Below are positions 1 through 64,000 of a stretch of 64,000 nucleotides of DNA, in pieces. The notes under the pieces are model-generated. The model had not been told where the DNA came from, made no database searches, and saw only the letters and a list, made by a program, of their open reading frames with translations. Position 1 is the stretch's first letter; the number at the start of each line of letters is the position of its first letter. Made by a program: the position numbers and the translations under genes. Source of the stretch: Mucilaginibacter sp. UR6-1 (GTDB lineage Bacteria; Bacteroidota; Bacteroidia; Sphingobacteriales; Sphingobacteriaceae); contig NZ_JAJIWP010000001.1 in assembly GCF_020880975.1 (NCBI RefSeq), forward strand, positions 62,001 to 126,000. The letters run 5' to 3'.

Positions 1-1
1 T

Positions 2-391
2 TATGCCCTGCAATTAGCGGTTAAATTGGGTTATAACGTGTGCGCAATATCGGGCAGTCGTTCAAAAAGCATTATCCACCGCCTTAACAGCCTGGGTATT
101 ACCGATGTTTATATAGGTGCCCGTAACAAGGATGAGCGCTTTAAGCTGTACCTTGAAGAAAAACGCATAAAAGCCACCAACGTTGTTTATGTTGGCGACG
201 ATATACCTGACCTTACTGTGATTCAGTTGGCCGGTTTACGCATTTGCCCTGCCGATGCCGTTGAAGAGATAAAGGCCGTGTGCGATTACGTTTCGCCGGT
301 ACCCGGCGGCAAAGGCTGCGCGCGCGACATCATCGAAAAAGTGCTGAAAGTACAAGGCAAATGGATGAACGCCGAAGCGTATAGCTGGTAG
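2..391 (+). CDS. kdsC: 3-deoxy-D-manno-octulosonate 8-phosphate phosphatase, KdsC-type (5' end outside window)
   Basis: The reading frame is open from base 2, so the N-terminus lies upstream and the catalytic DxDG motif is not seen. The visible part has the HAD motif II region ISGSRS, the acidic motif GDDIPDL that binds magnesium, and a C-terminal tail resembling the GG-G-ARE/DII ending of KdsC tetramers. The family hydrolyses KDO-8-phosphate to KDO and phosphate in the cytoplasm for lipopolysaccharide core synthesis. The truncated view cannot exclude a related YrbI-like HAD-IIIA phosphatase, but the C-terminal match makes KdsC most likely. A word-repeat hairpin separates it from maf. Confidence 0.85.
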   Translation, partial: YALQLAVKLGYNVCAISGSRSKSIIHRLNSLGITDVYIGARNKDERFKLYLEEKRIKATNVVYVGDDIPDLTVIQLAGLRICPADAVEEIKAVCDYVSPVPGGKGCARDIIEKVLKVQGKWMNAEAYSW

Positions 392-400
392 GGTGGAGGC

Positions 401-469
401 TTATGGTTCATGGATCATAGTTCATGGCCATTAAATTCTACTATGAACCATGAACTATCAACTATGAAC
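401..469. repeat. word-repeat hairpin (word: GTTCATGGTTCATAG)
   Basis: The left arm (401-427) iterates TTCATGG/ATCATAG words. The right arm (441-469) is its approximate reverse complement (ATGAACCATGAACTATC and so on), with a 13-base loop. The right arm runs into the maf start codon at 464. A hairpin built on the same word lies at 12970-13099. No protein-coding signal is seen. Confidence 0.8.
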
Positions 470-1039
470 TCAATAAAATTCCCTCCTGTAATCCTGGCTT
501 CAAAATCACCACGCAGGCAGCAGTTGTTGCAACTGATGGATGTAGATTTTCGTGTGGTGTTAAAAGAGGTGGATGAAAGCTACCCCGAAGGCTTAACGCC
601 AGAGGAAGTTGCCTTATATATAGCTACCCAAAAAGCCGAGGCGTTTGACGAGGACGTTACCGATGAGGTAGTACTTACTGCCGATACCATTGTAACGCTT
701 GATGGTGAGATACTGGGCAAACCCGAATCAGCAGAACATGCCGTACAAATGCTGAAAAAGCTATCAGGCAGGGTACACAGGGTGGTAACCGGGGTTTGTT
801 TATTTTATAAGGGCGAGTATAATAAATTCTATGATGTAAGCGAGGTTTTCTTCCGTAAGCTGACTGATGCTGAGATACAGAGTTATGTTAATGAATACCA
901 GCCGCTTGATAAGGCCGGATCATACGGTATTCAGGAACGTATAGGCCTGATCGGCATCGAACGAATCAATGGCTCATACACCAATGTGGTTGGCCTGCCT
1001 ACCGAAAAGGTTTACCAGCAGTTGTTACGATTGGTTTAA
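464..1039 (+). CDS. maf: Maf-family nucleotide pyrophosphatase (dTTP/UTP type)
   Basis: A 191-residue protein, the usual Maf length, if started at the ATG at 464. An in-frame ATG at 410 would only add residues translated from the word repeat. The signature ASKSPRR lies at residues 12-18, followed by an ADTIV motif and the GSYGIQ segment with IxGSYxNVVGLP typical of the YhdE subgroup. That subgroup hydrolyses dTTP and UTP, and also modified nucleotides, to monophosphate and pyrophosphate. Family membership is secure; the substrate is inferred. The start codon itself lies in the repeat arm, so the first residues (MNS) are probably repeat-derived. Confidence 0.92.
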   Translation: MNSIKFPPVILASKSPRRQQLLQLMDVDFRVVLKEVDESYPEGLTPEEVALYIATQKAEAFDEDVTDEVVLTADTIVTLDGEILGKPESAEHAVQMLKKLSGRVHRVVTGVCLFYKGEYNKFYDVSEVFFRKLTDAEIQSYVNEYQPLDKAGSYGIQERIGLIGIERINGSYTNVVGLPTEKVYQQLLRLV

Positions 1040-1078
1040 ACCTCCTGAAAATTTGTATTTTGCCGTAAAAACCCGGCT

Positions 1079-1825
1079 TTGCATTTTCCTGTTGACTTAC
1101 ATATCGGCAAACTTTCGCTCCCCATACACTTCATCTGCGAAACACTTTCTTATTTCATTGGCTACCGTTGTTACAGTTACCTGCGCAGGCAGGTAAACGA
1201 TAAAATAAGTGATTATAACCGCCTGATTATTTTTGTTGGTGCCGCCGCCGGGGCTTTTTTAGGCTCACATTTGGTCGGCATTCTTGAAAATCCCGAATAT
1301 TTAAAACAACTCAGTCTTTATAATTTCATGGCCAATAAAACCATCGTAGGCGGTTTGCTTGGCGGGTTGATAGGGGTTGAACAGGTAAAAAAAGCCATCG
1401 GCGTAAAAGCCTCTTCCGGCGATCTGATGGTTTATCCACTGATAGTAGCCATGATTATCGGGCGTACAGGTTGTTTCTTCGCCGGGTTGGAGGATGGTAC
1501 TTATGGCGTTGCGTCCACCTTGCCCTGGGCCATCAATTTTGGCGATGGCGTATACCGGCATCCTACCAATTTATACGAGATTTTGTTTTGGCTGATGCTG
1601 TTGATAGCCTTACTATCGCTCAATAAAAAGTACACATTTGCCGATGGTGCCAGGTTTAAAATGTTTATGGTGAGCTACTTGTTGTTCAGGTTTTTTATTG
1701 AGTTTATTAAGCCTGCCTACTTCTTTAGTTTCGGCCTTTCGGTAATACAATTGGTATGTTTAGGCGGATTATTGTATTATTACAAGGTATTTACCCATCC
1801 TTCAAAACTGATTACTTATGCCTGA
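1079..1825 (+). CDS. Lgt-like (prolipoprotein diacylglyceryl transferase family) membrane protein
   Basis: A polytopic protein of about 248 residues. GRTGCFFAG (128-136) matches the Lgt signature, HPTNLYE (161-167) matches the HPTQLYE motif, and RFFIEF resembles the conserved C-terminal arginine motif. Lgt transfers the diacylglyceryl group of phosphatidylglycerol to the lipobox cysteine. The segment that in E. coli Lgt reads MSFHGG and carries an essential histidine here reads TIVGGLLGG, with no histidine, so ordinary Lgt activity is doubtful. No ATG is available: the start is TTG at 1079, or TTG at 1052 in the same open frame. The stop overlaps the next gene by 8 bases, so the two are probably translationally coupled. 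Confidence 0.8.
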   Translation: MHFPVDLHIGKLSLPIHFICETLSYFIGYRCYSYLRRQVNDKISDYNRLIIFVGAAAGAFLGSHLVGILENPEYLKQLSLYNFMANKTIVGGLLGGLIGVEQVKKAIGVKASSGDLMVYPLIVAMIIGRTGCFFAGLEDGTYGVASTLPWAINFGDGVYRHPTNLYEILFWLMLLIALLSLNKKYTFADGARFKMFMVSYLLFRFFIEFIKPAYFFSFGLSVIQLVCLGGLLYYYKVFTHPSKLITYA

Positions 1826-3215
1826 ACGTCCGTACATCTATTATGATTTTACCCTCAGCATTTGTTCAACCTGCCTGCGGCGGGTTGATGCCAAAATAGT
1901 TTTTGAGGACGAAAAGGTATATATGCTTAAAGTGTGCCCCAGGCATGGCCGCGAAAAGGTGCTGATAGCTACTGATATTGAGTATTATAAAAACTGCCGT
2001 AACTACGCCAAGCGCAGCGAGATGCCTTTAAGGTTTAACACGGCAACACACTATGGTTGCCCATATGATTGCGGCCTGTGTGCCGACCACGAGCAGCACT
2101 CATGCCTTACAGTTATAGAGGTAACCGACCGTTGTAACCTTACCTGCCCAACCTGCTATGCCATGTCATCGCCGCATTACGGGCGGCACCGTACGCTGGA
2201 GGAGATTGAGCAGATGTTGGATGTGGTGGTACGTAACGAAGGGCAGCCCGATGTAATACAACTGAGCGGCGGTGAACCCACGGTGCATCCCCAGTTTTTT
2301 GAGATACTGGACATTGCCAAAACCAAACCTATTAAGCACCTGATGCTGAATACCAACGGCATCCGCATAGCCAAGGATGAGGCCTTTGTTGAACGGCTGG
2401 CCAGCTACATGCCCGATTTTGAGATCTACCTGCAATTTGATTCGTTTGAGCAGGAGGCGCTGGAAAAACTGCGTGGCGAGGATTTGCGCTGGGTGAGGGA
2501 AAAGGCAATCGAACATCTTAATAAATACAATCTATCGACCACATTAGTAGTCACCCTGCAAAAGGGAGTGAATACGCACGAGATAGGCAAAATCATTGAG
2601 TATGCGTTAAAGCAGCGTTGTGTGCGTGGTGTAACCTTTCAGCCAACGCAACAGGCAGGCAGGCTCGAAAACTATGACGAAGCCACTGAGCGCTATACCA
2701 TGACCGAGGTACGCAGTGCCATACTGGAGCAAACCAGCATCTTTAACCATAACGATCTGATTCCGGTACCCTGCAACCCGGATGCGCTGGTGATGGGCTA
2801 TGCGCTGAAACTGGGCGATCAGGTTTTTCCGCTTACACGGATGATCAACCCGGATGACTTGCTGGACAACTCAAAGAACACCATAGTTTATGAGCAGGAC
2901 GAGCAGTTGAAGCTGCATCTCCTCAATATGTTCAGCACCGGCAATTCGGTTGATAAGGCCAAGGAGCATCTTAAATCCATCATGTGCTGCCTGCCCGAGA
3001 TTGACGCGCCAAACCTGGGCTATGATAACCTGTTCAGGGTTATCATCATGAATTTTATTGACGCGCAGAATTTTGATGTACGCGCCATTAAAAAATCTTG
3101 TGTGCACATCGTGAACAAGGACATGAAGATCATCCCGTTTGAAACCATGAACCTGTTTTACCGTGATGACAAAATAGAATATCTCAACCAGTTACGTAAC
3201 GAAATACCTGTATGA
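1818..3215 (+). CDS. Radical SAM protein of the MJ0619/tetraether-synthase-like group
   Basis: A 465-residue protein. The radical SAM motif CNLTCPTC is at residues 106-113 (CX3CX2C) and GGEPT at 151-155. It is preceded by CSTC (16-19), a cysteine at 40, and a second cluster at 81, 85 and 88 (CPYDCGLC), implying further metal or Fe-S sites. This N-terminal cysteine layout is that of the MJ0619-like methyltransferase and tetraether lipid synthase proteins, which act on unactivated carbons such as lipid tails or pterin-linked substrates. Assignment to that group is from remembered motif layout, not a search. It overlaps the Lgt-like gene by 8 bases and the next gene by 4, suggesting one coupled unit acting at the membrane. 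Confidence 0.85.
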   Translation: MPERPYIYYDFTLSICSTCLRRVDAKIVFEDEKVYMLKVCPRHGREKVLIATDIEYYKNCRNYAKRSEMPLRFNTATHYGCPYDCGLCADHEQHSCLTVIEVTDRCNLTCPTCYAMSSPHYGRHRTLEEIEQMLDVVVRNEGQPDVIQLSGGEPTVHPQFFEILDIAKTKPIKHLMLNTNGIRIAKDEAFVERLASYMPDFEIYLQFDSFEQEALEKLRGEDLRWVREKAIEHLNKYNLSTTLVVTLQKGVNTHEIGKIIEYALKQRCVRGVTFQPTQQAGRLENYDEATERYTMTEVRSAILEQTSIFNHNDLIPVPCNPDALVMGYALKLGDQVFPLTRMINPDDLLDNSKNTIVYEQDEQLKLHLLNMFSTGNSVDKAKEHLKSIMCCLPEIDAPNLGYDNLFRVIIMNFIDAQNFDVRAIKKSCVHIVNKDMKIIPFETMNLFYRDDKIEYLNQLRNEIPV

Positions 3216-3481
3216 CGCCTGAACAAAATCCCGACACAAATAAGCGCCCTGTTTACATGGGCATTACCGGCGTTAACATAATTATACTTGTTGGTTATAC
3301 GATAATTTGTGGCATGTTGGGCGAGGAGGGATTAATATTTCAAATGGTTATAGTATTTATCCATGCTGCCGTATGTGTAATTATTGCACCTTTCGCGCGT
3401 AAGTGGGAATGGGTGCTTGCTGGCATTTTGGTGTTAATAATTGGTATGTCAAGCTGTTATGGTTTAGCGGTAATGCTTTAA
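3212..3481 (+). CDS. small membrane protein (89 aa) coupled to the radical SAM gene
   Basis: The start overlaps the upstream stop in an ATGA arrangement. After a short polar N-terminus (residues 1-15) there are three hydrophobic segments, at about 16-36, 41-60 and 65-88. No recognised family motif. The overlap with two upstream genes suggests a membrane partner of that system, but nothing in the sequence shows what it does. Confidence 0.75.
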   Translation: MTPEQNPDTNKRPVYMGITGVNIIILVGYTIICGMLGEEGLIFQMVIVFIHAAVCVIIAPFARKWEWVLAGILVLIIGMSSCYGLAVML

Positions 3482-3496
3482 TTAAGGCGGGTTAAC

Positions 3497-4432
3497 CTAA
3501 CTTAATTCTGCAGCTAAAACACCTTCCTTTAGTGAATAGGTAGACATGACGATATTGGATATGCCAAGCCTCTGCATAACAAAACGGGTAATAAGTGATG
3601 CCATCACGATCATATCAACCCGTACGGGAATAATGGCCGGGTTTGATGCCCTTTGCTGATGTGATGATATGATCACCGCGTTGGTAACTTTGGTCAATTC
3701 ATCTGTGTTAAATGAATAATTCCGTACATCTTTTAGCCGGAAACCTTCATTTTTCGGCTTTTCTATCAGCTCCGTAAATGTTTCAAAAGCACCTGATGAG
3801 CCTATCAGCGTATCCGCTTTATTGTTTTTTACGGCATCAAACAGTGGTGTTAACTTTTCTTCCAGATAGGCATTTAATTCAGCAATTGAGGCCTGCGGAA
3901 TAGGGTCGGTTTGATGAAACTTATCCATCAGGCGTGCTGCGCCAATTTCAAAGCTTTGTTTCCAGATGATGCCTGCGTTGCTACCTAAAATAAATTCAAC
4001 GCTGCCGCCCCCGATATCCATAATCAGCGTATTATTGGCAGACAGGCAGCCGGATGCCTTTATCCCCTCATAGATCAACCCCGCCTCGGTATCGCCGTTA
4101 ATGATCTCTATCTGTATCCCGGTAAGTTCTTTTACCTGGTTGATGAATTGCTGCCCGTTACCTGCATTGCGAAGGGCAGAGGTAGCAATAGCACGCACAC
4201 AATCAACCCCGTGATTATTTATTAGCTGACCAAACTGTTGCATGGTAGCCAAGCCGCGCCCAAAGGCTTCGGGTTGAATGGTGCCTTTATTGATGCCCCC
4301 TTCGCCAAGCCTTACGGCAATATGTTCATGCTCCAATATAGCGTAATCGGTAATGCTGCCCTCGGTAATCAATAAATGAAAAGTGTTGGTACCAAGGTCC
4401 ATCACAGCTACACGTTTATTCATATTAGCCAT
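3497..4432 (-). CDS. Ppx/GppA family exopolyphosphatase
   Basis: A 311-residue protein of the ASKHA fold. The phosphate-1 loop is VMDLGTNTFHLL near the N-terminus, ATSALRNA follows, and the second nucleotide loop is MDIGGGSVEF. The family removes terminal phosphate from polyphosphate or from pppGpp. This is the short form without the C-terminal HD-like domains of E. coli Ppx, so the substrate cannot be fixed. The start may be the first ATG or the one three codons later (4423). It converges on the radical SAM trio with only 15 bases between stops. Confidence 0.88.
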   Translation of the reverse strand: MANMNKRVAVMDLGTNTFHLLITEGSITDYAILEHEHIAVRLGEGGINKGTIQPEAFGRGLATMQQFGQLINNHGVDCVRAIATSALRNAGNGQQFINQVKELTGIQIEIINGDTEAGLIYEGIKASGCLSANNTLIMDIGGGSVEFILGSNAGIIWKQSFEIGAARLMDKFHQTDPIPQASIAELNAYLEEKLTPLFDAVKNNKADTLIGSSGAFETFTELIEKPKNEGFRLKDVRNYSFNTDELTKVTNAVIISSHQQRASNPAIIPVRVDMIVMASLITRFVMQRLGISNIVMSTYSLKEGVLAAELS

Positions 4433-4460
4433 AAAACCTTAAAGCTGATGAGTAGTTTGT

Positions 4461-5078
4461 TTAAACTTTTTTGTTAATAATAACCCCTTCGTTAAGCAGC
4501 AGCCACACTTTTTGCAGGATGAAGAAGATGGCGAAACCGGGAAGTAACGATATTAATTCAACCGCTGATACAGACAGTTTATTCATAACCGGTGTTTGTA
4601 CGGCAGGCAATAATCTGGGCAGGTAATTGCTTATTAAAGCAGACAGTATAACCACAATAAAAAATGCCCTGAATGCCGCACCTAAAGATGAAGGAGTGAT
4701 TTTGAACGAAGTCATCATCATAATAATGATAGTTGCGAAAGTAGCGAATACAGGAATTGCTGGTATAAAGCTTGTTGATGCCGATAAGGTAAGCAAACCG
4801 GTATGATAGGCTATCGGTATAAAAAAACTGATAATACTCAATGCCAGATAGATAGAAAGCCACAAAGCTGTTGATTTAGCCTGCCAATGCCTCAATGAAC
4901 CAATCAGGAATATGATAACAGCCACAAAGCTCAACTCAGCCAGGAATAACAAAAAATATTGTAGTCCTTGAGGTATAATCAATGGAATGATCTTTACCGC
5001 CGCCGATATGCCCCGGCTAACTATATATATTATATTCAGTAAAAAAGCCAACTGGGCTGATTTTAAAGTGATCTTCAT
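4461..5078 (-). CDS. polytopic membrane protein of unknown function
   Basis: 205 residues with about six hydrophobic helices and few charged residues except short loops (such as SLRHWQAKS) and the lysine-rich C-terminal tail. No catalytic motif or family was recognised. It lies 28 bases upstream of ppx/gppA on the same strand and may be co-transcribed with it. The dnaJ terminator lies just upstream. Confidence 0.7.
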   Translation of the reverse strand: MKITLKSAQLAFLLNIIYIVSRGISAAVKIIPLIIPQGLQYFLLFLAELSFVAVIIFLIGSLRHWQAKSTALWLSIYLALSIISFFIPIAYHTGLLTLSASTSFIPAIPVFATFATIIIMMMTSFKITPSSLGAAFRAFFIVVILSALISNYLPRLLPAVQTPVMNKLSVSAVELISLLPGFAIFFILQKVWLLLNEGVIINKKV

Positions 5079-5118
5079 GGAAACAAATTAATGGCGGTAA
5101 ATATAGCATATAAACAAA

Positions 5119-5141
5119 ACAGCCCGGAATAACCGGGCTGT
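5119..5141 (-). terminator. intrinsic terminator after dnaJ
   Basis: Perfect 9-bp stem (ACAGCCCGG/CCGGGCTGT) with an AATAA loop, 21 bases past the dnaJ stop. On the minus strand it is followed by TTTTGTTTAT. Confidence 0.85.
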
Positions 5142-5162
5142 ATATTACTTTACGCTTACTTT

Positions 5163-6326
5163 TTACTCAAAATATTCCTTCATCCGTTCAAAAAAGCTTT
5201 TTTCGTTTTTGCCCGGGTTGGGTTTAAAGTTGGGCGAGCTTTGCAGCTTTTCAAGCAGTTCGCGCTCTTCGCGGCTCAGTGCCTTTGGCGTCCAGATGTT
5301 GATGTGCACCAACTGGTCGCCACGGTGATATGAATTAACCTCGGGCACGCCTTTACCTTTAAGGCGAAGTATTTTACCGCCCTGTGTGCCCGCGTCTATC
5401 TTAATTTTGGCTTTACCATCAATAGTAGGCACTTCAACGCTGGTGCCTATTGCGGCATCAATAAAGCTGATGTGCAGATCGTATATCACGTTGTTGCCAT
5501 CGCGTTTCAGTGTTTCGTGAGGCACTTCCTCAATCAGGATGATCAGGTCGCCGGGTACACCGCCACGCGGGGCCGCGTTACCTTTGCCGCTCATGCTTAG
5601 CTGCATGCCTTCGCTTACACCGGCAGGTACGTTAATGGTGATGGTTTCCTCACCTCGTACAACGCCATCGCCATGGCAAACATTACATTTTGAGGTGATT
5701 ATCGAGCCTTCGCCATTACAGGTAGGGCAGGTGCTGGTGGTTTGCATCTGGCCCAAAATGGTGTTGGTTACCCTGCGCACCGCGCCGCTGCCGCTGCAGG
5801 TTTTACAGGTTTGAAAGGATGATTTATCCTTCGCTCCGCTGCCGTCGCAGGTTTTACAAATAACTTGTTTGTTAACCTTTATCTTCTTTTCGGCACCGTT
5901 TGCAATTTCCTCAAGGGTTAGTTTTACCTTGATGCGCAGGTTGCTGCCACGGGCTACGCGCCTGCCGCCGCCCTGACGTGCACCACCGCCGCCAAAAAAT
6001 CCCTCGAACGGACTGCCTCCGCCAAATATATCGCCAAACTGGCTGAATATGTCGTCCATATTCATGCCGCCGCCACCGTAGCCGCCACCTGTGGCAGACT
6101 GCGCATTGGCCGCATGGCCAAACTGGTTATAGCGCTGGCGTTTTTCGGGATTGCTTAATACCTCGTAAGCCTCTGCCGCTTCCTTAAACTTTTCCTCAGC
6201 CTCCTTATCGCCCTGATTTTTATCCGGGTGATATTTGATGGCCATTTTGCGGTAAGCCTTCTTTATTTCGTCAGCCTCGGCAGTACGCGAAACCCCAAGT
6301 ACGTCGTAATAATCTCTTTTTGACAT
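5163..6326 (-). CDS. dnaJ: molecular chaperone DnaJ (Hsp40)
   Basis: 387 residues with full type I architecture. The J domain (1-70) has HPD at 33-35. It is followed by a glycine/phenylalanine-rich linker (about 76-125), four CxxCxGxG zinc repeats between 157 and 222, and the C-terminal substrate-binding domains. DnaJ stimulates DnaK ATPase and delivers unfolded clients. grpE lies directly upstream on the same strand, so the pair supplies both DnaK co-chaperones; dnaK is not in the window. Confidence 0.98.
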
Positions 6327-6339
6327 CTCTGTTTATGTT

Positions 6340-6418
6340 CAATTATTGAATTATTGATTGACGGAATTATTAATTTTCTCTCATTCAATAAATCAGTAAT
6401 TCAATAACTCAATAATTA
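6340..6418. repeat. word-repeat hairpin (word: AATTATTGA)
   Basis: Left arm 6340-6361 repeats AATTATTGA/TTATTGATTGA. Right arm 6381-6418 is the approximate reverse complement (CAATAAATCAGTAATTCAA and on). It fills the grpE-dnaJ gap, and its edge supplies the grpE stop codon. It could form a long hairpin in the grpE-dnaJ transcript and set the ratio of the two messages, but that is inference. Confidence 0.75.
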
Positions 6419-7003
6419 ATTTCCTACAATAACTTTGGCAAAACGCACAACCTTGTCGCCAAGGTAATAGCCTTTTTCCATTTGGTCTATCACTTTGCCC
6501 TTTAATTCATCAGTTGGGGCAGGTATATTGGTGATAGCCTCGTGTAAGTCAGCATCAAATGGTTCGCCAACGGCTTCCATCGGTTTTAAACCTTTTTGCG
6601 ATAGTATGTTATTCAATTTGCTATGTATAAGCTCAATGCCGGCTTTAACAGCCACAACATCAGTAGCCTGGTCCATTGATTTGAAAGCGCGCTCAAAATC
6701 ATCAAGCACCGGTAATAATGATACAATGATTTCCTTACCGGCGGTTTGCAATAGCTCTACACGCTCTTTAGTGGTGCGTCTTCTAAAGTTATCAAATTCG
6801 GCATACAGGCGCAAATATTTATCGTTGGCTTGTGCCAGTTCTTCTTTTAATTTGGCTTCAGCAGTAGGCTCCTGGGTAGATTCTTCGACCGGTTGCTGCG
6901 TATTATCTTGTTCGGCAGCGTTGTTATCGTTCACTGCTTCGTTATTATCTTGCATGTCGGTATGTTCTTTCTTTTTTTTCTTCAACATATCATTAAATTT
7001 CAT
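6416..7003 (-). CDS. grpE: nucleotide exchange factor GrpE
   Basis: 195 residues from the ATG at 7003 (MKFNDML). An upstream in-frame start at 7063 would add 20 atypical residues. A charged, disordered N-terminus leads into a long helix (DNFRRRTTKE). LLPVLDDFERA and the C-terminal beta domain ending GDKVVRFAKVIVGN are classic GrpE. It releases ADP from DnaK. Downstream ATGs (MLKKKKKE, MQDNNE) are possible alternative starts. It is co-directional with dnaJ across a repeat hairpin. Confidence 0.96.
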   Translation of the reverse strand: MKFNDMLKKKKKEHTDMQDNNEAVNDNNAAEQDNTQQPVEESTQEPTAEAKLKEELAQANDKYLRLYAEFDNFRRRTTKERVELLQTAGKEIIVSLLPVLDDFERAFKSMDQATDVVAVKAGIELIHSKLNNILSQKGLKPMEAVGEPFDADLHEAITNIPAPTDELKGKVIDQMEKGYYLGDKVVRFAKVIVGN

Positions 7004-7105
7004 AGCTAAATAATGCCAAACAAATGCCTTGCCATACCGGCAAAACAGCCAAGCTGACAGCAATAAGTCATTTTTTTAAGAAGCTATGACAGACTTTTGT
7101 TATAA

Positions 7106-7266
7106 AGTGGCAGTAGCAGTCATATAAGAATAGTAGTGGCAGTCAGTGTAGAAAAAAGTGGCAGTTGCGGTGCCAGTAGCAGTTGTATCGTTAGATTTTT
7201 GCTATAGCCACTACTGGCTATCAAAAAATACTGGCACTGTCACCGCAACTAATAAAAACTGCTGCC
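7106..7266. repeat. word-repeat hairpin (words: AGTGGCAGT, GTAGCAGT)
   Basis: The region between grpE and ftsE (7004-7276) has AGTGGCAGTAGCAGT (7106-7120), TAGTGGCAGTCAGTG (7134-7148) and AGTTGCGGTGCCAGTAGC (about 7162-7183). They are mirrored by reverse-complement copies at 7207-7218, 7230-7250 and 7258-7266. It has the same architecture as the other word hairpins but a different word. No gene is seen in this stretch. Confidence 0.7.
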
Positions 7267-7276
7267 CAAACTAAAC

Positions 7277-7963
7277 TCAGGCTATCTGCACATCCTCTAA
7301 TACCTTACCATTTTCGCATTTAATAATGCGTGATGGAAAGGTGCGGATGATATGATAATCATGTGTGGCTACCACAACGGCTGTGCCCATTTGCTGGCTT
7401 ATCTGCTTAAGCAGCATTACAATTTCTTCGGATGTATCAGGGTCAAGGTTACCGGTAGGCTCATCGGCAAGTATTATCTCCGGATCGTTAAGCAAGGCAC
7501 GCGCAATTACCACACGCTGTTGCTCACCGCCTGATAGCTCGTGCGGCATTTTTTTAAGTTTTGAGCGCAGGCCAACTTTTTCCAAAACGTCGAGGGTGCG
7601 TTCGGTAACCAGTTTTTTATCCGTCCAGCCGGTAGCGTTTAGTACAAAATGCAGGTTTTGTTCAATGGTACGGTCGGTTAATAACTGAAAATCCTGGAAA
7701 ACGATACCCAGCTTACGGCGCAAAAACGGCACATCGCGGTCGGCCAGTTTACCCAGATCGTACCCGCAGGCATACCCGTTGCCGGCGGCAATGTTAAGGT
7801 CGCCGTATAATATTTTCAGCAAGCTACTCTTGCCCGATCCGGTTTGGCCTATCAGCCAAACAAAATCATTTTTGTCAATATGCAGGTTTACGTTTGATAG
7901 TACCAGGTGTTTTTGCTGAAATATATCAACGCCGGTTAGTTTTATTATAGAATTTCCGATCAT
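7277..7963 (-). CDS. ftsE: FtsE-like ABC transporter ATPase
   Basis: 228 residues. Walker A GQTGSGKSS at 39-47, Q-loop FQDFQLL, signature LSGGEQQR at 143-150, Walker B ILADEPTGNLD at 164-174, and the switch histidine in ATHDYH. Length and the EPTGNLD/FQDFQLL motifs match FtsE, which with FtsX controls peptidoglycan hydrolases at the division site. No ftsX is adjacent, so a LolD/MacB-type role is possible but less likely. A 67-residue protein lies six bases upstream. Confidence 0.85.
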   Translation of the reverse strand: MIGNSIIKLTGVDIFQQKHLVLSNVNLHIDKNDFVWLIGQTGSGKSSLLKILYGDLNIAAGNGYACGYDLGKLADRDVPFLRRKLGIVFQDFQLLTDRTIEQNLHFVLNATGWTDKKLVTERTLDVLEKVGLRSKLKKMPHELSGGEQQRVVIARALLNDPEIILADEPTGNLDPDTSEEIVMLLKQISQQMGTAVVVATHDYHIIRTFPSRIIKCENGKVLEDVQIA

Positions 7964-7969
7964 GGTGGT

Positions 7970-8173
7970 CTATAGCTCCAGTTTTAAAATCTGCCCGAAA
8001 GGCAGGTCCTTAATAATATTCATAATTTGCTCGGCCTTGTCGGCAAGCCCCACTTTATCAAGTGATTTGTCGGGCCTGTCAACCCTGAAATATGCCAGCA
8101 GCGTAAACTTATCGTCGCGCAACTGCACATAATCCGGTATTTTGGCAACGCCCTTTACTTTTATAATATACAT
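7970..8173 (-). CDS. conserved-looking small protein (67 aa), function unknown
   Basis: Started at the ATG at 8173 (MYIIKVKG); the longer frame from 8206 runs into the adjacent repeat. It has alternating beta-strand and helix character with a hydrophobic C-terminus (FGQILKLEL) and no transmembrane segment. It ends six bases before ftsE on the same strand, so the two are probably co-transcribed. No family recognised. Confidence 0.7.
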   Translation of the reverse strand: MYIIKVKGVAKIPDYVQLRDDKFTLLAYFRVDRPDKSLDKVGLADKAEQIMNIIKDLPFGQILKLEL

Positions 8174-8181
8174 TTTTGTAG

Positions 8182-8248
8182 GCTTAAAGCTCAAAGCAGA
8201 AAGCATAAAGCAATTAATATGGGCTTTCAGCTTTTTGCTTTACGCTTT
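8182..8248. repeat. word-repeat hairpin (word: AAAGC)
   Basis: Left arm 8182-8211 repeats AAAGCTCAAAGCAGAAAGC. Right arm 8222-8248 is its approximate reverse complement (GGCTTTCAGCTTTTTGC). Loop about 10 bases. It lies between the acyl-CoA reductase gene and the 67-residue gene. Confidence 0.75.
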
Positions 8249-8277
8249 TACCTTATCCTCCCAAAGTTATCGTTATT

Positions 8278-9303
8278 TTAAAGATCAGCCAAAAATTTCA
8301 TGGTATCAATTCCATCGGCATAATCGCCAAGGCCGGGTTGCTGGCTTTGGCCAAATTCAACCACCTGGTTATTAACCTTTAATGATGTGACGCTAACCAC
8401 GCATTGTATCTTGTCGCTTTGGCTGTTAATAATGGTTTCAGCGGCCTCTAAATGCTCATATTCATCGTAAAACAATACGGCCAGGGGCGAGGCCAGTCTT
8501 TCATCCTGCTTTACCAGCAAAAAGCCGTTATCATAATGCTTATCGCGGTTTACAAGGTATATTGATTTATTGTAATCGTAATTATTATGGTATTTATGGT
8601 GATTTCCTACTTCGCTGTATGCTTCTATCGACTCAAAAAACGTGGTAAAATCATAACCGGCAGGTACCAGTAGTTTTGATACATTACGGCAACCCAGGCC
8701 ATAATAATCAAAAATATCGTGCCCGAGGGTATGCAGTTGCTCACGCGTTTCGTTACCGGTAAGCACTGCTATGCTGTTACGGTTTTTGCGGATGATGTGC
8801 GGCACCTTGCCAAAATAGTATTCAAAATAGCGGGAGGTATTATCACTGCCGGTGGCAATAACGGCATCAAAATTTTGTAATCGTTCAACAAAAGTAAAGC
8901 TGCCCTCAATGCTGATGTTTATTTCTACCAGTTTATTAAGCAGATAGATGATCAGCCGGGCATCCTGCGATGAAGCCTTTATTAAAGCCCTGTTGCCTGA
9001 CAAAATTACGCTCAGCACATCATGAAATCCAACTAATGGAATGTTACCGGCCAGTATCAAGCCAACGCTTTTTGGTTGTTTATTTTCGTTTTGCGGATAT
9101 TGCTCAAGCCACTGTTTAAGGTTAGCTATAGTAAGGTTGACGGCAATAGCATCAATGGCCGATTGTATATTTTCGGGTGTGAACCATGCGTTGTGCAGCT
9201 TTTCAGTTTGGATGAGTTGCGTAAGCTGTTCATCGGGTTGGCGCAGGTATTCGCCAAGGGCGGCAAAAGCTTGTATGTATGTATTGGGATTGTAATTTGA
9301 CAT
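8278..9303 (-). CDS. acyl-CoA reductase, LuxC-like domain
   Basis: 341 residues. GNIPLVGFHDVLS (86-98) resembles the nucleotide-binding region and GLGCRNV contains the likely nucleophile Cys205 of the LuxC/aldehyde dehydrogenase superfamily. The family reduces acyl-CoA or acyl thioester to aldehyde with NADPH. No LuxD or LuxE is nearby, so the acyl substrate is unknown. The gene is divergent from a dicluster ferredoxin, a pairing common in Bacteroidota and suggesting an electron-transfer partner, though this is not shown. Confidence 0.85.
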   Translation of the reverse strand: MSNYNPNTYIQAFAALGEYLRQPDEQLTQLIQTEKLHNAWFTPENIQSAIDAIAVNLTIANLKQWLEQYPQNENKQPKSVGLILAGNIPLVGFHDVLSVILSGNRALIKASSQDARLIIYLLNKLVEINISIEGSFTFVERLQNFDAVIATGSDNTSRYFEYYFGKVPHIIRKNRNSIAVLTGNETREQLHTLGHDIFDYYGLGCRNVSKLLVPAGYDFTTFFESIEAYSEVGNHHKYHNNYDYNKSIYLVNRDKHYDNGFLLVKQDERLASPLAVLFYDEYEHLEAAETIINSQSDKIQCVVSVTSLKVNNQVVEFGQSQQPGLGDYADGIDTMKFLADL

Positions 9304-9346
9304 ATTAAATGTGGTATCGGTATAAACCCTGAAACCCTTTTTTTGT

Positions 9347-9354
9347 TATATTTG
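9347..9354 (+). promoter_or_regulatory. -7 box of the ferredoxin promoter
   Basis: TATATTTG matches the Bacteroidota -7 consensus TAnnTTTG, 39 bases before the ferredoxin ATG. No clear -33 TTTG was found at normal spacing. Confidence 0.6.
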
Positions 9355-9393
9355 TGGCTTGCAAAGTTAATTTAGAATATAGAATAATAAAAT

Positions 9394-9747
9394 ATGGCGA
9401 TCAAAATCACCGATGAATGCATTAATTGCGGGGCCTGCGAACCAGAATGCCCTAACAATGCTATTTATGATGCTGGTGCCGCCTGGCGTTTTTCTGATGG
9501 TACAGGTTTAAAAGGGCTTATCGACTTTGGCGATGGCAATACCCTTAATGCCGAAGAATCTCAGGCTGCATTATCTGATGATATATATTACATCGTACCC
9601 GATAAGTGTACCGAATGTGTTGGTTTTCATGACGAGCCACAGTGTGCTGCTGTTTGCCCTGTTGATTGTTGTGTAGATGACGAAGACATCCGCGAAACTG
9701 AAGAAGAACTGCTTGCCAAAAAAGATTGGCTGCATTTAGGTGAATAA
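9394..9747 (+). CDS. 2[4Fe-4S] dicluster ferredoxin
   Basis: 117 residues. First cluster CX2CX2CX3CP at C9, C12, C15 and C19. The second has C72, C75, then an eight-residue insertion, and C84, C88 (CTECVGFHDEPQCAAVCP), as in Alvin-type ferredoxins of Bacteroidota. A low-potential cytoplasmic electron carrier. The start ATG at 9394 follows a good -7 box and the stop is followed by an intrinsic terminator, so it is a monocistronic unit. Confidence 0.95.
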   Translation: MAIKITDECINCGACEPECPNNAIYDAGAAWRFSDGTGLKGLIDFGDGNTLNAEESQAALSDDIYYIVPDKCTECVGFHDEPQCAAVCPVDCCVDDEDIRETEEELLAKKDWLHLGE

Positions 9748-9772
9748 TTAAATTCTTTTTTTAAGAAATGTT

Positions 9773-9805
9773 AAAAAGGAGCATCTGTTGGTGCTCCTTT
9801 TTTTG
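9773..9805 (+). terminator. intrinsic terminator after ferredoxin
   Basis: 11-bp perfect stem AAAAAGGAGCA/TGCTCCTTTTT around an 8-base loop, running into a T tract. Confidence 0.9.
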
Positions 9806-9808
9806 TTT

Positions 9809-10005
9809 ACCCCTCCTAAATCCTCCCCGAGGGGGAGGACTTGCTTGTCGCTTTTTTTTATTTATTGTCATTTCGAACGAGGTACGAGGAGAAATCTGTC
9901 GTTTGATTGTGAACGCGTGCAGATATCTCGCTGCCGCTCGATATGACAAGGTTGGTTAACTCGATATTAAAAGTCCTCCCCCCGGGGAGGATTTAGGTGG
10001 GGTTT
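9809..10005. repeat. GC-rich inverted-repeat element, CCTAAATCCTCCCC type
   Basis: Left end 9809-9843 (ACCCCTCCTAAATCCTCC then CCGAGGGGGAGGACTT) and right end 9969-10005 are inverted copies, each containing its own palindrome (CCTCCCC...GGGGAGG). The interior is non-coding apart from one chromosomal hairpin repeat. It looks like a non-autonomous element related to the his-operon elements. A 63-codon frame inside is not protein-like. Confidence 0.7.
9867..9948. repeat. hairpin repeat, GTCATTTCGAACGAGG family
   Basis: Left arm 9867-9898 (GTCATTTCGAACGAGGTAC and on). Right arm 9919-9947 is its degenerate reverse complement. Related copies lie at 10007-10070, 35201-35280, 60969-61001 and, with the variant GTCATTGC, at 19307-19379. 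Confidence 0.75.
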
Positions 10006-10006
10006 T

Positions 10007-10070
10007 ACGAGGAGAAATCTGTCGCCTGATTATGAATGCGTGCAGATATCTCGCTGCCGCTCGATATGAC
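10007..10070. repeat. hairpin repeat, truncated GTCATTTCGAACGAGG family copy
   Basis: Starts inside the left arm (ACGAGGAGAAATCTGTCG) directly at the edge of the preceding GC-rich element, then shows the complete right arm nearly identical to 9919-9947. The left arm lacks its first 17 or so bases, a sign of insertion or recombination at this edge. Confidence 0.65.
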
Positions 10071-10138
10071 AAGGTTGGAAAGGAATGTAAAAAACACGTT
10101 CATTGCGCGGTATGAAGCAAGCTTTTTAGGTAGTTCGC

Positions 10139-10232
10139 AAACCCCTCCCTGGCCCTCCCGGGGGAGGGAAATTTGAGACTCTTTTAAAGTGAATTTGTAA
10201 TTCCCTCCCTCGGGAGGGTCAGGGAGGGGTTT
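10139..10232. repeat. GC-rich inverted-repeat element, CCCTCCCTGGCCCTCCC type
   Basis: Terminal inverted repeats 10139-10173 (AAACCCCTCCCTGGCCCTCC, then GGGAGGGAAATT) and 10199-10232 enclose only 25 bases. A complete minimal, MITE-like copy. It abuts the 3' end of the MarR-GNAT gene on the opposite strand. Together with the preceding items it accounts for the gene-free stretch 9748-10252. Confidence 0.75.
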
Positions 10233-10252
10233 AACAAAGCTTCCTGCTAACC

Positions 10253-11194
10253 TTACAAATACATCTCCATCTTCACATCAGCACGTTTATATGGCGAATC
10301 TCCCACCGGGATATCCTTAAAGCCAAATTTGCGGTACACGGCAAGGGCAGGGGCAAGTTTGCTGTTTGAGCCTAACCAGATGCGTTTGGCACCCAGGCTG
10401 CGGGCAGTGTCGACGATGGATGTCATTAAGGCCTGGCCTATTTTGCGGCCCTGGTATTTGGGGCTTACACCCATTTTGGCTATTTCGTACTCAAGGTATC
10501 CTGTTTTAATAAGTGCGCAGGTGCCTGCTATATCGCCATCCACTTCGGCAAAAATTATGCGGCCACCGTTGTTTAATATATGTTCGGGATGATCGAGTTG
10601 TTCCAGATCATGCGCTTCAACGGTAAAATAAGTATTTATCCACTCCACGTTAAGCGATTTAAAATACGGAGCAAGCTCAGGCTTATAATCCAGCACCTTA
10701 ACATCAGTAGGGCCCGAGTAGCTGAACATTTCCTTAAAACGCTGGTAGTAATTCTTTTCGGCCAATTCAGCCTCAATTTCAATAAGAGCTTGCAGTAAGT
10801 TGTTTTTTTGACTGCCGAATAATGATTTATTCAGGCTTAAAATCTTGGCCCAAACATGCTCGAATTTGACCAGGGATTGCTTGCCTTTTTCGGATAGGCG
10901 CAAGTTGCGTTTACGGCTGTCGGTTGATGATTTTACTGATTCAATATATCCTAAAGCCTCCAAATCCTTCGCCAGGTGGATTACGCCCGGATGGCTCATG
11001 GAAAGCTCTTCTGAAATTTCAGTAATTCCTATTTCATCGCGGCGACTGATCAGGTAATACAATGCAAAATATTTCGGTTCAAAGGTTAATCCTTCATCTT
11101 TATATATCTGCTCCACATCCTGCGAAAAGATATCATATAAACGCTTCATACGCGCGCCAACAGCAAGCTCCTGCAAATCATCAATTATCGCCAT
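10253..11194 (-). CDS. MarR-type regulator fused to GNAT acetyltransferase
   Basis: 313 residues. Residues 1-150 form a MarR winged-helix domain (ISEELSMSHPGVIHLAKDL recognition region, DSRKRNLRLSEKG wing). Residues about 163-313 are a GNAT domain with the acetyl-CoA loop QGRKIGQ near 249-255. Such fusions are common and both partners are intact. The target of acetylation is unknown. Two copies of a perfect palindrome lie just upstream, between this gene and the divergent NlpC/P60 gene, so autoregulation and control of the neighbour are likely. Confidence 0.9.
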   Translation of the reverse strand: MAIIDDLQELAVGARMKRLYDIFSQDVEQIYKDEGLTFEPKYFALYYLISRRDEIGITEISEELSMSHPGVIHLAKDLEALGYIESVKSSTDSRKRNLRLSEKGKQSLVKFEHVWAKILSLNKSLFGSQKNNLLQALIEIEAELAEKNYYQRFKEMFSYSGPTDVKVLDYKPELAPYFKSLNVEWINTYFTVEAHDLEQLDHPEHILNNGGRIIFAEVDGDIAGTCALIKTGYLEYEIAKMGVSPKYQGRKIGQALMTSIVDTARSLGAKRIWLGSNSKLAPALAVYRKFGFKDIPVGDSPYKRADVKMEMYL

Positions 11195-11204
11195 AGTAAT
11201 TTAT

Positions 11205-11240
11205 GTAAGTACTTACGTATTTACTTACGTAAGTACTTAC
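11205..11240. promoter_or_regulatory. tandem palindromic operator GTAAGTACTTAC
   Basis: Two identical perfect 12-bp palindromes at 11205-11216 and 11229-11240 (24-bp centre spacing), in the divergent promoter region of the MarR-GNAT and NlpC/P60 genes. Typical of MarR dimer sites. Binding by this regulator is inference. Confidence 0.65.
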
Positions 11241-11266
11241 AAATATATTATTTGTTATTGATTGTT

Positions 11267-11274
11267 TACATTTG
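11267..11274 (+). promoter_or_regulatory. -7 box of the NlpC/P60 promoter
   Basis: TACATTTG fits TAnnTTTG, 16 bases before the ATG at 11291. The second operator half (11229-11240) would overlap the -33 region. Confidence 0.5.
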
Positions 11275-11290
11275 GCGCAAATATTTTTTA

Positions 11291-12055
11291 ATGGAATACG
11301 GTATTTGTAATATGGCCATAGCGCCTTTAAAGGCTGAACCATCTGAGCGCAGCGAGATAAAAACCCAGGTTTTGTTTGGCGAAGCCTTTATGATATTGGA
11401 GCGCCAGGAGCACTGGGTAAAAATCACCACCGCGTACGAAAATTATACCGGCTGGATAGGCAAGTTGCTATTTACCCAACTTGATGAGGCCGACTACAAC
11501 CATATTAAACAAACACCGCCAACCATAACTACTTCTGCCGTTACCTGGGCATTTAAAAAACCGGAGATGGCTTTGCTGTATTTGCCGTTTGGCAGTTCGC
11601 TGCCTTTTTTAGAAGGTGATGAGTGCCGGGTGGGGGATAATTTTTACATGGTACCCGAAGTGGATGACGAACTGGAAGATACGCTGATTGAAACCGCCAT
11701 GCAGTTTTTAAATGTGCCTTATTTGTGGGGTGGGCGTACGCATTTTGGCATTGATTGCTCCGGGTTAACGCAGGCCGTGTTTAAATTGCATGGCATCAAA
11801 ATAGACCGTGATGCTTCGCAGCAGGCAGTGCAAGGGGCGTTGGTAGTCAATATTGAAGAGGCCAAAGAGGGCGATCTGGCGTTTTTTGCCAATACCGAAG
11901 GGCGTATTACCCATGTAGGCATCTTGTTAGGCGATGGCCAGATCATCCATGCATCCGGTCGTGTTAAAATAGAGCAAATAGATGAAAAAGGTATTTACTC
12001 CGAGGAACAGGGCAAATACACCCATCGGTTAGCGGTAATAAAAAGATACTTTTAA
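11291..12055 (+). CDS. NlpC/P60 peptidoglycan endopeptidase with SH3-like domain
   Basis: 254 residues from the ATG at 11291; the upstream frame from 11252 overlaps the promoter and is not used. Residues 1-100 form bacterial SH3-like modules (GWIGKLL). Residues about 130-254 form an NlpC/P60 domain with Cys156 in DCSGLT, His208 in THVGILLG and His220 as the third catalytic residue. The family cleaves gamma-D-Glu to diamino acid bonds in peptidoglycan stems. No signal peptide is evident, so it may act on imported muropeptides. Divergent from MarR-GNAT; the stop overlaps the WD40 gene by four bases, convergently. Confidence 0.9.
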   Translation: MEYGICNMAIAPLKAEPSERSEIKTQVLFGEAFMILERQEHWVKITTAYENYTGWIGKLLFTQLDEADYNHIKQTPPTITTSAVTWAFKKPEMALLYLPFGSSLPFLEGDECRVGDNFYMVPEVDDELEDTLIETAMQFLNVPYLWGGRTHFGIDCSGLTQAVFKLHGIKIDRDASQQAVQGALVVNIEEAKEGDLAFFANTEGRITHVGILLGDGQIIHASGRVKIEQIDEKGIYSEEQGKYTHRLAVIKRYF

Positions 12056-12960
12056 GCGAAGTTTACCTGCCATATCAGCACAGCTTTATCATCACTTACC
12101 GAGATCAGGTTGTCGCCGTTCCACACCAGTTTATTAACGGATAGCACATGCGATGGTATGCCTTTTTCACGGCTGATGATCTTGCGGAGCTTAAAGCTAT
12201 GTGCATCCCATATTTTGATGCTTTTATCCATACTGGCCGTAGCAAAGTAGGGGCGGGTGGGGTGAAAGGCAATATTATTGATAGCAAACAAATGCGCCGG
12301 TATATTTTGGAGCAGGGTGTAGCTGTTAGTATCCCAAACCTTCAATTGCGCATCGCGCGAGCCGGTGAGCAGGTAACTTCCATCAGGCGAGTATTGTACC
12401 GAAAATACGGCCATGGTATGCTCATGTAGGGAGGTAATATAGCCGTAATCGTCCATATCATATATCTTTACGCTGTTATCGCGGCAGCCAAAGGCTATAT
12501 GTTTTTTTTGAGTAGATACGGCAATGCACCGTATGGTGTCTCCCGAAACCTGTATAGTGTGCAGATGCTCCAGCGTATCAAGACTCCAAACGGTTACCGA
12601 GCCATCCTCGCTGGCTACTAATAACTCTTTTTTGGAGATAATGCTCTTTACATCAAACACCGGCTTGGTATGGTGCTTTAGTACTTTTACTACTTTTTGC
12701 TGAATAAAATCAAATACTGTTACATCACCAGTGCGTAAGCCCACAAACATATACGGGTAACCTTCGGGGCAATGAATGGCATAAACCGATGCAGGTACCG
12801 GAAACATCACCTTAATAAAGGAATTGTCCTTCAGGCTCCACTCCACAACGCCCTTGTCATTACCCCCGGTAAACAATATCCCCGGTTTTTGGGATAGCTC
12901 AGCGGTAAATATTGGGTTACCATGCCCTGTAAGTTCTGCTATTTTTTGTACTTCGATCAT
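12052..12960 (-). CDS. WD40-repeat beta-propeller protein
   Basis: 302 residues composed of WD40 repeats, with repeat ends such as VWSLDT, VWDTNS, IWDAHS and IWQVNF, and GH-type starts (ELTGHGNP, LKHHTKPV, LHEHTMAV). About six or seven blades, no signal peptide and no extra domain. Such proteins are interaction scaffolds; no partner can be named. It lies downstream of the his operon on the same strand, separated by a word-repeat hairpin. Confidence 0.88.
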   Translation of the reverse strand: MIEVQKIAELTGHGNPIFTAELSQKPGILFTGGNDKGVVEWSLKDNSFIKVMFPVPASVYAIHCPEGYPYMFVGLRTGDVTVFDFIQQKVVKVLKHHTKPVFDVKSIISKKELLVASEDGSVTVWSLDTLEHLHTIQVSGDTIRCIAVSTQKKHIAFGCRDNSVKIYDMDDYGYITSLHEHTMAVFSVQYSPDGSYLLTGSRDAQLKVWDTNSYTLLQNIPAHLFAINNIAFHPTRPYFATASMDKSIKIWDAHSFKLRKIISREKGIPSHVLSVNKLVWNGDNLISVSDDKAVLIWQVNFA

Positions 12961-12969
12961 TTACCTCGT

Positions 12970-13099
12970 TAGTTCATGGTTCATGGTTGATAGTTCATAG
13001 TAGTACAAGGTTCATGGTCTATAGTTTCGGAATATATGCGAGCAACTAAGTAGCTATCTGCAAATAAGCCATGAACCATGAACTATCAGCTATGGACTA
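12970..13099. repeat. word-repeat hairpin (word: GTTCATGGTTCATAG)
   Basis: Left arm 12970-13025 repeats TAGTTCATGGTTCATGG words. Right arm 13068-13099 is the reverse complement (CCATGAACCATGAACTATC) and supplies the hisIE stop codon. The same word occurs at 401-469. It lies just after the his operon and may end or stabilise its transcript. Confidence 0.8.
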
Positions 13100-13684
13100 C
13101 TTATGCCTCTCCTCTAAATTCTTAGCTATAGTTTCAAGGCTGATGCCTTTTTCGCGCAATAGTACCAGCAGGTGGAAAACCAGGTCTGACGATTCATTGA
13201 TAAAATCGTGTTCGGTTTCGTTTAGCGCGGCTATAACGGTTTCAACGCCTTCCTCGCCAACCTTTTGGGCTATTTTATTAAGGCCTTTTTTGTGCAGCTT
13301 GTTCACGTACGATCCTTCCTGCGGGTTTTCATACCGATCAGCTATAATGCGTTCCAGTTCATGGATAAAGTTCTGATTATATTCCGTTTTAAAGCAACTG
13401 CGCGAACCTGTATGGCAGGTTGGGCCATCGGCTTTTACCTTGATCAGCAGGGTATCGTTATCGCAATCAATATCAATGCTTTTTACATGCAGATAGTTGC
13501 CGCTGGTTTCGCCCTTTTTCCAAAGGCGGTTTTTTGAGCGGGAGAAGAAGGTGACCACATTTTCCTGTACGGTTTTGTCGTAGGCCTCTTTATCCATGTA
13601 GCCCAGCATCAGTACTTCAAGGGTCTGCTCGTCTTGTATAATAACCGGCACCAGGCCGTCGCTTTTATCGAAATCAATGTTCAT
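13097..13684 (-). CDS. hisIE: bifunctional phosphoribosyl-AMP cyclohydrolase / phosphoribosyl-ATP pyrophosphatase
   Basis: 195 residues from the ATG at 13684 ([10 protein letters not shown]). The longer frame to 13729 overlaps the hisF end and is not needed. N-terminal HisI domain with DCDNDT and CHTGSRSCF zinc-site cysteines; C-terminal HisE domain with [14 protein letters not shown] and [13 protein letters not shown]. Catalyses the second and third steps of histidine synthesis. Last gene of the operon, 41 bases after hisF. Confidence 0.96.
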
Positions 13685-13725
13685 TATGTGAGTTTTTTGA
13701 TAGGGATGATGAGTTAGCAAAACTA

Positions 13726-14865
13726 TCAAACCATCCGCACTTCAATGCTATGTTGTTGTAAAGTGTTTTTCAGGTCAGGTATCAGTATCTCGCCGTAATG
13801 AAACACCGAGGCAGCTAACGCGGCATCCACATTTGTTTTTTCAAATACATCCACAAAATGCTGTACCGAACCCGCGCCACCCGAAGCTATAACAGGTATA
13901 TGCACGGCATCGTTAACGGTTTTAAGTAAGCCATTATCAAACCCTGCCTTGGTGCCATCATGATCCATTGAGGTGAGGAGTATCTCGCCCGCGCCGCGGC
14001 TTTCGGCTTCTAAAATCCACTCTAAGGTTTCGCGCTCGGTAGGCAGGCGGCCACCATTCAGGTGAACAATGTTTTTATCGCCGATGCTACGGGTATCAAC
14101 CGCGATCACCACAAACTGTACCCCAAAGGCTTTGGCCAATTCATCTATCAGTGCCGGGTTGCGCACCGCTGCCGAGTTGATGGAGATCTTATCAGCACCG
14201 GCGTTAAGCAGGGCATCGGCATCGGCAATCTCATTAATGCCACCGCCTATAGTGAAGGGTATATTTATTTGCCGGGCTACTGATTTCACCAGTTCAACCA
14301 TAGTTTTTCGGCGTTCAACAGTAGCCGTGATATCCAGAAATACCAGCTCATCCGCCCCCTGGTTAGAGTAGTTCCATGCCAGTTCAACCGGGTCGCCGGC
14401 ATCGCGCAGATCAACAAAGTTTACACCCTTAACCGTGCGCCCGTCCTTAACGTCAAGGCAGGGGATAATTCGTTTGCTAAGGCCCCCCGACCCCCTAAAG
14501 GGGGAGGAAATAGCTTGTTGTATAGTGTTCAATACCTTTTGTATTTGAGTAAATATCTCATCGTTGGTGAAACGCAATACCTTGATCCCATCATTTTCAA
14601 TATTCAGTTGCCTTCTAATATCATTAACGGCTACCTCGGGTAAATTGTGAATGCCGCCATCTACCTCAATAATCAATTTGTGTTGATGGCAATAAAAGTC
14701 GGCAATGTAAATGCCTAACGGGTGTTGCCGCCTGAATTTAGTACCGAGCTGGCTGCCTTTTAAATGTCCCCATAAGAGCATTTCAGCATCAGTCATGTTG
14801 TTTCTTAATTGCTCAGCGTTTTTAAACATCAAACTATTTGCGCCAAGAAACATCTTCTTTTTCAT
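13726..14865 (-). CDS. hisF: DUF559 endonuclease-like domain fused in frame to imidazole glycerol phosphate synthase subunit HisF
   Basis: A continuous 379-residue frame. Residues 1-115 are a DUF559 (Vsr-like fold) domain: [13 protein letters not shown], then [26 protein letters not shown] and VLRFTNDE, with the usual E/D catalytic-type residues. Residues 120-128 (SSPFRGSGG) are translated from a GC-rich terminal repeat. HisF follows from residue 129 ([15 protein letters not shown]) to the end, complete, with its catalytic aspartate in CLDVKDG. Normal HisF begins [11 protein letters not shown]; here the Met codon is gone, and no ATG, GTG or TTG occurs in the 16 codons before it. HisF must be made as the fusion, or from the TTG at residue 112. 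HisF makes IGP and AICAR from PRFAR with ammonia from HisH. Confidence 0.9.
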
Positions 14866-14901
14866 AAAACAGGCAAAACTCCCCTTTAGGGGTTGGGGGC
14901 C
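14481..14901. mobile_element. DUF559-carrying inverted-repeat element inserted between hisA and hisF
   Basis: Ends: 14481-14507 (GGCCCCCCGACCCCCTAA, then AGGGGGAGG) and 14879-14901 (reverse complement of GGCCCCCAACCCCTAAAG, then GGGAG). Each end contains a CCCCTAAAGGGG palindrome. The interior is the DUF559 frame on the minus strand. The element fits exactly between the hisA stop codon and codon 2 of hisF. Smaller relatives are at 16246-16360 and 20694-20776. Mobility is inferred from structure; no transposase is present, and the nuclease-like protein may take its place. Confidence 0.7.
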
Positions 14902-15651
14902 TTATATAGATATTAAAGCGTCCAAATTCCAGTTTTTTACATCTTCGATAGAAATATGGCCTTCGTAGATGGCTTTGCCTACCACGCATGATTCCACTTT
15001 GATGCGGCTTAGCTTTTCGATATCGCCCATTGAGCTTACACCACCCGATGCGATTAGTTTGATGAAAGGTGAATGATCCAACAATTTTTCGTATAGTTCA
15101 ATACCTGCGCCACCTAACTTACCGTCCTTATTAATATCTGTACATAAAAAGCGGAAAAAGCCCAGCGCCAGGCACTTATCTACGTAATCCATTAGTTTGA
15201 TGGGGGAGCTTTCCATCCAGCCCGAGTATTTGATCACTTCGTCCAATACGTCAATGGCGATAACTACCTGGTCAGAACATTTGTAATCGCCGCAAATAGA
15301 TTTGCTGAGGTCAACAAGGAATGTGGGGTTGGTAAGGGCTTGTGTACCAACGATAACACGGTGCACGCCGGCATCAATCAGTTCCTTTACCTTTTCAATG
15401 CTCCGTACGCCGCCGCCATATTGTATCTTCATGTCCGTTTTACGGATCACATTGAAGAGGTACGCCTGGTTTGAGAAATCGTTTTTAGCGCCATTGAGAT
15501 CTATCACGTGGATAAAGTTTGTACCGTTTGACTGGTAACGCTCGATCATCTCTTCTAAAGATACATCATACTCTGTAACCTGTTTATAGTCGCCTTCGCG
15601 CAGGCGCACCACTTTTTTGTCCAGAATATCAATAGCGGGAATAATATACAT
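14902..15651 (-). CDS. hisA: ProFAR isomerase HisA
   Basis: 249 residues; (beta/alpha)8 barrel with PAIDILDKKVVRL at the N-terminus (catalytic Asp8) and TDINKDGKL carrying the second catalytic aspartate, plus two phosphate-binding loops (YGGGVRS, IASGGVSS). Converts ProFAR to PRFAR. It starts six bases after the hisH stop, showing the native tight packing of the operon. Its stop codon abuts the DUF559 element. Confidence 0.97.
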   Translation of the reverse strand: MYIIPAIDILDKKVVRLREGDYKQVTEYDVSLEEMIERYQSNGTNFIHVIDLNGAKNDFSNQAYLFNVIRKTDMKIQYGGGVRSIEKVKELIDAGVHRVIVGTQALTNPTFLVDLSKSICGDYKCSDQVVIAIDVLDEVIKYSGWMESSPIKLMDYVDKCLALGFFRFLCTDINKDGKLGGAGIELYEKLLDHSPFIKLIASGGVSSMGDIEKLSRIKVESCVVGKAIYEGHISIEDVKNWNLDALISI

Positions 15652-15657
15652 GCCTTT

Positions 15658-16320
15658 TTAAATTTTTGAAAAGTTAGTTAAGAGGGTTTCACCATACAGG
15701 CCTGATTTCTCGGGGTGAAACTGCACTCCGTAAAAATTATCAAGCCAAATTGATGCCGAAAATTTGTTGTTATAAGTTGTTGACGACAAAGTGTATGCAC
15801 CATTGTATTCAATAAAATATGAATGTACAAAGTAAAAGTGCGAACCTTGCGGAATATTTGCAAAAAGTTTATTCTCTTTTTCGGGGTAAACGCGGTTCCA
15901 GCCGGTGTGGGGTACCTTGTACTCAGAGCTGTCAGTAAAGCGCATGGTTTTAACCGGAACAAGGTTAAGCAGGCTGGCGTCACCCTCCTCGGAATGCTCG
16001 GTTAGTAGCTGCATGCCTACGCAAATACCCAGTACAGGTTTGGTAAGCGAGCGTATTTTGGGTACAAGGCCGGTGTTTTTTAATTTTTCCATAGCCGCGC
16101 CCGCATGGCCTACGCCGGGGATAATATAACGGTCAAACTGTTCAAAATCAGCTTCAGTATGTATCATTCCGTAGGCAATGCCCAGCCTGTCTAAAGCAGC
16201 AGTGAGCGAGAATATATTGCCGGCACCGTATCTTATTATTCCAATCCCCCCACCCCCTGAAGGGGGAGCAACTTCACTTGTTTGCGAAGCCTGGGTATTG
16301 TTAGCGTTCATTTCATCCAT
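15658..16320 (-). CDS. hisH: imidazole glycerol phosphate synthase glutaminase subunit HisH with element-derived N-terminus
   Basis: 220 residues. Class I glutamine amidotransferase triad: Cys100 in GICVGMQ, His202 and Glu204 in GVQFHPEKSG. HisH proteins normally start right before the first strand (MIGIIRYGAGN). Here IGIIRYGAGN begins at residue 26, preceded by 25 residues, of which APPSGGGG is translated from a GC-rich terminal repeat. The native Met codon is missing; translation must start at 16320 or at the ATG three codons on (16311). HisH releases ammonia and channels it into HisF. Confidence 0.93.
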   Translation of the reverse strand: MDEMNANNTQASQTSEVAPPSGGGGIGIIRYGAGNIFSLTAALDRLGIAYGMIHTEADFEQFDRYIIPGVGHAGAAMEKLKNTGLVPKIRSLTKPVLGICVGMQLLTEHSEEGDASLLNLVPVKTMRFTDSSEYKVPHTGWNRVYPEKENKLFANIPQGSHFYFVHSYFIEYNGAYTLSSTTYNNKFSASIWLDNFYGVQFHPEKSGLYGETLLTNFSKI

Positions 16321-16360
16321 GCTATTAACTTCTGTTCCCCCTTTAGGGGGTTAGGGGGCC
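16246..16360. mobile_element. GC-rich inverted-repeat element between hisB and hisH (non-autonomous copy)
   Basis: Ends: 16246-16271 (CCCCCCACCCCCTGAAGG, then GGGAGC) and 16334-16360 (reverse complement of GGCCCCCTAACCCCCTAA, then AGGGGGAAC). About 60 bases of interior encode the first residues of HisH. One base separates it from the hisB stop codon, and its other edge replaces the hisH start codon. Confidence 0.75.
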
Positions 16361-16361
16361 A

Positions 16362-17507
16362 CTACAGTACTCCCTTAGTGCTTGGTAAAACCATCTTGTC
16401 TACATCGCGTTTTACGGCCATTTTTATGGCTTTGGCAAAGGCCTTAAATATAGCTTCAATTTTGTGATGCTCGTTTACACCCTCAGCCTTTATATTCAGG
16501 TTGCACTTAGCGGCATCGCTGAACGATTTAAAGAAATGATAGAACATTTCGGTAGGTACATCGCCTACCTTTTCACGTTTAAAATCGGCATCCCAAACTA
16601 TCCAGTTACGGCCACCAAAGTCAATAGCTGCCTGCGCCAGGCAGTCATCCATCGGGAGGCAAAAACCATAACGCTCAATTCCTTTTTTATTGCCTAAAGC
16701 CTCAGCAAAAACCTCGCCGAGGGCAATGCCGGTATCCTCAACGGTGTGGTGCTCGTCAATATGCAGGTCGCCTTTGGCTACTACTTCCAGGTCAACACTG
16801 CCGTGGCGGCCAATCTGATCAAGCATGTGGTCAAAAAAATGCAGACCTGTTGAGATCTTGCCTTCGCCTGTACCATCAAGGTTTAGCTTGATGTAGATGT
16901 CGGTTTCCTTAGTGGTGCGGCGGTGTTCAACCACGCGCTGGCCCAGTTTCAGGTATTCGTAAATGTCTTTCCAATCGGTGCTTTCAATAGCGATGCTTTC
17001 CTTAATGCTTTCCGGCCATTTATCGGTATCAAACTCGGTGCCGCCAAGGTTGGAGTCATTATTTAACCAGATGGCTTTAGCGCCCAAGTTTTTAGCCAAT
17101 AACACATCATTCTTACGGTCGCCAATAACGAATGATCCTTGCAGATCGTACTCATCGGTATTCAGGTATTGCGTAAGTAAAGCGGTGCCGGGCTTGCGCG
17201 TAGGGGCATTATCGCGGGCGAAGGTACGATCGATAAATATGGCATCGAAAGTTACGCCTTCGTTCTCAAACGTTTTTAAAATGAAATCGTGTACCGGGTA
17301 AAAGTTAGCCTCGGGGTGTGATGATGTACCCAGGCCATCCTGGTTGGTAACCATCACCAGCTCAAAACCGAGTTGAGCAATCTTAGGTAGCCACTGTAGC
17401 GCGCCGGGGTAAAACTCCAGCTTGGCAAACGAGTCGATCTGTTCGTCGGCAGGCTCCTTGATCAGCGTGCCGTCGCGGTCAATAAAAAGTACTTTTTTCA
17501 GGCTCAT
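16362..17507 (-). CDS. hisB: bifunctional histidinol-phosphatase / imidazoleglycerol-phosphate dehydratase
   Basis: 381 residues. N-terminal HAD phosphatase with IDRDGTL (Asp10, Asp12) and the [15 protein letters not shown] [11 protein letters not shown]-terminal IGPD domain from about residue 189 with [19 protein letters not shown] and [11 protein letters not shown] manganese-binding histidines, ending TKGVL as usual. Carries out steps 6 and 8 of the pathway. Overlaps hisC by four bases (ATGA). The metal loop CxHxxxC of E. coli HisB-N was not seen in the HAD domain. Confidence 0.96.
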
Positions 17508-18550
17508 TTATAATTCTGTAAAGCGTTGATCAATGTTTCATTTTCGGCAGGGGTGCCGATGGTGATGCGCAGGCAACCTTCGCAAAGCTCCACTTTTGAG
17601 CGGTCGCGGATGATGATGCCCTGCTGCACCAGGTAGTTGTAAATCTCCCTTGCACCGGTGGTTTTAATCAGGATAAAGTTGGCATCGGATGGGTAAATAT
17701 CCAATACAAAATCAAATGATTTTAGTTGAAGTACAAGTTTATCTCTTTGGTTTAAAGTTTCTTTAATCCAGTTATTTACGATGTCAATATTGCTTAACGC
17801 CTCAAGCGCTAACTGTTGCGATGCCTCGTTGATGTTATAAGGTGGCTTTACCTTGTTCATCACCTCTATGATCTCTTCGCTGGCAAAGGCCATACCCACA
17901 CGCAGCCCGGCTAAGCCCCACGCTTTTGACAGGGTTTGTAATACCACAAGGTTGGCATATTCCGTCAATTCCTGTATAAAGGTTTTTTGGCGACTAAAAT
18001 TGATATAAGCTTCATCAACCACTACTAAACCACTAAAGTTGGCCAGCAATGTCTCCACATCTTCACGGTTAATAGAGTTGCCGGTGGGGTTGTTGGGTGA
18101 GCAAATGAATATCATTTTGGTATGCTCGTCAATCGCTTCGGCAATACCTTCAAGGTTGAGCTGGTAATCCTCGGTAAGCAATACCTTGCGGGTTTCCACA
18201 TCATTAATGTTGGCCGATACCTCATACATACCATAAGTAGGCGGCACCAGTATTACGTTATCAACTCTCGGGTTACAAAAGCTGCGGAACAGTACGTCGA
18301 TAGCCTCATCACTGCCATTGCCTAAAAATATATTGCGCGGCGGTACGCCTTTTATCTCGCTCAGGCGCTTTTTAACTTTGTATTGCAATGGGTCAGGATA
18401 ACGGTTATAAGCGGTATCCAGCGGGGAGCCAAAAGCGTTTTCGTTGGCATCCAGATACACGCTGGCCTCTCCCTTAAATTCATCTCTCGCGGAGGAGTAA
18501 GGAACCAGCTTTTTTATGTTAGGACGAAGTATTTTATTTATGTCGAACAT
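17504..18550 (-). CDS. hisC: histidinol-phosphate aminotransferase
   Basis: 348 residues; PLP-dependent fold type [12 protein letters not shown] substrate region, [17 protein letters not shown], and the Schiff-base lysine Lys209 in [12 protein letters not shown]. Converts imidazole acetol phosphate to histidinol phosphate with glutamate. Starts two bases after the stop of an unrelated lipoprotein gene and overlaps hisB by four bases. Confidence 0.97.
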
Positions 18551-18552
18551 GG

Positions 18553-19305
18553 TTATTTAAGAGTTAAATCGGGAGAAAACTTATATCTCTTTCCTTTAAA
18601 TTGAAAAATTACTTGGCCATTATATGATTGAGGTGATTCAAAATATCCTCCATCATCAGTTTCAATTAAATCATTAAATAAATAATGGCTCGTTGTTTTA
18701 AGTATCAGAGGGTCAAACATCGCGGCGAAAACACGATTGTTAGTGCCTGCTTCTGATACTTTCCAATAATAGATCTTTTGATTAATGATTGCCGGATTCG
18801 CAAACCAGCCAAAGTCTTCAGCTTTGTTGTTGAGGCTGATCTTATTCCCTTTATTTAAAATAATAAAATCACCTATGTTAGCGAATATTGATTTTTTATA
18901 ATGGTTATTACCAACCATTCCATCTTCGTTTTCTTTGTTGGTTAGAATACTTTTGCCATCAATTACCAAATACAAATAAACGTCATTTGAGATTTTTTGT
19001 ATTCCGTATTGCTGATCAATGGTGTCCAATAGCTTATTGTCTTTCTTTACAACAGCATATGTGCCTTCTCCCAAGCCAAAATCAAAATAGCCAGTATCTG
19101 TAATTATGAAATCATTTATCACCGTGTAAGGCTTAAAAGCGGTATCCTTAGATATAGCTTTTTTACTTGTATCTATTTTTGGAAGCACAGGTGCGGTATC
19201 AAACAGTAAGCTATCCGATTGTGCACTTGTTTGCTTGCCTTTGCAAGCGGCAAACAATATCAGGCTCAAAATATAGATAATGTGTTTATTCATTCTATTT
19301 TTCAT
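18553..19305 (-). CDS. predicted DKNYY-like lipoprotein inserted in the his operon
   Basis: 250 residues (an internal ATG at 19293 is an alternative start). Signal peptide with lipobox LFAACKG, cysteine at about residue 21. The mature part is beta-rich with repeating aromatic/aspartate segments (GYFDFGLGEGTYAV, YYWKVSEAG, KRYKFSPDL), reminiscent of DKNYY-type surface repeats, an assignment I hold weakly. No histidine-pathway function is visible. It sits between hisD and hisC, two bases from the hisC start, with a hairpin repeat two bases before its own start codon, and looks like a later insertion. Confidence 0.75.
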   Translation of the reverse strand: MKNRMNKHIIYILSLILFAACKGKQTSAQSDSLLFDTAPVLPKIDTSKKAISKDTAFKPYTVINDFIITDTGYFDFGLGEGTYAVVKKDNKLLDTIDQQYGIQKISNDVYLYLVIDGKSILTNKENEDGMVGNNHYKKSIFANIGDFIILNKGNKISLNNKAEDFGWFANPAIINQKIYYWKVSEAGTNNRVFAAMFDPLILKTTSHYLFNDLIETDDGGYFESPQSYNGQVIFQFKGKRYKFSPDLTLK

Positions 19306-19306
19306 C

Positions 19307-19379
19307 CCGTCATTGCAACGTACGAAGCAATCTCTTGAAGCATGTAGATCGGAGATTGCTTCGTACCTCGCAATGACGG
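19307..19379. repeat. hairpin repeat, GTCATTGCGAGG variant
   Basis: Two 28-base arms (19307-19334 and 19352-19379; CCGTCATTGC, then GTACGAAGCAATCTC) pair at 26 of 28 positions around a 17-base loop. It lies between the hisD stop (19395) and the lipoprotein start. A strong mRNA structure within the operon. Confidence 0.85.
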
Positions 19380-19394
19380 ATTGGTTTTATTTTA

Positions 19395-20693
19395 TTACTT
19401 ATCAGCATACCTCACACTCACCGCATTCGCATGCGCATGCAGACCCTCCAACTCAGCCAGTGTTTGCACAGCCGGGCCGATGTTTTGCAGGCCATCAGCC
19501 GTAATATGCTGAAAGGTTACCTTCTTAACAAAAGAATCAACTGAAACACCGGAATAGGCTTTGGCATAGCTGCTTGTGGGTAGCGTATGGTTAGTGCCTG
19601 ATGCGTAGTCGCCCGCGCTTTCGGGTGTCAGGTTGCCTAAGAATACCGAACCGGCATTGATGATGCTACCCGTTATCGCCTGCCATTTTTCAGTAGCTAA
19701 AATGAGGTGTTCCGGCGCATACTGGTTGCTAAAGGTCATGGCTTCACTAAGGCTGCCTGTTACTACGATGTAGGATTGGTCAATCGCCTGGCGGGCTATT
19801 TCTGCTCGTGGCAATATGGCTAACTGTTTCTCCACTTCGTTAGATGCCGCCGCGGCTGTTTCATAAGAGGTGCAAACTAATATCGCCTGGCTATCTATAC
19901 CATGCTCAGCCTGCGCCAAAAGGTCGGCGGCAATGAATTTGGGGTTGGCTGTTTCATCCGCAATCACCAAAACCTCTGATGGGCCCGCAGGCATATCAAT
20001 CGCCGTAGTGGTGGTTGATTGTATGATGGTTTTCGCCTTGGTAACAAATTGATTTCCTGGGCCGAATATCTTATCAACTTTAGTAATACTTTCGGTTCCG
20101 TAAGCCATTGCCGCAATGGCTTGTGAGCCACCTGCCAAGAATATCCTGTCAATATTCAGCATCAAAGCCACATAAGCGATGAAGGCATTTACCTTGCCAT
20201 TTTTTTGCGGCGGCGAGCATACGATGAGTTCATGGCAACCGGCAATTTTAGCGGGTATACCCAGCATCAAAAAGGTACTTGGTAAAACGGCAGATCCACC
20301 TGGGATATATAGGCCAACTTTCTCGATCGGCCGCAACTCGCGCCAGCAGGTAACGCCGGGCATGGTTTCCACCTTATCCTCAGTTTTTAATTGTGACTGA
20401 TGAAACCTGTAGATGTTTTGGTATGCAATATCCAATGCGGCTTTTTGCTCAGGCAATACGGTGGCGGCTATTTCCTCCAACTCATGCTTGTCGAGGTAGA
20501 GCTTTTCAAGCGTTACTTTATCAAAGCGGTCGGCGTAATCAAACAGAGCGCGGTCGCCATGCTGTTGTACGTTGCTGATCACCTCTTCAACAATGGCACG
20601 GATCTCGTTTGCCGGGTCAATATTGCGTTGTACCAGCCTGGCTATATCCTGTTTTGTTAGTTCTGAATAGTTGTATGTTTTCATAAACCTCAT
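19395..20693 (-). CDS. hisD: histidinol dehydrogenase
   Basis: 432 residues from 20693, or 429 from the ATG at 20684 (MKTYNYSEL), the more typical start. Zinc and catalytic motifs are present: GPSEVLVIADE, LLAQAEHGIDSQAI, and YAPEHL near the C-terminus with the DYASGTNHTLPT signature. Oxidises histidinol to histidine with two NAD+. The upstream ATG at 20693 touches the edge of a GC-rich repeat element. Confidence 0.97.
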   Translation of the reverse strand: MRFMKTYNYSELTKQDIARLVQRNIDPANEIRAIVEEVISNVQQHGDRALFDYADRFDKVTLEKLYLDKHELEEIAATVLPEQKAALDIAYQNIYRFHQSQLKTEDKVETMPGVTCWRELRPIEKVGLYIPGGSAVLPSTFLMLGIPAKIAGCHELIVCSPPQKNGKVNAFIAYVALMLNIDRIFLAGGSQAIAAMAYGTESITKVDKIFGPGNQFVTKAKTIIQSTTTTAIDMPAGPSEVLVIADETANPKFIAADLLAQAEHGIDSQAILVCTSYETAAAASNEVEKQLAILPRAEIARQAIDQSYIVVTGSLSEAMTFSNQYAPEHLILATEKWQAITGSIINAGSVFLGNLTPESAGDYASGTNHTLPTSSYAKAYSGVSVDSFVKKVTFQHITADGLQNIGPAVQTLAELEGLHAHANAVSVRYADK

Positions 20694-20776
20694 TCCCCCA
20701 AACCCCCTGAAGGGGTGTTACGTCCTGAATTTAATATGCGCATTGCTCCGGGTTCCCCTTTAGGGGCGGAGGGGCT
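20694..20776. mobile_element. GC-rich inverted-repeat element between hisG and hisD (minimal copy)
   Basis: Ends 20694-20715 (TCCCCCAAACCCCCTGAAGG, then GG) and 20753-20775 (reverse complement of GCCCCTCCGCCCCTAAAGG, then GGAA). The 37-base interior is non-coding. It occupies nearly the whole hisG-hisD gap (20694-20780). Confidence 0.7.
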
Positions 20777-20780
20777 GGCA

Positions 20781-21632
20781 TTAAATTATTATCTTCTCTA
20801 TCGGCAATACCACAATGCCCTGGGCACCGGCCTGTTTAAGCTGGCTTATACGGTCCCAAAAATCACGCTCGGGTATTACGGTGTGTACGGCCACCCAGTC
20901 GCTTTCGGCAAGTGCCACTACCGATGGGCTTTTTACACCCGGTAATAACGCTGTAATGGCATCCAGGTTTGCTTTCGGCGCGTTCAGTACCACGTATTTG
21001 GTTTCTTTAGCACGCAATACTGATTGTACACGCTGGATAAGTTCCTGGATCAGGTCGCTGTTTTCTTCGCCTTTACGTCCAATCAACACCGCCTCGCTGC
21101 TCATTACATCGGCAAAAGGCATTAGTCCGTTACTTTTTAACGTACCGCCGGTTGATACCAGGTCGCAAATGGCATCACTTAAACCTAAGCCCGGAGATAT
21201 TTCAACCGAACCTGATATGGTGCGAATGTCAGCCTCAATATTATTGTTTTGCAGGTATTTATTAAGAATGACAGGGTAGGTGGTGGCGATGGCTTTGCCA
21301 TTTAACGCGGCCAGGCTGCCTATGTCGCTATTGTTTGGGATAGCTATTTTAAGTGAGCATTTGCCAAAGCCAAGGCGTTGCAGATAAGCTACCTCAACCT
21401 CAGTTTCTTCAATCACGTTTTCGCCAACTATGCCCAGGTCTGCAATGCCATCCTGTACGTATTCGGGTATATCATCATCACGCAAAAAAAGTATCTCAAG
21501 CGGAAAATTTGATACCGGTGATATTAATGAGCTTTTATAATTCTCAAAGTTAAGGCCGCAGTTTTTAAGCAGCTCAACAGACTTTTCATTTAGCCGACCC
21601 GATTTTTGGATCGCTATTTTTAGTGTTTTCAC
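20781..21632 (-). CDS. hisG: ATP phosphoribosyltransferase (long form)
   Basis: 283 residues from a GTG codon (21630-21632), encoding KTLKIAIQKSGRLNE. Long HisG form: two periplasmic-binding-like lobes, the phosphoribosyl-binding region ATTYPVI / GSVEISPGLGLSDAI, and a C-terminal ACT-like regulatory domain (ERDFWDRISQL...IVVLPIEKI) for histidine feedback inhibition, so HisZ is not needed. First committed step. Preceded by a histidine-rich leader ORF. Confidence 0.96.
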   Translation of the reverse strand: MKTLKIAIQKSGRLNEKSVELLKNCGLNFENYKSSLISPVSNFPLEILFLRDDDIPEYVQDGIADLGIVGENVIEETEVEVAYLQRLGFGKCSLKIAIPNNSDIGSLAALNGKAIATTYPVILNKYLQNNNIEADIRTISGSVEISPGLGLSDAICDLVSTGGTLKSNGLMPFADVMSSEAVLIGRKGEENSDLIQELIQRVQSVLRAKETKYVVLNAPKANLDAITALLPGVKSPSVVALAESDWVAVHTVIPERDFWDRISQLKQAGAQGIVVLPIEKIII

Positions 21633-21693
21633 AAAATAAAATTAAGGGTAAATAAATAAACGGGGGTGCTGTTATTTCACGTAGAAACATACA

Positions 21694-21756
21694 TTATCTA
21701 ATATCGCCATGGTGGCGATGGTGCAGATGCAGATGATGTAGTTTGTAACCGTTCAT
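21694..21756 (-). CDS. hisL: histidine operon leader peptide
   Basis: A 20-codon frame, ATG at 21756 and TAA at 21694-21696, encoding MNGYKLHHLHLHHRHH followed by GDIR. Seven of 20 residues are histidine, clustered at positions 7-16. It lies between a good promoter and hisG, 61 bases before the hisG GTG. Such a peptide senses charged tRNA-His by ribosome stalling. A stem ATCGCC/GGCGAT (21703-21719) lies within the coding part. No clear U-tract terminator was found between 21633 and 21693, so control may act on translation or by another fold. Confidence 0.85.
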   Translation of the reverse strand: MNGYKLHHLHLHHRHHGDIR

Positions 21757-21795
21757 TTTTTAATATATAGTAGTACTATAGATTTTGAAGTGCTG

Positions 21796-21826
21796 CAAAT
21801 ATATACAGTAGATCATAAAATCAAAA
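21796..21826 (-). promoter_or_regulatory. his operon promoter
   Basis: On the minus strand: TTTTG (21826-21822), an 18-base spacer, then TATATTTG (21803-21796), a full match to the Bacteroidota TTTG/TAnnTTTG promoter. It lies about 40 bases before the leader ATG. Confidence 0.75.
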
Positions 21827-21853
21827 TTATATGTGAATTTTTATGAAAATGAA

Positions 21854-21881
21854 AAAGCCCTTTCGGTTGAGAAAGGGCTTT
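21854..21881 (-). terminator. intrinsic terminator after the lipoprotein array
   Basis: 11-bp perfect stem AAAGCCCTTTC/GAAAGGGCTTT with a 6-base loop, followed on the minus strand by a T-rich run. It lies 20 bases past the stop at 21901 and separates the array from the his promoter. Confidence 0.9.
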
Positions 21882-21900
21882 GATTAAAAAGTATTGTTAC

Positions 21901-22872
21901 TCAAAATTCCTTTTCTATAACATCACTACTCCAGGTGGGATCGATGTTGATATTGGTATTATTATTTGATGTTCCATTACCACCAAAAAGATTACCTGTT
22001 AATGTAACTATCTTGTTGGGTTTAAATGTAATGTCTGACAATTTACTTGAGATTAGATGGCTATCGCCATCATAAGCACTTAGTTGTACTGTGTATTTGA
22101 TAACAGGATCAGCAACAAATACTGCGGAGAATTTAACATTTGTTTTACCTTTAACAGAATCAGGAAATGCAAATCCTTTAGAATAATAAATGCCATAGCT
22201 GCTATTGTTATTCGGGAATCGCGAATAAACCGGTTTTCCGGTTGAAATACTAATAGCGTCGGGTAGAGGTTTGTTAAATGTAAATCCCAAACTTTCAGCC
22301 TTTTGAGGTATCGCATCCTTTATCACAATTTCAAGTTGCGAAGAAATCCTGTCAAGGCTAACCGTTTGTGAAATGTCGCTATCTGCAATAGTTATAGTTG
22401 TGCGCTTATAGTAACTTTCGGGCAAAAGTGATGATGTATTAACGTTTACTCTTCTAAAATAACAGTAATTGTTGCTAAAACTTAAATCATATGGGCTTTC
22501 TAATAAAAATGATCTTCCAGTATTTTGATAATCTATCATTCCTACAAATATCACAGTATATGTGCCCCCGGGTAATGATTCAGTAAAAGAGTTATTAGGC
22601 GTACCCCAGCCTGATGATCGGTTAGCTTTTAATCTGCCTTTATCATCATATATCAACAATTGAAGATACCGGGATTCATAGGCAGGTGTATTTACTTCAC
22701 TGCTTTTAATACTGTTCGTTTTTATATCAGTAATTTCTGTTGTAAATCCACTTACAGTAAACGTTATTTTATGCAATTCGTCCGAACAGGAACTATGCTG
22801 TTCACTGTTTTTTTTGCATGAGCCAAATGCTACACACAAAACCAATAATATATTTAATATATTTTTTTTCAT
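21901..22872 (-). CDS. fimbrillin/Mfa2-like surface lipoprotein, type A copy 1
   Basis: 323 residues. Signal peptide with lipobox AFGSCKK (Cys19), then KITFTVSGFTTEITD, a GGTYTVIFVG segment, LDRISSQLEIVIKDAIP, and the ending DPTWSSDVIEKEF. The pattern of an early beta-sandwich followed by R-x-x-x-Q-L-x-I-x-I-x-D-x-x-P resembles FimB/Mfa2 or related fimbrillin-anchor proteins of Bacteroidota; this is inference. It is paralogous to the gene at 23808-24752. Last gene of the B-A-B-A operon. Confidence 0.7.
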   Translation of the reverse strand: MKKNILNILLVLCVAFGSCKKNSEQHSSCSDELHKITFTVSGFTTEITDIKTNSIKSSEVNTPAYESRYLQLLIYDDKGRLKANRSSGWGTPNNSFTESLPGGTYTVIFVGMIDYQNTGRSFLLESPYDLSFSNNYCYFRRVNVNTSSLLPESYYKRTTITIADSDISQTVSLDRISSQLEIVIKDAIPQKAESLGFTFNKPLPDAISISTGKPVYSRFPNNNSSYGIYYSKGFAFPDSVKGKTNVKFSAVFVADPVIKYTVQLSAYDGDSHLISSKLSDITFKPNKIVTLTGNLFGGNGTSNNNTNINIDPTWSSDVIEKEF

Positions 22873-22898
22873 TTGATGTTGAATTGAAACATTTAATA

Positions 22899-23798
22899 TT
22901 AAAACTGAACAACTTCTTTATCCGGGTCCCAGGCCTCGTTAAAGGTTGCGTTAAATGATCCTTTCGCATCTGTAAATAACCTACCTGATAGTATTGTTCT
23001 TTTGTTAGGCAAGCAATTTATATTGGGTACTGTAATGTTGGCAAGTAAGCCGCCGGTTTTTGAGGTACAAACAATTTTTACAGTGAACGTTTTTGTAGTA
23101 TTCATTACGTTTGTGGCTATAGTGAAATTCTGTTTTCCAATTAAGGAGTCTACAAACGTTGCTGATCGTTCAGTTTCAAATGACGGAGAAACCACAACCC
23201 CTGTTTTTAAATTCAATGAATAATCAGGCGAAACAGTAATATTAATAGATTTAGCTTCCGGTGGTATAGAATCTAATACCTTTACCTGAAGTTGTCCTAC
23301 TATTCGTTCTAAATTTATGTTTTGCTGTTCAGCAGGAGTAGATGAAGATACAGTGAGATTGAACTTTTTGTAAAAAATATCACGCCCAAATGCCCGCAAA
23401 ATGTAGTTGCCTACAGGCGGAGAACCCCAAGCGCCCCATACAACCACAGTATACTCGCCTGTAGTAAAAGTGTCATTTATAATGCCAAAATTAGGATCAT
23501 CATAATCTTGCAGGATAGTGGTTATTATATTGCCATTATTATCTAAAACGTAATATGCCAGTTGGCTTATTGTTGTTTTTAAATCGGTTGATTGTGCAGT
23601 AAGTGATTTATTAGTTTCATTTTTAACGCCTGATACAGTTTTTGAATTTGCATCAATACCTACATTAAAGTTTACTGTGTAAACTTTGCCGGTAGTATCC
23701 GGCTCCTCCGGATCGGGTTTACCCGGGCTCTTACCATCCTTTTTACAGGCCGCGAAAAGCAGGAAGAGCAAGGGGAAAATTAAATAAATTTTTCTCAT
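22899..23798 (-). CDS. fimbrillin/Mfa2-like surface lipoprotein, type B copy 1
   Basis: 299 residues. Lipobox LFAACKK (Cys18), a proline/acid linker (GKPDPEEPD), then YTVNFNVGIDANSKTVS, TTGEYTVVVWG, LERIVGQLQVKVLDSIP, and a C-terminal LSGRLFTDAKGSFNATF motif ending DPDKEVVQF. Highly similar to the copy at 24765. Probably exported and anchored in the outer membrane. Function inferred from class only. Confidence 0.7.
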   Translation of the reverse strand: MRKIYLIFPLLFLLFAACKKDGKSPGKPDPEEPDTTGKVYTVNFNVGIDANSKTVSGVKNETNKSLTAQSTDLKTTISQLAYYVLDNNGNIITTILQDYDDPNFGIINDTFTTGEYTVVVWGAWGSPPVGNYILRAFGRDIFYKKFNLTVSSSTPAEQQNINLERIVGQLQVKVLDSIPPEAKSINITVSPDYSLNLKTGVVVSPSFETERSATFVDSLIGKQNFTIATNVMNTTKTFTVKIVCTSKTGGLLANITVPNINCLPNKRTILSGRLFTDAKGSFNATFNEAWDPDKEVVQF

Positions 23799-23807
23799 AA
23801 CTAATAT

Positions 23808-24752
23808 TTAAAATGATTTATTGATCACGGTTGAACTCCAGGCGGTATCAACTTTAACATTATTGCCAGACGGGCCTGTAGCGCCACCAAATAAATTGCC
23901 ACGCACCAGCGTAATTTTGTTAGGACTGCAAACAACGCCTGTAATAATTTTTTGTGCATATAACGTACTACCTGAATAAGCTCTTATAATTACTGTATGG
24001 GTACTGTTAGGCGGTACAAGCATTTGTAGTTCAGCGGTTATGTCACTGCGCTTATTTTGTGCAATCCCGAAAGATCCGCCGCTGCCAACTACCTCATGAT
24101 ATTTCTCGGGGCTGTTGCTGAATCTATTATAGGTCGAATCAATGCCAATGTCTATACGCGTTACAGCGGTAGGTACATAGTCTTTTATGTTTACCCGTAG
24201 CCTGCTGGTAATTCGTTGCAAGGTTACGTTTTGTGTTTGATTAGTTTGCGGAATGTTAAAGCTGATTTCTTTAAAAAAAATGTCTTTCGATAACTGCATA
24301 GGGCCAAATTCAGTATCGTTTTGATAGACGTAGTAATAGTTACCATCACTTTCCAGGTCAACTATTAAATTATAGCTAAACCGGCCTTCACTATAGTAAG
24401 TCTCCTTCATGCCGGTAAATACCGCCTTGTAGTTGCCCTGCGGTAATATTACCGAAAACTGCCCGAGGTTGCCTCTGTATACTGATGTTACGCCCTTATA
24501 AACTTCTTTTTTCTGACTGTCAAAAATATTAAGGCGTATGGCATCAGTTGTGGTGTCAAGTATGTCGTTGGTTTTTAAGCCATTGGTTACTGATGATAGA
24601 TCAAAATCCGTAAATTCCTGCGAGAAGCCTGTAGCATTAAATTTCACCTCGTATTTTTTACCGTCGTTGGGCGTGTTTTCGGGAGCTTTATCTTTTTTGC
24701 ACGCTGTAAATATTAGGCATGCAAGTATGGTTATCGTAAATATTTTTTTCAT
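23808..24752 (-). CDS. fimbrillin/Mfa2-like surface lipoprotein, type A copy 2
   Basis: 314 residues. Lipobox IFTACKK (Cys18), EVKFNATGFSQEFTDFDLS, PQGNYKAVFTGM, LQRITSRLRVNIKDYVP, RGNLFGGATG and the ending DTAWSSTVINKSF, matching the type A ending of the gene at 21901. It lies nine bases before the next gene downstream and 12 bases after the upstream one, so all four genes form one transcript. Confidence 0.7.
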   Translation of the reverse strand: MKKIFTITILACLIFTACKKDKAPENTPNDGKKYEVKFNATGFSQEFTDFDLSSVTNGLKTNDILDTTTDAIRLNIFDSQKKEVYKGVTSVYRGNLGQFSVILPQGNYKAVFTGMKETYYSEGRFSYNLIVDLESDGNYYYVYQNDTEFGPMQLSKDIFFKEISFNIPQTNQTQNVTLQRITSRLRVNIKDYVPTAVTRIDIGIDSTYNRFSNSPEKYHEVVGSGGSFGIAQNKRSDITAELQMLVPPNSTHTVIIRAYSGSTLYAQKIITGVVCSPNKITLVRGNLFGGATGPSGNNVKVDTAWSSTVINKSF

Positions 24753-24764
24753 AAGATGGCTGTG

Positions 24765-25631
24765 TTAAAATTCAACAATCGTTGTATCAGGCTCAAATGC
24801 TTGATCGTAGCTTGCGTTAAAACCGGCTGAGTTCACGTCAAACAATTTACCTGATAGTATTGTACGCGTGTTTGGCATTACCTTTACGCTGTCAATAATT
24901 ACTTTTTTACCTGTCGCAGAATTAATTGTTACCCTAAGATTTCTATCGGTGTTGGTTAACGATAGCAGGAAACTATAATTGGTAGTACCGATCAAGTTAG
25001 TCGGTATTTTTTTTACATAGCTCCTTAAATAAGTAGGATCGCCCGGCAAGCCGTCGGCAATATTTAAAGCCCTGTCGGTATTTACTTCATAGCTTATGCT
25101 GGTGGTTCCCTGTGGTATGGCATCCAGTATTTTGATTTCCAGTTGCCCGTTGCGGCGCTGCAGGTTTATATTTTGTGTTACGGATGAATTGGTTACCGTT
25201 AGCGTAAACTTTTTATAAAAGTTATCCCTGCCTACAGCTACAAAATTCTTATCGTTATACAACGTAGGCTTACCATCGGTAGCTAATGATATTATGGTGT
25301 ACGTGCCGGCTTGTAAATTATCGTTTACTGAGCCGAAGTTCGATAGCGTGCTGTCCTGCACATAATGGCTTACCAGTTTATCTTGCGAGTCATAAACAAA
25401 ATAAGCTAAAAACGAGGCTACGTCGGAAATATCAATATCCGCAGTGGTTTTTTGCCCGATTGCTGATTTTGTGCTGACGGTTTTACTGTTAGCATCTATG
25501 CCAACATTAAAATTTATGTCGTAGGTTTTACCATTATTATCCGGATCAGGTGTTGATGGGCTTTTGCCGTCTTTTTTACAGGAGAGCACAGCAAGCCCAA
25601 TCAATGCAAAAAGGTAAAAGGTTTTTTTCAC
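24765..25631 (-). CDS. fimbrillin/Mfa2-like surface lipoprotein, type B copy 2
   Basis: Started at GTG 25631 (KKTFYLFALIGLAVLSCKK), which places the lipobox cysteine at residue 18, as in copies 22899 and 23808. The longer ATG frame from 25676 would put a charged tract before the signal peptide. The body is DINFNVGIDANSKTVS, LQAGTYTIISLA, LQRRNGQLEIKILDAIP and LSGKLFDVNSAGFNASY, ending EPDTTIVEF. First gene of the four-gene operon. Confidence 0.7.
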   Translation of the reverse strand: MKKTFYLFALIGLAVLSCKKDGKSPSTPDPDNNGKTYDINFNVGIDANSKTVSTKSAIGQKTTADIDISDVASFLAYFVYDSQDKLVSHYVQDSTLSNFGSVNDNLQAGTYTIISLATDGKPTLYNDKNFVAVGRDNFYKKFTLTVTNSSVTQNINLQRRNGQLEIKILDAIPQGTTSISYEVNTDRALNIADGLPGDPTYLRSYVKKIPTNLIGTTNYSFLLSLTNTDRNLRVTINSATGKKVIIDSVKVMPNTRTILSGKLFDVNSAGFNASYDQAFEPDTTIVEF

Positions 25632-25648
25632 GGTAACGAAAATTTCGG

Positions 25649-25676
25649 TAAAGATAGTTATTTTGCTAATAACCAA
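25649..25676 (-). promoter_or_regulatory. candidate promoter of the lipoprotein array
   Basis: Minus strand TTG (25676-25674), a 17-base spacer, TATCTTTA (25656-25649), one base off TAnnTTTG. It supports the GTG start at 25631, since the ATG at 25676 would precede the -7 box. Confidence 0.4.
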
Positions 25677-25691
25677 TTGTTTAATTTTAAT

Positions 25692-27191
25692 TCAGGGCTT
25701 ACTTACCAGGTAGATTGCCCCTTCATCAAATCCATAAAGTTTTTTTACCCGAAATTGTTTTTCAATGTCAGTAAGGCTAATCAGTTCAGTGTTAGCCATG
25801 GCGTTGAACCATACCAGGTAAAACTGTGTTTGCCGGTTAAATTCAGCTACATCGGCAGTAAAAAACTTTTGAGGCACCAGTTTGGCGTGGCCGCCGGTAA
25901 AAAAGTAAACCGCCTCGTCGGCATCTGAGTAGATGGGGATGCCGGGTTTATACATATGCTTATTTTGCTTGAGGAAGTTGATGAAATGCGAGGTGTTCCA
26001 ATCATCATCGCTATAGCCCGGTACGCCATATTCAAATTCATCGTCATAGCGTTTTAAATCAATGAGGGTAAGGTTGTACAAAAAGCCTGCTATAATAGTA
26101 ACTGCCGCGGCAGTTGCCCATTTACGGTTGTTTGTTTTTATGGCTTTAACAGCGCCAGGTATCCAACCGGTACAGGCAATAAGCATTGGCACGTACATGG
26201 GCGAAAGCAGCCTCGAATTTAACCGCTCAAACCGCGAAAAGGTGGCAATGAGTAAAATAAACAGGGCGTATACAATGGTATAAAGCAAAAACAGGTTTTC
26301 GTAGCGGTTTAAGTCCTTATGCAGCACCCGCCAGGCAAAGTTTATTATTAAGGCTACCAGTATTAAGGCACTTAACAGCGCGCCGTAAGCATAGGTAATA
26401 TCTGTAAGGCCGAGCCAATCGCAAATTACTACACCAAAATAATGCAGGTTTTCGCCAAATGAGGTGATGGATGGCTTGCGTGTACCGGTTGATAGGCCTG
26501 ACGACAGGTAGTTAACAAGCAGGTTAATAAGCAAGGGCGCTATAGCGGTTGCACCAAACACTAAAGTGTTGATCAGTCGCTTTTTTAGTGAGCGCCTTGC
26601 ATCAAACAGCAGCATTAAACAGCCTGTAGCTATAACGGTAATGCCCGCGTAGCGGGTAATGCAGCATAACCCGGCAACAAGCGCGGCAAGTAATAACTGT
26701 TTTATCCCCGGTGAATCTGAATATTTCTTAAATAGAGGAATAAAAAGAATGGTCAGGAAGATGAATAACGTTTCTGACCATAGGAAGCTGTATATCTCCA
26801 GCAGTGCAGGGCTAAGCAATATGGCCGCTAACACCAGCCATTTATATATTATAGATGGCGTTTTAAACCGGCTGATGCAATAGCCTGTCAGCAATATAAC
26901 GCCGCCAAACAATAATCCGTTAATTACCGGCCCGCCCTTAACAGCATCGGCACCGAACAAAAAGCTGCTGCTTAATACCGTGGGGTAAAAAACCGGGAAA
27001 AAGGTGAGAGGAGTGCCGTTAAAGGTAATGAGGTTGCCGTGTTTATAAATACTTTCGGCAGTGCTGGCATACATAATGGAGTCGGGCGATATGCCGACCC
27101 CACTATATTTTGTAAAAAAGTAAACAGCTAAATAACCCGCTATGGCGAATAGTAATGTATCGATATGGCGGATGATTTTGCTGTTTAGCAT
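25692..27191 (-). CDS. GT39/ArnT-like polyprenyl-dependent membrane glycosyltransferase
   Basis: 499 residues with about 11-12 hydrophobic helices and a soluble C-terminal part (from about 400). The N-terminal extracytoplasmic loop GISPDSIMYASTAESI resembles the catalytic D-D/E-S-x-Y loop of GT-C enzymes, which transfer sugars or mannose from polyprenyl phosphates to acceptors outside the membrane. The substrate is unknown. The lipoprotein array lies downstream on the same strand. Confidence 0.75.
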   Translation of the reverse strand: MLNSKIIRHIDTLLFAIAGYLAVYFFTKYSGVGISPDSIMYASTAESIYKHGNLITFNGTPLTFFPVFYPTVLSSSFLFGADAVKGGPVINGLLFGGVILLTGYCISRFKTPSIIYKWLVLAAILLSPALLEIYSFLWSETLFIFLTILFIPLFKKYSDSPGIKQLLLAALVAGLCCITRYAGITVIATGCLMLLFDARRSLKKRLINTLVFGATAIAPLLINLLVNYLSSGLSTGTRKPSITSFGENLHYFGVVICDWLGLTDITYAYGALLSALILVALIINFAWRVLHKDLNRYENLFLLYTIVYALFILLIATFSRFERLNSRLLSPMYVPMLIACTGWIPGAVKAIKTNNRKWATAAAVTIIAGFLYNLTLIDLKRYDDEFEYGVPGYSDDDWNTSHFINFLKQNKHMYKPGIPIYSDADEAVYFFTGGHAKLVPQKFFTADVAEFNRQTQFYLVWFNAMANTELISLTDIEKQFRVKKLYGFDEGAIYLVSKP

Positions 27192-27210
27192 AATAATATT
27201 TGCGGTAATC

Positions 27211-27660
27211 TTAATCTATCTCAATGCTTTTTGCACTAAATGATTCAAAATTTATGGATAAAATATGTCCTGATCTGTAAGGTAAATCAAAAGTTAGCTC
27301 CCACTTTGTATCATTATCATAGGGTAGCGTAATCGCGTCTAATTTAAATTCTGAAACGAACTCTTCTTTAGTAAAATTTTGATCAATTTTTTTAAGAAAA
27401 GATATTGTCATTGGTATTGCACTAAGCAGTACCTTGTTATATGAAGACTCTATCATGCGGAAGTAATCTTTTTGATATAAGGTAGGCCCATGTTTGTCTG
27501 CATAAATCATAATATCAACCGGATACGCTACCGGTTTAAAATCCCTTTTTACATTGTACCAATAAGGTCCTTTATCAAAAAAATATTTATGATAAATTAA
27601 TTGTCCGAAGAAATCATCATTTGAATACCTTATACCAGGTAGCCAATCTTTAAATCCCAT
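27211..27660 (-). CDS. hypothetical protein, 149 aa
   Basis: A soluble, charged and aromatic-rich protein with no signal peptide (MGFKDWLPGIRYSNDDFF start). Alternating strands and helices. No family recognised. Lower GC than its neighbours by eye. It lies between the GT39-like gene and the GmhB-like gene (spacings 19 and 15 bases), and size and composition recall immunity or DUF-type accessory proteins; this is not evidence of function. Confidence 0.6.
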   Translation of the reverse strand: MGFKDWLPGIRYSNDDFFGQLIYHKYFFDKGPYWYNVKRDFKPVAYPVDIMIYADKHGPTLYQKDYFRMIESSYNKVLLSAIPMTISFLKKIDQNFTKEEFVSEFKLDAITLPYDNDTKWELTFDLPYRSGHILSINFESFSAKSIEID

Positions 27661-27675
27661 TATTTTCGCAGGTAA

Positions 27676-28167
27676 TTAATCTATCAAATTCAGCACCGTA
27701 CTAATCGGCTGATCGCTATCAATCAATATACCGGTAACGCCTGCCAGGGTACCTGCTTCCACGTCGCGCTCACGGTCGCCAATAAAGTATGATTTTGATG
27801 GATCGATGTTATATTTCTCGATACCTCTCAGCAGCATGCCCGGTTTTGGTTTGCGGCAATCGCAGTCGCCTGTAAACTGCGGGTGGTGGGGGCAATAGTA
27901 AAAATCGGTGAATTTAACGCCATGTTCGCTGTACACATCGCTAAGGTGCTGGTGCATTTTGCCCAGTTCGTCCTCGGTATACCAGCCTTTGGCCAGGCCG
28001 CCCTGGTTGGTAGCTACAATAAGCAGGTAACCTTTATCCTGCAGGGTTTTTAGCGCCTCAAAGTTATCCAACACCTGGAAATCCTCTAAACGGCACACAT
28101 AATCGCCCATCTCACGGTTAAGCACACCGTCGCGGTCAAGGAACACGGCTTTATTCTTTTCTTGCAT
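27676..28167 (-). CDS. gmhB: D-glycero-D-manno-heptose 1,7-bisphosphate 7-phosphatase-like HAD (GmhB family)
   Basis: 163 residues. HAD motif I FLDRDGVLN, then ATNQGG, the zinc loop CPHHPQFTGDCDCRKP (four Cys/His ligands), and GDRERDVEAG as motif IV. These are hallmarks of GmhB/HisB-N phosphatases, which remove a phosphate in heptose activation for lipopolysaccharide core or S-layer glycan. hisB with its own phosphatase domain is at 16362, so this paralog probably serves the heptose pathway. Confidence 0.85.
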   Translation of the reverse strand: MQEKNKAVFLDRDGVLNREMGDYVCRLEDFQVLDNFEALKTLQDKGYLLIVATNQGGLAKGWYTEDELGKMHQHLSDVYSEHGVKFTDFYYCPHHPQFTGDCDCRKPKPGMLLRGIEKYNIDPSKSYFIGDRERDVEAGTLAGVTGILIDSDQPISTVLNLID

Positions 28168-28509
28168 TTGTTTGATTTTTTTGCAAAATTAGCAAATATT
28201 AAATTTTAACTGACCCAATAAAGAATTAGCGAATAAGTGTTTGCCGGTATTATCCGGTATTTCTATCACTTTAATCGGAATACTATATCATCATTATTTA
28301 ATTATCAAAATAAAATTCTGATTTTAGAATGATTCTATATTCGCTAAAATATGTAATGAATAATAGTTTTTATTAAAAAATTATTAAATTAACATCATTA
28401 TATGTTGCATACATTAAGAATGTCGCAAAAGTAATGCGCTTATTTTTAGTATTTATCAATTTAATTATCTTCGTAATTACACCCTAATTGAAACGGTTTT
28501 ATTTTTATT
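28168..28509. other. gene-free AT-rich region upstream of gltB
   Basis: 342 bases between divergent gmhB-like and gltB. A TAATTTTG box for the minus-strand gene lies at 28184-28191 (minus), and TATCTTCG, one base off TAnnTTTG, at 28466-28473 (plus), 37 bases before gltB. No ORF, repeat arm or riboswitch was recognised in the rest. Confidence 0.5.
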
Positions 28510-31500
28510 ATGAATCAAACTGATAGCCACCAGGGCCTTTACCGGCCTGAATTTGAACATGACTCGTGCGGAACCGGCTTTATAACGAATATAAACGGCC
28601 ATAAGGAGCATAGGATAGTAAGCGATGCGCTTACCATGCTTGAAAATATGGAGCACCGCGGCGCCTGCGGTTGCGACCCCGACTCGGGCGATGGTGCTGG
28701 TATATTGATACAATTACCGCACGAATTGTTGATGGAAGAGTGCTCAAACCTTGAGATCAGCCTGCCTGAACCGGGTGAGTATGGTGTGGGGATGATATTT
28801 TTCCCTAAGGACTCAACCCTGAAAAAAGCCTGCCGTACCATTATTGATAAGGCGGTTGAAAAGCTGGGCCTGCATAAGCTTGGCTATCGTAAGCTAACTA
28901 CTGATAATAGCGTAATTGGCGAAACCGCCCGCAGCGCCGAGCCGGATGTGGAGCAGATATTTGTTGCCAAGCCGCACCATATATTAAATATTGACGATTT
29001 TGAGCGTAAGCTATACGTGTTGCGCCGTTATATCAATAAATCAATTACAGAGCAATTCCCGAAAGCGGCAGAGGCATTTTATTTTACCTCGTTCTCGGCT
29101 AAAACCATCATTTACAAGGGTCAGCTTACCACTTACCAGTTGCGTAAGTATTTCTCTGATCTTTCTGATCCGCGTGTGGCATCAGGTTTTGCCTTGATCC
29201 ACTCTCGTTTCTCAACCAATACCTTCCCGTCATGGAAATTGGCCCAACCGTTCCGCCTTATTGCGCACAACGGCGAGATCAACACCCTGACCGGTAACCT
29301 TAACTGGTTCTACTCAGGCCTGCAATCGCTGGCATCATCATACTTTACTAACGAGGAGATGGAGATGCTGCTGCCGGTTATTGATAATAACCAGTCTGAC
29401 TCGGCTTGCCTGGATAACATTATCGAGATATTGGTACATACCGGCCGTTCATTACCGCACGTAATGATGATGCTGATACCTGAAGCCTGGGATGGCAACG
29501 AGCAGATGGACCCGATCAAAAGGGCATTCTACGAATACCATGCTACTTTAATGGAACCATGGGATGGCCCGGCCGCCATCAGCTTTACCGATGGTAAGCT
29601 GGTAGGTGCCGTGTTGGATAGGAATGGCCTGCGCCCGCTGCGCTACGCAATCACCAGCGATGGCCGTGTTATAGCAGGTTCAGAAGCCGGTGTACTGATT
29701 ATTGATGAAAGCACCGTGGTTAAAAAAGGCCGCCTGCAGCCGGGTAAGATGTTTTTGGTTGATACCGAAAAAGGAAAGATCATTACCGATGAAGAAATAA
29801 AGCACGAAGTAGCTTCGCGCCAGCCTTATGGCCGCTGGCTCGAAAATTATAAGATTCGCCTTAACGAGCTTACCGAGCCGCGTTTGGCTTTCGCATCATT
29901 AAGTGCCGATTCGGTTTACCGTTACCAAAAGGTATTTGGTTACAGCCGTGAGGATACTGATCTGATCATCAAATCAATGGCGCTGGATGGCAAGGAGCCT
30001 ATCGGCTCAATGGGTACCGATGTGCCGCTGGCTATCTTATCTGATAAGCCTCAGCACCTGTCGAGCTACTTTAAGCAGTTCTTCGCGCAGGTAACCAACC
30101 CGCCTATCGACCCGATTCGTGAGCGTTTGGTAATGAGCCTGGCTACCTTTATTGGTAACAACGGCAACCTGCTTGACGAGGATAAAATGCATTGCCATTG
30201 CGTAATGCTTAAACACCCGATATTAAAAAATAATCAGCTTGAAAAGCTGCGTAGTATTGATACCGGCCTGTTTCACGCTAAAACGCTGCAAACTTACTTT
30301 AAGGCTGATGGCCTGCCGGGCTCATTGGAGAAAGGTATAGCCAGGCTTTGCCGTTATGCTGAGGATGCCGTGGATGATGGATTCGAGGTACTGATCCTGT
30401 CAGACCGTGCTGTTGATTCAGAGCATGCGCCAATCCCGTCATTGCTTGCCGTATCAGCCGTGCATCACCACCTGATCAAAAAAGGCCGTCGTGGCGCGGT
30501 AGGTATCGTTGTTGAAAGCGGCGATGTTTGGGAAGTACACCACTTTGCCTGCTTGCTGGCATTCGGTGCTACGGCTATTAACCCGTACCTGGCCCTGTCA
30601 ACCATCGAAACCATGCTTGAAAGCGGCAGCCTTGAAACAAGCCTGGATCTGCGTCAGCTACAAAAAAACTATGTTAAGTCGGTTAATGATGGCTTGTTAA
30701 AGATATTCTCAAAAATGGGTATCTCTACCTTGCAGTCATACCATGGCTCGCAGGTGTTTGAAATATTGGGTATAAACCAGGATGTGGTTGACCGTTACTT
30801 TGTAGGTGCCGTTAGCCGCATAGGTGGTTTAGGTTTGGATGAAATAGCCCGCGAATCGCTTACCAAGCATCGCGCAGGCTTTAACATCAACAAACAGGAA
30901 GAAGCGCACCTGCTGCCCGAAGGTGGTATATACCAGTGGAAACGCAGGGGCGAGGCGCACTTGTTTAATCCGCAAACCGTACACTTGTTACAGCATGCTA
31001 CCCGTACCAATAATTACGATGTATATAAAAACTACTCGAAGCTGATTAACGAGCAGGGCGAAAAGCATTATACCATCCGTGGTTTGTTTGATTTTGCCCA
31101 TCACCGCGAACCGATCAGCATTGATGAGGTTGAATCGGCCGAAAGCATCATGAAGCGTTTTGCTACCGGTGCCATGTCATTCGGATCTATCTCACACGAA
31201 GCGCACAGTACCCTGGCCATTGCCATGAACCGCATTGGCGGCAAAAGTAACACCGGCGAGGGTGGTGAGGATGAAATGCGTTTTGAGAAACTGCCTAACG
31301 GCGACTCTATGCGCTCAGCGATCAAGCAAATAGCATCAGCACGTTTTGGGGTAACTTCAAACTACCTTACTAATGCCGATGAGTTACAGATAAAAATGGC
31401 GCAAGGCGCTAAACCGGGCGAAGGCGGACAACTGCCCGGCCATAAGGTTGACGACTGGATTGCTAAAACCCGTCACTCAACACCGGGTGTAGGTTTGATA

Positions 31501-33033
31501 TCGCCGCCGCCGCACCACGATATTTATTCTATCGAGGATTTGGCGCAGTTGATCTTTGATTTGAAGAATGCTAACCGTGCCGCGCGTATCAACGTTAAGC
31601 TGGTATCAAAAGCGGGTGTAGGTACTATTGCCGCGGGTGTGGCCAAAGCCCATGCCGATGTTATTTTAATAGCCGGTTATGATGGCGGTACAGGCGCATC
31701 GCCAATAAGCTCAATTAAGCACGCGGGTTTACCGTGGGAGCTTGGCCTGAGCGAGGCACACCAAACACTGGTACGCAACAAACTGCGCAGCCGTGTGGTA
31801 TTACAGGCTGACGGACAGTTAAAAACCGGTCGTGATATTGCTATAGCTACCTTATTAGGTGCCGAGGAGTGGGGCGTAGCCACCGCTGCCCTGGTTGCAG
31901 GTGGCTGTATCATGATGCGTAAATGTCACCTTAATACCTGCCCGGTAGGTGTGGCCACGCAAGACCCTGAACTGCGTAAGTTGTTCTCAGGTGATCCGGA
32001 CCATGTGGTTAACTTGTTCAAATTTCTGGTGCAGGAATTCCGTGAAGTAATGGCCGAGCTGGGTTTCCGTACGGTTAACGAGATGGTTGGCCGTGTACAA
32101 TTCCTGAAGGTAAAAGATAATGTTAAGAGCTGGAAGGCCCGTACCGTTGATCTTTCAGGCATACTGCACCCGGTTACCAATGCCAAAGGTGCTACCCTGT
32201 ATAACAGCGAAAGTCAGGATCATGGCATGAGCAACATTATCGATTGGAAATTGCTTGATGCCGCCAAACCGGCATTGGATGATAAAACCCCTATTTACGC
32301 CTCATTCAATGTAGTAAATGTTGACCGTACCATTGGTACAGTACTTTCAAACGAGATATCAAAGAAATACGGGTCAGCAGGTTTACCGGCTAATACCATC
32401 AACTTTAAGTTCAAAGGTTCGGCAGGGCAAAGCTTTGGCGCGTTCGCTACCAAAGGTATATCCTTCGAACTGGAAGGCGAGGCTAATGATTATGTAGGCA
32501 AAGGCCTTTCGGGCGCGCAACTGGCCATCTACCCGGCAGCTAACGCAACCTTTAAACCGTCAGAAAACATCATCATTGGCAACGTGGCCTTGTATGGTGC
32601 CACAGCGGGCGAGTTGTTTGTAGGCGGTATGGCAGGTGAGCGTTTTGCGGTACGTAACTCAGGCGCTACTACGGTAGTTGAGGGTACCGGCGATCACGGT
32701 TGTGAGTACATGACCGGCGGCCGCGCGCTGATTCTGGGTAAAACCGGCCGTAACTTTGCCGCAGGCATGAGCGGTGGTTTGGCCTGGGTGTATAACCCCG
32801 ACAATACCTTTGCTGAAAACTGCAATACCGAAATGGTTGACCTTGACCCGCTATCAGTTAGCGATGAAGAGGAAATACTGACCCTGCTGCGCAAGCACAT
32901 ACAGTTAACCGGCAGCAAGCTGGCGCAAGGATTACTGGACAACTGGAATGAGGTATCAACCCAGTTTGTTAAGGTATATCCAAAAGAGTACAAAAAAGTT
33001 ATCGAACAATCACAATATCAAACTACAGCATAA
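28510..33033 (+). CDS. gltB: glutamate synthase large subunit (NADPH/ferredoxin GOGAT alpha)
   Basis: 1507 residues, full length. N-terminal class II amidotransferase with Cys20 (DSCGTGF), probably exposed by removal of a short propeptide. Central and FMN-binding (beta/alpha)8 domains; [3Fe-4S] cysteines at 1133, 1139 and 1144 (CIMMRKCHLNTC); C-terminal GxxGxxxG helix domain (GGMAGE, GGRALILG). Converts glutamine and 2-oxoglutarate to two glutamates. The adjacent gltD nine bases downstream supplies NAD(P)H electrons. Confidence 0.98.
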   Translation: MNQTDSHQGLYRPEFEHDSCGTGFITNINGHKEHRIVSDALTMLENMEHRGACGCDPDSGDGAGILIQLPHELLMEECSNLEISLPEPGEYGVGMIFFPKDSTLKKACRTIIDKAVEKLGLHKLGYRKLTTDNSVIGETARSAEPDVEQIFVAKPHHILNIDDFERKLYVLRRYINKSITEQFPKAAEAFYFTSFSAKTIIYKGQLTTYQLRKYFSDLSDPRVASGFALIHSRFSTNTFPSWKLAQPFRLIAHNGEINTLTGNLNWFYSGLQSLASSYFTNEEMEMLLPVIDNNQSDSACLDNIIEILVHTGRSLPHVMMMLIPEAWDGNEQMDPIKRAFYEYHATLMEPWDGPAAISFTDGKLVGAVLDRNGLRPLRYAITSDGRVIAGSEAGVLIIDESTVVKKGRLQPGKMFLVDTEKGKIITDEEIKHEVASRQPYGRWLENYKIRLNELTEPRLAFASLSADSVYRYQKVFGYSREDTDLIIKSMALDGKEPIGSMGTDVPLAILSDKPQHLSSYFKQFFAQVTNPPIDPIRERLVMSLATFIGNNGNLLDEDKMHCHCVMLKHPILKNNQLEKLRSIDTGLFHAKTLQTYFKADGLPGSLEKGIARLCRYAEDAVDDGFEVLILSDRAVDSEHAPIPSLLAVSAVHHHLIKKGRRGAVGIVVESGDVWEVHHFACLLAFGATAINPYLALSTIETMLESGSLETSLDLRQLQKNYVKSVNDGLLKIFSKMGISTLQSYHGSQVFEILGINQDVVDRYFVGAVSRIGGLGLDEIARESLTKHRAGFNINKQEEAHLLPEGGIYQWKRRGEAHLFNPQTVHLLQHATRTNNYDVYKNYSKLINEQGEKHYTIRGLFDFAHHREPISIDEVESAESIMKRFATGAMSFGSISHEAHSTLAIAMNRIGGKSNTGEGGEDEMRFEKLPNGDSMRSAIKQIASARFGVTSNYLTNADELQIKMAQGAKPGEGGQLPGHKVDDWIAKTRHSTPGVGLISPPPHHDIYSIEDLAQLIFDLKNANRAARINVKLVSKAGVGTIAAGVAKAHADVILIAGYDGGTGASPISSIKHAGLPWELGLSEAHQTLVRNKLRSRVVLQADGQLKTGRDIAIATLLGAEEWGVATAALVAGGCIMMRKCHLNTCPVGVATQDPELRKLFSGDPDHVVNLFKFLVQEFREVMAELGFRTVNEMVGRVQFLKVKDNVKSWKARTVDLSGILHPVTNAKGATLYNSESQDHGMSNIIDWKLLDAAKPALDDKTPIYASFNVVNVDRTIGTVLSNEISKKYGSAGLPANTINFKFKGSAGQSFGAFATKGISFELEGEANDYVGKGLSGAQLAIYPAANATFKPSENIIIGNVALYGATAGELFVGGMAGERFAVRNSGATTVVEGTGDHGCEYMTGGRALILGKTGRNFAAGMSGGLAWVYNPDNTFAENCNTEMVDLDPLSVSDEEEILTLLRKHIQLTGSKLAQGLLDNWNEVSTQFVKVYPKEYKKVIEQSQYQTTA

Positions 33034-33041
33034 TTATTAAG

Positions 33042-34526
33042 ATGGGAAAACCAACAGGATTTCAGGAATTTAACAGAGAGCTTCCCGCTAAAACACCCGT
33101 TGCCGAACGTGTTAAGAATTATAACGAGTTTGTAGGATTGTATAGCGATGAAAAGCTGAACCAGCAATCGGCACGCTGCATGAATTGCGGTATACCGTTT
33201 TGCCATTCGGGCTGCCCGCTGGGTAATATTATACCTGAGTTTAATGATGCCGTGTACCGTAAAAACTGGAACGAGGCATATAACATATTATCATCAACCA
33301 ATAACTTTCCGGAGTTTACAGGGCGCATTTGCCCGGCTCCGTGCGAGTCGGCTTGCGTGTTGGGTATCAACAAACCGGCCGTAGCTATCGAGGAGATCGA
33401 GAAGCATATCATCGAGATAGCTTATTCAAAAAATTTGGTTAAGCCTACCGCGCCACTTATTAAAACAGGAAAAACAGTTGCTGTTGTAGGCTCAGGCCCT
33501 GCGGGTTTAGCCGCTGCCGCCCAATTGGCAAAAGCCGGCCACAGTGTAACCGTTTTTGAACGCGACGACCGTGCGGGTGGTTTGCTGCGCTACGGCATCC
33601 CCGATTTTAAATTAGAGAAATGGGTGATTGACCGCCGTGTAAAGGTAATGGAAGATGATGGCGTGGTATTTAAATATAACACCGAAGTAGGTAAGGATAT
33701 TGCTGCCGACGAGATTACCCGCAGCTTTGACGCGGTGGTATTGGCCGGTGGTTCAACCATTCCGCGCGACCTGAATATACCGGGCCGTGAGCTGAAAGGC
33801 ATCCACTTCGCTATGGACTTTTTGAAACAGCAAAACAAGCGTGTGGGCAACAGCCCGTTCACTACCGAAGATATTTTAGCCACTGATAAGGACGTGATTG
33901 TTATTGGTGGTGGCGATACCGGATCAGACTGTGTGGGTACATCAAACCGCCAGGGTGCACGTTCGGTTAAGCAGTTTGAGGTAATGTTTAAGCCTGCTGA
34001 TTCGCGCCCGAGCAGCACGCCTTGGCCAAGTTTCCCCGGCCCGGCGGTACTTAAAGTAACCAGTTCGCACGAGGAAGGTGCCGACCGCTACTGGAGCATT
34101 AATACCAAAGAGTTTTTAGGTGACGAGAATGGTAACCTGCGTGCCGTAAAAGTGGTTGATCTGGAATGGGAAGTTGACTTTTTAGGTCGCCCGGTTAAGT
34201 TTACCGAGGTTGCCGGTACCGAACGTGAGCTGCCTTGTCAGCGTGTATTCCTGGCTATGGGCTTTGTGCATCCGCAATTTTCCGGAGCCCTTGAAAACCT
34301 GGGCGTTGAGCTTGACGAACGCAAGAACGTTAAGGCTGCCGAAGGCGTTTACCGTACCAACGTAAGCAAGGTGTTTGCCGCAGGCGATATGCGCCGTGGC
34401 CAATCACTGGTAGTTTGGGCCATATCCGAAGGCCGTGAAGCTGCCCGTAAGGTTGATGAATTCCTGATGGGGCACTCGATACTGGAAAGCAAAGACGGGG
34501 TTAATGAGTTTGAACAGGCTTATTAG
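33042..34526 (+). CDS. gltD: glutamate synthase small subunit (NADPH-dependent beta)
   Basis: 494 residues. N-terminal Fe-S ligands at C46, C49, C54, C58 and C97, C101, C105; FAD Rossmann motif [10 protein letters not shown] near 150; NADPH motif [13 protein letters not shown] in the second half; [11 protein letters not shown] at the C-terminus. Passes electrons from NADPH through FAD and Fe-S clusters to GltB. Co-transcribed with gltB; a terminator follows at 34600. Confidence 0.97.
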
Positions 34527-34580
34527 GCAGTAGGCAATTGTCATTAGTCATTAGTAAATGGTGATTAGTGAGTGCCTCTC
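34527..34580. repeat. word-repeat tract (GTCATTAGTCATTAG), single arm
   Basis: Iterates ATTAGTCATTAG/GTGATTAGTGA words between the gltD stop and its terminator. No matching reverse-complement arm was found, so this is a partial copy of the word-hairpin class. The same ATTAG word is used at 59889-60004. Confidence 0.55.
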
Positions 34581-34599
34581 TTAAATAAATATTAAGTTT

Positions 34600-34634
34600 A
34601 GCCGGGCGGTTTGTACGTCCGGCTTTTTTGTTTT
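34600..34634 (+). terminator. intrinsic terminator after gltBD
   Basis: Stem AGCCGGGCG/CGTCCGGCT (one G-U pair), loop GTTTGTA, followed by TTTTTTG TTTT. Confidence 0.85.
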
Positions 34635-34666
34635 ATAATCGCAACCTTAATTTCACTTATCACTAA

Positions 34667-35167
34667 ATGAAAATATCTACACAGATAACCTTACCGGAAT
34701 ACCGAAAACTTCAATACACGTTACTTTATACCAAACTTATTTTTGTATGGGTAACACTTTGTGGATTAGTAATGTTTGTTGCGGCTATTGTACAACTATT
34801 AAATGGAGAAGATGCTAATGGAAGCTCAATTAGTTTCGGCTTAGGATTTGGGTTATTGGTGATTTTGATGCCTTTGTTCATATACATATCCTCAAGTAAG
34901 ACATTCAAAAGCCTTGTAGCATTAAACAAGCCAACTAAATATGAATTTCTATCAGACAGGTTAATTATTGATACCGCTGTTGGTCATACGGAAATGCCTT
35001 GGGAAAATTATTACAAGATAAAGGAACTTAGTAACTGGTTTTTATTGTATCAAAATGCAAATGTGGCTAATTTGATACCCAAAACAAACCTAAGCGAACA
35101 GGATATAGTAGGCATACGCTATATTTTGCAAAATGCACCTGTTAAGAAGAAGAAACTGAAGAAATAG
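34667..35167 (+). CDS. YcxB-like two-helix membrane protein
   Basis: 166 residues. Two transmembrane helices (about 25-47 and 57-77), then a soluble beta-rich domain: KYEFLSDRLIIDT, MPWENYYKIKE, WFLLYQN and LIPK, matching the YcxB pattern of a tryptophan-centred strand and an IPK motif. It ends in a lysine cluster. Function of the family is unknown. Confidence 0.75.
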   Translation: MKISTQITLPEYRKLQYTLLYTKLIFVWVTLCGLVMFVAAIVQLLNGEDANGSSISFGLGFGLLVILMPLFIYISSSKTFKSLVALNKPTKYEFLSDRLIIDTAVGHTEMPWENYYKIKELSNWFLLYQNANVANLIPKTNLSEQDIVGIRYILQNAPVKKKKLKK

Positions 35168-35200
35168 ATTCGAGCTATCCCACATAAATTCTCTATCCCT

Positions 35201-35280
35201 GTCATTTCAACGTAGGAGAAATCCGCACACGTTCATAATCAGGTGACAGATTTCTCCCCGTACCTCGTTCGAAATGAAAT
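35201..35280. repeat. hairpin repeat, GTCATTTC/GAAATGA family
   Basis: Left arm 35201-35224 (GTCATTTCAACGTAGG...) and right arm 35245-35280 (GACAGATTTCTCC, then GTACCTCGTTCGAAATG), inverted copies of the repeat at 9867. It fills the gap between YcxB-like and MFS genes. Confidence 0.75.
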
Positions 35281-35299
35281 AGTTTATTAAAGCCTCGCT

Positions 35300-36469
35300 T
35301 TACTGCTTCAGCTTTGAGGATAGCATTGTAACTGTCAATCCCATAACGGCTATAATGGTATATGATACCCGCAGGTTTGTTGCCGCCGCCGCAAAACCGA
35401 TGATAGGCGGACCCAACAAAAAGCCCAGGAAGCCCACTGTTGATACGGCCGCCAATGCCACCCCGGCCGACATGGTGGTTGATTTACCGGCCTCGCCATA
35501 TACCAGTGGAATGATTGACGATACACCAAAGCCAACTATAAAAAAACCGGCTATTGCTGTATAAAGCTGTGGAAAAATAACAGATAATAGTAATCCGGCG
35601 GCTATGAGCGCACCGCTCATTTGCAGCATCTTTTTCATGCCGAAACGTGCGGTAAAAAAGTCTGCTACAAAGCGGCCACCGGCCATAGTGCACATGTAGG
35701 CGGTGTAACCGGCGCCTATCCAGGCCTTTTGGGCGTGTACAATTTCTTTAAAATAGATGCCGCCCCAATCAACCATAGCACCTTCGCACATCAGGCCGGA
35801 AAAGGCTATAACCCCTAACAGCATAAGCGCTTTATCGGGTTTGGCAAATACCGGCTGATCTGCCGAAACACTGCCTGTATCCTTTATTACAAAGCCGGAA
35901 GCGATGGCCGTAATAATCAGCACAGCCGCTGTAATGATAACATAATGCCAAAACGGGATCAGCTCAAAGCCGATCATTATGGTGCCGATAGATGCACCTG
36001 TAAAGCCGGCCAGGCTCCATAAACCGTGGAAAGATGCCATGATCGGCTTACTGTACAAAGCCTCAACCTGTACGGCCTGCGTGTTCACCGCTATGTTAAC
36101 CATGTTGCCGCTAAACCCGAACACGAATAAACCTGCCAGTAACGCATAAACCGATGGCGATAAACCAATAACAATTAATGTAAGCGCATAGATCACGGTA
36201 GCGGCAAGCACTACTACACGGCTGCCAAACTTAGCGGTAAACCATCCTGAAAAAGGTAGTGCTACCATCAAGCCTGCCGGTAAGGCCAATAATAATCCGC
36301 CTATTTCAGCTTCGTTTAATTGGAATTTCTGCTGAAACGTAGGTATGCGTGATGCCCAGCTTGCAAAGCATAAACCTTGTGTAAAAAAAAGCGAACTTAC
36401 GGCAACGCGATGCGCCAGGCGTGATACGCTTTTTTGCGGGGCAGGGGCTATTATGGCGGTTTCGTTCAT
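35300..36469 (-). CDS. MFS transporter, 12 transmembrane helices
   Basis: 389 residues, 12 hydrophobic helices. Motif A-like GWFTAKFGSRVV between helices 2 and 3, an intracellular loop ADFFTARFGMKKM after helix 8, and an N-terminal conserved region WASRIPTFQQKFQLNEAEIG. Resembles the YbjJ-type MFS group, substrate unknown. A palindrome touches the start codon. Confidence 0.85.
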   Translation of the reverse strand: MNETAIIAPAPQKSVSRLAHRVAVSSLFFTQGLCFASWASRIPTFQQKFQLNEAEIGGLLLALPAGLMVALPFSGWFTAKFGSRVVVLAATVIYALTLIVIGLSPSVYALLAGLFVFGFSGNMVNIAVNTQAVQVEALYSKPIMASFHGLWSLAGFTGASIGTIMIGFELIPFWHYVIITAAVLIITAIASGFVIKDTGSVSADQPVFAKPDKALMLLGVIAFSGLMCEGAMVDWGGIYFKEIVHAQKAWIGAGYTAYMCTMAGGRFVADFFTARFGMKKMLQMSGALIAAGLLLSVIFPQLYTAIAGFFIVGFGVSSIIPLVYGEAGKSTTMSAGVALAAVSTVGFLGFLLGPPIIGFAAAATNLRVSYTIIAVMGLTVTMLSSKLKQ

Positions 36470-36525
36470 CAGTATTAAAATAATACTGCAAAATTACTAT
36501 TTTATATAGTGTATTTTATACACTT
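36470..36525. promoter_or_regulatory. palindromes in the MFS promoter
   Basis: CAGTATT-AAAAT-AATACTG (36470-36488) lies directly before the start codon and AGTGTA-TTTTA-TACACT (36509-36525) upstream. A minus-strand TAATTTTG (-7) lies between them at 36490-36497. Looks like two operators flanking the promoter; the regulator is unknown. Confidence 0.5.
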
Positions 36526-36568
36526 AGTATTAAAATGGCATAAGTATGAAGCTGATGTACAGCGTTAC

Positions 36569-37231
36569 CTATTTATCAGCAGGATTCTTTTTGTTATCCA
36601 GCAGCATTTGCACCATTTTTTCGATCCGGCTTTGGCGGGTTTTCTCTTGTTTGGCGCTCAATATCCACACCACATATTCCTTTTTGTTGCTGTAGGCCAG
36701 TTTTTCAAAATAACTGATGGCGGCTGGATGATCGCTCAATGCTTCAAGCGCATCAGGAGGGAGGATCACTGTTTTTTGTTCGGTGTTGATGTACCGGCCA
36801 TAGTCGTTTTGCTGGATGGCTTCGTTACGCGAATCTGATTTTTTTACCAGTTCCTCCGGTTTATAGCGTAACGAGGTCCATGTTTTATCAATAGCTGCCG
36901 AGGTTACAGGGCGCAGGCCATATTGTGCCATTATATCTAACCCGTTGTCCATCATTTCCAGGTCGGTTGTTATGCCGCTGTTCTTTTTAGGGTATATTAC
37001 CCATAGCACCGTATCAGGTTGTAGTAGGTTTTTTAATAACTTTAAAAAAGCATCAAGCTCGTTGCCGGTGGTTACAAAAAGCTGAACTCCGTTAAACTTA
37101 CCGTCAACATCCGTGCTGATGGTTATATCATCATGTGGTTCGAGCAGGGCGGGGTATCCATTGGGTGCATTAAGCAGCAGCCAGTGTTGCCCGGTCTTCA
37201 TCTGTAGTTTTTTTGCTAATGCGCTTATCAT
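36569..37231 (-). CDS. DUF3052-like domain joined to YdeI/OmdA-type domain
   Basis: 220 residues. N-terminal part (1-130): LLLNAPNGYPALLEP, VLWVIYPKK and WTSLRYKPEEL resemble DUF3052. C-terminal part (from about 153): PPDALEALSDHPAAISYFEKLAYSNKK and WILSAKQEKTRQSRIEKMVQML match the YdeI/OmdA bacteriocin-protection domain. Both halves look intact. Function unknown. Overlaps the downstream gene in the operon arrangement by four bases (37228-37231). Confidence 0.75.
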   Translation of the reverse strand: MISALAKKLQMKTGQHWLLLNAPNGYPALLEPHDDITISTDVDGKFNGVQLFVTTGNELDAFLKLLKNLLQPDTVLWVIYPKKNSGITTDLEMMDNGLDIMAQYGLRPVTSAAIDKTWTSLRYKPEELVKKSDSRNEAIQQNDYGRYINTEQKTVILPPDALEALSDHPAAISYFEKLAYSNKKEYVVWILSAKQEKTRQSRIEKMVQMLLDNKKNPADK

Positions 37232-37761
37232 GTTTTATTGAGTTTGTTAAAAAAATCCCACAACACAATGCCTGCCGATACCACAATGTTGAACGAGTGC
37301 TTGGTGCCAAACTGTGGTATCTCAATACAGGCGTCAATCTCCTGCATCACCTCATCGCTTACACCGTTTACCTCGTTACCGAATATCAGCGCGTACTTTT
37401 CGCCTTGTTGTGGTTCAAAGGTGTCCAGCATCAGGCTGTTTTCGGCTTGTTCAATAGCTATTATTTTATATCCTTCGTCACGGAGTTGCTGTACCGCTTC
37501 AAGCGGGGTTTTAAAGTATTCCCAATCCATTGATGAGGTGGCGCCCAGGGCTGTTTTTTCAATTTCACGATGCGGAGGGCAGGCGGTAATACCGCACAGG
37601 GCTATTTTCTCTGCCGCGAACCCGTCTGATGTACGAAAAATAGAGCCGATGTTGTGCATGCTGCGTACATTATCTAACACCACGGCTACGGGCAGCTTAG
37701 CCTGTTCCTTAAATTCATCAACGGTTGCCCGGTTCAGCTCATCAAGCTTTAATTTGCGCAT
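37228..37761 (-). CDS. TrmH/SpoU-family RNA 2'-O-methyltransferase
   Basis: 177 residues from the ATG at 37761 (MRKLKLDEL); a TTG at 37767 is an alternative. SPOUT motifs are seen: VLDNVRSMHNIGSIFRT, then FGNEVNGVSDEV and IPQFGTKHSFNIVVSAG (knot motif 3). Methylates ribose 2'-OH in tRNA or rRNA using SAM; the target is not identifiable from sequence. Short single-domain form. Confidence 0.88.
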   Translation of the reverse strand: MRKLKLDELNRATVDEFKEQAKLPVAVVLDNVRSMHNIGSIFRTSDGFAAEKIALCGITACPPHREIEKTALGATSSMDWEYFKTPLEAVQQLRDEGYKIIAIEQAENSLMLDTFEPQQGEKYALIFGNEVNGVSDEVMQEIDACIEIPQFGTKHSFNIVVSAGIVLWDFFNKLNKT

Positions 37762-37866
37762 GGCCAAAGGTATTAAAACGGGGTAGCATAAACAACCATA
37801 GCGCTTACCCTATATCACTTGTACATCAGCTTAAACATACTTACATTGCATTAAATATCGCACCTA

Positions 37867-38157
37867 ATGAAACAGTACGTACTTACCGCATTTGATCATA
37901 CCGATACTGATGCCATACAGCGCAGGCTTGATGTGCGCCCTTTGCATGTTGAAAGGGTAAAACAGCTCAAAGCATCCGGCAATTTTATTGTAGGCGGAGC
38001 CATGCTTAATGATAATGGCGATATGATCGGCTCAACAATGATTGTACAGTTTGATAGCGATGATGAACTGGAACAATGGAAACAGAGCGACCCCTACGTA
38101 ACCGGTGGTGTTTGGGATAAGATCGAGGTTCGCCCTTTCAAGGTAGCTAACGTTTAA
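37867..38157 (+). CDS. YciI-like domain protein
   Basis: 96 residues. Conserved His in RPLHVERVK with GGAMLNDNGDMIGS and DPYVTGGVWDKIEVRPF, the YciI/YCII fold. The fold is a dimeric alpha/beta barrel of ferredoxin type with a His-Asp pair; reactions are mostly unknown. Short promoter region, no clear box. Confidence 0.85.
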   Translation: MKQYVLTAFDHTDTDAIQRRLDVRPLHVERVKQLKASGNFIVGGAMLNDNGDMIGSTMIVQFDSDDELEQWKQSDPYVTGGVWDKIEVRPFKVANV

Positions 38158-38193
38158 TGTTTTCCATATCTAATAATTAATAAGCCTTTTACA

Positions 38194-38976
38194 ATGTATA
38201 GTTTCAAACGTTTTTTGGCCGCCTTCGCGGTAGTGCTTTTTGTGTTGACAGCCGTAGGCGCCTCAGCTAAGGATGTAAGCTATTACCAGCTAAAGGTTTA
38301 TCATTATAAAACCGCGGCGCAGTTTGAGCAGCTTAATCAGTATTTAGAAAAGGCTTACGTGCCGGCATTGCACCGTTATGGCATAAAAAAGGTTGGTGTA
38401 TTTGCCACCCTGCCCGAAGATACTGCCGACAGGCGTGTTTACGTTTTTATTCCCATCAAAGGATTGAATAAGCTGGAGGAAATAGACCAGCGTTTAGCCG
38501 CCGACCAAAAGTATATTGCCGATGGTGCAGCTTACCTTAACGCGCCATATAACGGCTCGCCCTATACCCGTATCGAGAATATTTTGCTTAAGGCGTTTGC
38601 CGGTATGCCTAAGCCGGAAGTGCCCGCACTAAAATCGCCCAAGGCCGAGCGTATATATGAGTTGCGCAGCTACGAGAGCGCTACCGAAAAGTATCATCAA
38701 AATAAGGTGGAGATGTTTAATGATGGTGATGAAATATCGCTATTCAAAAGGCTTGGCTTTAACGCGGTATTTTATTCGCAGGTGCTATCAGGCGCACGTA
38801 TGCCTAACCTGATGTACATGACCACCTTTAACAACCGCCAGGATCGTGATAAGCACTGGGAAACCTTTGGCTCGGATGGTGTGTGGAAGATACTTTCGGC
38901 CAAGGATCAGTATAAAAACAATGTATCGCGTAACGAGATCGTGTTCTTACGTCCGGTTGAATATTCTGATTTTTAG
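38194..38976 (+). CDS. NIPSNAP-domain protein with signal peptide
   Basis: 260 residues. Signal peptide (KRFLAAFAVVLFVLTAVGASA, cut near residue 25) leads into two NIPSNAP-type dimeric alpha/beta barrel repeats: YYQLKVYHYKTAAQFEQLNQYLE and YELRSYESATEKYHQNKVEM, with HWETFGSDGVWK near the end. Probably periplasmic. The family is often found near methylmalonyl or glycan genes in Bacteroidota; no role assigned here. Confidence 0.8.
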   Translation: MYSFKRFLAAFAVVLFVLTAVGASAKDVSYYQLKVYHYKTAAQFEQLNQYLEKAYVPALHRYGIKKVGVFATLPEDTADRRVYVFIPIKGLNKLEEIDQRLAADQKYIADGAAYLNAPYNGSPYTRIENILLKAFAGMPKPEVPALKSPKAERIYELRSYESATEKYHQNKVEMFNDGDEISLFKRLGFNAVFYSQVLSGARMPNLMYMTTFNNRQDRDKHWETFGSDGVWKILSAKDQYKNNVSRNEIVFLRPVEYSDF

Positions 38977-39151
38977 GTATTTAGTAAGTTTTTTATAAAA
39001 ATTCCAAAAAATATTTCTCTGCCCAGGCAACCCAGGCCACCTGCCCGGCGTAATTACTTATAAACAGGTTTTAATGTTGCGATGAACATTAGCTGTAAGT
39101 GATTAATTATGCGATATTTATAGTAAAGATCATGATTGGCCCCCTCAATTT

Positions 39152-39790
39152 ATGGCAGAGAAAAACTTACAGGAACTGATTGAAGGTTGTGTAAAGCAAA
39201 ACCGGCAGTGCCAAAAGGAGCTGTACAAACTGTACTACAGCTATGCCATGGCTATATGCCTGCGTTATGCTAATGATAGGGATGAGGCCGCAGGCATCAT
39301 GAACCAGGGTTTTTTCAAGGTTTTTAAATACCTGAAGAACTATGATGAGAACCGTCCATTTAAAATATGGCTCGGTAAGATCATGACCAATGTGGCTATT
39401 GACCATTATCGCGCAGCGGCGCGTATGGCTGTTGTTGAGGAGCTGGATAAGGCGGAGCATGTAAGTGATGTTGATATGGCCGATAAGCGGCTGCATTACA
39501 ATGATCTGTTGGGGATGATACAGCGCCTGCCGCGTGCCTACCGTTTGGTTTTTAACCTGTTTGCCATTGAAGGTTACAGCCACGAGGAGATAGCCGATAT
39601 GCTGGCTATAAGCACCGGGGCATCAAAATCAAACCTGCACAAAGCCAGGCAAAAGTTAAAGCTGATGATACTGGCAGCAGATAAAAGTGACAAAGGCAAC
39701 TACGGTGCGGATGTGCAGTATGCGCCAATAGTAGCGATGAACGGACTATACTTAAATACCAATTACGTACTCAACAATTTTTTCAGGTAA
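39152..39790 (+). CDS. ECF-family RNA polymerase sigma factor
   Basis: 212 residues. Region 2: ANDRDEAAGIMNQGFFKVF and IWLGKIMTNVAIDHYR. Region 4: LPRAYRLVFNLFAIEGYSHEEIADML and GASKSNLHKARQKL, a helix-turn-helix. The C-terminus has an extra 40 residues. Bacteroidota ECF factors usually act with a membrane anti-sigma; the next gene overlaps the stop by one base (TAATG) and looks like that partner. Confidence 0.9.
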   Translation: MAEKNLQELIEGCVKQNRQCQKELYKLYYSYAMAICLRYANDRDEAAGIMNQGFFKVFKYLKNYDENRPFKIWLGKIMTNVAIDHYRAAARMAVVEELDKAEHVSDVDMADKRLHYNDLLGMIQRLPRAYRLVFNLFAIEGYSHEEIADMLAISTGASKSNLHKARQKLKLMILAADKSDKGNYGADVQYAPIVAMNGLYLNTNYVLNNFFR

Positions 39791-40983
39791 TGGATCAGGA
39801 GAAGGATAAAAAATTGGACGAGTTTTTTAGTGACGCCATGCGCAACCATGATGAAATAGATTTTCGTGAGCAGGATTGGGGCATGATGGAGCATATGTTG
39901 AACAGGCGCCGCAAACCCTTTATAATGTGGATGCGGGTTGCCGGGAGTGTTGCTGCCATGTTGCTGATAGCGTTAGGTATATGGTGGTTAATGCCCGATA
40001 AATATAATGAACAGGATACCATAACCCGGGCCAAAAATAATAAGCCGATGCAGAAGATAACGAAGCGTAACGAAGAGCCTGTGGTTGAGGGTAAAGGAGA
40101 TAGCATAGCCGGGTTAACTGTACGTAAGGGGGTTACTGCAGCCGGAACAACGCATCGTAGTAAAAGTTCCGGTCCGGATGCTGCTCCTTTAAATGTTGAC
40201 ACCCTGGAGAAATCTCTTTTTCAAAAGGATGTAAATAATTCTGTTGCGGATATTGCATCGGTTAAGCCGGTAAATAATACCGGGCCCGATACTGCCGGCA
40301 TGCAGTATACTGATATTGTAACCACGCAGGATGCAGACACCGGGGTTAATGAAAAGGTTGAGAAAACCCAAAGCCCTGCTAAGCCGCAGGGGGTAAGCAA
40401 ACGGCCTGTGTTTGCGATAAGTGTACTGGCAGCGCCTGATGTTAACGGGGTTGGCTCATTTGGCAGCAGTAAGGTAGGGGCAAACGCCGGTGTTATGCTG
40501 AGTATGAAACTAAGCAGCAGGTTTACGGTAAGCACGGGCGCGGCCTATTCATATAAGCCGTATGATGTAAGGTTTAGCCAGTACCGAACTATTTATCAGT
40601 TTGCGGTTAACCCAACCAATGTTATGGCTGATTGCCGGGTGCTGGATATTCCGTTGAATATTGATTACAAGTTTTACAGCAAAAAGCAAAACAGTTTGAG
40701 CATGGGTGCTGGTTTATCATCATGGTTTATGCTGAATGAGAAGTACAGTTTTAGCTACCCGGGTAATGCCAGCGGACCAGCATCATACAGTGTATCAAAT
40801 CAAAATAAACACATACTGGGCATACTTAACCTGCAGGCTACTTATCACCGGCAGCTTAACCAAAAGGTAGGTATAGCGGTACAGCCGTTTATGAAGGTGC
40901 CGCTAACCAATATAGGATACAGCCAGGTGCGATTACAAAGCCTCGGTATAGCAGCCGGGTTAACATGGAATTTAAGCCCATGA
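39790..40983 (+). CDS. anti-sigma-like protein with periplasmic barrel-type domain
   Basis: 397 residues. Short cytoplasmic N-terminus (1-45), one membrane helix at 46-68, a low-complexity periplasmic linker (about 70-195), and a C-terminal domain of about 200 residues with alternating aromatic beta strands (RFTVSTGAAYSYKPYDV, YSFSYPGNASG, VAVQPFMKVPL) as in outer-membrane beta-barrel/PorT-like domains. Paired with the ECF gene, it probably senses envelope state and sequesters the sigma factor; this is inference. Confidence 0.75.
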   Translation: MDQEKDKKLDEFFSDAMRNHDEIDFREQDWGMMEHMLNRRRKPFIMWMRVAGSVAAMLLIALGIWWLMPDKYNEQDTITRAKNNKPMQKITKRNEEPVVEGKGDSIAGLTVRKGVTAAGTTHRSKSSGPDAAPLNVDTLEKSLFQKDVNNSVADIASVKPVNNTGPDTAGMQYTDIVTTQDADTGVNEKVEKTQSPAKPQGVSKRPVFAISVLAAPDVNGVGSFGSSKVGANAGVMLSMKLSSRFTVSTGAAYSYKPYDVRFSQYRTIYQFAVNPTNVMADCRVLDIPLNIDYKFYSKKQNSLSMGAGLSSWFMLNEKYSFSYPGNASGPASYSVSNQNKHILGILNLQATYHRQLNQKVGIAVQPFMKVPLTNIGYSQVRLQSLGIAAGLTWNLSP

Positions 40984-40996
40984 TAAACTAAAAAAC

Positions 40997-41560
40997 ATGA
41001 AACATTTATTGATTTTATTTGCCCTGACAAGCGGTTTGCTTGCTCAGCAGGCCCCCTCTGCGCTTTATGTTAGCAAAAATGCTTCGGTAACCTTGTATTC
41101 CGAAGCTCCTATGGAGAACATTGAAGGCTCATCAACCGATGGCAAATCAGTGTATAACGCCGCAACCGGCGAGTTGGCATTTAACGTGGCCATACGCTCG
41201 TTCAAATTTCAAAAATCATTAATGCAAGAGCATTTTAATGAGAATTATATGGAGAGCGACAAATATCCGCAGGCATCATTTAAAGGCACTATTAACGAAA
41301 AGCCCGATGTAAAGGTTAATGGCAGCTACCCCGTTACCGCCACCGGTGTATTAGATGTACATGGTGTAAAACAGCAGCGCACCATTAAAGGCAAGCTCAA
41401 TGTTAACAATGGCAAAATAACCATCACCTCAGAGTTTATGGTAAAGTGCGCCGACCATAAGATAGAGATCCCCAAACTTGTTTTTCAAAAAATAGCCGAA
41501 ACATTAAAGATCACGGTAACGGCTAACTATACCGCATACAACAAAAACCCCACAAATTGA
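40997..41560 (+). CDS. YceI-family periplasmic protein
   Basis: 187 residues. Signal peptide (KHLLILFALTSGLLAQ), then the YceI pattern FNVAIRSFKFQKSLMQEHFNENYMESDKYPQASFKG, DVHGVKQQRTIKG and a lipocalin-like barrel. YceI members bind isoprenoids or quinones in the periplasm. Ends three bases before the next gene. Here it is a member of a YceI/barrel/Rieske operon behind the ECF pair. Confidence 0.9.
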   Translation: MKHLLILFALTSGLLAQQAPSALYVSKNASVTLYSEAPMENIEGSSTDGKSVYNAATGELAFNVAIRSFKFQKSLMQEHFNENYMESDKYPQASFKGTINEKPDVKVNGSYPVTATGVLDVHGVKQQRTIKGKLNVNNGKITITSEFMVKCADHKIEIPKLVFQKIAETLKITVTANYTAYNKNPTN

Positions 41561-41562
41561 TT

Positions 41563-42504
41563 ATGAAAAAAGTATGTATTGTACTGGCAATGCTGCTGGC
41601 ATGCCACACACTTAAAGCGCAAACGGATACGTCGTCGGCCGACGCGATAATGTCATCATTAAGTGCTGATGATAAGCATGAGGATGTTATCGCGACCTTT
41701 AAGGCTACCCGGCTTATTTTTACACAAACTACCGAAACGGTAAAAAAGCACAACCTTAACTTTTTGGTTACCCACCGCTTTGGTGATATAGCGGGCAGCG
41801 AGGGCGGCGGCTCAACACTGTACGGGTTGGATAATTCGAGCGATATATTTATCGGCTTTGAGTATGGCCTTACCGATAATCTCGACCTGCAATTTGGCCG
41901 CAGTAAGTTTGAACAGTTGATAGAGGCCGGTTTTAAATATGCCGTGCTGCATCAAAAAGCGGATGATAGCATGCCCTTTTCATTGGCTTTAGCAGGTAAG
42001 GCAGGCCTTAAACCCTACAGCGTAAACACCGATGTTTTTGATGATTACACCAATCGCCTTAATTATATGGCGCAGGCCATTATAGCGCGTAAATTTTCAT
42101 CGAGCTTTTCGCTGCTGATATCGCCAACATTTGTGCGCAACAACCTGCCGTTCCCTTTTATTAACGGTAACGAAAAGGATTACATAGCGCTTAGCGCGGC
42201 AGCCAGGTATAAGTTTACTAAACGCCTGGGTATAGTGGTTGATTACGCACACCCGTTCTCCTCATTCCGCAATAATAGTACTAACCCCAAATTTTACGAT
42301 CCGCTGGGTGTAGGGCTTGAGGTTGAAACAGGCGGGCACGTTTTCACGCTCAACTTCTCGAACGCAAAGGCCATATCAGAGATGAATTACCTGAGCGATA
42401 CCGAATCGAGCTGGGGTAAGGGGCAGTACCGCATCGGGTTCACCATATCGCGCATGTTCGATCTCGGACCAAAAAATAAAAACAAAAAACAATCAAATTA
42501 TTAA
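41563..42504 (+). CDS. DUF5777-like beta-barrel outer membrane protein
   Basis: 313 residues from the ATG at 41563 (KKVCIVLAMLLACHTLKAQ signal). The body is beta-rich with HNLNFLVTHRFGDIAG and GLTDNLDLQFGRS near the start and VFTLNFSNAKAI close to the end, as in DUF5777. That family is predicted to be an outer-membrane barrel, often next to YceI and Rieske or cytochrome proteins. Function unknown. Confidence 0.8.
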   Translation: MKKVCIVLAMLLACHTLKAQTDTSSADAIMSSLSADDKHEDVIATFKATRLIFTQTTETVKKHNLNFLVTHRFGDIAGSEGGGSTLYGLDNSSDIFIGFEYGLTDNLDLQFGRSKFEQLIEAGFKYAVLHQKADDSMPFSLALAGKAGLKPYSVNTDVFDDYTNRLNYMAQAIIARKFSSSFSLLISPTFVRNNLPFPFINGNEKDYIALSAAARYKFTKRLGIVVDYAHPFSSFRNNSTNPKFYDPLGVGLEVETGGHVFTLNFSNAKAISEMNYLSDTESSWGKGQYRIGFTISRMFDLGPKNKNKKQSNY

Positions 42505-42508
42505 CGCA

Positions 42509-42949
42509 ATGGAAAGAAAAGAATTTTTATCAAAACTGGGCATCGGCTTTGCCGCGGTTTGTGTAGGTTGTGGTGTTGCCGCCTGCGGAAGTTCAAAGAG
42601 TAACGATCCGACACCGGATAAGCCTGATGACGGCGATGATGATGGTAACCTGTTCAGTGTTAACCTAAACAGCGAGCTTACCGCTGTAGGGCAGTCAAAG
42701 GTATCAAACGGGGTAATACTGGTACGTACGGCTGCCGGTAATGACGAAAGCTCATTTACCGCCGTTCAGGTAGCTTGTACCCACCAGGGCACCGCCATCA
42801 ATTATAATAATGCGCAGGGGCGGTTTATTTGCCCTAACCATGGCAGCCAGTTCAGCAATGCCGGCGCGGTGTTGGTTGGCCCCGCTACTACTGCGTTAAA
42901 ACAGTATAATATTGATATTAACGGCAATACATTAACCGTATCAGCCTGA
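42509..42949 (+). CDS. Rieske [2Fe-2S] domain lipoprotein
   Basis: 146 residues. N-terminal twin hydrophobic segment with lipobox GVAACGSS (Cys26), a negatively charged linker (DGDDDG), then Rieske box 1 C90-T-H92 (ACTHQG) and box 2 C108-P-N-H111 (CPNHGSQF). An electron-transfer protein exposed on the periplasmic side or outside the outer membrane. Four bases from the barrel gene, so probably one operon. Confidence 0.92.
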   Translation: MERKEFLSKLGIGFAAVCVGCGVAACGSSKSNDPTPDKPDDGDDDGNLFSVNLNSELTAVGQSKVSNGVILVRTAAGNDESSFTAVQVACTHQGTAINYNNAQGRFICPNHGSQFSNAGAVLVGPATTALKQYNIDINGNTLTVSA

Positions 42950-42973
42950 TTATTCGTATAAGTTTTAGGTTAT

Positions 42974-43010
42974 AAAGCCTGTGCCTTAATTGGGTACAGG
43001 CTTTTATATT
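42974..43010 (+). terminator. intrinsic terminator after the Rieske gene
   Basis: Stem AAAGCCTGT/ACAGGCTTT, extended by G-U, C-G and C-G pairs, followed by TTTATATTT. Confidence 0.85.
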
Positions 43011-43046
43011 TACATAAGTTTAAGCAGGCAAACTAATTTTTGATTT

Positions 43047-43062
43047 ATACGTATATACGTAT
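43047..43062. promoter_or_regulatory. 16-bp palindrome upstream of the exopolysaccharide operon
   Basis: ATACGTATATACGTAT is a perfect palindrome and a tandem copy of ATACGTAT, 96 bases before the TolC-like start. Candidate operator. Confidence 0.5.
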
Positions 43063-43110
43063 CTGTAAAAAAGCTTGCACACAACTTTGTGGTATTTTTC
43101 AGCGATATTT

Positions 43111-43131
43111 ACCGTGTAAGGTATATATTGC
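43111..43131. promoter_or_regulatory. shared exopolysaccharide motif, copy 1 (ACCGTGTAAGGTATA)
   Basis: The same motif recurs at 51703-51724 (ACCGTATAAGGTTTA) and 57784-57805 (ACCGTACAAAGGTTATA), each in front of an exopolysaccharide gene. The inverted ACC/GGT half-sites suggest a dimeric regulator site. Confidence 0.4.
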
Positions 43132-43157
43132 CGATAATTACATTTAAAATACGTTTA

Positions 43158-43850
43158 ATGAAAATAAAGGTACTTTCAGTATTTGCTTTCCTGATCATGA
43201 TATTACAGCATGGCTATGTGCTGGCCCAGGAGAGTATAGTACAGGATATATCGGAAGTATATGTTGATAAACTGGTTAATGTGGCCAGGCAAAACTATCC
43301 GCGCATCAAAACTTATCAAAGCCGGGTTGATGTTGCTAAGGTCAATGTATCTATAGCCTCGGTTTCGCTATTTGATGCATTGAGCCTGTCCTATATTTAT
43401 CAGCCTGATAATGTTACGGTGGTTGATCCGGCAAACCCGGGTACGCGTTTTTTTAAGGGATTGCAGCTTGGCGTTTTTATTAACCTGGGTACCATACTGC
43501 GTACGCCCATGAATATTAAGCGCGCTAAAGCCGAGCGCCGGTTAGCTGAAAGCGAACGTGACGAATATACACTAACACTGGCTGCCGAAGTAAAGCGCCG
43601 GTATTACCTTTACATACAGCGCGTTGGCCAGTTAAAAACACAAACCCGCGCATGGCAGGAGGCTGAGAATGGCATAAAGGATATTGAGTATCGTTACAAA
43701 AAAGGTGAGGCTACTTTTGAAACCTTTAATACAGCGCAGATACAGCTTACGGAGCGCCGTACGCAAAAAATTGAGTCGGAAGCCAACGTGTTTATTTCAA
43801 AGGCCGACCTTGAAGAAATATTAGGCGAAAAGCTGGAAAACATAAAATAA
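43158..43850 (+). CDS. TolC-like outer membrane export protein, short form
   Basis: 231 residues from the ATG at 43158 (signal KIKVLSVFAFLIMILQHGYVLAQ). Coiled helices LVNVARQNYPRIKTYQSRVDVAKVNVS and RRYYLYIQRVGQLKTQTRAWQEAENG, plus YRYKKGEATFETFNTAQIQLTERR, are TolC-type repeats. Full TolC has two repeats and about 430-500 residues, so this is about half a TolC and may trimerise differently. Heads the exopolysaccharide locus. Confidence 0.75.
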   Translation: MKIKVLSVFAFLIMILQHGYVLAQESIVQDISEVYVDKLVNVARQNYPRIKTYQSRVDVAKVNVSIASVSLFDALSLSYIYQPDNVTVVDPANPGTRFFKGLQLGVFINLGTILRTPMNIKRAKAERRLAESERDEYTLTLAAEVKRRYYLYIQRVGQLKTQTRAWQEAENGIKDIEYRYKKGEATFETFNTAQIQLTERRTQKIESEANVFISKADLEEILGEKLENIK

Positions 43851-43853
43851 TAA

Positions 43854-46010
43854 ATGGAATTCGGTAAATTTTTTAAACTGCTGCTAAAACATAAGTACAC
43901 GCTTATTGCCATACCTGTAATAGCGGTTGTTATAACTTATTTTTTAGTACGCAATCAGCCTGATGTGTTTACCTCAACCGCGCAACTGGCTACCGGTATT
44001 GTTGACCCTACACAGCAGGTACTAAGTACTGAGCAGCCGCAGGAATCAAAAATAAGCCAGGAGTTTAGTAACCTGGTGCAGATGCTGCGCTCAACCCGGA
44101 TACTCGACCAGGTGTCATACCAGTTAATGCTGCACGATCTGACCAGCGATAAGCCGTTTCGCAAACCGAGCGATCTTTTAGAGGATCTTAACCCGGATGC
44201 CCGCAAACATGCCATACAGGTTTACAGCAGGTTGTATAAAAACAGGCAGGAGCTTTCGCTTTTTGATCAGGATCAGAACGGATTGAACAAGGTGATCGAA
44301 TCCATGCGGTATGATGACCAGTCGCTGCTTAAAACCCTGACAATTTACCGCCTTGAGAACAGTGATTTTATAAACATACAGTTTGATGCCGAAAACCCTG
44401 AACTCACCGCTTTTGTAGTAAACACGCTTTGTAAGGAGTTTATTAATTACTACACCTTTATCGTAAAAGAAAATCAGCGTAAGGCGGCTACGTTTTTGGG
44501 TAAGCTACTGCAAAACAAGCAAGACTCATTACATGCCCTAAGTGATTCCCTGAAACAGTACAAGATCAAGAACCGTGTGTTTAGCCTTACCGAGCAGGCC
44601 CGCAGTTTGTACGGCCAGCTATCTGATTATGAAACACGCCGGCAGGAGAATGAAAAGGATGTAGTATCAACACGCGCGGCTATCCGCAGGATTGATCAGA
44701 GCTTTGACCCGGCCGACAGGCAGTATGTTGAAAGTTCAATGACGCGTGTTAACGCACAGATAACCGAGCTGGATAAACAACTTAACGCGGCCAACAATGC
44801 CTATATTGAAAGTGATTTTGACCCGGCTTATAAAGGCCGTGTTGATTCGCTCAACAATATAATATCATCAAAAATAAGGCTATCGTCTGATAAATATATC
44901 CTCAACCCGCTATCGGCCAAGCAGGAGCTGGTTACCTCTAAGCAAGAGTTGCAAACCGCTAATGTGGTAGCCAAAAACAGTTCAAAATCAATAAATAAGG
45001 AGCTTGGTCGCCTTAACCGCCGTTTTGATAACCTGGTACCGCACGAGGCGGTTATAGGCTCGTACGAAAAGGCTATTGATATTGCCCAGGAAGAATACCT
45101 TACCCTGTTGGCCAAATACAACCAGGTAAGTATGGAGGCCAGCATGTCTGTAACGCTTAAACAAGTGGTAGCGGCCATGCCGGGTGTTGTACAGCCATCA
45201 AAAAAAATGCTGCTGGTTATATTGGCGGGTATAGGCTCGTTCGCGGTATGTGTTGTAGTATTGTTCGCGCTCTTCTTTTTAGATAATACCGTAAAAACCG
45301 CTAAAGATCTGGCTAACCGTACCAAGATACCGGTATTGGGCTATCTTAATTTGCTGGATAATAAGGTTATCGACTTTAAAAAACTATGGGACAGTAAAGA
45401 TCCTGATAAAAATACCCGCACTTTTAAAAATTTGCTCCGGTCATTACGCTACGAGATAGATAACGAGATGCAGGGCGATAAGCTATTGCTGGTTAACAGC
45501 CTGAAAGCCAACGAGGGCAAAACGGTAATTGCCGTAAGCCTGGCATACTCGCAGGCGGTGATCAACAAGCGTGTTTTGCTGATAGATGGTAATTTTGAGG
45601 ATTCGGGAATTACCGGTATGACTAAGCCCGCCATCTACCTGGAAGATTATTTGACCGGGAAGGTTAGCGGTACCGAAAATACATCGGGCATGCTTACCGT
45701 ATGGGGTAACCGCGGCGGTGATGTTTCGTTATTTGAGATACGCCCGGAGCATGAGGTAAAGGAAAAGTTGGACGCTTTAAAACAAGCTTATGATCTGATT
45801 ATTATCGAAGCATCAGCGTTGAATACCCTCAACCGATCTAAGGAGTGGGTAGGTATTACCGACAGGTTGCTTACTGTATTTGAATCGGGCCAAAACTTAA
45901 CCGAGGCGCAAAAGCCAAACATTCAGTATCTCAAATCCGTAAAAAATAAATTCATGGGTTGGGTGCTTAACAAAGTTACCGATGTTGACCCGGCAGACAG
46001 AAAAGCTTAA
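43854..46010 (+). CDS. GumC/Wzc-like chain-length regulator with degenerate kinase domain
   Basis: 718 residues. Wzz domain with two membrane helices (about 13-32 and 450-470), a long coiled coil between them, and a C-terminal P-loop domain. The Walker A equivalent is NSLKANEGKT (548-557), lacking the G of GxxxxGK, and Walker A' is VLLIDGNF. No tyrosine-rich tail follows, so the tyrosine autophosphorylation site of BY-kinases is absent. It controls polymer length and export together with the TolC-like protein. Confidence 0.85.
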   Translation: MEFGKFFKLLLKHKYTLIAIPVIAVVITYFLVRNQPDVFTSTAQLATGIVDPTQQVLSTEQPQESKISQEFSNLVQMLRSTRILDQVSYQLMLHDLTSDKPFRKPSDLLEDLNPDARKHAIQVYSRLYKNRQELSLFDQDQNGLNKVIESMRYDDQSLLKTLTIYRLENSDFINIQFDAENPELTAFVVNTLCKEFINYYTFIVKENQRKAATFLGKLLQNKQDSLHALSDSLKQYKIKNRVFSLTEQARSLYGQLSDYETRRQENEKDVVSTRAAIRRIDQSFDPADRQYVESSMTRVNAQITELDKQLNAANNAYIESDFDPAYKGRVDSLNNIISSKIRLSSDKYILNPLSAKQELVTSKQELQTANVVAKNSSKSINKELGRLNRRFDNLVPHEAVIGSYEKAIDIAQEEYLTLLAKYNQVSMEASMSVTLKQVVAAMPGVVQPSKKMLLVILAGIGSFAVCVVVLFALFFLDNTVKTAKDLANRTKIPVLGYLNLLDNKVIDFKKLWDSKDPDKNTRTFKNLLRSLRYEIDNEMQGDKLLLVNSLKANEGKTVIAVSLAYSQAVINKRVLLIDGNFEDSGITGMTKPAIYLEDYLTGKVSGTENTSGMLTVWGNRGGDVSLFEIRPEHEVKEKLDALKQAYDLIIIEASALNTLNRSKEWVGITDRLLTVFESGQNLTEAQKPNIQYLKSVKNKFMGWVLNKVTDVDPADRKA

Positions 46011-46021
46011 CAAGGCATTAT

Positions 46022-47200
46022 ATGGCGGTTATTAAAATTGTGTGGATAATTGTTCAGGTTTTAATAGGATATAACCTGGTATTGCCATTTATACTTTACC
46101 TGTTTTCGGCCACTGTACGCCGCAAATTGTATCCATCATCCATTGCCGAGGCTGATTATGCTGTTATAGTTACCGCTTATGAGCAAACCTCATCGCTGCC
46201 GGCGGTAGTTAATTCTATTCTGCGTGTAAACTATAAAAATTACCTCATATATGTGGTGGCTGATAAGTGCGACATCAGCAACCTGCATTTTGATGATGAA
46301 AGGGTAGTGCTGCTGCGCCCGCCCGAAACGCTGGCCAATAATATCAAATCGCATTTTTACGCTATCAATAATTTTCGCCGCCAGCATGATAGGGTAACCA
46401 TTATTGATAGTGACAACCTGGTGCATCCGTCATACCTTAACGAGCTGAACAAAATGTTTGATGCCGGTTTTTTGGCAGTACAAGGCGTTCGCGAAGCAAA
46501 AAACCTTGATACTACCTATGCCCGTTTGGATGCCGCGCGCGATATTTATTATCATTATTATGATGGCAAACTGCTGTTCAACCTGGGCTCGTCGGCAACG
46601 CTGGCAGGGTCGGGCATGGCGTTTACCACACAGTTATACCGCGATTGCCTGGAGCGGAAAGAAATTTCAGGAGCCGGTTTTGATAAGGTTTTACAAGCCG
46701 AAATTGTTGGCCGTAACCTGCGTATAGCCTTTACCGAAAGCGCTATTGTGTACGATGAAAAAACCACCCGGTCAGATCAATTGGTAAAGCAGCGCTCGCG
46801 CTGGATAAATACCTGGTTTAAATACTTTGGTTTTGGCTTTACCATGATAGGCAAGGGCATAAGCAACTTTAGCCGTAACCAGCTATTGTTCGGGTTGATA
46901 TTGCTAAGGCCGCCGCTGTTCATCTTTTTACTGTTGTCGGGTCTGTTCATGTTCATTAACCTGTTTGTAAGCATAACGGTAGCCTTTACCTGGCTGGTGG
47001 CATTTATATTGTTTGTACTTGGCTTTTATATAGCACTGGCTAAATCACCAACGGATAAGCGCATCTATCAATCGCTTATTAACATACCAAAGTTTATTTT
47101 TTACCAGGTACTATCGTTAGCCAAAGCACGTAAGGCCAACCAGCATTCGGTAGCCACACAGCATTACCATACCGGCGAGGGCGAAAAAGGGGAGCAGTAA
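46022..47200 (+). CDS. family 2 glycosyltransferase, membrane-bound
   Basis: 392 residues. Starts with a membrane helix, then a GT-A domain with TAYEQTSSLPAV, a DSDN (TIIDSDNLVHP) metal motif, AGSGMAF and a QRSRW motif (RSRWINTW) of polymerising or processive GT2 enzymes, then three or four C-terminal helices. Resembles cellulose/hyaluronan synthase-like transferases. Sugar not predictable. Confidence 0.88.
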   Translation: MAVIKIVWIIVQVLIGYNLVLPFILYLFSATVRRKLYPSSIAEADYAVIVTAYEQTSSLPAVVNSILRVNYKNYLIYVVADKCDISNLHFDDERVVLLRPPETLANNIKSHFYAINNFRRQHDRVTIIDSDNLVHPSYLNELNKMFDAGFLAVQGVREAKNLDTTYARLDAARDIYYHYYDGKLLFNLGSSATLAGSGMAFTTQLYRDCLERKEISGAGFDKVLQAEIVGRNLRIAFTESAIVYDEKTTRSDQLVKQRSRWINTWFKYFGFGFTMIGKGISNFSRNQLLFGLILLRPPLFIFLLLSGLFMFINLFVSITVAFTWLVAFILFVLGFYIALAKSPTDKRIYQSLINIPKFIFYQVLSLAKARKANQHSVATQHYHTGEGEKGEQ

Positions 47201-47202
47201 TT

Positions 47203-47352
47203 ATGCGCATTGATCCGGCAGAAGAAATAATATACAGCGACCGTTTTAAACGCCGCTACCAACGCAGGGTTAACCGTATAACGCGCATACTGGCCATAGT
47301 TTTGGCGGCTTTAAGTACCTACGCGCTTATATTCAAGATCGTATTTTTTTAA
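47203..47352 (+). CDS. 49-residue single-pass membrane protein
   Basis: ATG at 47203, TAA at 47350-47352. MRIDPAEEIIYSDRFKRR, then an arginine-rich stretch (RYQRRVNRITR) and one hydrophobic helix of about 20 residues (ILAIVLAALSTYALIFKIVFF). Starts three bases after the GT2 stop and ends ten bases before the polymerase start. Positive-inside rule gives a cytoplasmic N-terminus. Perhaps a small partner of the GT2 or polymerase. No homolog known to me. Confidence 0.6.
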   Translation: MRIDPAEEIIYSDRFKRRYQRRVNRITRILAIVLAALSTYALIFKIVFF

Positions 47353-47362
47353 AACAGCACCA

Positions 47363-48895
47363 GTGGATAATTTTCAGCTTAAAATAGATAACTCGTTAAG
47401 TGCCGCGGGCACCGGTAACGGGCTGTTTGGCAAGCTGAAAAAGCTGCTTTTTATTGATAAGCTCAATAACGGTGTCGGCATAGCCTTACTGCTTGTTTTG
47501 GGTGTTGTTTTTAGTGCCGGTATTGCCAAATTCGGCGCTATTTTCGGCGCGTTGATATTCGCGGCTATTATAGCGGTTTGGGTATTGGCAGGCATCATTG
47601 TATCTATCGAGTTTGGTATACTGGTACTCATGGTAATGGCATTTATGCTGTTTATGCTGATGCGTATAGGTGTATCGGGGCCTATTGGTATTTTGATGGA
47701 TGCCCTGCAGGTAATGCTCATGATAAGTTCGCTGGTACGCCTTAAACGTGAGCGAAACTGGGAGTTGGTGCGTGGGCCTGTCAGCATAGCCATTTTGGTG
47801 TGGATTGGCTACAACGTGTTGCAGTTTGCTAACCCCATGGCCGAATCGAGGATGGCCTGGGTATATAGTATACGTACCGTAGCCATTGTGCTGCTGAGTT
47901 ACTTTGTATTTGTATATAACATCCGCACACTGCGTATGGTGCGTATTATATTTAAGCTGTGGCTGGTGCTCGGGCTTATAGCGGCATTATATGCTTACAA
48001 GCAGGAGTATATCGGCTTCTCGGCTGTGGAAGATGCTTACCTGCATTCAGATCCGGAGATAGCAGGGTTACTTTTTATTGGCGGGCACTGGCGTAAATTC
48101 TCCATATTTTCTGACCCGGTAGTGTTTGCCTACAACATGGTAATGGTATCTATCATCTGTATTTGTATAGCTGCCGGTAAATTCAAAATATGGCAAAAAG
48201 TACTGGCCATTATTTTTACCTGCCTCTACCTGCAATCAATGCTGTTTTCGGGTACGCGTGGTGCCAACGTGCTGCTGCCCGCGGCTATGGTGCTGTTCGC
48301 CATCATGAATTATAATAAAAAAGTGCTGGTATTTGCCATTTTAGGCGCCATGTTTTTACTGGTACTTATTAATATACCTACAAGCAACCCCAATATTGTG
48401 CGCTTTCAAACCGCTTTCAGGCCTAATAACGACGACTCTTACAACCTGCGAAAATATAATCAGAAACGTATACAACCCTACATACAAACACACCCGTTTG
48501 GGGGTGGCTTAGGCGCTACAGGCACCTGGGGTAAGCGTTTCGCGCCCGGCTCGTACCTGGCTAACTTTCCGCCTGATAGTGGTTACATACGAGTGGCGGT
48601 TGAACTTGGCCCCATCGGTTTGATTATCTTCTGTACCATGGTTTTTACCATCCTCAGAAAAGGCATTAACTATTTTTACCGCATTCGCGATCCGGAACTG
48701 CGAACCTACTGCCTGGCCATGACGCTGGTGATCTTCGCTTACAACGTTGCTAACTTTCCGCAGGAGGCATTGGTGCAGTACCCGTCGAATATCCTGTTTT
48801 CGGTAGCGGCTGCGTTAATTACCGTTACTTACCGGCTTGACCGCGAGCAGAACCGCAATGCTGAACAAGCGGAGCCTGAACTTATAAAATACTGA
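47363..48895 (+). CDS. wzy: O-antigen ligase/Wzy-type polymerase
   Basis: 510 residues, GTG start. About 11-12 membrane helices. A Wzy_C-like region is seen: GTRGANVLLPAAMVLF before the large loop and HPFGGGLGATGTWGKRFAPG in it, followed by the GYIRVAVELGPIGL segment. Polymerises lipid-linked repeat units in the periplasm. Placement between GT2 and GT4 genes in an exopolysaccharide locus fits. Confidence 0.85.
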   Translation: MDNFQLKIDNSLSAAGTGNGLFGKLKKLLFIDKLNNGVGIALLLVLGVVFSAGIAKFGAIFGALIFAAIIAVWVLAGIIVSIEFGILVLMVMAFMLFMLMRIGVSGPIGILMDALQVMLMISSLVRLKRERNWELVRGPVSIAILVWIGYNVLQFANPMAESRMAWVYSIRTVAIVLLSYFVFVYNIRTLRMVRIIFKLWLVLGLIAALYAYKQEYIGFSAVEDAYLHSDPEIAGLLFIGGHWRKFSIFSDPVVFAYNMVMVSIICICIAAGKFKIWQKVLAIIFTCLYLQSMLFSGTRGANVLLPAAMVLFAIMNYNKKVLVFAILGAMFLLVLINIPTSNPNIVRFQTAFRPNNDDSYNLRKYNQKRIQPYIQTHPFGGGLGATGTWGKRFAPGSYLANFPPDSGYIRVAVELGPIGLIIFCTMVFTILRKGINYFYRIRDPELRTYCLAMTLVIFAYNVANFPQEALVQYPSNILFSVAAALITVTYRLDREQNRNAEQAEPELIKY

Positions 48896-48899
48896 TACC

Positions 48900-50114
48900 A
48901 TGAGCGCTATTGACAGCATACAAAACCGCGACATAGTAATTGTAGGGCAGCAACCCTGGGATGTTGAGATAGGCAGCAACTGCAAAAACCTGGCCCTTGA
49001 ATTTAGTAAGCATAACCGGGTGCTGTATGTAAATTCGCCGCTCGACCGTATTACGCTTTACAAACAAAAGCATGATGCTAAGGTTCAAAAACGCATTGAT
49101 GTTATTAATGGCAAAACCAACGGACTTGTAACCTTACAGGATAACCTGTGGAATTTATATCCTGATAAAATGATCGAATCCATCAACTGGGTTCGTGGTA
49201 ATTTTGTATATGATGTTTTAAACAAGATCAATAATAAGCGCTTCGCGGCATCCATCAGCAAGGCTATAAAGCAACTGGGTTTTAAGGATGTCATCCTGTT
49301 TAATGATAACGACATGTTCAGGAGCTTTTACCTGAAGGAGCTATTGCAGCCCGATGTAAGCATCTATTACTCGCGAGATTATATGCTGTATGTTGATTAC
49401 TGGAAACGCCACGGCGAACGTATTGAACCTTTGATTATAGCCAAAAGCGACCTTTGCGTAGCCAACTCCACTTACCTGGCAAGCTACTGCGGCAAATACA
49501 ATAAAAATTCGTTTTACGTAGGGCAGGGCTGTGATCTGGAAATGTTTACCAACCAAACCGGCTTACCTGTTCCGGATGATCTGTCGGGAATCAGTAAGCC
49601 CATTATCGGTTACGTAGGCGCGTTACAAAGCATCAGGCTTGATATTGACCTGCTGGCCCATATAGCCACTACAAAACCTGAATGGAGCATTGTTTTGGTA
49701 GGCCCCGAGGATAATGAATTCCAGGCCAGCAATTTGCACGATATACCTAACATTCACTTTTTAGGTGCAAAGCCCGGCGATATGCTACCTGCCTATATCA
49801 ACGCTTTTAATGTATGCCTTAACCCGCAAAAGGTTAATCAGGTTACAATTGGCAATTATCCCCGCAAAATTGACGAGTACCTGGCCATGGGTAAACCAAC
49901 CGTTGCCACCCGTACCGAGGCCATGAGCGTTTTTGAGGAACACACCTATTTGTGCGATACCAAGGAAGATTATGTTAATGCCATCCAAAAAGGGTTGGAC
50001 GAAGATTCACCCGAAAAACAGCAGGAGCGCGTAGCCTTTGCGTCAACCCATACCTGGGAGAATAATGTAAAGGCGATTTATAAAGCTATTATTACGGTTA
50101 AGGCCGGTAATTAA
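48900..50114 (+). CDS. family 4-like glycosyltransferase
   Basis: 404 residues. GT-B fold: an N-terminal acceptor domain (QQPWDVEIGSNCKNLA) and a C-terminal donor domain with IGYVGALQSIRLD, VGPEDNEF and PRKIDEYLAMGKPTVATR (E-x7-E motif: E and E separated by DEYLAMGKP). Acts in the cytoplasm to add a sugar to a lipid-linked chain. The stop overlaps the next minus-strand gene by four bases, convergently. Confidence 0.9.
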   Translation: MSAIDSIQNRDIVIVGQQPWDVEIGSNCKNLALEFSKHNRVLYVNSPLDRITLYKQKHDAKVQKRIDVINGKTNGLVTLQDNLWNLYPDKMIESINWVRGNFVYDVLNKINNKRFAASISKAIKQLGFKDVILFNDNDMFRSFYLKELLQPDVSIYYSRDYMLYVDYWKRHGERIEPLIIAKSDLCVANSTYLASYCGKYNKNSFYVGQGCDLEMFTNQTGLPVPDDLSGISKPIIGYVGALQSIRLDIDLLAHIATTKPEWSIVLVGPEDNEFQASNLHDIPNIHFLGAKPGDMLPAYINAFNVCLNPQKVNQVTIGNYPRKIDEYLAMGKPTVATRTEAMSVFEEHTYLCDTKEDYVNAIQKGLDEDSPEKQQERVAFASTHTWENNVKAIYKAIITVKAGN

Positions 50115-50881
50115 TCCCGCTTGGTTTTAAAGGTTGCCAGGTCGTAATTATGTTTGATGTTACGGTAGATCATCCGGGCAAAGGTTATAAATGGATTGCT
50201 GCTCTGCCTGAAATCGCTGCGTGTCATGGTTGATGGTTCATCGTCAGGATTCACCTGGTCAAACAAACCCTTAAAGTCTTCATAAAATACGGCCTTCCCT
50301 TTATTTTTGAGGAATGAGATCGCCATTAAAAATTCTGTACGGTCGCCTTTCAGGCCCTCGGCATAACGCCCAAACTTACTGAAGAACGAGGTACGGCGCA
50401 GGTGTGGATGATCACTATAAACGTGAAATTTGCGATAACCCAACTTCCACACGCTGAACATCATCTCCGAAAATCCTTTACGCAGCGGTTTTAAGTATGG
50501 ATACTTAAAGTAAGCGTAAAAGCGCGCCATATCCAGTTCAGGGCGCTCGTTTAACAGATCCAAAGCATCCTGTAAATGTTCGGCATAACCCGGAAACGGA
50601 TCAAAATCTTCCTGGACATATAAGGTGTATGGTGTTTGCACGGCATCCTGCCCCTTGTTAATATTGTTACCCAGCCCACGGTTCTTTGGCGTGGTAATCA
50701 GCCTGAAATTATAGGTAATGGCCAGCTCACGCAACTTGTCCAGGTGCTCGGGGCGGCTGCCATCGTCAGACACCACAATGTCGGCAAAGTTGATGTTCTG
50801 GTTAGCAAAGGCCTGCAGCAGGCGCTGTAACGACTGGCTGCGGTTATAATGGGTTACAAGCAGGGTAATGGTATCAAACAT
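50111..50881 (-). CDS. family 2 glycosyltransferase, tandem copy 1
   Basis: 256 residues. VTHYNRSQSLQRLLQA, VVSDDGSRPEHLDKL, NRGLGNNINKGQDAVQTPY and the DXD-type QEDFDPFPG. A long central hydrophilic loop. Close paralog of the next gene (shared NRGLGNNINKGQD and YSDHPHLRRTSFF), so a recent tandem duplication. Convergent with the GT4 gene by a four-base overlap. Confidence 0.9.
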   Translation of the reverse strand: MFDTITLLVTHYNRSQSLQRLLQAFANQNINFADIVVSDDGSRPEHLDKLRELAITYNFRLITTPKNRGLGNNINKGQDAVQTPYTLYVQEDFDPFPGYAEHLQDALDLLNERPELDMARFYAYFKYPYLKPLRKGFSEMMFSVWKLGYRKFHVYSDHPHLRRTSFFSKFGRYAEGLKGDRTEFLMAISFLKNKGKAVFYEDFKGLFDQVNPDDEPSTMTRSDFRQSSNPFITFARMIYRNIKHNYDLATFKTKRD

Positions 50882-50886
50882 GGTTT

Positions 50887-51681
50887 TTATACTTTCTTAA
50901 ACAGCACATCATAGGTCCACCTCAGCAGCTTAAATTGCAGGTATACCGCCCTTGCTGCCAGGGCAAGCGGGTTTTTGCTTTCGCGCCATGAGGCACGGCC
51001 CATGGTGCTGGGCTCATCCGACGAGTTTTTTTGATAGAACAGATCGGTAAAACGGTCAAAAAATATGCCTTTGCCCTTATGCTGAATAAATGATAATGCC
51101 ATGCGGTACTCTGTAATATCGCCCTTTATACCTTCGGGATAGCGCCCGAATTTTTGCAGAAAGGTGCTGCGGCGCAAATGCGGGTGATCGCTGTATACAT
51201 AAAATTTGAGGTGGTTATTTTTAAATGGCGATGCCGAAAACCTCATCTCCGAAAAGCCTTTGTTATAAGGCTTGGTGTACGGATATTTAAAGTATGCGTA
51301 AAATCGGGCTATGTCAAGCTCCGGGTCGGTATTAAAAAATTGCAGGGCATCCTTAAAATGTGTGGCAAATATCTCCTTCGGTTCAAAATCCTCCTGAACA
51401 TACAAGGTGTAAGGCGTTTGCACGGCATCCTGCCCTTTATTGATGTTGTTGCCCAGTCCCCGGTTTTTAGGGGTGGTTACCAGGCGATAGTTGTAGTCGG
51501 GCTGCATGGCTTCCAGTTTTTCAAGATGCTCGGGGCGGCTGCCATCGTCAGACACTACTATGTCGCCAAAAGTTATACCCTGCGCCCTGAAAGCGTTAAG
51601 CAATCTTTCGAGCGAGCGGCTGCGGTTATAGTGGGTAACCAGCAGGGTAACATCCTTAAAATGTAAATCAGGATCGGTCAT
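50887..51681 (-). CDS. family 2 glycosyltransferase, tandem copy 2
   Basis: 264 residues. Same signature residues (VVSDDGSRPEHLEKL, QEDFEPKEI, YSDHPHLRRSTFL). Ends five bases before the start of its paralog, so the pair is co-transcribed. The C-terminal 40 residues contain a hydrophobic, tryptophan-containing tail (LLRWTYDVLFKKV). Confidence 0.9.
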   Translation of the reverse strand: MTDPDLHFKDVTLLVTHYNRSRSLERLLNAFRAQGITFGDIVVSDDGSRPEHLEKLEAMQPDYNYRLVTTPKNRGLGNNINKGQDAVQTPYTLYVQEDFEPKEIFATHFKDALQFFNTDPELDIARFYAYFKYPYTKPYNKGFSEMRFSASPFKNNHLKFYVYSDHPHLRRSTFLQKFGRYPEGIKGDITEYRMALSFIQHKGKGIFFDRFTDLFYQKNSSDEPSTMGRASWRESKNPLALAARAVYLQFKLLRWTYDVLFKKV

Positions 51682-51702
51682 ACAATCTTTTACGCAATTT
51701 AT

Positions 51703-51724
51703 ACCGTATAAGGTTTAATATTGC
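51703..51724. promoter_or_regulatory. shared exopolysaccharide motif, copy 2
   Basis: ACCGTATAAGGTTTA followed by ATATTGC, matching 43111-43131. It lies in the divergent region between the GT2 pair (start 51681) and the flippase (51807). Confidence 0.4.
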
Positions 51725-51806
51725 TTTGTTTATTTTTTTAAGCTAATATGCAATAAAAACATGTTTTATCAATAGGTGTTTTATAAACGCTGTATAACAA
51801 CTGTTC

Positions 51807-53144
51807 ATGCTATCAAAACTACTGGCCTTAATTAAAAACAAGCATTTCCTGTCATTAGCGGGCAACATCATCATGTCCGGATTGGGTATGCTTACCACCG
51901 CCATTATTTACCGCTCGCTCACCCTTGCCGAGGTAGGTATATGGGTTATTTTTCAAACCACCATACTTTTTGTTGATACCTTCAGGTCAGGGTTTCTTAC
52001 TACCGCTTTTATTAAATTTTATGCCGGTGCAACGCCCGAGCGCGCTGCCGAAGTGGTAGGCTCAACGTGGTATATCGCGCTGGGAATAACCGGTACATTG
52101 ATATTGCTTAACCTGCCTGTGCTGTTTTTTATGCAGCATATTCAGGATGGCGGGTATATTTTATTTTTTAAATATTTTGGGTTAACATACATCCTGTCGT
52201 TACCCTGGTTTATAGCCAGTTGCGTATTACAGGGCGAGCAGCGGTTTGACAGGCTTTTGTACGTGCGCTTTGTTAACCAGGGCAGTTTTATACTGATAGT
52301 AGTACTGCTGCTGATATTTGGTAAAGCTACTTTGTTTACTGTATTGTATGCCTACCTGGCATCGCATGGGTTAACCAGCCTGTACACGCTGGTTATGCGC
52401 TGGACGAGGTTTAACACCATTGGCAAACGTACTAAAGAAACCACTGCCAGCATTTTTAACTTTGGTAAGTTCAGTGTGGGTACCACACTTAGCTCAAATA
52501 TGTTCAGGCTGTCTGATGTGGCTATAATCAACCACTTTTTAGGTGCCGCGCCGGTGGCTATCTATAATCTCGGGCAAACATTAATGCAACTGGTAGAGAT
52601 ACCTTTGCGCAGTTTCGCGGCTACAGGTATGCCATCATTATCTGCGGCATACAACCAAAACAGCCGCAGCGAGGTGATCTACATCATGAAAAAATATATA
52701 GGCCTGATCACCGTAGTGCTTATACCCGCTGCTATTGTTGCCGTTTTACTTGCCGATGTGCCTATTTATATGATAGGCGGCGGTAAATATGTAGGTACCG
52801 AGGCTGCTAACGTGTTCCGTTTGTTCATGACGTTCGCGCTGCTTTACCCGGCCGACCGTTTCTTTGCCCTCACGCTTGATGTTATACACAAACCTAAAGT
52901 AAACTTTTATAAAGTGCTGGTAATGCTTGCCGCCAACATTGTATTTGATGTTCTTGGCGTAGTGCTGTTAAAAAGCATATACGGCATAGCCATAGCAACC
53001 GTTGTACCAACGCTGATAGCCGTGGTGGTGGGTTATGTGGCCCTGAACCGCTACCATAAATTCCCGTTTTTAAGTGTATACGCTTTAGGTTTTTCGGAAG
53101 CGAAGATATATTGGGGACAGATAAGGCAAAAACTGAAATTTTAA
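51807..53144 (+). CDS. wzx: Wzx-type polysaccharide flippase (MATE/MVF superfamily)
   Basis: 445 residues with about 12-14 helices. N-terminal motif GNIIMSGLGMLTTAIIYRSLTLAEVGIW is the Polysacc_synt/Wzx pattern. Flips undecaprenyl-linked repeat units to the periplasm for Wzy. No signal peptide cleavage. The adjacent acyltransferase gene on the other strand starts two bases after its end. Confidence 0.88.
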   Translation: MLSKLLALIKNKHFLSLAGNIIMSGLGMLTTAIIYRSLTLAEVGIWVIFQTTILFVDTFRSGFLTTAFIKFYAGATPERAAEVVGSTWYIALGITGTLILLNLPVLFFMQHIQDGGYILFFKYFGLTYILSLPWFIASCVLQGEQRFDRLLYVRFVNQGSFILIVVLLLIFGKATLFTVLYAYLASHGLTSLYTLVMRWTRFNTIGKRTKETTASIFNFGKFSVGTTLSSNMFRLSDVAIINHFLGAAPVAIYNLGQTLMQLVEIPLRSFAATGMPSLSAAYNQNSRSEVIYIMKKYIGLITVVLIPAAIVAVLLADVPIYMIGGGKYVGTEAANVFRLFMTFALLYPADRFFALTLDVIHKPKVNFYKVLVMLAANIVFDVLGVVLLKSIYGIAIATVVPTLIAVVVGYVALNRYHKFPFLSVYALGFSEAKIYWGQIRQKLKF

Positions 53145-53145
53145 T

Positions 53146-54258
53146 TTACCACAACCACCATGTTCTTTTTCCTTCGCGGCGGGTGCTCAGGTTAAAGCGC
53201 ATTTCAATGTGCTTAAAAGTCCATCGCGATAGCCAGAATATAATAAGGTAGTTGAGTACAAATAAATAGGCATATGCCGACGGCGGCAGTTTTAACACCC
53301 TGATAAAGGCTATGTTGAATAAGCTCAGTATCAGTGTATGTATCATATAAATAGAGTAGGAGAGCTTGCCTGTTTCGTGCAATATGCGGGGCTTTTTTAA
53401 CATAGCCGACAGCCATCCCTTTTCAAAAGCGAAGATGAGGATAGTGACAAAGAACAGCAGCTCAAAAACATAACCATACTGTTTAAAAATATCGCCATGC
53501 CAAACAAAGGCAAAAGTTATGGCAAGTGCCGCTATCTCTAAAAAACTGAATAACGCGTTAGGTAATGGCCGCAGCCAGGTTTTTAAATAATTATAAGCGT
53601 TAAAGCAAAGTACACCGGTAAAAAAGCCTGCAATGCCGCGTAAAAAGCCATAGTTAAAGGTGTAAGTAAGCTCGGTACTTTGGGTAAGATAAAACAACAG
53701 GCCAAAGGCTGTTACCACTATAAGTATATAAACCACATTGCGGGCGGCAAACAACTTGCTTTTGTTGATGAACAGCATGGTTAACCCGAAAACCAGGTAA
53801 GCTATCATTTCGGCACTGATGGACCAGCTTGCAATGTTCCAGCTTACATCATTAACTCCCGGCATTTTTACTGAATTGAGCAAAAACAGGTTAGTGAAAA
53901 ATGTAGTGGTGTTATTGGCCGCGTTATCAATTTTGTTAACCTGCACGTACTGCGCTGCAAAGTGTTTGGATAGTTCAATGCCTACAAACAGTAGCAGCAC
54001 TATTAAATGTAAAGGGTACAGCCTGAAAAAGCGCTTTTTAAAGAACCTGCCAAGCTGTTCGCCGCTTTCAATATATTGGTAGCTATAGCTGATCACAAAA
54101 CCGCTCAGCACAAAAAAGAAATCAACAAACAAATCGGCATTGTATACAAAGTTGTTGTTGATCACCGGCGTGGCCGAAAAAGCGCTCATGTGAAATAAAA
54201 CAACCAGGCTTGAGAATAAACCCCTGAAAATGTCTAAAACCTCAAACCTTTCTTTCAT
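53146..54258 (-). CDS. acyltransferase family 3 membrane protein
   Basis: 370 residues. Start FEVLDIFRGLFSSLVVLFHMSAF matches the acyltransferase_3 signature (LDxxRGxxxxxVxxxH), with a DLFVDFFFVLSGFVISY motif. About 10 membrane helices. Probably O-acetylates the polymer or its precursor. Terminates against wzx with one base between. Confidence 0.88.
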   Translation of the reverse strand: MKERFEVLDIFRGLFSSLVVLFHMSAFSATPVINNNFVYNADLFVDFFFVLSGFVISYSYQYIESGEQLGRFFKKRFFRLYPLHLIVLLLFVGIELSKHFAAQYVQVNKIDNAANNTTTFFTNLFLLNSVKMPGVNDVSWNIASWSISAEMIAYLVFGLTMLFINKSKLFAARNVVYILIVVTAFGLLFYLTQSTELTYTFNYGFLRGIAGFFTGVLCFNAYNYLKTWLRPLPNALFSFLEIAALAITFAFVWHGDIFKQYGYVFELLFFVTILIFAFEKGWLSAMLKKPRILHETGKLSYSIYMIHTLILSLFNIAFIRVLKLPPSAYAYLFVLNYLIIFWLSRWTFKHIEMRFNLSTRREGKRTWWLW

Positions 54259-54349
54259 TATCTGTTCAGTTAGTGATGTGTAAATCTATATTAAATTTAA
54301 AGTAGTACGAAACGTATCATAAAATGGTTATGTTACGTAAAAATTATAC

Positions 54350-55204
54350 ATGAAGCTTGCCCATTTAATACTTGCTCATAACAAGCCTGAGCAACTGGCG
54401 CGCCTGGTGGCGGGCCTTGCCCACCCGGATGCTGATTTTTATATACATATTGATGCGAAAACGGATATAGGGCCATTTGAGCAGTTAAAAAAGTTAGCCA
54501 ACATATATTTTATTGCTGATAGGGTTGCCGTTTACTGGGGGGCTTTTAATATAGTGCAGGCTACTATTAACGGTTTTAAGGAAATTGTTAATAGCGGTAA
54601 AGGATACGCTTATATTAATTTACTGAGCGGGGCCGACTATCCTATACTGCCTGCGGATACATTACACTCCTTTTTAAATGATAACCCCGGCAGGGCATTT
54701 ATGAATGCGCTTGTTGCCGAAACCCATTGGCTGGAAGCATTGCCCAGGGTGCAGCAATATCATCTTAATAACTATCGTTTTCCGCTTAAATACAAAGTAC
54801 AGCAGTTAATGAACAAGGTATTGCCTCCGCGTAAAATGCCTGATAATATGGTATTGGTTGGCCGTTCGCAATGGTTTACCATAAGTATTGAATGTTTACG
54901 GTATATTATTAATTACTGGGATAACCATCCGGCGTTTCGCAGGTTTATGAAATTTACCTGGGCGCCCGATGAATTTGTTTTTCAAACGATATTATACAAT
55001 TCGCCGTTGCGCAACAATATGGTTAATGATGATCTTCGCCTCATCGATTGGTCGGCAGGGGGAGTGAGCCCTAAAATACTTACCATGCACGATACCGAAA
55101 TGATAAAAACATCGGGCAAATATTTTGCACGCAAATTTGATACGGATAAAGATGCCGCCGTATTAAGGTATATAGACGAGCATTTGCTTAAAGTAAAGGG
55201 TTAA
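54350..55204 (+). CDS. GT14 (core-2/I-branching) glycosyltransferase
   Basis: 284 residues. HLILAHNKPEQLARLVAGL at the N-terminus, DADFYIHIDAKTDI, WGAFNIVQATINGF, INLLSGADYPI, and SQWFTISIECLRYI fit the Branch/xylosyltransferase family. Adds a branching sugar, commonly GlcNAc. Single soluble domain. The stop overlaps a minus-strand gene by four bases. Confidence 0.88.
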   Translation: MKLAHLILAHNKPEQLARLVAGLAHPDADFYIHIDAKTDIGPFEQLKKLANIYFIADRVAVYWGAFNIVQATINGFKEIVNSGKGYAYINLLSGADYPILPADTLHSFLNDNPGRAFMNALVAETHWLEALPRVQQYHLNNYRFPLKYKVQQLMNKVLPPRKMPDNMVLVGRSQWFTISIECLRYIINYWDNHPAFRRFMKFTWAPDEFVFQTILYNSPLRNNMVNDDLRLIDWSAGGVSPKILTMHDTEMIKTSGKYFARKFDTDKDAAVLRYIDEHLLKVKG

Positions 55205-55737
55205 TTAGCAGGCAGGTTTATTTTTGCTGTAAAAAGGTTCAGTTTGTTTTCATCATCATAATGGTATATAAAATCATCAGCACATTTGGTGATGATGAGC
55301 AATCCAAAATGCTCTGTGAGGTTCTCAATATCCGGTAGTTCATCATCAGTGCATTCTTCAATAGCAAAACTTACGTTATACTCATCGTGGTAATTGGCAA
55401 AAAGGCGGCACATAATATCATAGCTTATTTGTTTTTTGCCGTTGCACAAACCTGGTTTGCCAAACTTTACAGGCGGGCCGCTATCGTATTTTTGAATGAT
55501 GAGCTTATCGCTGTCAATATCAACCACCAGGTTTACGGTATGTGCGTGCGAGTGCTTAAAGCTGTTGGTAAGCAACTCCGTGGCTATTGATTTAACTTTA
55601 AAAAAAACCTCATAGTTTTCAATTAACGATGCCCCGGTACACTCCTCAACATAAGCCAGCACTTGTTTAAGTGATGGCGTTAATACCGACTTGTCGTTTA
55701 AAAAAATAAACTCTTTATGTGTGGTTCTTATACGCAT
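55201..55737 (-). CDS. RsbW-like anti-sigma serine kinase (HATPase)
   Basis: 178 residues. ATELLTNSFKHSHA is the N-box of GHKL ATPases and YDSGPPVKFGKPGL the G1-like glycine box; the remaining boxes are weaker. Short, single-domain, like anti-sigma kinases that phosphorylate an STAS partner. No sigma-B-type factor is adjacent, so the regulated target may be a non-sigma protein. Confidence 0.75.
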   Translation of the reverse strand: MRIRTTHKEFIFLNDKSVLTPSLKQVLAYVEECTGASLIENYEVFFKVKSIATELLTNSFKHSHAHTVNLVVDIDSDKLIIQKYDSGPPVKFGKPGLCNGKKQISYDIMCRLFANYHDEYNVSFAIEECTDDELPDIENLTEHFGLLIITKCADDFIYHYDDENKLNLFTAKINLPAN

Positions 55738-55738
55738 G

Positions 55739-56074
55739 TTATCCTGCGGTGGCTTCGTTTAGGTTTTTGTATATTTTAAATACTTTATCAAGCCTGATGA
55801 GGGTGAACAGGTTATGAATATCAGGCCTTAAACCGGTAAGCAATATATCGGTTTTAATGGCGATAGCGTGCTTTAATGATGATACCAGCGCCCCCAGAAA
55901 TGAACTATCCATATACCCTATGCTGCTCATATCAAGTATGGTTTTTTTATGGTACTGATCAAGTATGGCAATAAGTTCGGCCTTAAATTTTTCAGAATTA
56001 TTAAGGTTGGCTTCGTTTATTGTTGTTTTTAAGGCTATGTAGCCTTCGGTATCAGTTTCAATGCTGATCATCAT
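55739..56074 (-). CDS. STAS-domain anti-anti-sigma factor
   Basis: 111 residues. LDMSSIGYMDSSFLGALVSSLKHA carries the Ser57/Ser58 (DSSFLG) site phosphorylated in RsbV-type proteins. ATG at 56074 or 56071, overlapping the phosphatase stop by four bases. Its partner phosphatase and kinase flank it. Confidence 0.85.
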   Translation of the reverse strand: MMISIETDTEGYIALKTTINEANLNNSEKFKAELIAILDQYHKKTILDMSSIGYMDSSFLGALVSSLKHAIAIKTDILLTGLRPDIHNLFTLIRLDKVFKIYKNLNEATAG

Positions 56075-57207
56075 GTTTTTATAATATTTATAATGCTCTG
56101 GTCATCAACTACAATGTCAGGGCTCAGGTTAAATAGTCGTTTCTTAATTTCGTCAAAATTGATGCCTTGGGCAAGTAATCCGGCAAGTTTTTGTTTAAAA
56201 CCTTCATAATCGGTTTTAACACCGGCTTCATGGGCCATATCTATCATCCCATCAGTAAAAATAAAAAGTTGGTCGTTTTTGTTTAAAACTATTTTTTGTT
56301 CGGTATAAGCTACATCGGCAAACATGCCAAGCAGCAAACCATCGGTGCTTACCTGTTCAAGTATCGCATCATGGGCTTTGTAATGCAGCAGTGGCAAATC
56401 ACCCGCCCCCGCATAATTAACAATGCCTGTTTCAGTATCTATCAATATTAGCGACAGGCTGGAGAGTATATCCTGCAGCACATCGTCAAGGCAAATAATG
56501 CTGTTTACTTTTTGCAGTATGTTGGCCGGCGAAAACTCATTGCTCAGCGTGGCAAAACGCACAGCCGAGCGTACATAACTAAGATACCCGAAAGTAAAAT
56601 ACCAGGCCATCCATTTTTTACCCATAATATCGCCAAGTACTATAAAGGTAAAGCGCTGGTTAACCTGTATAAAATCAATAAAATCGCCACCCGGAACATC
56701 ATGGTAGGCATGATGCCAGAAATCCACGCTGATTCCGTTTATTTGCGGCGTTTTTTGCGGTATCGATTTTATATTGAGCGCCTTGGCCGCGTTTTGAACT
56801 TCGAGTGTTGAAAGCTCGCGCTGCTTGTTTACCGTAAGCAGTATATTGTTAAGCTTGGATATGATAACGTTGATAGGCGTATCCTTAATTATAAAGTCAA
56901 TGGCCTGCAGGTCAAGCCCCTGTTCAATGGTTTCCTTATCGCTAAGCGATGTCAGGAACACAAAGGGTATATCTTTAAGGCCATCCAGCTTCATCAGGCT
57001 TTGCCTGAATTCAATACCGTTCATGCCGGGCATCTCATAGTCAGACAGGATGATATCGGGCACGTTTAACCGTAACTTTTCAATAGCCTGCGCTGCAGAA
57101 TAAGCTGTGTAGCATTCCCATCCCGTTTTTTTGAACGCCTGAACCATGATGTTCAAAAAAAGCAGGTTATCGTCAACCAGTAATATCTTATTTTCTTTAG
57201 CCGGCAT
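56071..57207 (-). CDS. response regulator fused to SpoIIE-type PP2C phosphatase
   Basis: 378 residues. REC domain 1-120 with D12-D13 and phosphoacceptor Asp56 in LSDYEMPG, then a linker and SpoIIE domain from about 160: VPGGDFIDF, VLGDIMGKKWMAW, NYAGAGDLPLL and LFIFTDGMID. The usual GDVxGHG here reads GDIMGKK, a change at the second metal motif. Dephosphorylates the STAS protein, presumably when phosphorylated. Confidence 0.88.
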   Translation of the reverse strand: MPAKENKILLVDDNLLFLNIMVQAFKKTGWECYTAYSAAQAIEKLRLNVPDIILSDYEMPGMNGIEFRQSLMKLDGLKDIPFVFLTSLSDKETIEQGLDLQAIDFIIKDTPINVIISKLNNILLTVNKQRELSTLEVQNAAKALNIKSIPQKTPQINGISVDFWHHAYHDVPGGDFIDFIQVNQRFTFIVLGDIMGKKWMAWYFTFGYLSYVRSAVRFATLSNEFSPANILQKVNSIICLDDVLQDILSSLSLILIDTETGIVNYAGAGDLPLLHYKAHDAILEQVSTDGLLLGMFADVAYTEQKIVLNKNDQLFIFTDGMIDMAHEAGVKTDYEGFKQKLAGLLAQGINFDEIKKRLFNLSPDIVVDDQSIINIIKT

Positions 57208-57746
57208 TATTGCTTGGGGTTGACAGGAGATTTAAACAACGATTTGATGAACAAATATATGCCCGAAAGTACAATTAATGATGATATAAGATCCATCACC
57301 GTAATACCATCATTCGGGTTAAAGAAAAAAATGGTGTATATCTCAAAGTCAGGCGGGGCGGGCATCACTATCATGGCCAGGCCAAGGGTGATGAGTACCA
57401 GGCTGATGATCATTAATACAATGTTGGCTCCCTTTTCTGCCCGTATGTATTTTTTTGAGGCTTCGCTGTCAAACTGGTGCGATGACAGCAGGATGCTGAA
57501 TTCATCCAGTAGGTCATCCCGCGAGGCGTTGTCAGTATCTATCTGCCGCAGCGCCTCAATGCCTTCGCTCTCCTGTGCCGAGTTTTCAATAGCATGGTTA
57601 AGCCGCTGCTGTATGTTACGCGCTTTGTCACTATCAATATTAGTTTCGGCGAGCAGAGCTATCAGTTCATCCAGTTTTTGGTTGATGGCCTGCTCGTCGC
57701 CCGTGTTGCCGGGGCCTTCATTTATATTATTAGTTTTGTCGCTCAA
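57207..57746 (-). CDS. two-helix membrane protein, first gene of the partner-switch operon
   Basis: 179 residues. The N-terminal half is soluble and helical (LIALLAETNIDSDKARNIQQRLN), with two membrane helices at about 110-130 and 148-170. No enzymatic motif. Its last base overlaps the phosphatase start. It might deliver a membrane signal to the module; this is inference from context. Confidence 0.65.
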   Translation of the reverse strand: MSDKTNNINEGPGNTGDEQAINQKLDELIALLAETNIDSDKARNIQQRLNHAIENSAQESEGIEALRQIDTDNASRDDLLDEFSILLSSHQFDSEASKKYIRAEKGANIVLMIISLVLITLGLAMIVMPAPPDFEIYTIFFFNPNDGITVMDLISSLIVLSGIYLFIKSLFKSPVNPKQ

Positions 57747-57783
57747 TTTAAATTGATAATTTCAACAACACATTACTTGTAAA

Positions 57784-57805
57784 ACCGTACAAAGGTTATA
57801 ATTTG
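57784..57805. promoter_or_regulatory. shared exopolysaccharide motif, copy 3
   Basis: ACCGTACAAAGGTTATA followed by ATTTG, just before the ATG at 57807 and in the divergent region with the gene starting at 57746. One base longer than copies 1 and 2 in the core. Confidence 0.3.
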
Positions 57806-57806
57806 A

Positions 57807-58721
57807 ATGAAACGCGTATCTATAATAACAGTCAATTATAATCAAAGTTTGGTTACTGAGGCCCTGCTTGCTTCTATTAAATCAACCAATAATTATCCCG
57901 CTATTGAGGTAATAGTTGTTGACAATGGCAGCGCGGTAAACAGCATACCCGACTGGACGGTTAAGTATCCCGACGTACGCTTTATACGTTCTGACAAAAA
58001 TTTAGGTTTTGCCGGAGGTAATAATATTGGTATTGCCGCCGCAAACGGTGATTATTTGTTTTTGGTGAACAATGATACCGAGTTTACCCCGGGCCTTGTT
58101 GAAACATTGGTTAAAACGCTGAATGATAATGCCGGGGTAGGTATGGTATCACCTAAGATACGCTACTTTGACCAGCCTGATACCTTGCAGTATATGGGCT
58201 TTACCGCGATGAACTATTACACCGCACGTAACAATTCAATAGGGCAGTTTGAGGTTGATAAGGGGCAGTATGATGATTTAACAGGCCCAACCGGCTATGC
58301 TCATGGTGCCGCCATGATGCTTCGCCGAGAATGTATTGATAAGGCCGGCCTAATGGCCGACCACTTTTTTTTGTATTACGAGGAGTTGGACTGGTGCGAC
58401 CGTATAAAACGCGCCGGTTACGAGATATGGCTGAATACCGCGGCGCTTATTTATCATAAAGAGTCGGTTTCGGTAGGGCGGGTAAGCGCGTTAAAGGAGT
58501 ATTTTATGAACCGTAACCGCATCCTGTTTATTCGCCGTAACGCGCCGTTTACAGCACGCCTGGTGTTTTATGTGTTTTTTTTGTTGGTGGTAACGCCGCG
58601 TAACATCATCAGGTATGTTAAAACCGGCAATACCGAATTTATAAAATGGCTGTTTAAGGCCATTTGGTGGAACATCACCCAAAGTAAAAACAGCGCTTAT
58701 TTAGGTTACCCTTTAAAATAG
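57807..58721 (+). CDS. family 2 glycosyltransferase (rhamnosyltransferase-like)
   Basis: 304 residues. SIITVNYNQSLVTEALL, VVDNGSAVNS, VNNDTEFTPG (DXD) and the FLYYEELDWCDRI motif with GAAMMLRREC typical of GT2 rhamnosyl-like transferases. One C-terminal membrane helix region (LVFYVFFLLVV). Acts in the cytoplasm on a lipid-linked acceptor. Confidence 0.9.
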   Translation: MKRVSIITVNYNQSLVTEALLASIKSTNNYPAIEVIVVDNGSAVNSIPDWTVKYPDVRFIRSDKNLGFAGGNNIGIAAANGDYLFLVNNDTEFTPGLVETLVKTLNDNAGVGMVSPKIRYFDQPDTLQYMGFTAMNYYTARNNSIGQFEVDKGQYDDLTGPTGYAHGAAMMLRRECIDKAGLMADHFFLYYEELDWCDRIKRAGYEIWLNTAALIYHKESVSVGRVSALKEYFMNRNRILFIRRNAPFTARLVFYVFFLLVVTPRNIIRYVKTGNTEFIKWLFKAIWWNITQSKNSAYLGYPLK

Positions 58722-58725
58722 TATA

Positions 58726-59889
58726 ATGATAATTGCTTTTTGGCTGAGCCTTTTTATTGTTTTTTACGCCTTTGTGGGCTATGGTATAGTACTGTTTATA
58801 CTCATCAAGATAAAGCGTGCCATAAAAGGCAGGCCTGTATTGCCCGGCGCGGTTAACCTGCCTACCTGTACCCTGGTAGTGGCTGCTTATAACGAAGAAC
58901 GTTTTATTGCCGAGAAGATACAGAACAGCCTTGAACTGAATTATCCCGAAGGCAAACTGCAATTTATTTTTGTTACTGATGGGTCTACAGATGATACGGC
59001 TGCCATTGTTTCAACATTTTCACAAGTAAAGCTGATGCACAGGGATGGGCGCAGCGGTAAAATAGCCGCCGTACACCGCGCCATGACGGAGGTAACTACC
59101 GATGTAGTGGTATTTACCGATGCCAATACCTTTTTAAATAAGGATGCCATTGTAAATATATGCCGCCATTATGCCGACAAAAAAGTAGGCGCGGTAGCAG
59201 GTGAAAAGCGGGTGCATATTGATGAAACCGCTGACGCTACGGCAGGAGAAGGCTTTTACTGGAAATATGAATCAAAGCTAAAAACCTGGGATTCTGAACT
59301 GTATTCAGTTGTTGGAGCGGCAGGCGAGCTATTCAGCATTCGCCGCGAACTGTACGCGCCGGTACAGCCCGATACCATTCTGGATGATTTTATGATCTCG
59401 CTGCTGGTTACCATTGATGGTTACCGGGTGATTTACGAGCCGGATGCTTACGCTACCGAAACCGCATCGCAAAACGTGGGTGAGGAGCTAAAACGCAAGA
59501 TCAGGATAGCGGCGGGGGGCATACAATCCATATTAAGGCTAAAGTCGTTGTTAAACCCGTTTCGTAATTTTGTGTTAAGCTTTCAGTACATCAGTCACCG
59601 TGTATTGCGGTGGACGGTGGTGCCATTTTTAATGATATTGGCATTGGTTTTAAATATAGCTATTGTAGCCAACGGCATTCATGGTATATACCTTTTGATG
59701 CTGATAGCGCAGGTTGGTTTTTACGGCATGTCGCTATTAGGCTGGATACTTGAGGCCCGTGAGATCAAGGTGAAAATATTTTTCATCCCCTACTATTTTT
59801 GTATGATGAACTATGCCGTAATACGGGGGATATTCAGGTATTCGGCAGGTAAGCAAAGCGCCATTTGGGAGAAAGCGAAGAGGCAATGA
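58726..59889 (+). CDS. family 2 glycosyltransferase, multi-pass membrane form
   Basis: 387 residues. N-terminal helix, VVAAYNEERFI, VTDGSTDDTAA, FTDANTFLN, and ETASQNVGEELKRKIRIAAGG near the QxxRW-equivalent, then three or four C-terminal helices. Resembles ICAM/CesA-like processive GT2 enzymes. Four bases from the preceding GT2. Confidence 0.88.
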   Translation: MIIAFWLSLFIVFYAFVGYGIVLFILIKIKRAIKGRPVLPGAVNLPTCTLVVAAYNEERFIAEKIQNSLELNYPEGKLQFIFVTDGSTDDTAAIVSTFSQVKLMHRDGRSGKIAAVHRAMTEVTTDVVVFTDANTFLNKDAIVNICRHYADKKVGAVAGEKRVHIDETADATAGEGFYWKYESKLKTWDSELYSVVGAAGELFSIRRELYAPVQPDTILDDFMISLLVTIDGYRVIYEPDAYATETASQNVGEELKRKIRIAAGGIQSILRLKSLLNPFRNFVLSFQYISHRVLRWTVVPFLMILALVLNIAIVANGIHGIYLLMLIAQVGFYGMSLLGWILEAREIKVKIFFIPYYFCMMNYAVIRGIFRYSAGKQSAIWEKAKRQ

Positions 59890-60004
59890 TTGGAGATTAG
59901 TGGTTGGTGATTAGTAATTGGTAAAAAAGTAAATCAACCGAGAAATACTAACTACTAACTATTCACCATTTGCTAACTAACTAATCTCTAACCACTAATC
60001 ACTT
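59889..60004. repeat. word-repeat hairpin (word: GATTAGTGG)
   Basis: Left arm 59889-59923 (GATTAGTGGTTGGTGATTAG) and right arm 59946-60004 (CTAACTACTAACTATTCACC, then ACCACTAATCAC), inverted and degenerate. Fills the gap between GT2 and acetyltransferase genes. Confidence 0.75.
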
Positions 60005-60010
60005 AAAAAC

Positions 60011-60625
60011 ATGTCCTTAAAAGATAAAATAAAACATAACCCTAAGCTAAAAAAGCTAATACACTGGATGCTGATCCCGACAGGTGAAGCCCGGCCGCGG
60101 CTTTGGGTAAAGTGGTTTGTAAATCCATTCATCCATAAAAGGGGCAAGGGCTCAAAGGTGCGTAGCCGTACCCGTATGGATGTGTTGCCATTCAACCGGT
60201 TTCAGCTTGGCGCTAACTCAACCATTGAGGATTTTTGTACCGTTAACAATGGTGTGGGTGATGTGCTGATAGGCGATAATTCACTGATCGGTATGGGCAA
60301 TGTTATAATTGGCCCTGTAACAATAGGTAACAACGTTATTTTTGCTCAAAACATAGTAGCCAGCGGCCTTAATCACGAATATCGTGATGTTAGCCAACCC
60401 ATACATGCCCAAAAAATACTGGTAGCACCCATAGTGGTTGAGGATGATTGCTGGATAGCGGCTAACTCCGTAATTACATCAGGTGTAACCATCGGCAAAC
60501 ACAGTGTAATAGCCGCCGGAGCTGTGGTCACCAAAGATATTCCACCATACTCAGTAGCTGTAGGCAACCCGGCTAAGGTAATTAAGCGGTTTGATTTTGA
60601 GGTGAATGATTGGGTGAGAGTATAA
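60011..60625 (+). CDS. left-handed beta-helix (hexapeptide repeat) acetyltransferase
   Basis: 204 residues. Hexapeptide repeats run from about 80 to 190 (IGDNSLIGMGNVIIGPVTIGNNVIF, AANSVITSGVTIGKHSVIAAGAVV), with His in SGLNHEYRDVSQP as the usual catalytic base and CWIAANSV. It acetylates a sugar or serine-like acceptor; in this locus probably a polymer component. The N-terminal 75 residues are less typical. Confidence 0.88.
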   Translation: MSLKDKIKHNPKLKKLIHWMLIPTGEARPRLWVKWFVNPFIHKRGKGSKVRSRTRMDVLPFNRFQLGANSTIEDFCTVNNGVGDVLIGDNSLIGMGNVIIGPVTIGNNVIFAQNIVASGLNHEYRDVSQPIHAQKILVAPIVVEDDCWIAANSVITSGVTIGKHSVIAAGAVVTKDIPPYSVAVGNPAKVIKRFDFEVNDWVRV

Positions 60626-61070
60626 GATAAAAGGATAGTTTCATTACCTGTCCTAAATTTCTTTTGAGCGATCAAAAGAAACAAAACTTAGCGTTAGCGA
60701 TCTCACGAGCTCAACTAAAAACAAAATAACAGCGAATAAATCGCCGGCTTTTTAATTTTATATTTAAGGTAGTGCATCCACCTGGTATCCGAAATTAAGA
60801 GGCCGAATTGTAGGTTATGATTGGCTTGTAATATTGTATGAAGCGTAATATTAATTCCCTCCTTGGGGAGGGCAGGGAGGGGTTCGCAAACTATTCAATC
60901 AACTTCATAGAGATAAAGTTATTTATAAGTTGCTTCATTAAAAAACATCTGCACGTATTTAAATAGCGGCAGATTTCTCCTCGTACCTCGTTCGAAATGA
61001 CAATGATTATAACTTATGATGGTCGCATTTTTTTAAAGTCCTCCCCACAAGGGAGGATTTAGAAGGGGTG
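60626..61070. other. gene-free repeat-rich region between acetyltransferase and sugar transferase genes
   Basis: Contains a perfect 10-bp hairpin TTTCTTTTGA/TCAAAAGAAA (60658-60681), a single GC-rich arm (about 60850-60885, TTCCCTCCTTGGGGAGG), a single right arm of the GTCATTTC family (60969-61001) and a single CCTCCCC-type arm (61036-61068). No coding signal was seen. It looks like a graveyard of partial repeat copies. Confidence 0.65.
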
Positions 61071-62270
61071 TTACACCTGCTCTTTTTGCAACAGCGCCGG
61101 GATGGTTTTTAATATCACTCGGGCATCGTTCCAAAAGCTGTGGTTTTCGGCGTAATAGTTGTCGAGCATCAGGCGTTCTTCTTCACTCATTTCGGCTTTG
61201 CCGCGTTTTTCAACCTGCCACAGGCCGGTAATGCCGGCAGGGGCTGCAAAACGCAGAGCGTATTTGTCGGTAGTTAATTTTTCAGCTTCGTACAATGGCA
61301 GCGGGCGGTTGCCTACAATGCTCATGTCGCCTCTTATAACATTCCACAATTGCGGCAGTTCGTCAATACTGGTATTGCGTATAAAGTTGCCTATTTTGGT
61401 AATACGCGGGTCGTTCTTGATCTTAAAGAAGGCTGAATCACCGGCCTCGCGTTTTGAGCTGATGTATTGTTTTTCGCACCATGTTACCTTATCGGCATGC
61501 AGCGGAAACTGGCACCTGCCGTAAGCGGTACATTCGGCACATAAAAAGTTAGTATTATCGCTTGCCGATTTTTCCTGTTTGCTTTGCGCGTCAATAGTGT
61601 ATTGGTTAAGGTGTTTAAGATCCTTAATGCGCTGGTCGGCATTAACATACATCGACCTGAACTTATAAAACTTGAATACGTTATAACCCGTACCTACGCG
61701 CAGCGAATAATAAAACGCAGGCCCGCGCGACTCAAGCTTGATAGCCAGGTAAATAATCAAAAAGAATGGCGATAGCACCAGCAGTACGCCACCGGCAAAA
61801 AGTATATCAAAAATACGCTTGCCCAGCGGTGTTTTTTTAGGGGCAGGGGCCTTTTTAACCAGGTTGGTTTTAAGCTTGCTCCATTGCGAAAGCGTAAAGT
61901 TAACACGCGATTCAATATTTTCACCAACAAGGGGCTGCCAGAATACATCAACCACGCCTGATTCAAGGGCCAGTTTACGCAGGTTGGCGCTAAGGTGGTT
62001 AACCACTAAAAAGAAAGGAGGGGCATCTTTCCTTGTTTTTTTAATGGCTTCAATTAATTGTACACCGCCCGGTGCCAGTATTTCGCTTTGCGAAATTACG
62101 GCCGTAATATTAGTGCCTTTTTCCAGGGCATCGATCAACGCGTCGTTATCATCATAACATACCACATCTTTTACCGGCAGGTTCAAGCCTTTAAAAAAAT
62201 CAGTAGTATGGTTGTTGCAGTTAACAAGTGCAATTATACCTGTGTTGCCTGGTGTGTTAATGTCTGACAT
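61071..62270 (-). CDS. initiating sugar transferase (WcaJ/bac_transf family) with receiver-like N-terminus
   Basis: 399 residues. N-terminal 140 residues resemble a degenerate REC domain (LVNCNNHTTDFFKGL). The C-terminal polyisoprenyl-phosphate hexose-1-phosphate transferase shows one membrane helix (about 153-175), KFYKFRSMYVNAD, DPRITKIGNFIR, SIDELPQLWN and MSIVGNRPLP. An insert at 244-265 has four cysteines (CX2CX5CX11C), unlike WcaJ. Puts the first sugar on undecaprenyl phosphate. A receiver protein is encoded next to it. Confidence 0.85.
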   Translation of the reverse strand: MSDINTPGNTGIIALVNCNNHTTDFFKGLNLPVKDVVCYDDNDALIDALEKGTNITAVISQSEILAPGGVQLIEAIKKTRKDAPPFFLVVNHLSANLRKLALESGVVDVFWQPLVGENIESRVNFTLSQWSKLKTNLVKKAPAPKKTPLGKRIFDILFAGGVLLVLSPFFLIIYLAIKLESRGPAFYYSLRVGTGYNVFKFYKFRSMYVNADQRIKDLKHLNQYTIDAQSKQEKSASDNTNFLCAECTAYGRCQFPLHADKVTWCEKQYISSKREAGDSAFFKIKNDPRITKIGNFIRNTSIDELPQLWNVIRGDMSIVGNRPLPLYEAEKLTTDKYALRFAAPAGITGLWQVEKRGKAEMSEEERLMLDNYYAENHSFWNDARVILKTIPALLQKEQV

Positions 62271-62296
62271 AAATAAATACCTTGTTACAATCTTAC

Positions 62297-62698
62297 TTAT
62301 AGCGGTCTTTCTACACGCCTTAATACAACCCTTATACGTGCGGCAAGCTCGGCAGGGTTAAAAGGTTTTACAACAAAATCATCGGCACCGCTGTCAAGGC
62401 ACTTAATACGTTTTTCTGAACTTTCTTCGCCTGAGAGGATGATGATGGGTATCGATTTAAAGAAATCGCTCGCTTTAACCTGCTCAATTAACTGCAGGCC
62501 CGTTATCTCGGGAGTATTATAGTCGGATAATATCAGGTCGGGTATGTTACCGTTTTGCAAAAAGGCAAGCGCGTGCATACCATTATCGCTTATTTCAACC
62601 TCGTAAGTAGCGCTCAAAAACTCATTCAGAATGATCTGCATATACGGATCATCCTCAACAACAAGTATTTTAATTTTATTAGTATCAGTAAATGCCAT
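62297..62698 (-). CDS. stand-alone response regulator receiver
   Basis: 133 residues. LVVEDDPYMQIIL, the phosphoacceptor in LILSDYNTPE, ILSGEESS and VVKPFNPAEL with Lys. No output domain, so a CheY-like signal carrier. Encoded upstream of the sugar transferase on the same strand (26-base gap). It may act on the REC-like N-terminus of that enzyme or with the PAS sensor next door. Confidence 0.9.
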   Translation of the reverse strand: MAFTDTNKIKILVVEDDPYMQIILNEFLSATYEVEISDNGMHALAFLQNGNIPDLILSDYNTPEITGLQLIEQVKASDFFKSIPIIILSGEESSEKRIKCLDSGADDFVVKPFNPAELAARIRVVLRRVERPL

Positions 62699-62923
62699 AG
62701 GCTATCGCTTGTTTATGATTTTTTATAAAAATATCCAACGTTTAGATATCTGCCAATTAAACTTACATTTATTTTATATGTAACATTATTACGTAAAACA
62801 CAGTATATAGGTTGGTGCCGTATTATAATAAATTATTGTTTACTATTTTATACGGAATTAACACCGCTGGTTTTATTGTGATAACTTAAATAGTAACTTC
62901 GCTTAACGCTATTTTGTTGGTTA
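62699..62923. other. divergent AT-rich promoter region
   Basis: 225 bases between the receiver gene and the PAS sensor, AT-rich, no ORF. No perfect TAnnTTTG box was confirmed. A sequence ATTACGTAAAA (about 62788) resembles TTACGTAAAA before the GT14 gene (54334); not compared further. Confidence 0.4.
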
Positions 62924-64000
62924 ATGAATGTATCGCACTTTTTTTTTAATGCTGAGCAACTTGGCCGGTTGTTTCCTTATTACATATTGATAAGCAATCC
63001 TGAACTTGAAGTAGATGGTTACGGTGCTGCGCTCAGCAATATGATAAGCCTGCAAGTGCATGATAGCTTTGCCCACACTTTTCGTATAGCCGATAAAGAT
63101 GATGCTTTAAGCAGTAATTACCTTTCGGTGCTTATTGGGCGTGCCATAACGCTGGTGCCCATAAACAATAAGGGAATACATATACATGGCCAGCTTGAAT
63201 ATTTAAAATCAACCGATCAGTACCTTTTTGCCGGTAATGCCATAACCGGTACCGAGGCCACGAGCAACCTTGCAGATACGGCGCTTAAAGGCAAGCTTGA
63301 TTTTTATTTTGATGTACTTAACGAAGTGCCTGCCGAGGTGGTGGTTTTTGATACCGAACACCGGTATATATTCATAAACCAGGCCGCTATACGTGATACA
63401 GCCCTGCGCGAACGGATGATAGGCCTGAAGGATGAGGATTTTTGCTGGCTTACCAACAGGCCCGAAAGCCTTGCACGTGAACGACGCGCGCATTTTAATG
63501 AAGTTATGCAAACCCGCAAGCTTAAAACATGGGAAGAAACCATTGTAAACAGGCACGGAGAAGAGTTGTATAAATTGAGGCACATGTACCCAGTGCTTGA
63601 CCACAACAGGCAGGTTAAGTTTGTGGTGGGTTACAGCATTGATATTACCGACCGTAAACGTGCTGAAGACCAGTTGCAGATAAGCGAACACAAATACCGC
63701 GAACAATATAACCTGAGCCCGGCACTTATATATACCCATAATTTACAGGGTCATGTATTATCGGTTAACCCTGCTATAACCGACACATTGGGCTATACCG
63801 GGGCAGAAGTTACCGGTAAGGCCATCAGTGCGCTATTGCCTAAATATGATGAGCGAAGGCTATCCAGAATGTACCTGGAGAAACTAAAGGCTGATGGCCA
63901 TGCCAGGGGGATATTTAAAACGGTGCATCGTAACGGTAAGGATGTGGTATATATGTTTTACCAGAGCTATGTGGCCGGTGCCGGTAGTAATGATCCATAT
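62924..64000 (+). CDS. PAS-domain sensor protein (3' end outside window)
   Basis: ATG at 62924; the frame runs to the window end (359 residues). Residues 1-110 (FFFNAEQLGRLFPYYILI and SFAHTFRI) resemble the H-NOX-associated HNOBA domain; this is a moderate match by eye. Two PAS domains follow (about 128-255 with FVVGYSIDITDRKRAEDQ, and from about 262, NLSPALIYTHNLQGHV). A histidine kinase or diguanylate cyclase output presumably follows but is not visible. Divergent from the receiver gene, possibly its partner. Confidence 0.8.
   Translation, partial: MNVSHFFFNAEQLGRLFPYYILISNPELEVDGYGAALSNMISLQVHDSFAHTFRIADKDDALSSNYLSVLIGRAITLVPINNKGIHIHGQLEYLKSTDQYLFAGNAITGTEATSNLADTALKGKLDFYFDVLNEVPAEVVVFDTEHRYIFINQAAIRDTALRERMIGLKDEDFCWLTNRPESLARERRAHFNEVMQTRKLKTWEETIVNRHGEELYKLRHMYPVLDHNRQVKFVVGYSIDITDRKRAEDQLQISEHKYREQYNLSPALIYTHNLQGHVLSVNPAITDTLGYTGAEVTGKAISALLPKYDERRLSRMYLEKLKADGHARGIFKTVHRNGKDVVYMFYQSYVAGAGSNDPY

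Follow-up and report, generated by a model that had tools for sequence, protein, structure and literature searches.

A conserved trio of an Lgt paralog, a Tes-related radical SAM enzyme and a small membrane protein as a candidate route to lipid-modified membrane proteins

Introduction

What would an Lgt-like protein, a cysteine-rich radical SAM enzyme and a small membrane protein accomplish together in one bacterium? Their frames overlap in series on the + strand of the window, the 64,000-nucleotide stretch of Mucilaginibacter sp. UR6-1 DNA analyzed here, and the coordinates (Table 1) confirmed the three overlapping genes described in an earlier note on this DNA. Two of the three proteins fall into known superfamilies, the small protein being the exception; the novelty lies in the system, whose function may be new as well. 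No description of the module was found in the open literature searched, and the accessible text of two papers co-mentioning Lgt and radical SAM (PMC8939145, PMC7641849) is unrelated to it. This conserved three-part module would link protein lipidation with radical lipid chemistry, and it looks like an undescribed route to lipid-modified membrane proteins. Bacterial Tes homologues have been read as makers of branched tetraethers, which also makes them informative about a palaeotemperature proxy; members of the clade studied here would fall outside this reading if, together with an Lgt paralog, they act on a membrane protein. Lipidation sites would also become possible outside N-terminal signal peptides, and lipoprotein predictors would therefore miss such sites.

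Table 1. Features of the three-gene module (positions in the window)
Feature	Position	Strand	Remarks
Lgt-like integral membrane protein (Lgt paralog)	1079..1825	+	TTG start, 248 aa
His17, aligned to E. coli Lgt Tyr26	1127..1129	+	H in 67/70 Bacteroidota Lgt-like rows
Val90, aligned to E. coli Lgt His103 (VGG for HGG)	1346..1348	+	V/M/I/T/A/L in 70/70
Arg129 = E. coli Lgt Arg143 (phosphatidylglycerol site)	1463..1465	+	70/70 Bacteroidota rows
Arg204 = E. coli Lgt Arg239	1688..1690	+	70/70 Bacteroidota rows
Tes/TrsS-related radical SAM enzyme	1818..3215	+	465 aa
N-terminal CX2C...CX2H metal site (rubredoxin-like in Tes)	1863..1946	+	Tes C9, C12, C33, H36
N-terminal auxiliary [4Fe-4S] ligands GCPYDCGLCADHEQH	2055..2099	+	Tes C73, C77, C80 columns: C in 150/151
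Radical SAM CX3CX2C motif	2130..2156	+	151/151 rows
C-terminal region, MCCLP + SCVHI, altered cysteines, Ile for Tes Tyr459	2982..3113	+	
Small 3-TM membrane protein, candidate substrate	3212..3481	+	89 aa
Lipobox-like motif IIGMSSC, outer end of TM3	3437..3457	+	Cys82 = 3455-3457

Results

The identical 41 of 73 Mucilaginibacter genomes carry all three genes, and none of the three was found in the other 32, an absence that is unsure in nine of them because those are less than 90% complete. Across a sample of 395 Bacteroidota genomes, 32 of the 34 genomes encoding the radical SAM enzyme had the Lgt-like gene as well, and in the reverse direction the figure was 32 of 37 (Fisher 1.8e-39); in two genomes (G384, G151), the Lgt-like gene was present on another contig. 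The genes co-occur more than expected by chance. Five genomes with the Lgt-like gene and no radical SAM partner weigh against perfect linkage: G134 gave a strong match and its region holds an orphan relative, while the matches in G204, G283, G374 and G457 were weak, with the regions of G283 and G204 looking like ordinary FYGG-type Lgt.

A broader set comprised 151 loci anchored on the radical SAM gene, counted after removal of four duplicates; at least 45 are from Mucilaginibacter, and the named ones are the top 80 by similarity to one query. The Lgt-like gene lay nearby in 140 of the 151. The small-protein rule was satisfied in 116 of 151 loci, and looser criteria applied by eye add 22 to give about 138 of 151, an addition that is a matter of judgement. 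Six loci uncut by a contig end (L111, L138, L122, L158, L160, L189) had no countable small protein; in L201 it lies 2 kb away, and L151 offers one doubtful candidate. The evolutionary distances of the radical SAM and Lgt-like proteins correlated (r 0.86) over 100 of the 140 loci, with 39 from Mucilaginibacter and one fusion excluded. In that fusion (L216), both proteins are encoded in one frame, with FAF, judged by eye, at the expected Arg239 equivalent. Lgt-like and radical SAM genes occur together in eleven named bacterial phyla among the loci listed, with Cyanobacteria among the module carriers; the module is spread over many bacterial phyla, more widely than the earlier note had guessed. 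The joint conservation on which that note depended held in both the Mucilaginibacter genomes and the radical SAM-anchored loci, and its claim of joint action is strongly supported by co-occurrence, multi-phylum synteny, the one fusion and a separate Lgt clade. Given co-occurrence, synteny and fusion, the three genes almost certainly form one functional unit.

The Lgt paralog matched PF01790 (77.1 bits; cut-off, 24.9) and fell below the NCBIfam equivalog cut-offs for Lgt (NF000778, 42.4 against 334 bits; TIGR00544, 38.2 against 118.9 bits). Its AF2 model (pLDDT 90.4) aligned with E. coli Lgt (5azb) at Z 13.7 over 237 residues, nearly the whole length, and the predicted structure retains the Lgt fold. 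The earlier note had allowed that the protein might align as a normal Lgt with its histidine elsewhere: the near full-length alignment and a His at the Tyr26 position were indeed found, yet in the tree the Lgt-like proteins form a clade separate from ordinary Lgt (SH-aLRT 97). GRTGCFFAG, HPTNLYE and a VGG at the HGG position are all present. The special status given to the missing HGG histidine did not survive; its absence is not diagnostic because another Lgt of the same genome, which also deviates at Y26, has Tyr at the H103 position. The paralogs lack these two residues, Y26 and H103, both essential in E. coli Lgt, and a third essential residue, E151, is perhaps lost, with another residue aligned and an acidic residue close behind in many rows. 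The essential R143 and R239, whose roles in the E. coli enzyme are treated in the accessible part of PMC4728403, are both present in the window protein (Arg129, Arg204). The R143, R239, G142, G145, G154, E202 and Y235 columns were kept in 70/70 Bacteroidota rows and were invariant in 43 chosen rows from several phyla. The paralog resembles Lgt in fold, family and arginine site and differs from it in its separate clade beside another Lgt, in Val for His103, in having a small membrane partner of its own, whose motif is non-classical and usually C-terminal, and in its coupling to a radical SAM enzyme.

The radical SAM enzyme matched Radical_SAM (PF04055) and Zn_ribbon_HMPTM (PF23545). The likeness of its extra cysteine clusters to MJ0619/tetraether synthase, suspected in the earlier note, was borne out by a family profile whose sole PDB match at E <= 1e-10 was 7tol/7tom (Tes/MJ0619; E 2.9e-100); the window enzyme matched 7tol at E 5.8e-64. 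The enzyme shares with Tes (GDGT-MAS) the rubredoxin-like site, the N-terminal cluster and the radical SAM motif, with ligands kept in 148 to 151 of 151 rows (C9, C12, C33 and H36 columns: 150, 150, 151 and 148), as well as Met at the Met439 column in 123/151; in these residue counts the four duplicate loci were kept and L111, L138, L122 and L144 were left out. Met439 and Tyr459 have been reported as completely conserved across 1000 archaeal Tes homologues (PMC9433317). In contrast, the Tyr459 column of the module enzymes holds Ile in 140/151 rows and Val in 5, and the loci set apart have Tyr (L111, L138) or Ile (L122, L144). The enzyme further departs from Tes in its C-terminal cysteines, in being bacterial and mostly beside the Lgt-like and small-protein genes, and in its score against the Tes model NF045702 (275.1 bits; cut-off, 450), a cut-off that even the best of 20 diverse family members (305.7 bits) did not reach. 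The best-scoring NCBIfam model among the matches listed was that of the radical SAM (seleno)protein TrsS (NF045646), yet at 322.8 bits against a cut-off of 490, and 0/395 Bacteroidota genomes exceeded that cut-off. A defence-system reading was dropped: PADLOC matched viperin only in part, at the radical SAM core (48 to 52 bits), and gave no match for the Lgt-like and small proteins.

The small protein reached no family cut-off in profile searches, its predicted structure was weak (pLDDT 79.3, pTM 0.55), and no convincing further copy was found elsewhere in the genome (best other E 0.1). A homologue adjoins the radical SAM gene in 41 same-genus genomes, often as tandem copies. Cys82, located 7 residues from the C-terminus, was kept in 62/63 rows of a same-genus-rich set not selected by Cys, from which four unrelated or cut frames had been removed by hand. 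In a wider alignment (A3, 26 rows), Met1, Gly78 and Cys82 were the only invariant residues, although the invariance of Gly78 and Cys82 is not independent evidence because a motif filter picked the rows. Of the small multi-TM frames adjacent to the radical SAM gene, 157/166 carried a Cys where the last TM helix ends, compared with 9/58 distant frames; outside Mucilaginibacter, the figure for adjacent frames was 91/100. Charges were counted by membrane side, on both sides, with the distant frames as a control. The side before the Cys-bearing helix was richer in K/R in 147 of the 157 adjacent frames, poorer in 8 and tied in 2, against 17 richer, 37 poorer and 4 tied in the control; a first count, on stretches of unequal length, had given 136, 4 and 17 ties. 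This bias supports a lipoprotein-like, outward orientation of the Cys, comparable to the acceptor position of the Lgt system at the outer end of a TM helix. The protein fails the classical test for a lipoprotein with an N-terminal signal, Cys82 being near the C-terminus, and the classical lipobox [LVI][ASTVI][GAS]C was matched by only 2/157 motifs. The tail behind the Cys has a median of 7 residues in the 157 frames. The usual lipoprotein peptidase requires Gly, Ala or Ser preceding the Cys, and one of these stands there in 40/157.

Discussion

We propose that the Lgt paralog, in the cytoplasmic membrane, would take diacylglyceryl from phosphatidylglycerol via its conserved Arg pair and pass it to the small proteins, whose conserved Cys lies where an in-to-out TM helix reaches the outer face. 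The acceptor would be a lipobox-like site that, unlike the N-terminal one of a signal peptide, usually lies near the C-terminus. From the cytosolic side, the Tes-like enzyme would work on hydrocarbon chains as Tes does and may then change the acyl tails of the anchor, or those of the donor lipid, with C-C coupling as one example. C-C or methyl chemistry on a lipid or lipoprotein anchor, as suggested in the earlier note, is thus far a candidate activity. Judged from sequence, lipidation of the Cys is evenly poised between true and false, and action of the radical SAM enzyme on lipid tails is possible, a little short of an even chance. The whole proposal, in which the Lgt paralog lipidates the small-protein Cys and the radical SAM enzyme modifies lipid tails, is one whose chemistry we infer only tentatively. 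Counting against it are the losses at Y26/H103, perhaps E151, and Tyr459, the differing C-terminal cysteines of the radical SAM enzyme, the non-classical motifs, the loci without a small protein and the FAF of the fused protein. A narrower form, in which the dedicated paralog lipidates a C-terminal or internal Cys and the Tes-type enzyme rebuilds protein-linked tails, for example joining them to a tail of the opposite leaflet to yield a membrane-spanning protein anchor, appears rather unlikely.

Since the radical SAM enzyme is a Tes homologue, the module could alternatively serve membrane-spanning lipid synthesis. The enzyme would then couple phospholipid tails like Tes and Mss, the latter a bacterial membrane-spanning lipid synthase; the Lgt paralog would handle a lipid head group or move diacylglyceryl onto a small molecule, with the small protein as a scaffold whose Cys is structural or redox-active and unlipidated. 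Bacterial Tes homologues have been proposed as branched-tetraether makers in the accessible parts of PMC8941075 and PMC11868695. However, this explanation does not account for why the most conserved residue of the small protein sits where an Lgt substrate has its Cys, nor for the rapid divergence and tandem copies of that protein, and Tes Tyr459 is missing. Cyanobacteria, which are not known to have iso-branched acids, possess the module too. The accessible part of PMC10025309 reports no membrane-spanning lipid from Mucilaginibacter. We regard such lipid synthesis as an outside possibility, though a real one.

The same divergence and tandem copies, together with the short tail behind the Cys, would suit precursors of a lipidated peptide, in which the C-terminal Cys and about 7 residues are modified by the radical SAM enzyme, lipidated by the Lgt paralog and possibly released as a lipopeptide signal or antagonist. 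DAG-RiPPs are known from Bacteroidota, and the Chryseobacterium type shares a small precursor with a Cys, there lipidated after modification by a metalloenzyme; it differs in its N-terminal lipoprotein signal, ordinary pathway and MNIO enzyme, as far as the accessible text of PMC12636315 describes them, and the words radical SAM are absent from its main text. The layout of signal followed by core does not apply to the window protein or to the 157 frames counted, which have their Cys where the last TM helix ends. The residue before the Cys is seldom Gly, Ala or Ser, the peptide maturases among the 25 NCBIfam matches listed (of 53) cover just a part of the radical SAM enzyme, and an unsystematic look noticed no conserved transporter or protease beside the module, all of which makes a peptide product decidedly improbable. 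Least probable, and quite doubtful in our view, is a reading in which the radical SAM enzyme uses the small proteins as membrane subunits or to present lipids, and the Lgt paralog is a dead enzyme that binds without transfer. Val for His103 and His for Tyr26 would fit such a loss, but the GRxG columns and those of R143, R239, Y235 and E202 are retained throughout both row sets, and H103 is missing from another Lgt of the same genome too.

Conservation of the trio as a unit

The earlier note had read the three genes as a candidate lipid-modifying system, and they indeed overlap on the forward strand, by 8 and 4 bases. In our sample of 73 Mucilaginibacter genomes (G000-G072, own genome included), strong matches to the Lgt-like protein, the radical SAM (rSAM) enzyme and the small membrane protein occurred in identical sets of 41 genomes each, while none of the three was found in the other 32, nine of which are less than 90% complete. 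Within the genus, identity to the window decreased from the rSAM enzyme (85-97%) through the Lgt-like protein (64-84%) to the small protein (27-74%), with one to five tandem copies of the small gene per locus (automatic count over 41 loci: one copy in 23, two in 16, three in one and four in one). The rSAM and Lgt-like genes were also found together in three further members of the class outside this sample; small frames with a C-terminal Cys adjoin the rSAM gene in two of them, and one lies between the two genes in the third.

Coordinates and features of the trio and of related frames
Feature	Position	Strand	Remarks
Lgt-like membrane protein	1079-1825	+	Frame overlaps rSAM by 8 bases; LGT by Pfam and NCBIfam
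Radical SAM enzyme	1818-3215	+	Radical SAM with HMPTM zinc ribbon by Pfam and NCBIfam
89-residue membrane protein	3212-3481	+	Overlaps rSAM frame by 4 bases
Other Lgt of own genome, 395 aa frame	G000:C1:956742-957821 (L141)		Tyr for His103, Cys for Asn146
B-box zinc finger, one TM and C-terminal Cys motif	L174:4898-5158		Directly upstream of Lgt-like gene

Among 395 Bacteroidota genomes, the rSAM family (NCBIfam TrsS model NF045646, E <= 1e-30) was present in 34, the Lgt-like family (profile A2, E <= 1e-25) in 37, and both in 32 (Fisher 1.8e-39). The two genomes with rSAM but no Lgt-like protein (G181 and G414) carry loci L111 and L138, whose enzymes retain the Tes-like Tyr459 and an FC(T/S)YN tail. 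In the drafts G384 and G151, the Lgt-like gene sits on a different contig. Five genomes had Lgt-like matches without rSAM; of the three whose regions were inspected, two resemble ordinary Lgt of another type, and G134 holds an orphan Lgt-like gene (L257), perhaps a remnant.

The named-genome scan listed the best 80 loci (76 unique after removal of duplicates), and these matches represented at least 13 named phyla and one unassigned, with the Lgt-like gene near rSAM in at least 11 bacterial phyla. Across 151 unique loci, the named ones being the best by similarity, the Lgt-like gene was no more than 4.5 kb from rSAM and shared its strand in 140; the other 11 include several that end at a contig boundary, L119 and L122 with an Lgt-like gene elsewhere in the genome, and the Tes-like L111 and L138. 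A 707-residue Phycisphaerales frame from one MAG fuses both domains (Lgt-like, 21-239; rSAM, 266-707), with FAF by eye at the place expected for Arg239. The rSAM and Lgt-like distances were correlated (r 0.86, 100 of the 140 loci; none of 999 permutations reached that value), which shared host descent alone could also yield. Collectively, our findings support the three genes as one unit that is kept together. In a MAG labelled Thalassarchaeaceae (archaea; L177), the rSAM and Lgt-like genes are accompanied by two frames whose final TM carries a Cys; either transfer or mis-binning may explain this case.

A Tes-type radical SAM enzyme

The likeness to MJ0619/tetraether synthase (Tes) that had been proposed for the rSAM enzyme held up: Tes (7tol/7tom) was the only PDB match of the family profile at E <= 1e-10, and 148-151 of 151 rows retain the residues that ligate its radical SAM cluster, N-terminal cluster and rubredoxin-like site, supporting a Tes-type scaffold. 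By NCBIfam rules, the window enzyme is neither TrsS (322.8 bits; cut-off 490) nor Tes (275.1; cut-off 450), because both scores fall under the cut-offs. The position of Tyr459, reported as completely conserved among archaeal Tes (PMC9433317), is occupied by Ile in 140/151 rows, and Met439 is retained in 123/151. The CC and CVH cysteines suggest a C-terminal cluster with other ligands. The rSAM frame of L046 (G023) holds one in-frame TAA, indicating either a pseudogene or a sequencing error.

An Lgt paralog with altered residues

The AlphaFold model of the window Lgt-like protein (pLDDT 90.4) aligned to E. coli Lgt with Z 13.7 over 237 residues (next match, Z 6.2), and G142, R143, G145, G154, E202, Y235 and R239 (E. 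coli numbering) are retained in 70/70 Bacteroidota Lgt-like proteins, the columns being invariant also in 43 chosen rows from several phyla. These results support an Lgt-type fold in which the arginines of the lipid site are preserved. The own genome and each of 12 named genomes examined also encode at least one further Lgt. A tree of 42 module proteins and 19 other Lgt separated the groups by a single branch (SH-aLRT 97; quick method, some branches long). Lgt-like profile scores in the 12 named genomes were 277-414 for module proteins versus 43-94 for other Lgt (L248 without score); divergent module proteins from other genomes scored lower, for example 142-217 in L203, L145, L197 and L143.

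One rival explanation is that the paralog is a dead Lgt. Mutating Tyr26, His103 or Glu151 is reported to inactivate the E. coli enzyme (PMC4728403), and in the Bacteroidota Lgt-like proteins the His103 position is hydrophobic or small in 70/70 and that of Tyr26 is His in 67/70. The Glu151 column holds other residues, a loss that is not secure since many rows have an acidic residue shortly after it. The absence of the HGG histidine described earlier stands, but not as a special feature of the module: the other Lgt of the own genome has, by alignment, Phe at 26, Tyr at 103, Cys at 146 and Ala at 235, so that residue loss alone is no proof of a dead or odd enzyme. Two further M. phenanthrenivorans Lgt loci (L232, L239) share the YGG and GRIGC motifs with L141.

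A conserved C-terminal cysteine in the small proteins

The window small protein matched no Pfam or NCBIfam family over cut-off. Small frames beside the module (same strand, 45-170 aa, at least two predicted TMs) were selected without regard to Cys. Of these, 157/166 carry a Cys where the last helix ends, at most 20 residues from the C-terminus (genus, 66/66; outside, 91/100), compared with 9/58 distant control frames and 4/13 near frames on the opposite strand (near vs far, Fisher 8.6e-31); these are counts of frames with gene status unproven, among which close relatives recur. At least one qualifying protein occurred in 116/151 loci, and looser rules yielded candidates by eye in 22 more, some being long or overlapping frames. 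In four Pseudomonadota candidates the Cys sits at the end of TM1, and five Paenibacillus-type loci encode a zinc-finger-like head joined to a single TM, with an ICG motif close to the end (by eye; one scanned, PF00643). Frames in L175, L195, L217 and L220 resemble that of L174 by eye.

The sequence ending in this Cys mostly follows [ILV]-G-[FLN]-[GSA]-[TIASV]-C, and the classical lipobox matches in 2/157. The Cys is retained in 62/63 frames of a same-genus-rich set not selected by Cys, as are an Asn and a Tyr of TM1. Only Met1, Gly78 and Cys82 (window numbering) are invariant in 26 homologues from several genera, an alignment showing solely that nothing further is kept, since its rows were chosen by a motif filter. 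The membrane side that precedes the Cys-bearing helix had more Lys and Arg than the opposite side in 147 frames, fewer in 8 and the same number in 2 (corresponding counts outside the genus, 87, 3 and 1; distant controls, 17, 37 and 4). Because the Lys/Arg-rich side of a membrane protein is inside (positive-inside rule), this pattern supports a predicted outward-facing Cys, on the side where Lgt works. The small-gene array of L069 (G007) contains a 45-aa stretch that repeats the C-terminus of rSAM (about 68% identity), which would fit a tandem duplication of the rSAM tail together with the small gene.

Proposed mechanism and alternatives

Among the open-licence papers listed for Lgt in combination with radical SAM or with tetraether, and for lipobox variants, Mss and TrsS, none described the module. 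We infer that the Lgt paralog would transfer diacylglyceryl to the outward Cys of the small protein and that the rSAM enzyme would make a radical change in lipid tails. Tes is described as binding two lipids and joining their tail ends via an intermediate bond to cluster sulfur (PMC9433317); speculatively, the tail of an outer-leaflet protein anchor might meet an inner-leaflet tail in mid-membrane. Alternatively, the module could serve lipid synthesis without protein lipidation; bacterial Tes homologues have been reported and proposed as branched-tetraether makers (PMC8941075, PMC11868695). Another alternative is a pathway for lipidated peptides resembling that of DAG-RiPPs (PMC12636315).

Loci of one sub-group encode an ICMT-family methyltransferase between rSAM and the Lgt-like gene (L109, L137, L142 and L143 according to Pfam; L110 and L156 as judged by eye). 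DUF4395 also matches there, above its cut-off in L137 and L142 but under it in L109. Eukaryotic ICMT enzymes work on a C-terminal lipidated Cys, and these neighbours are at most a hint.
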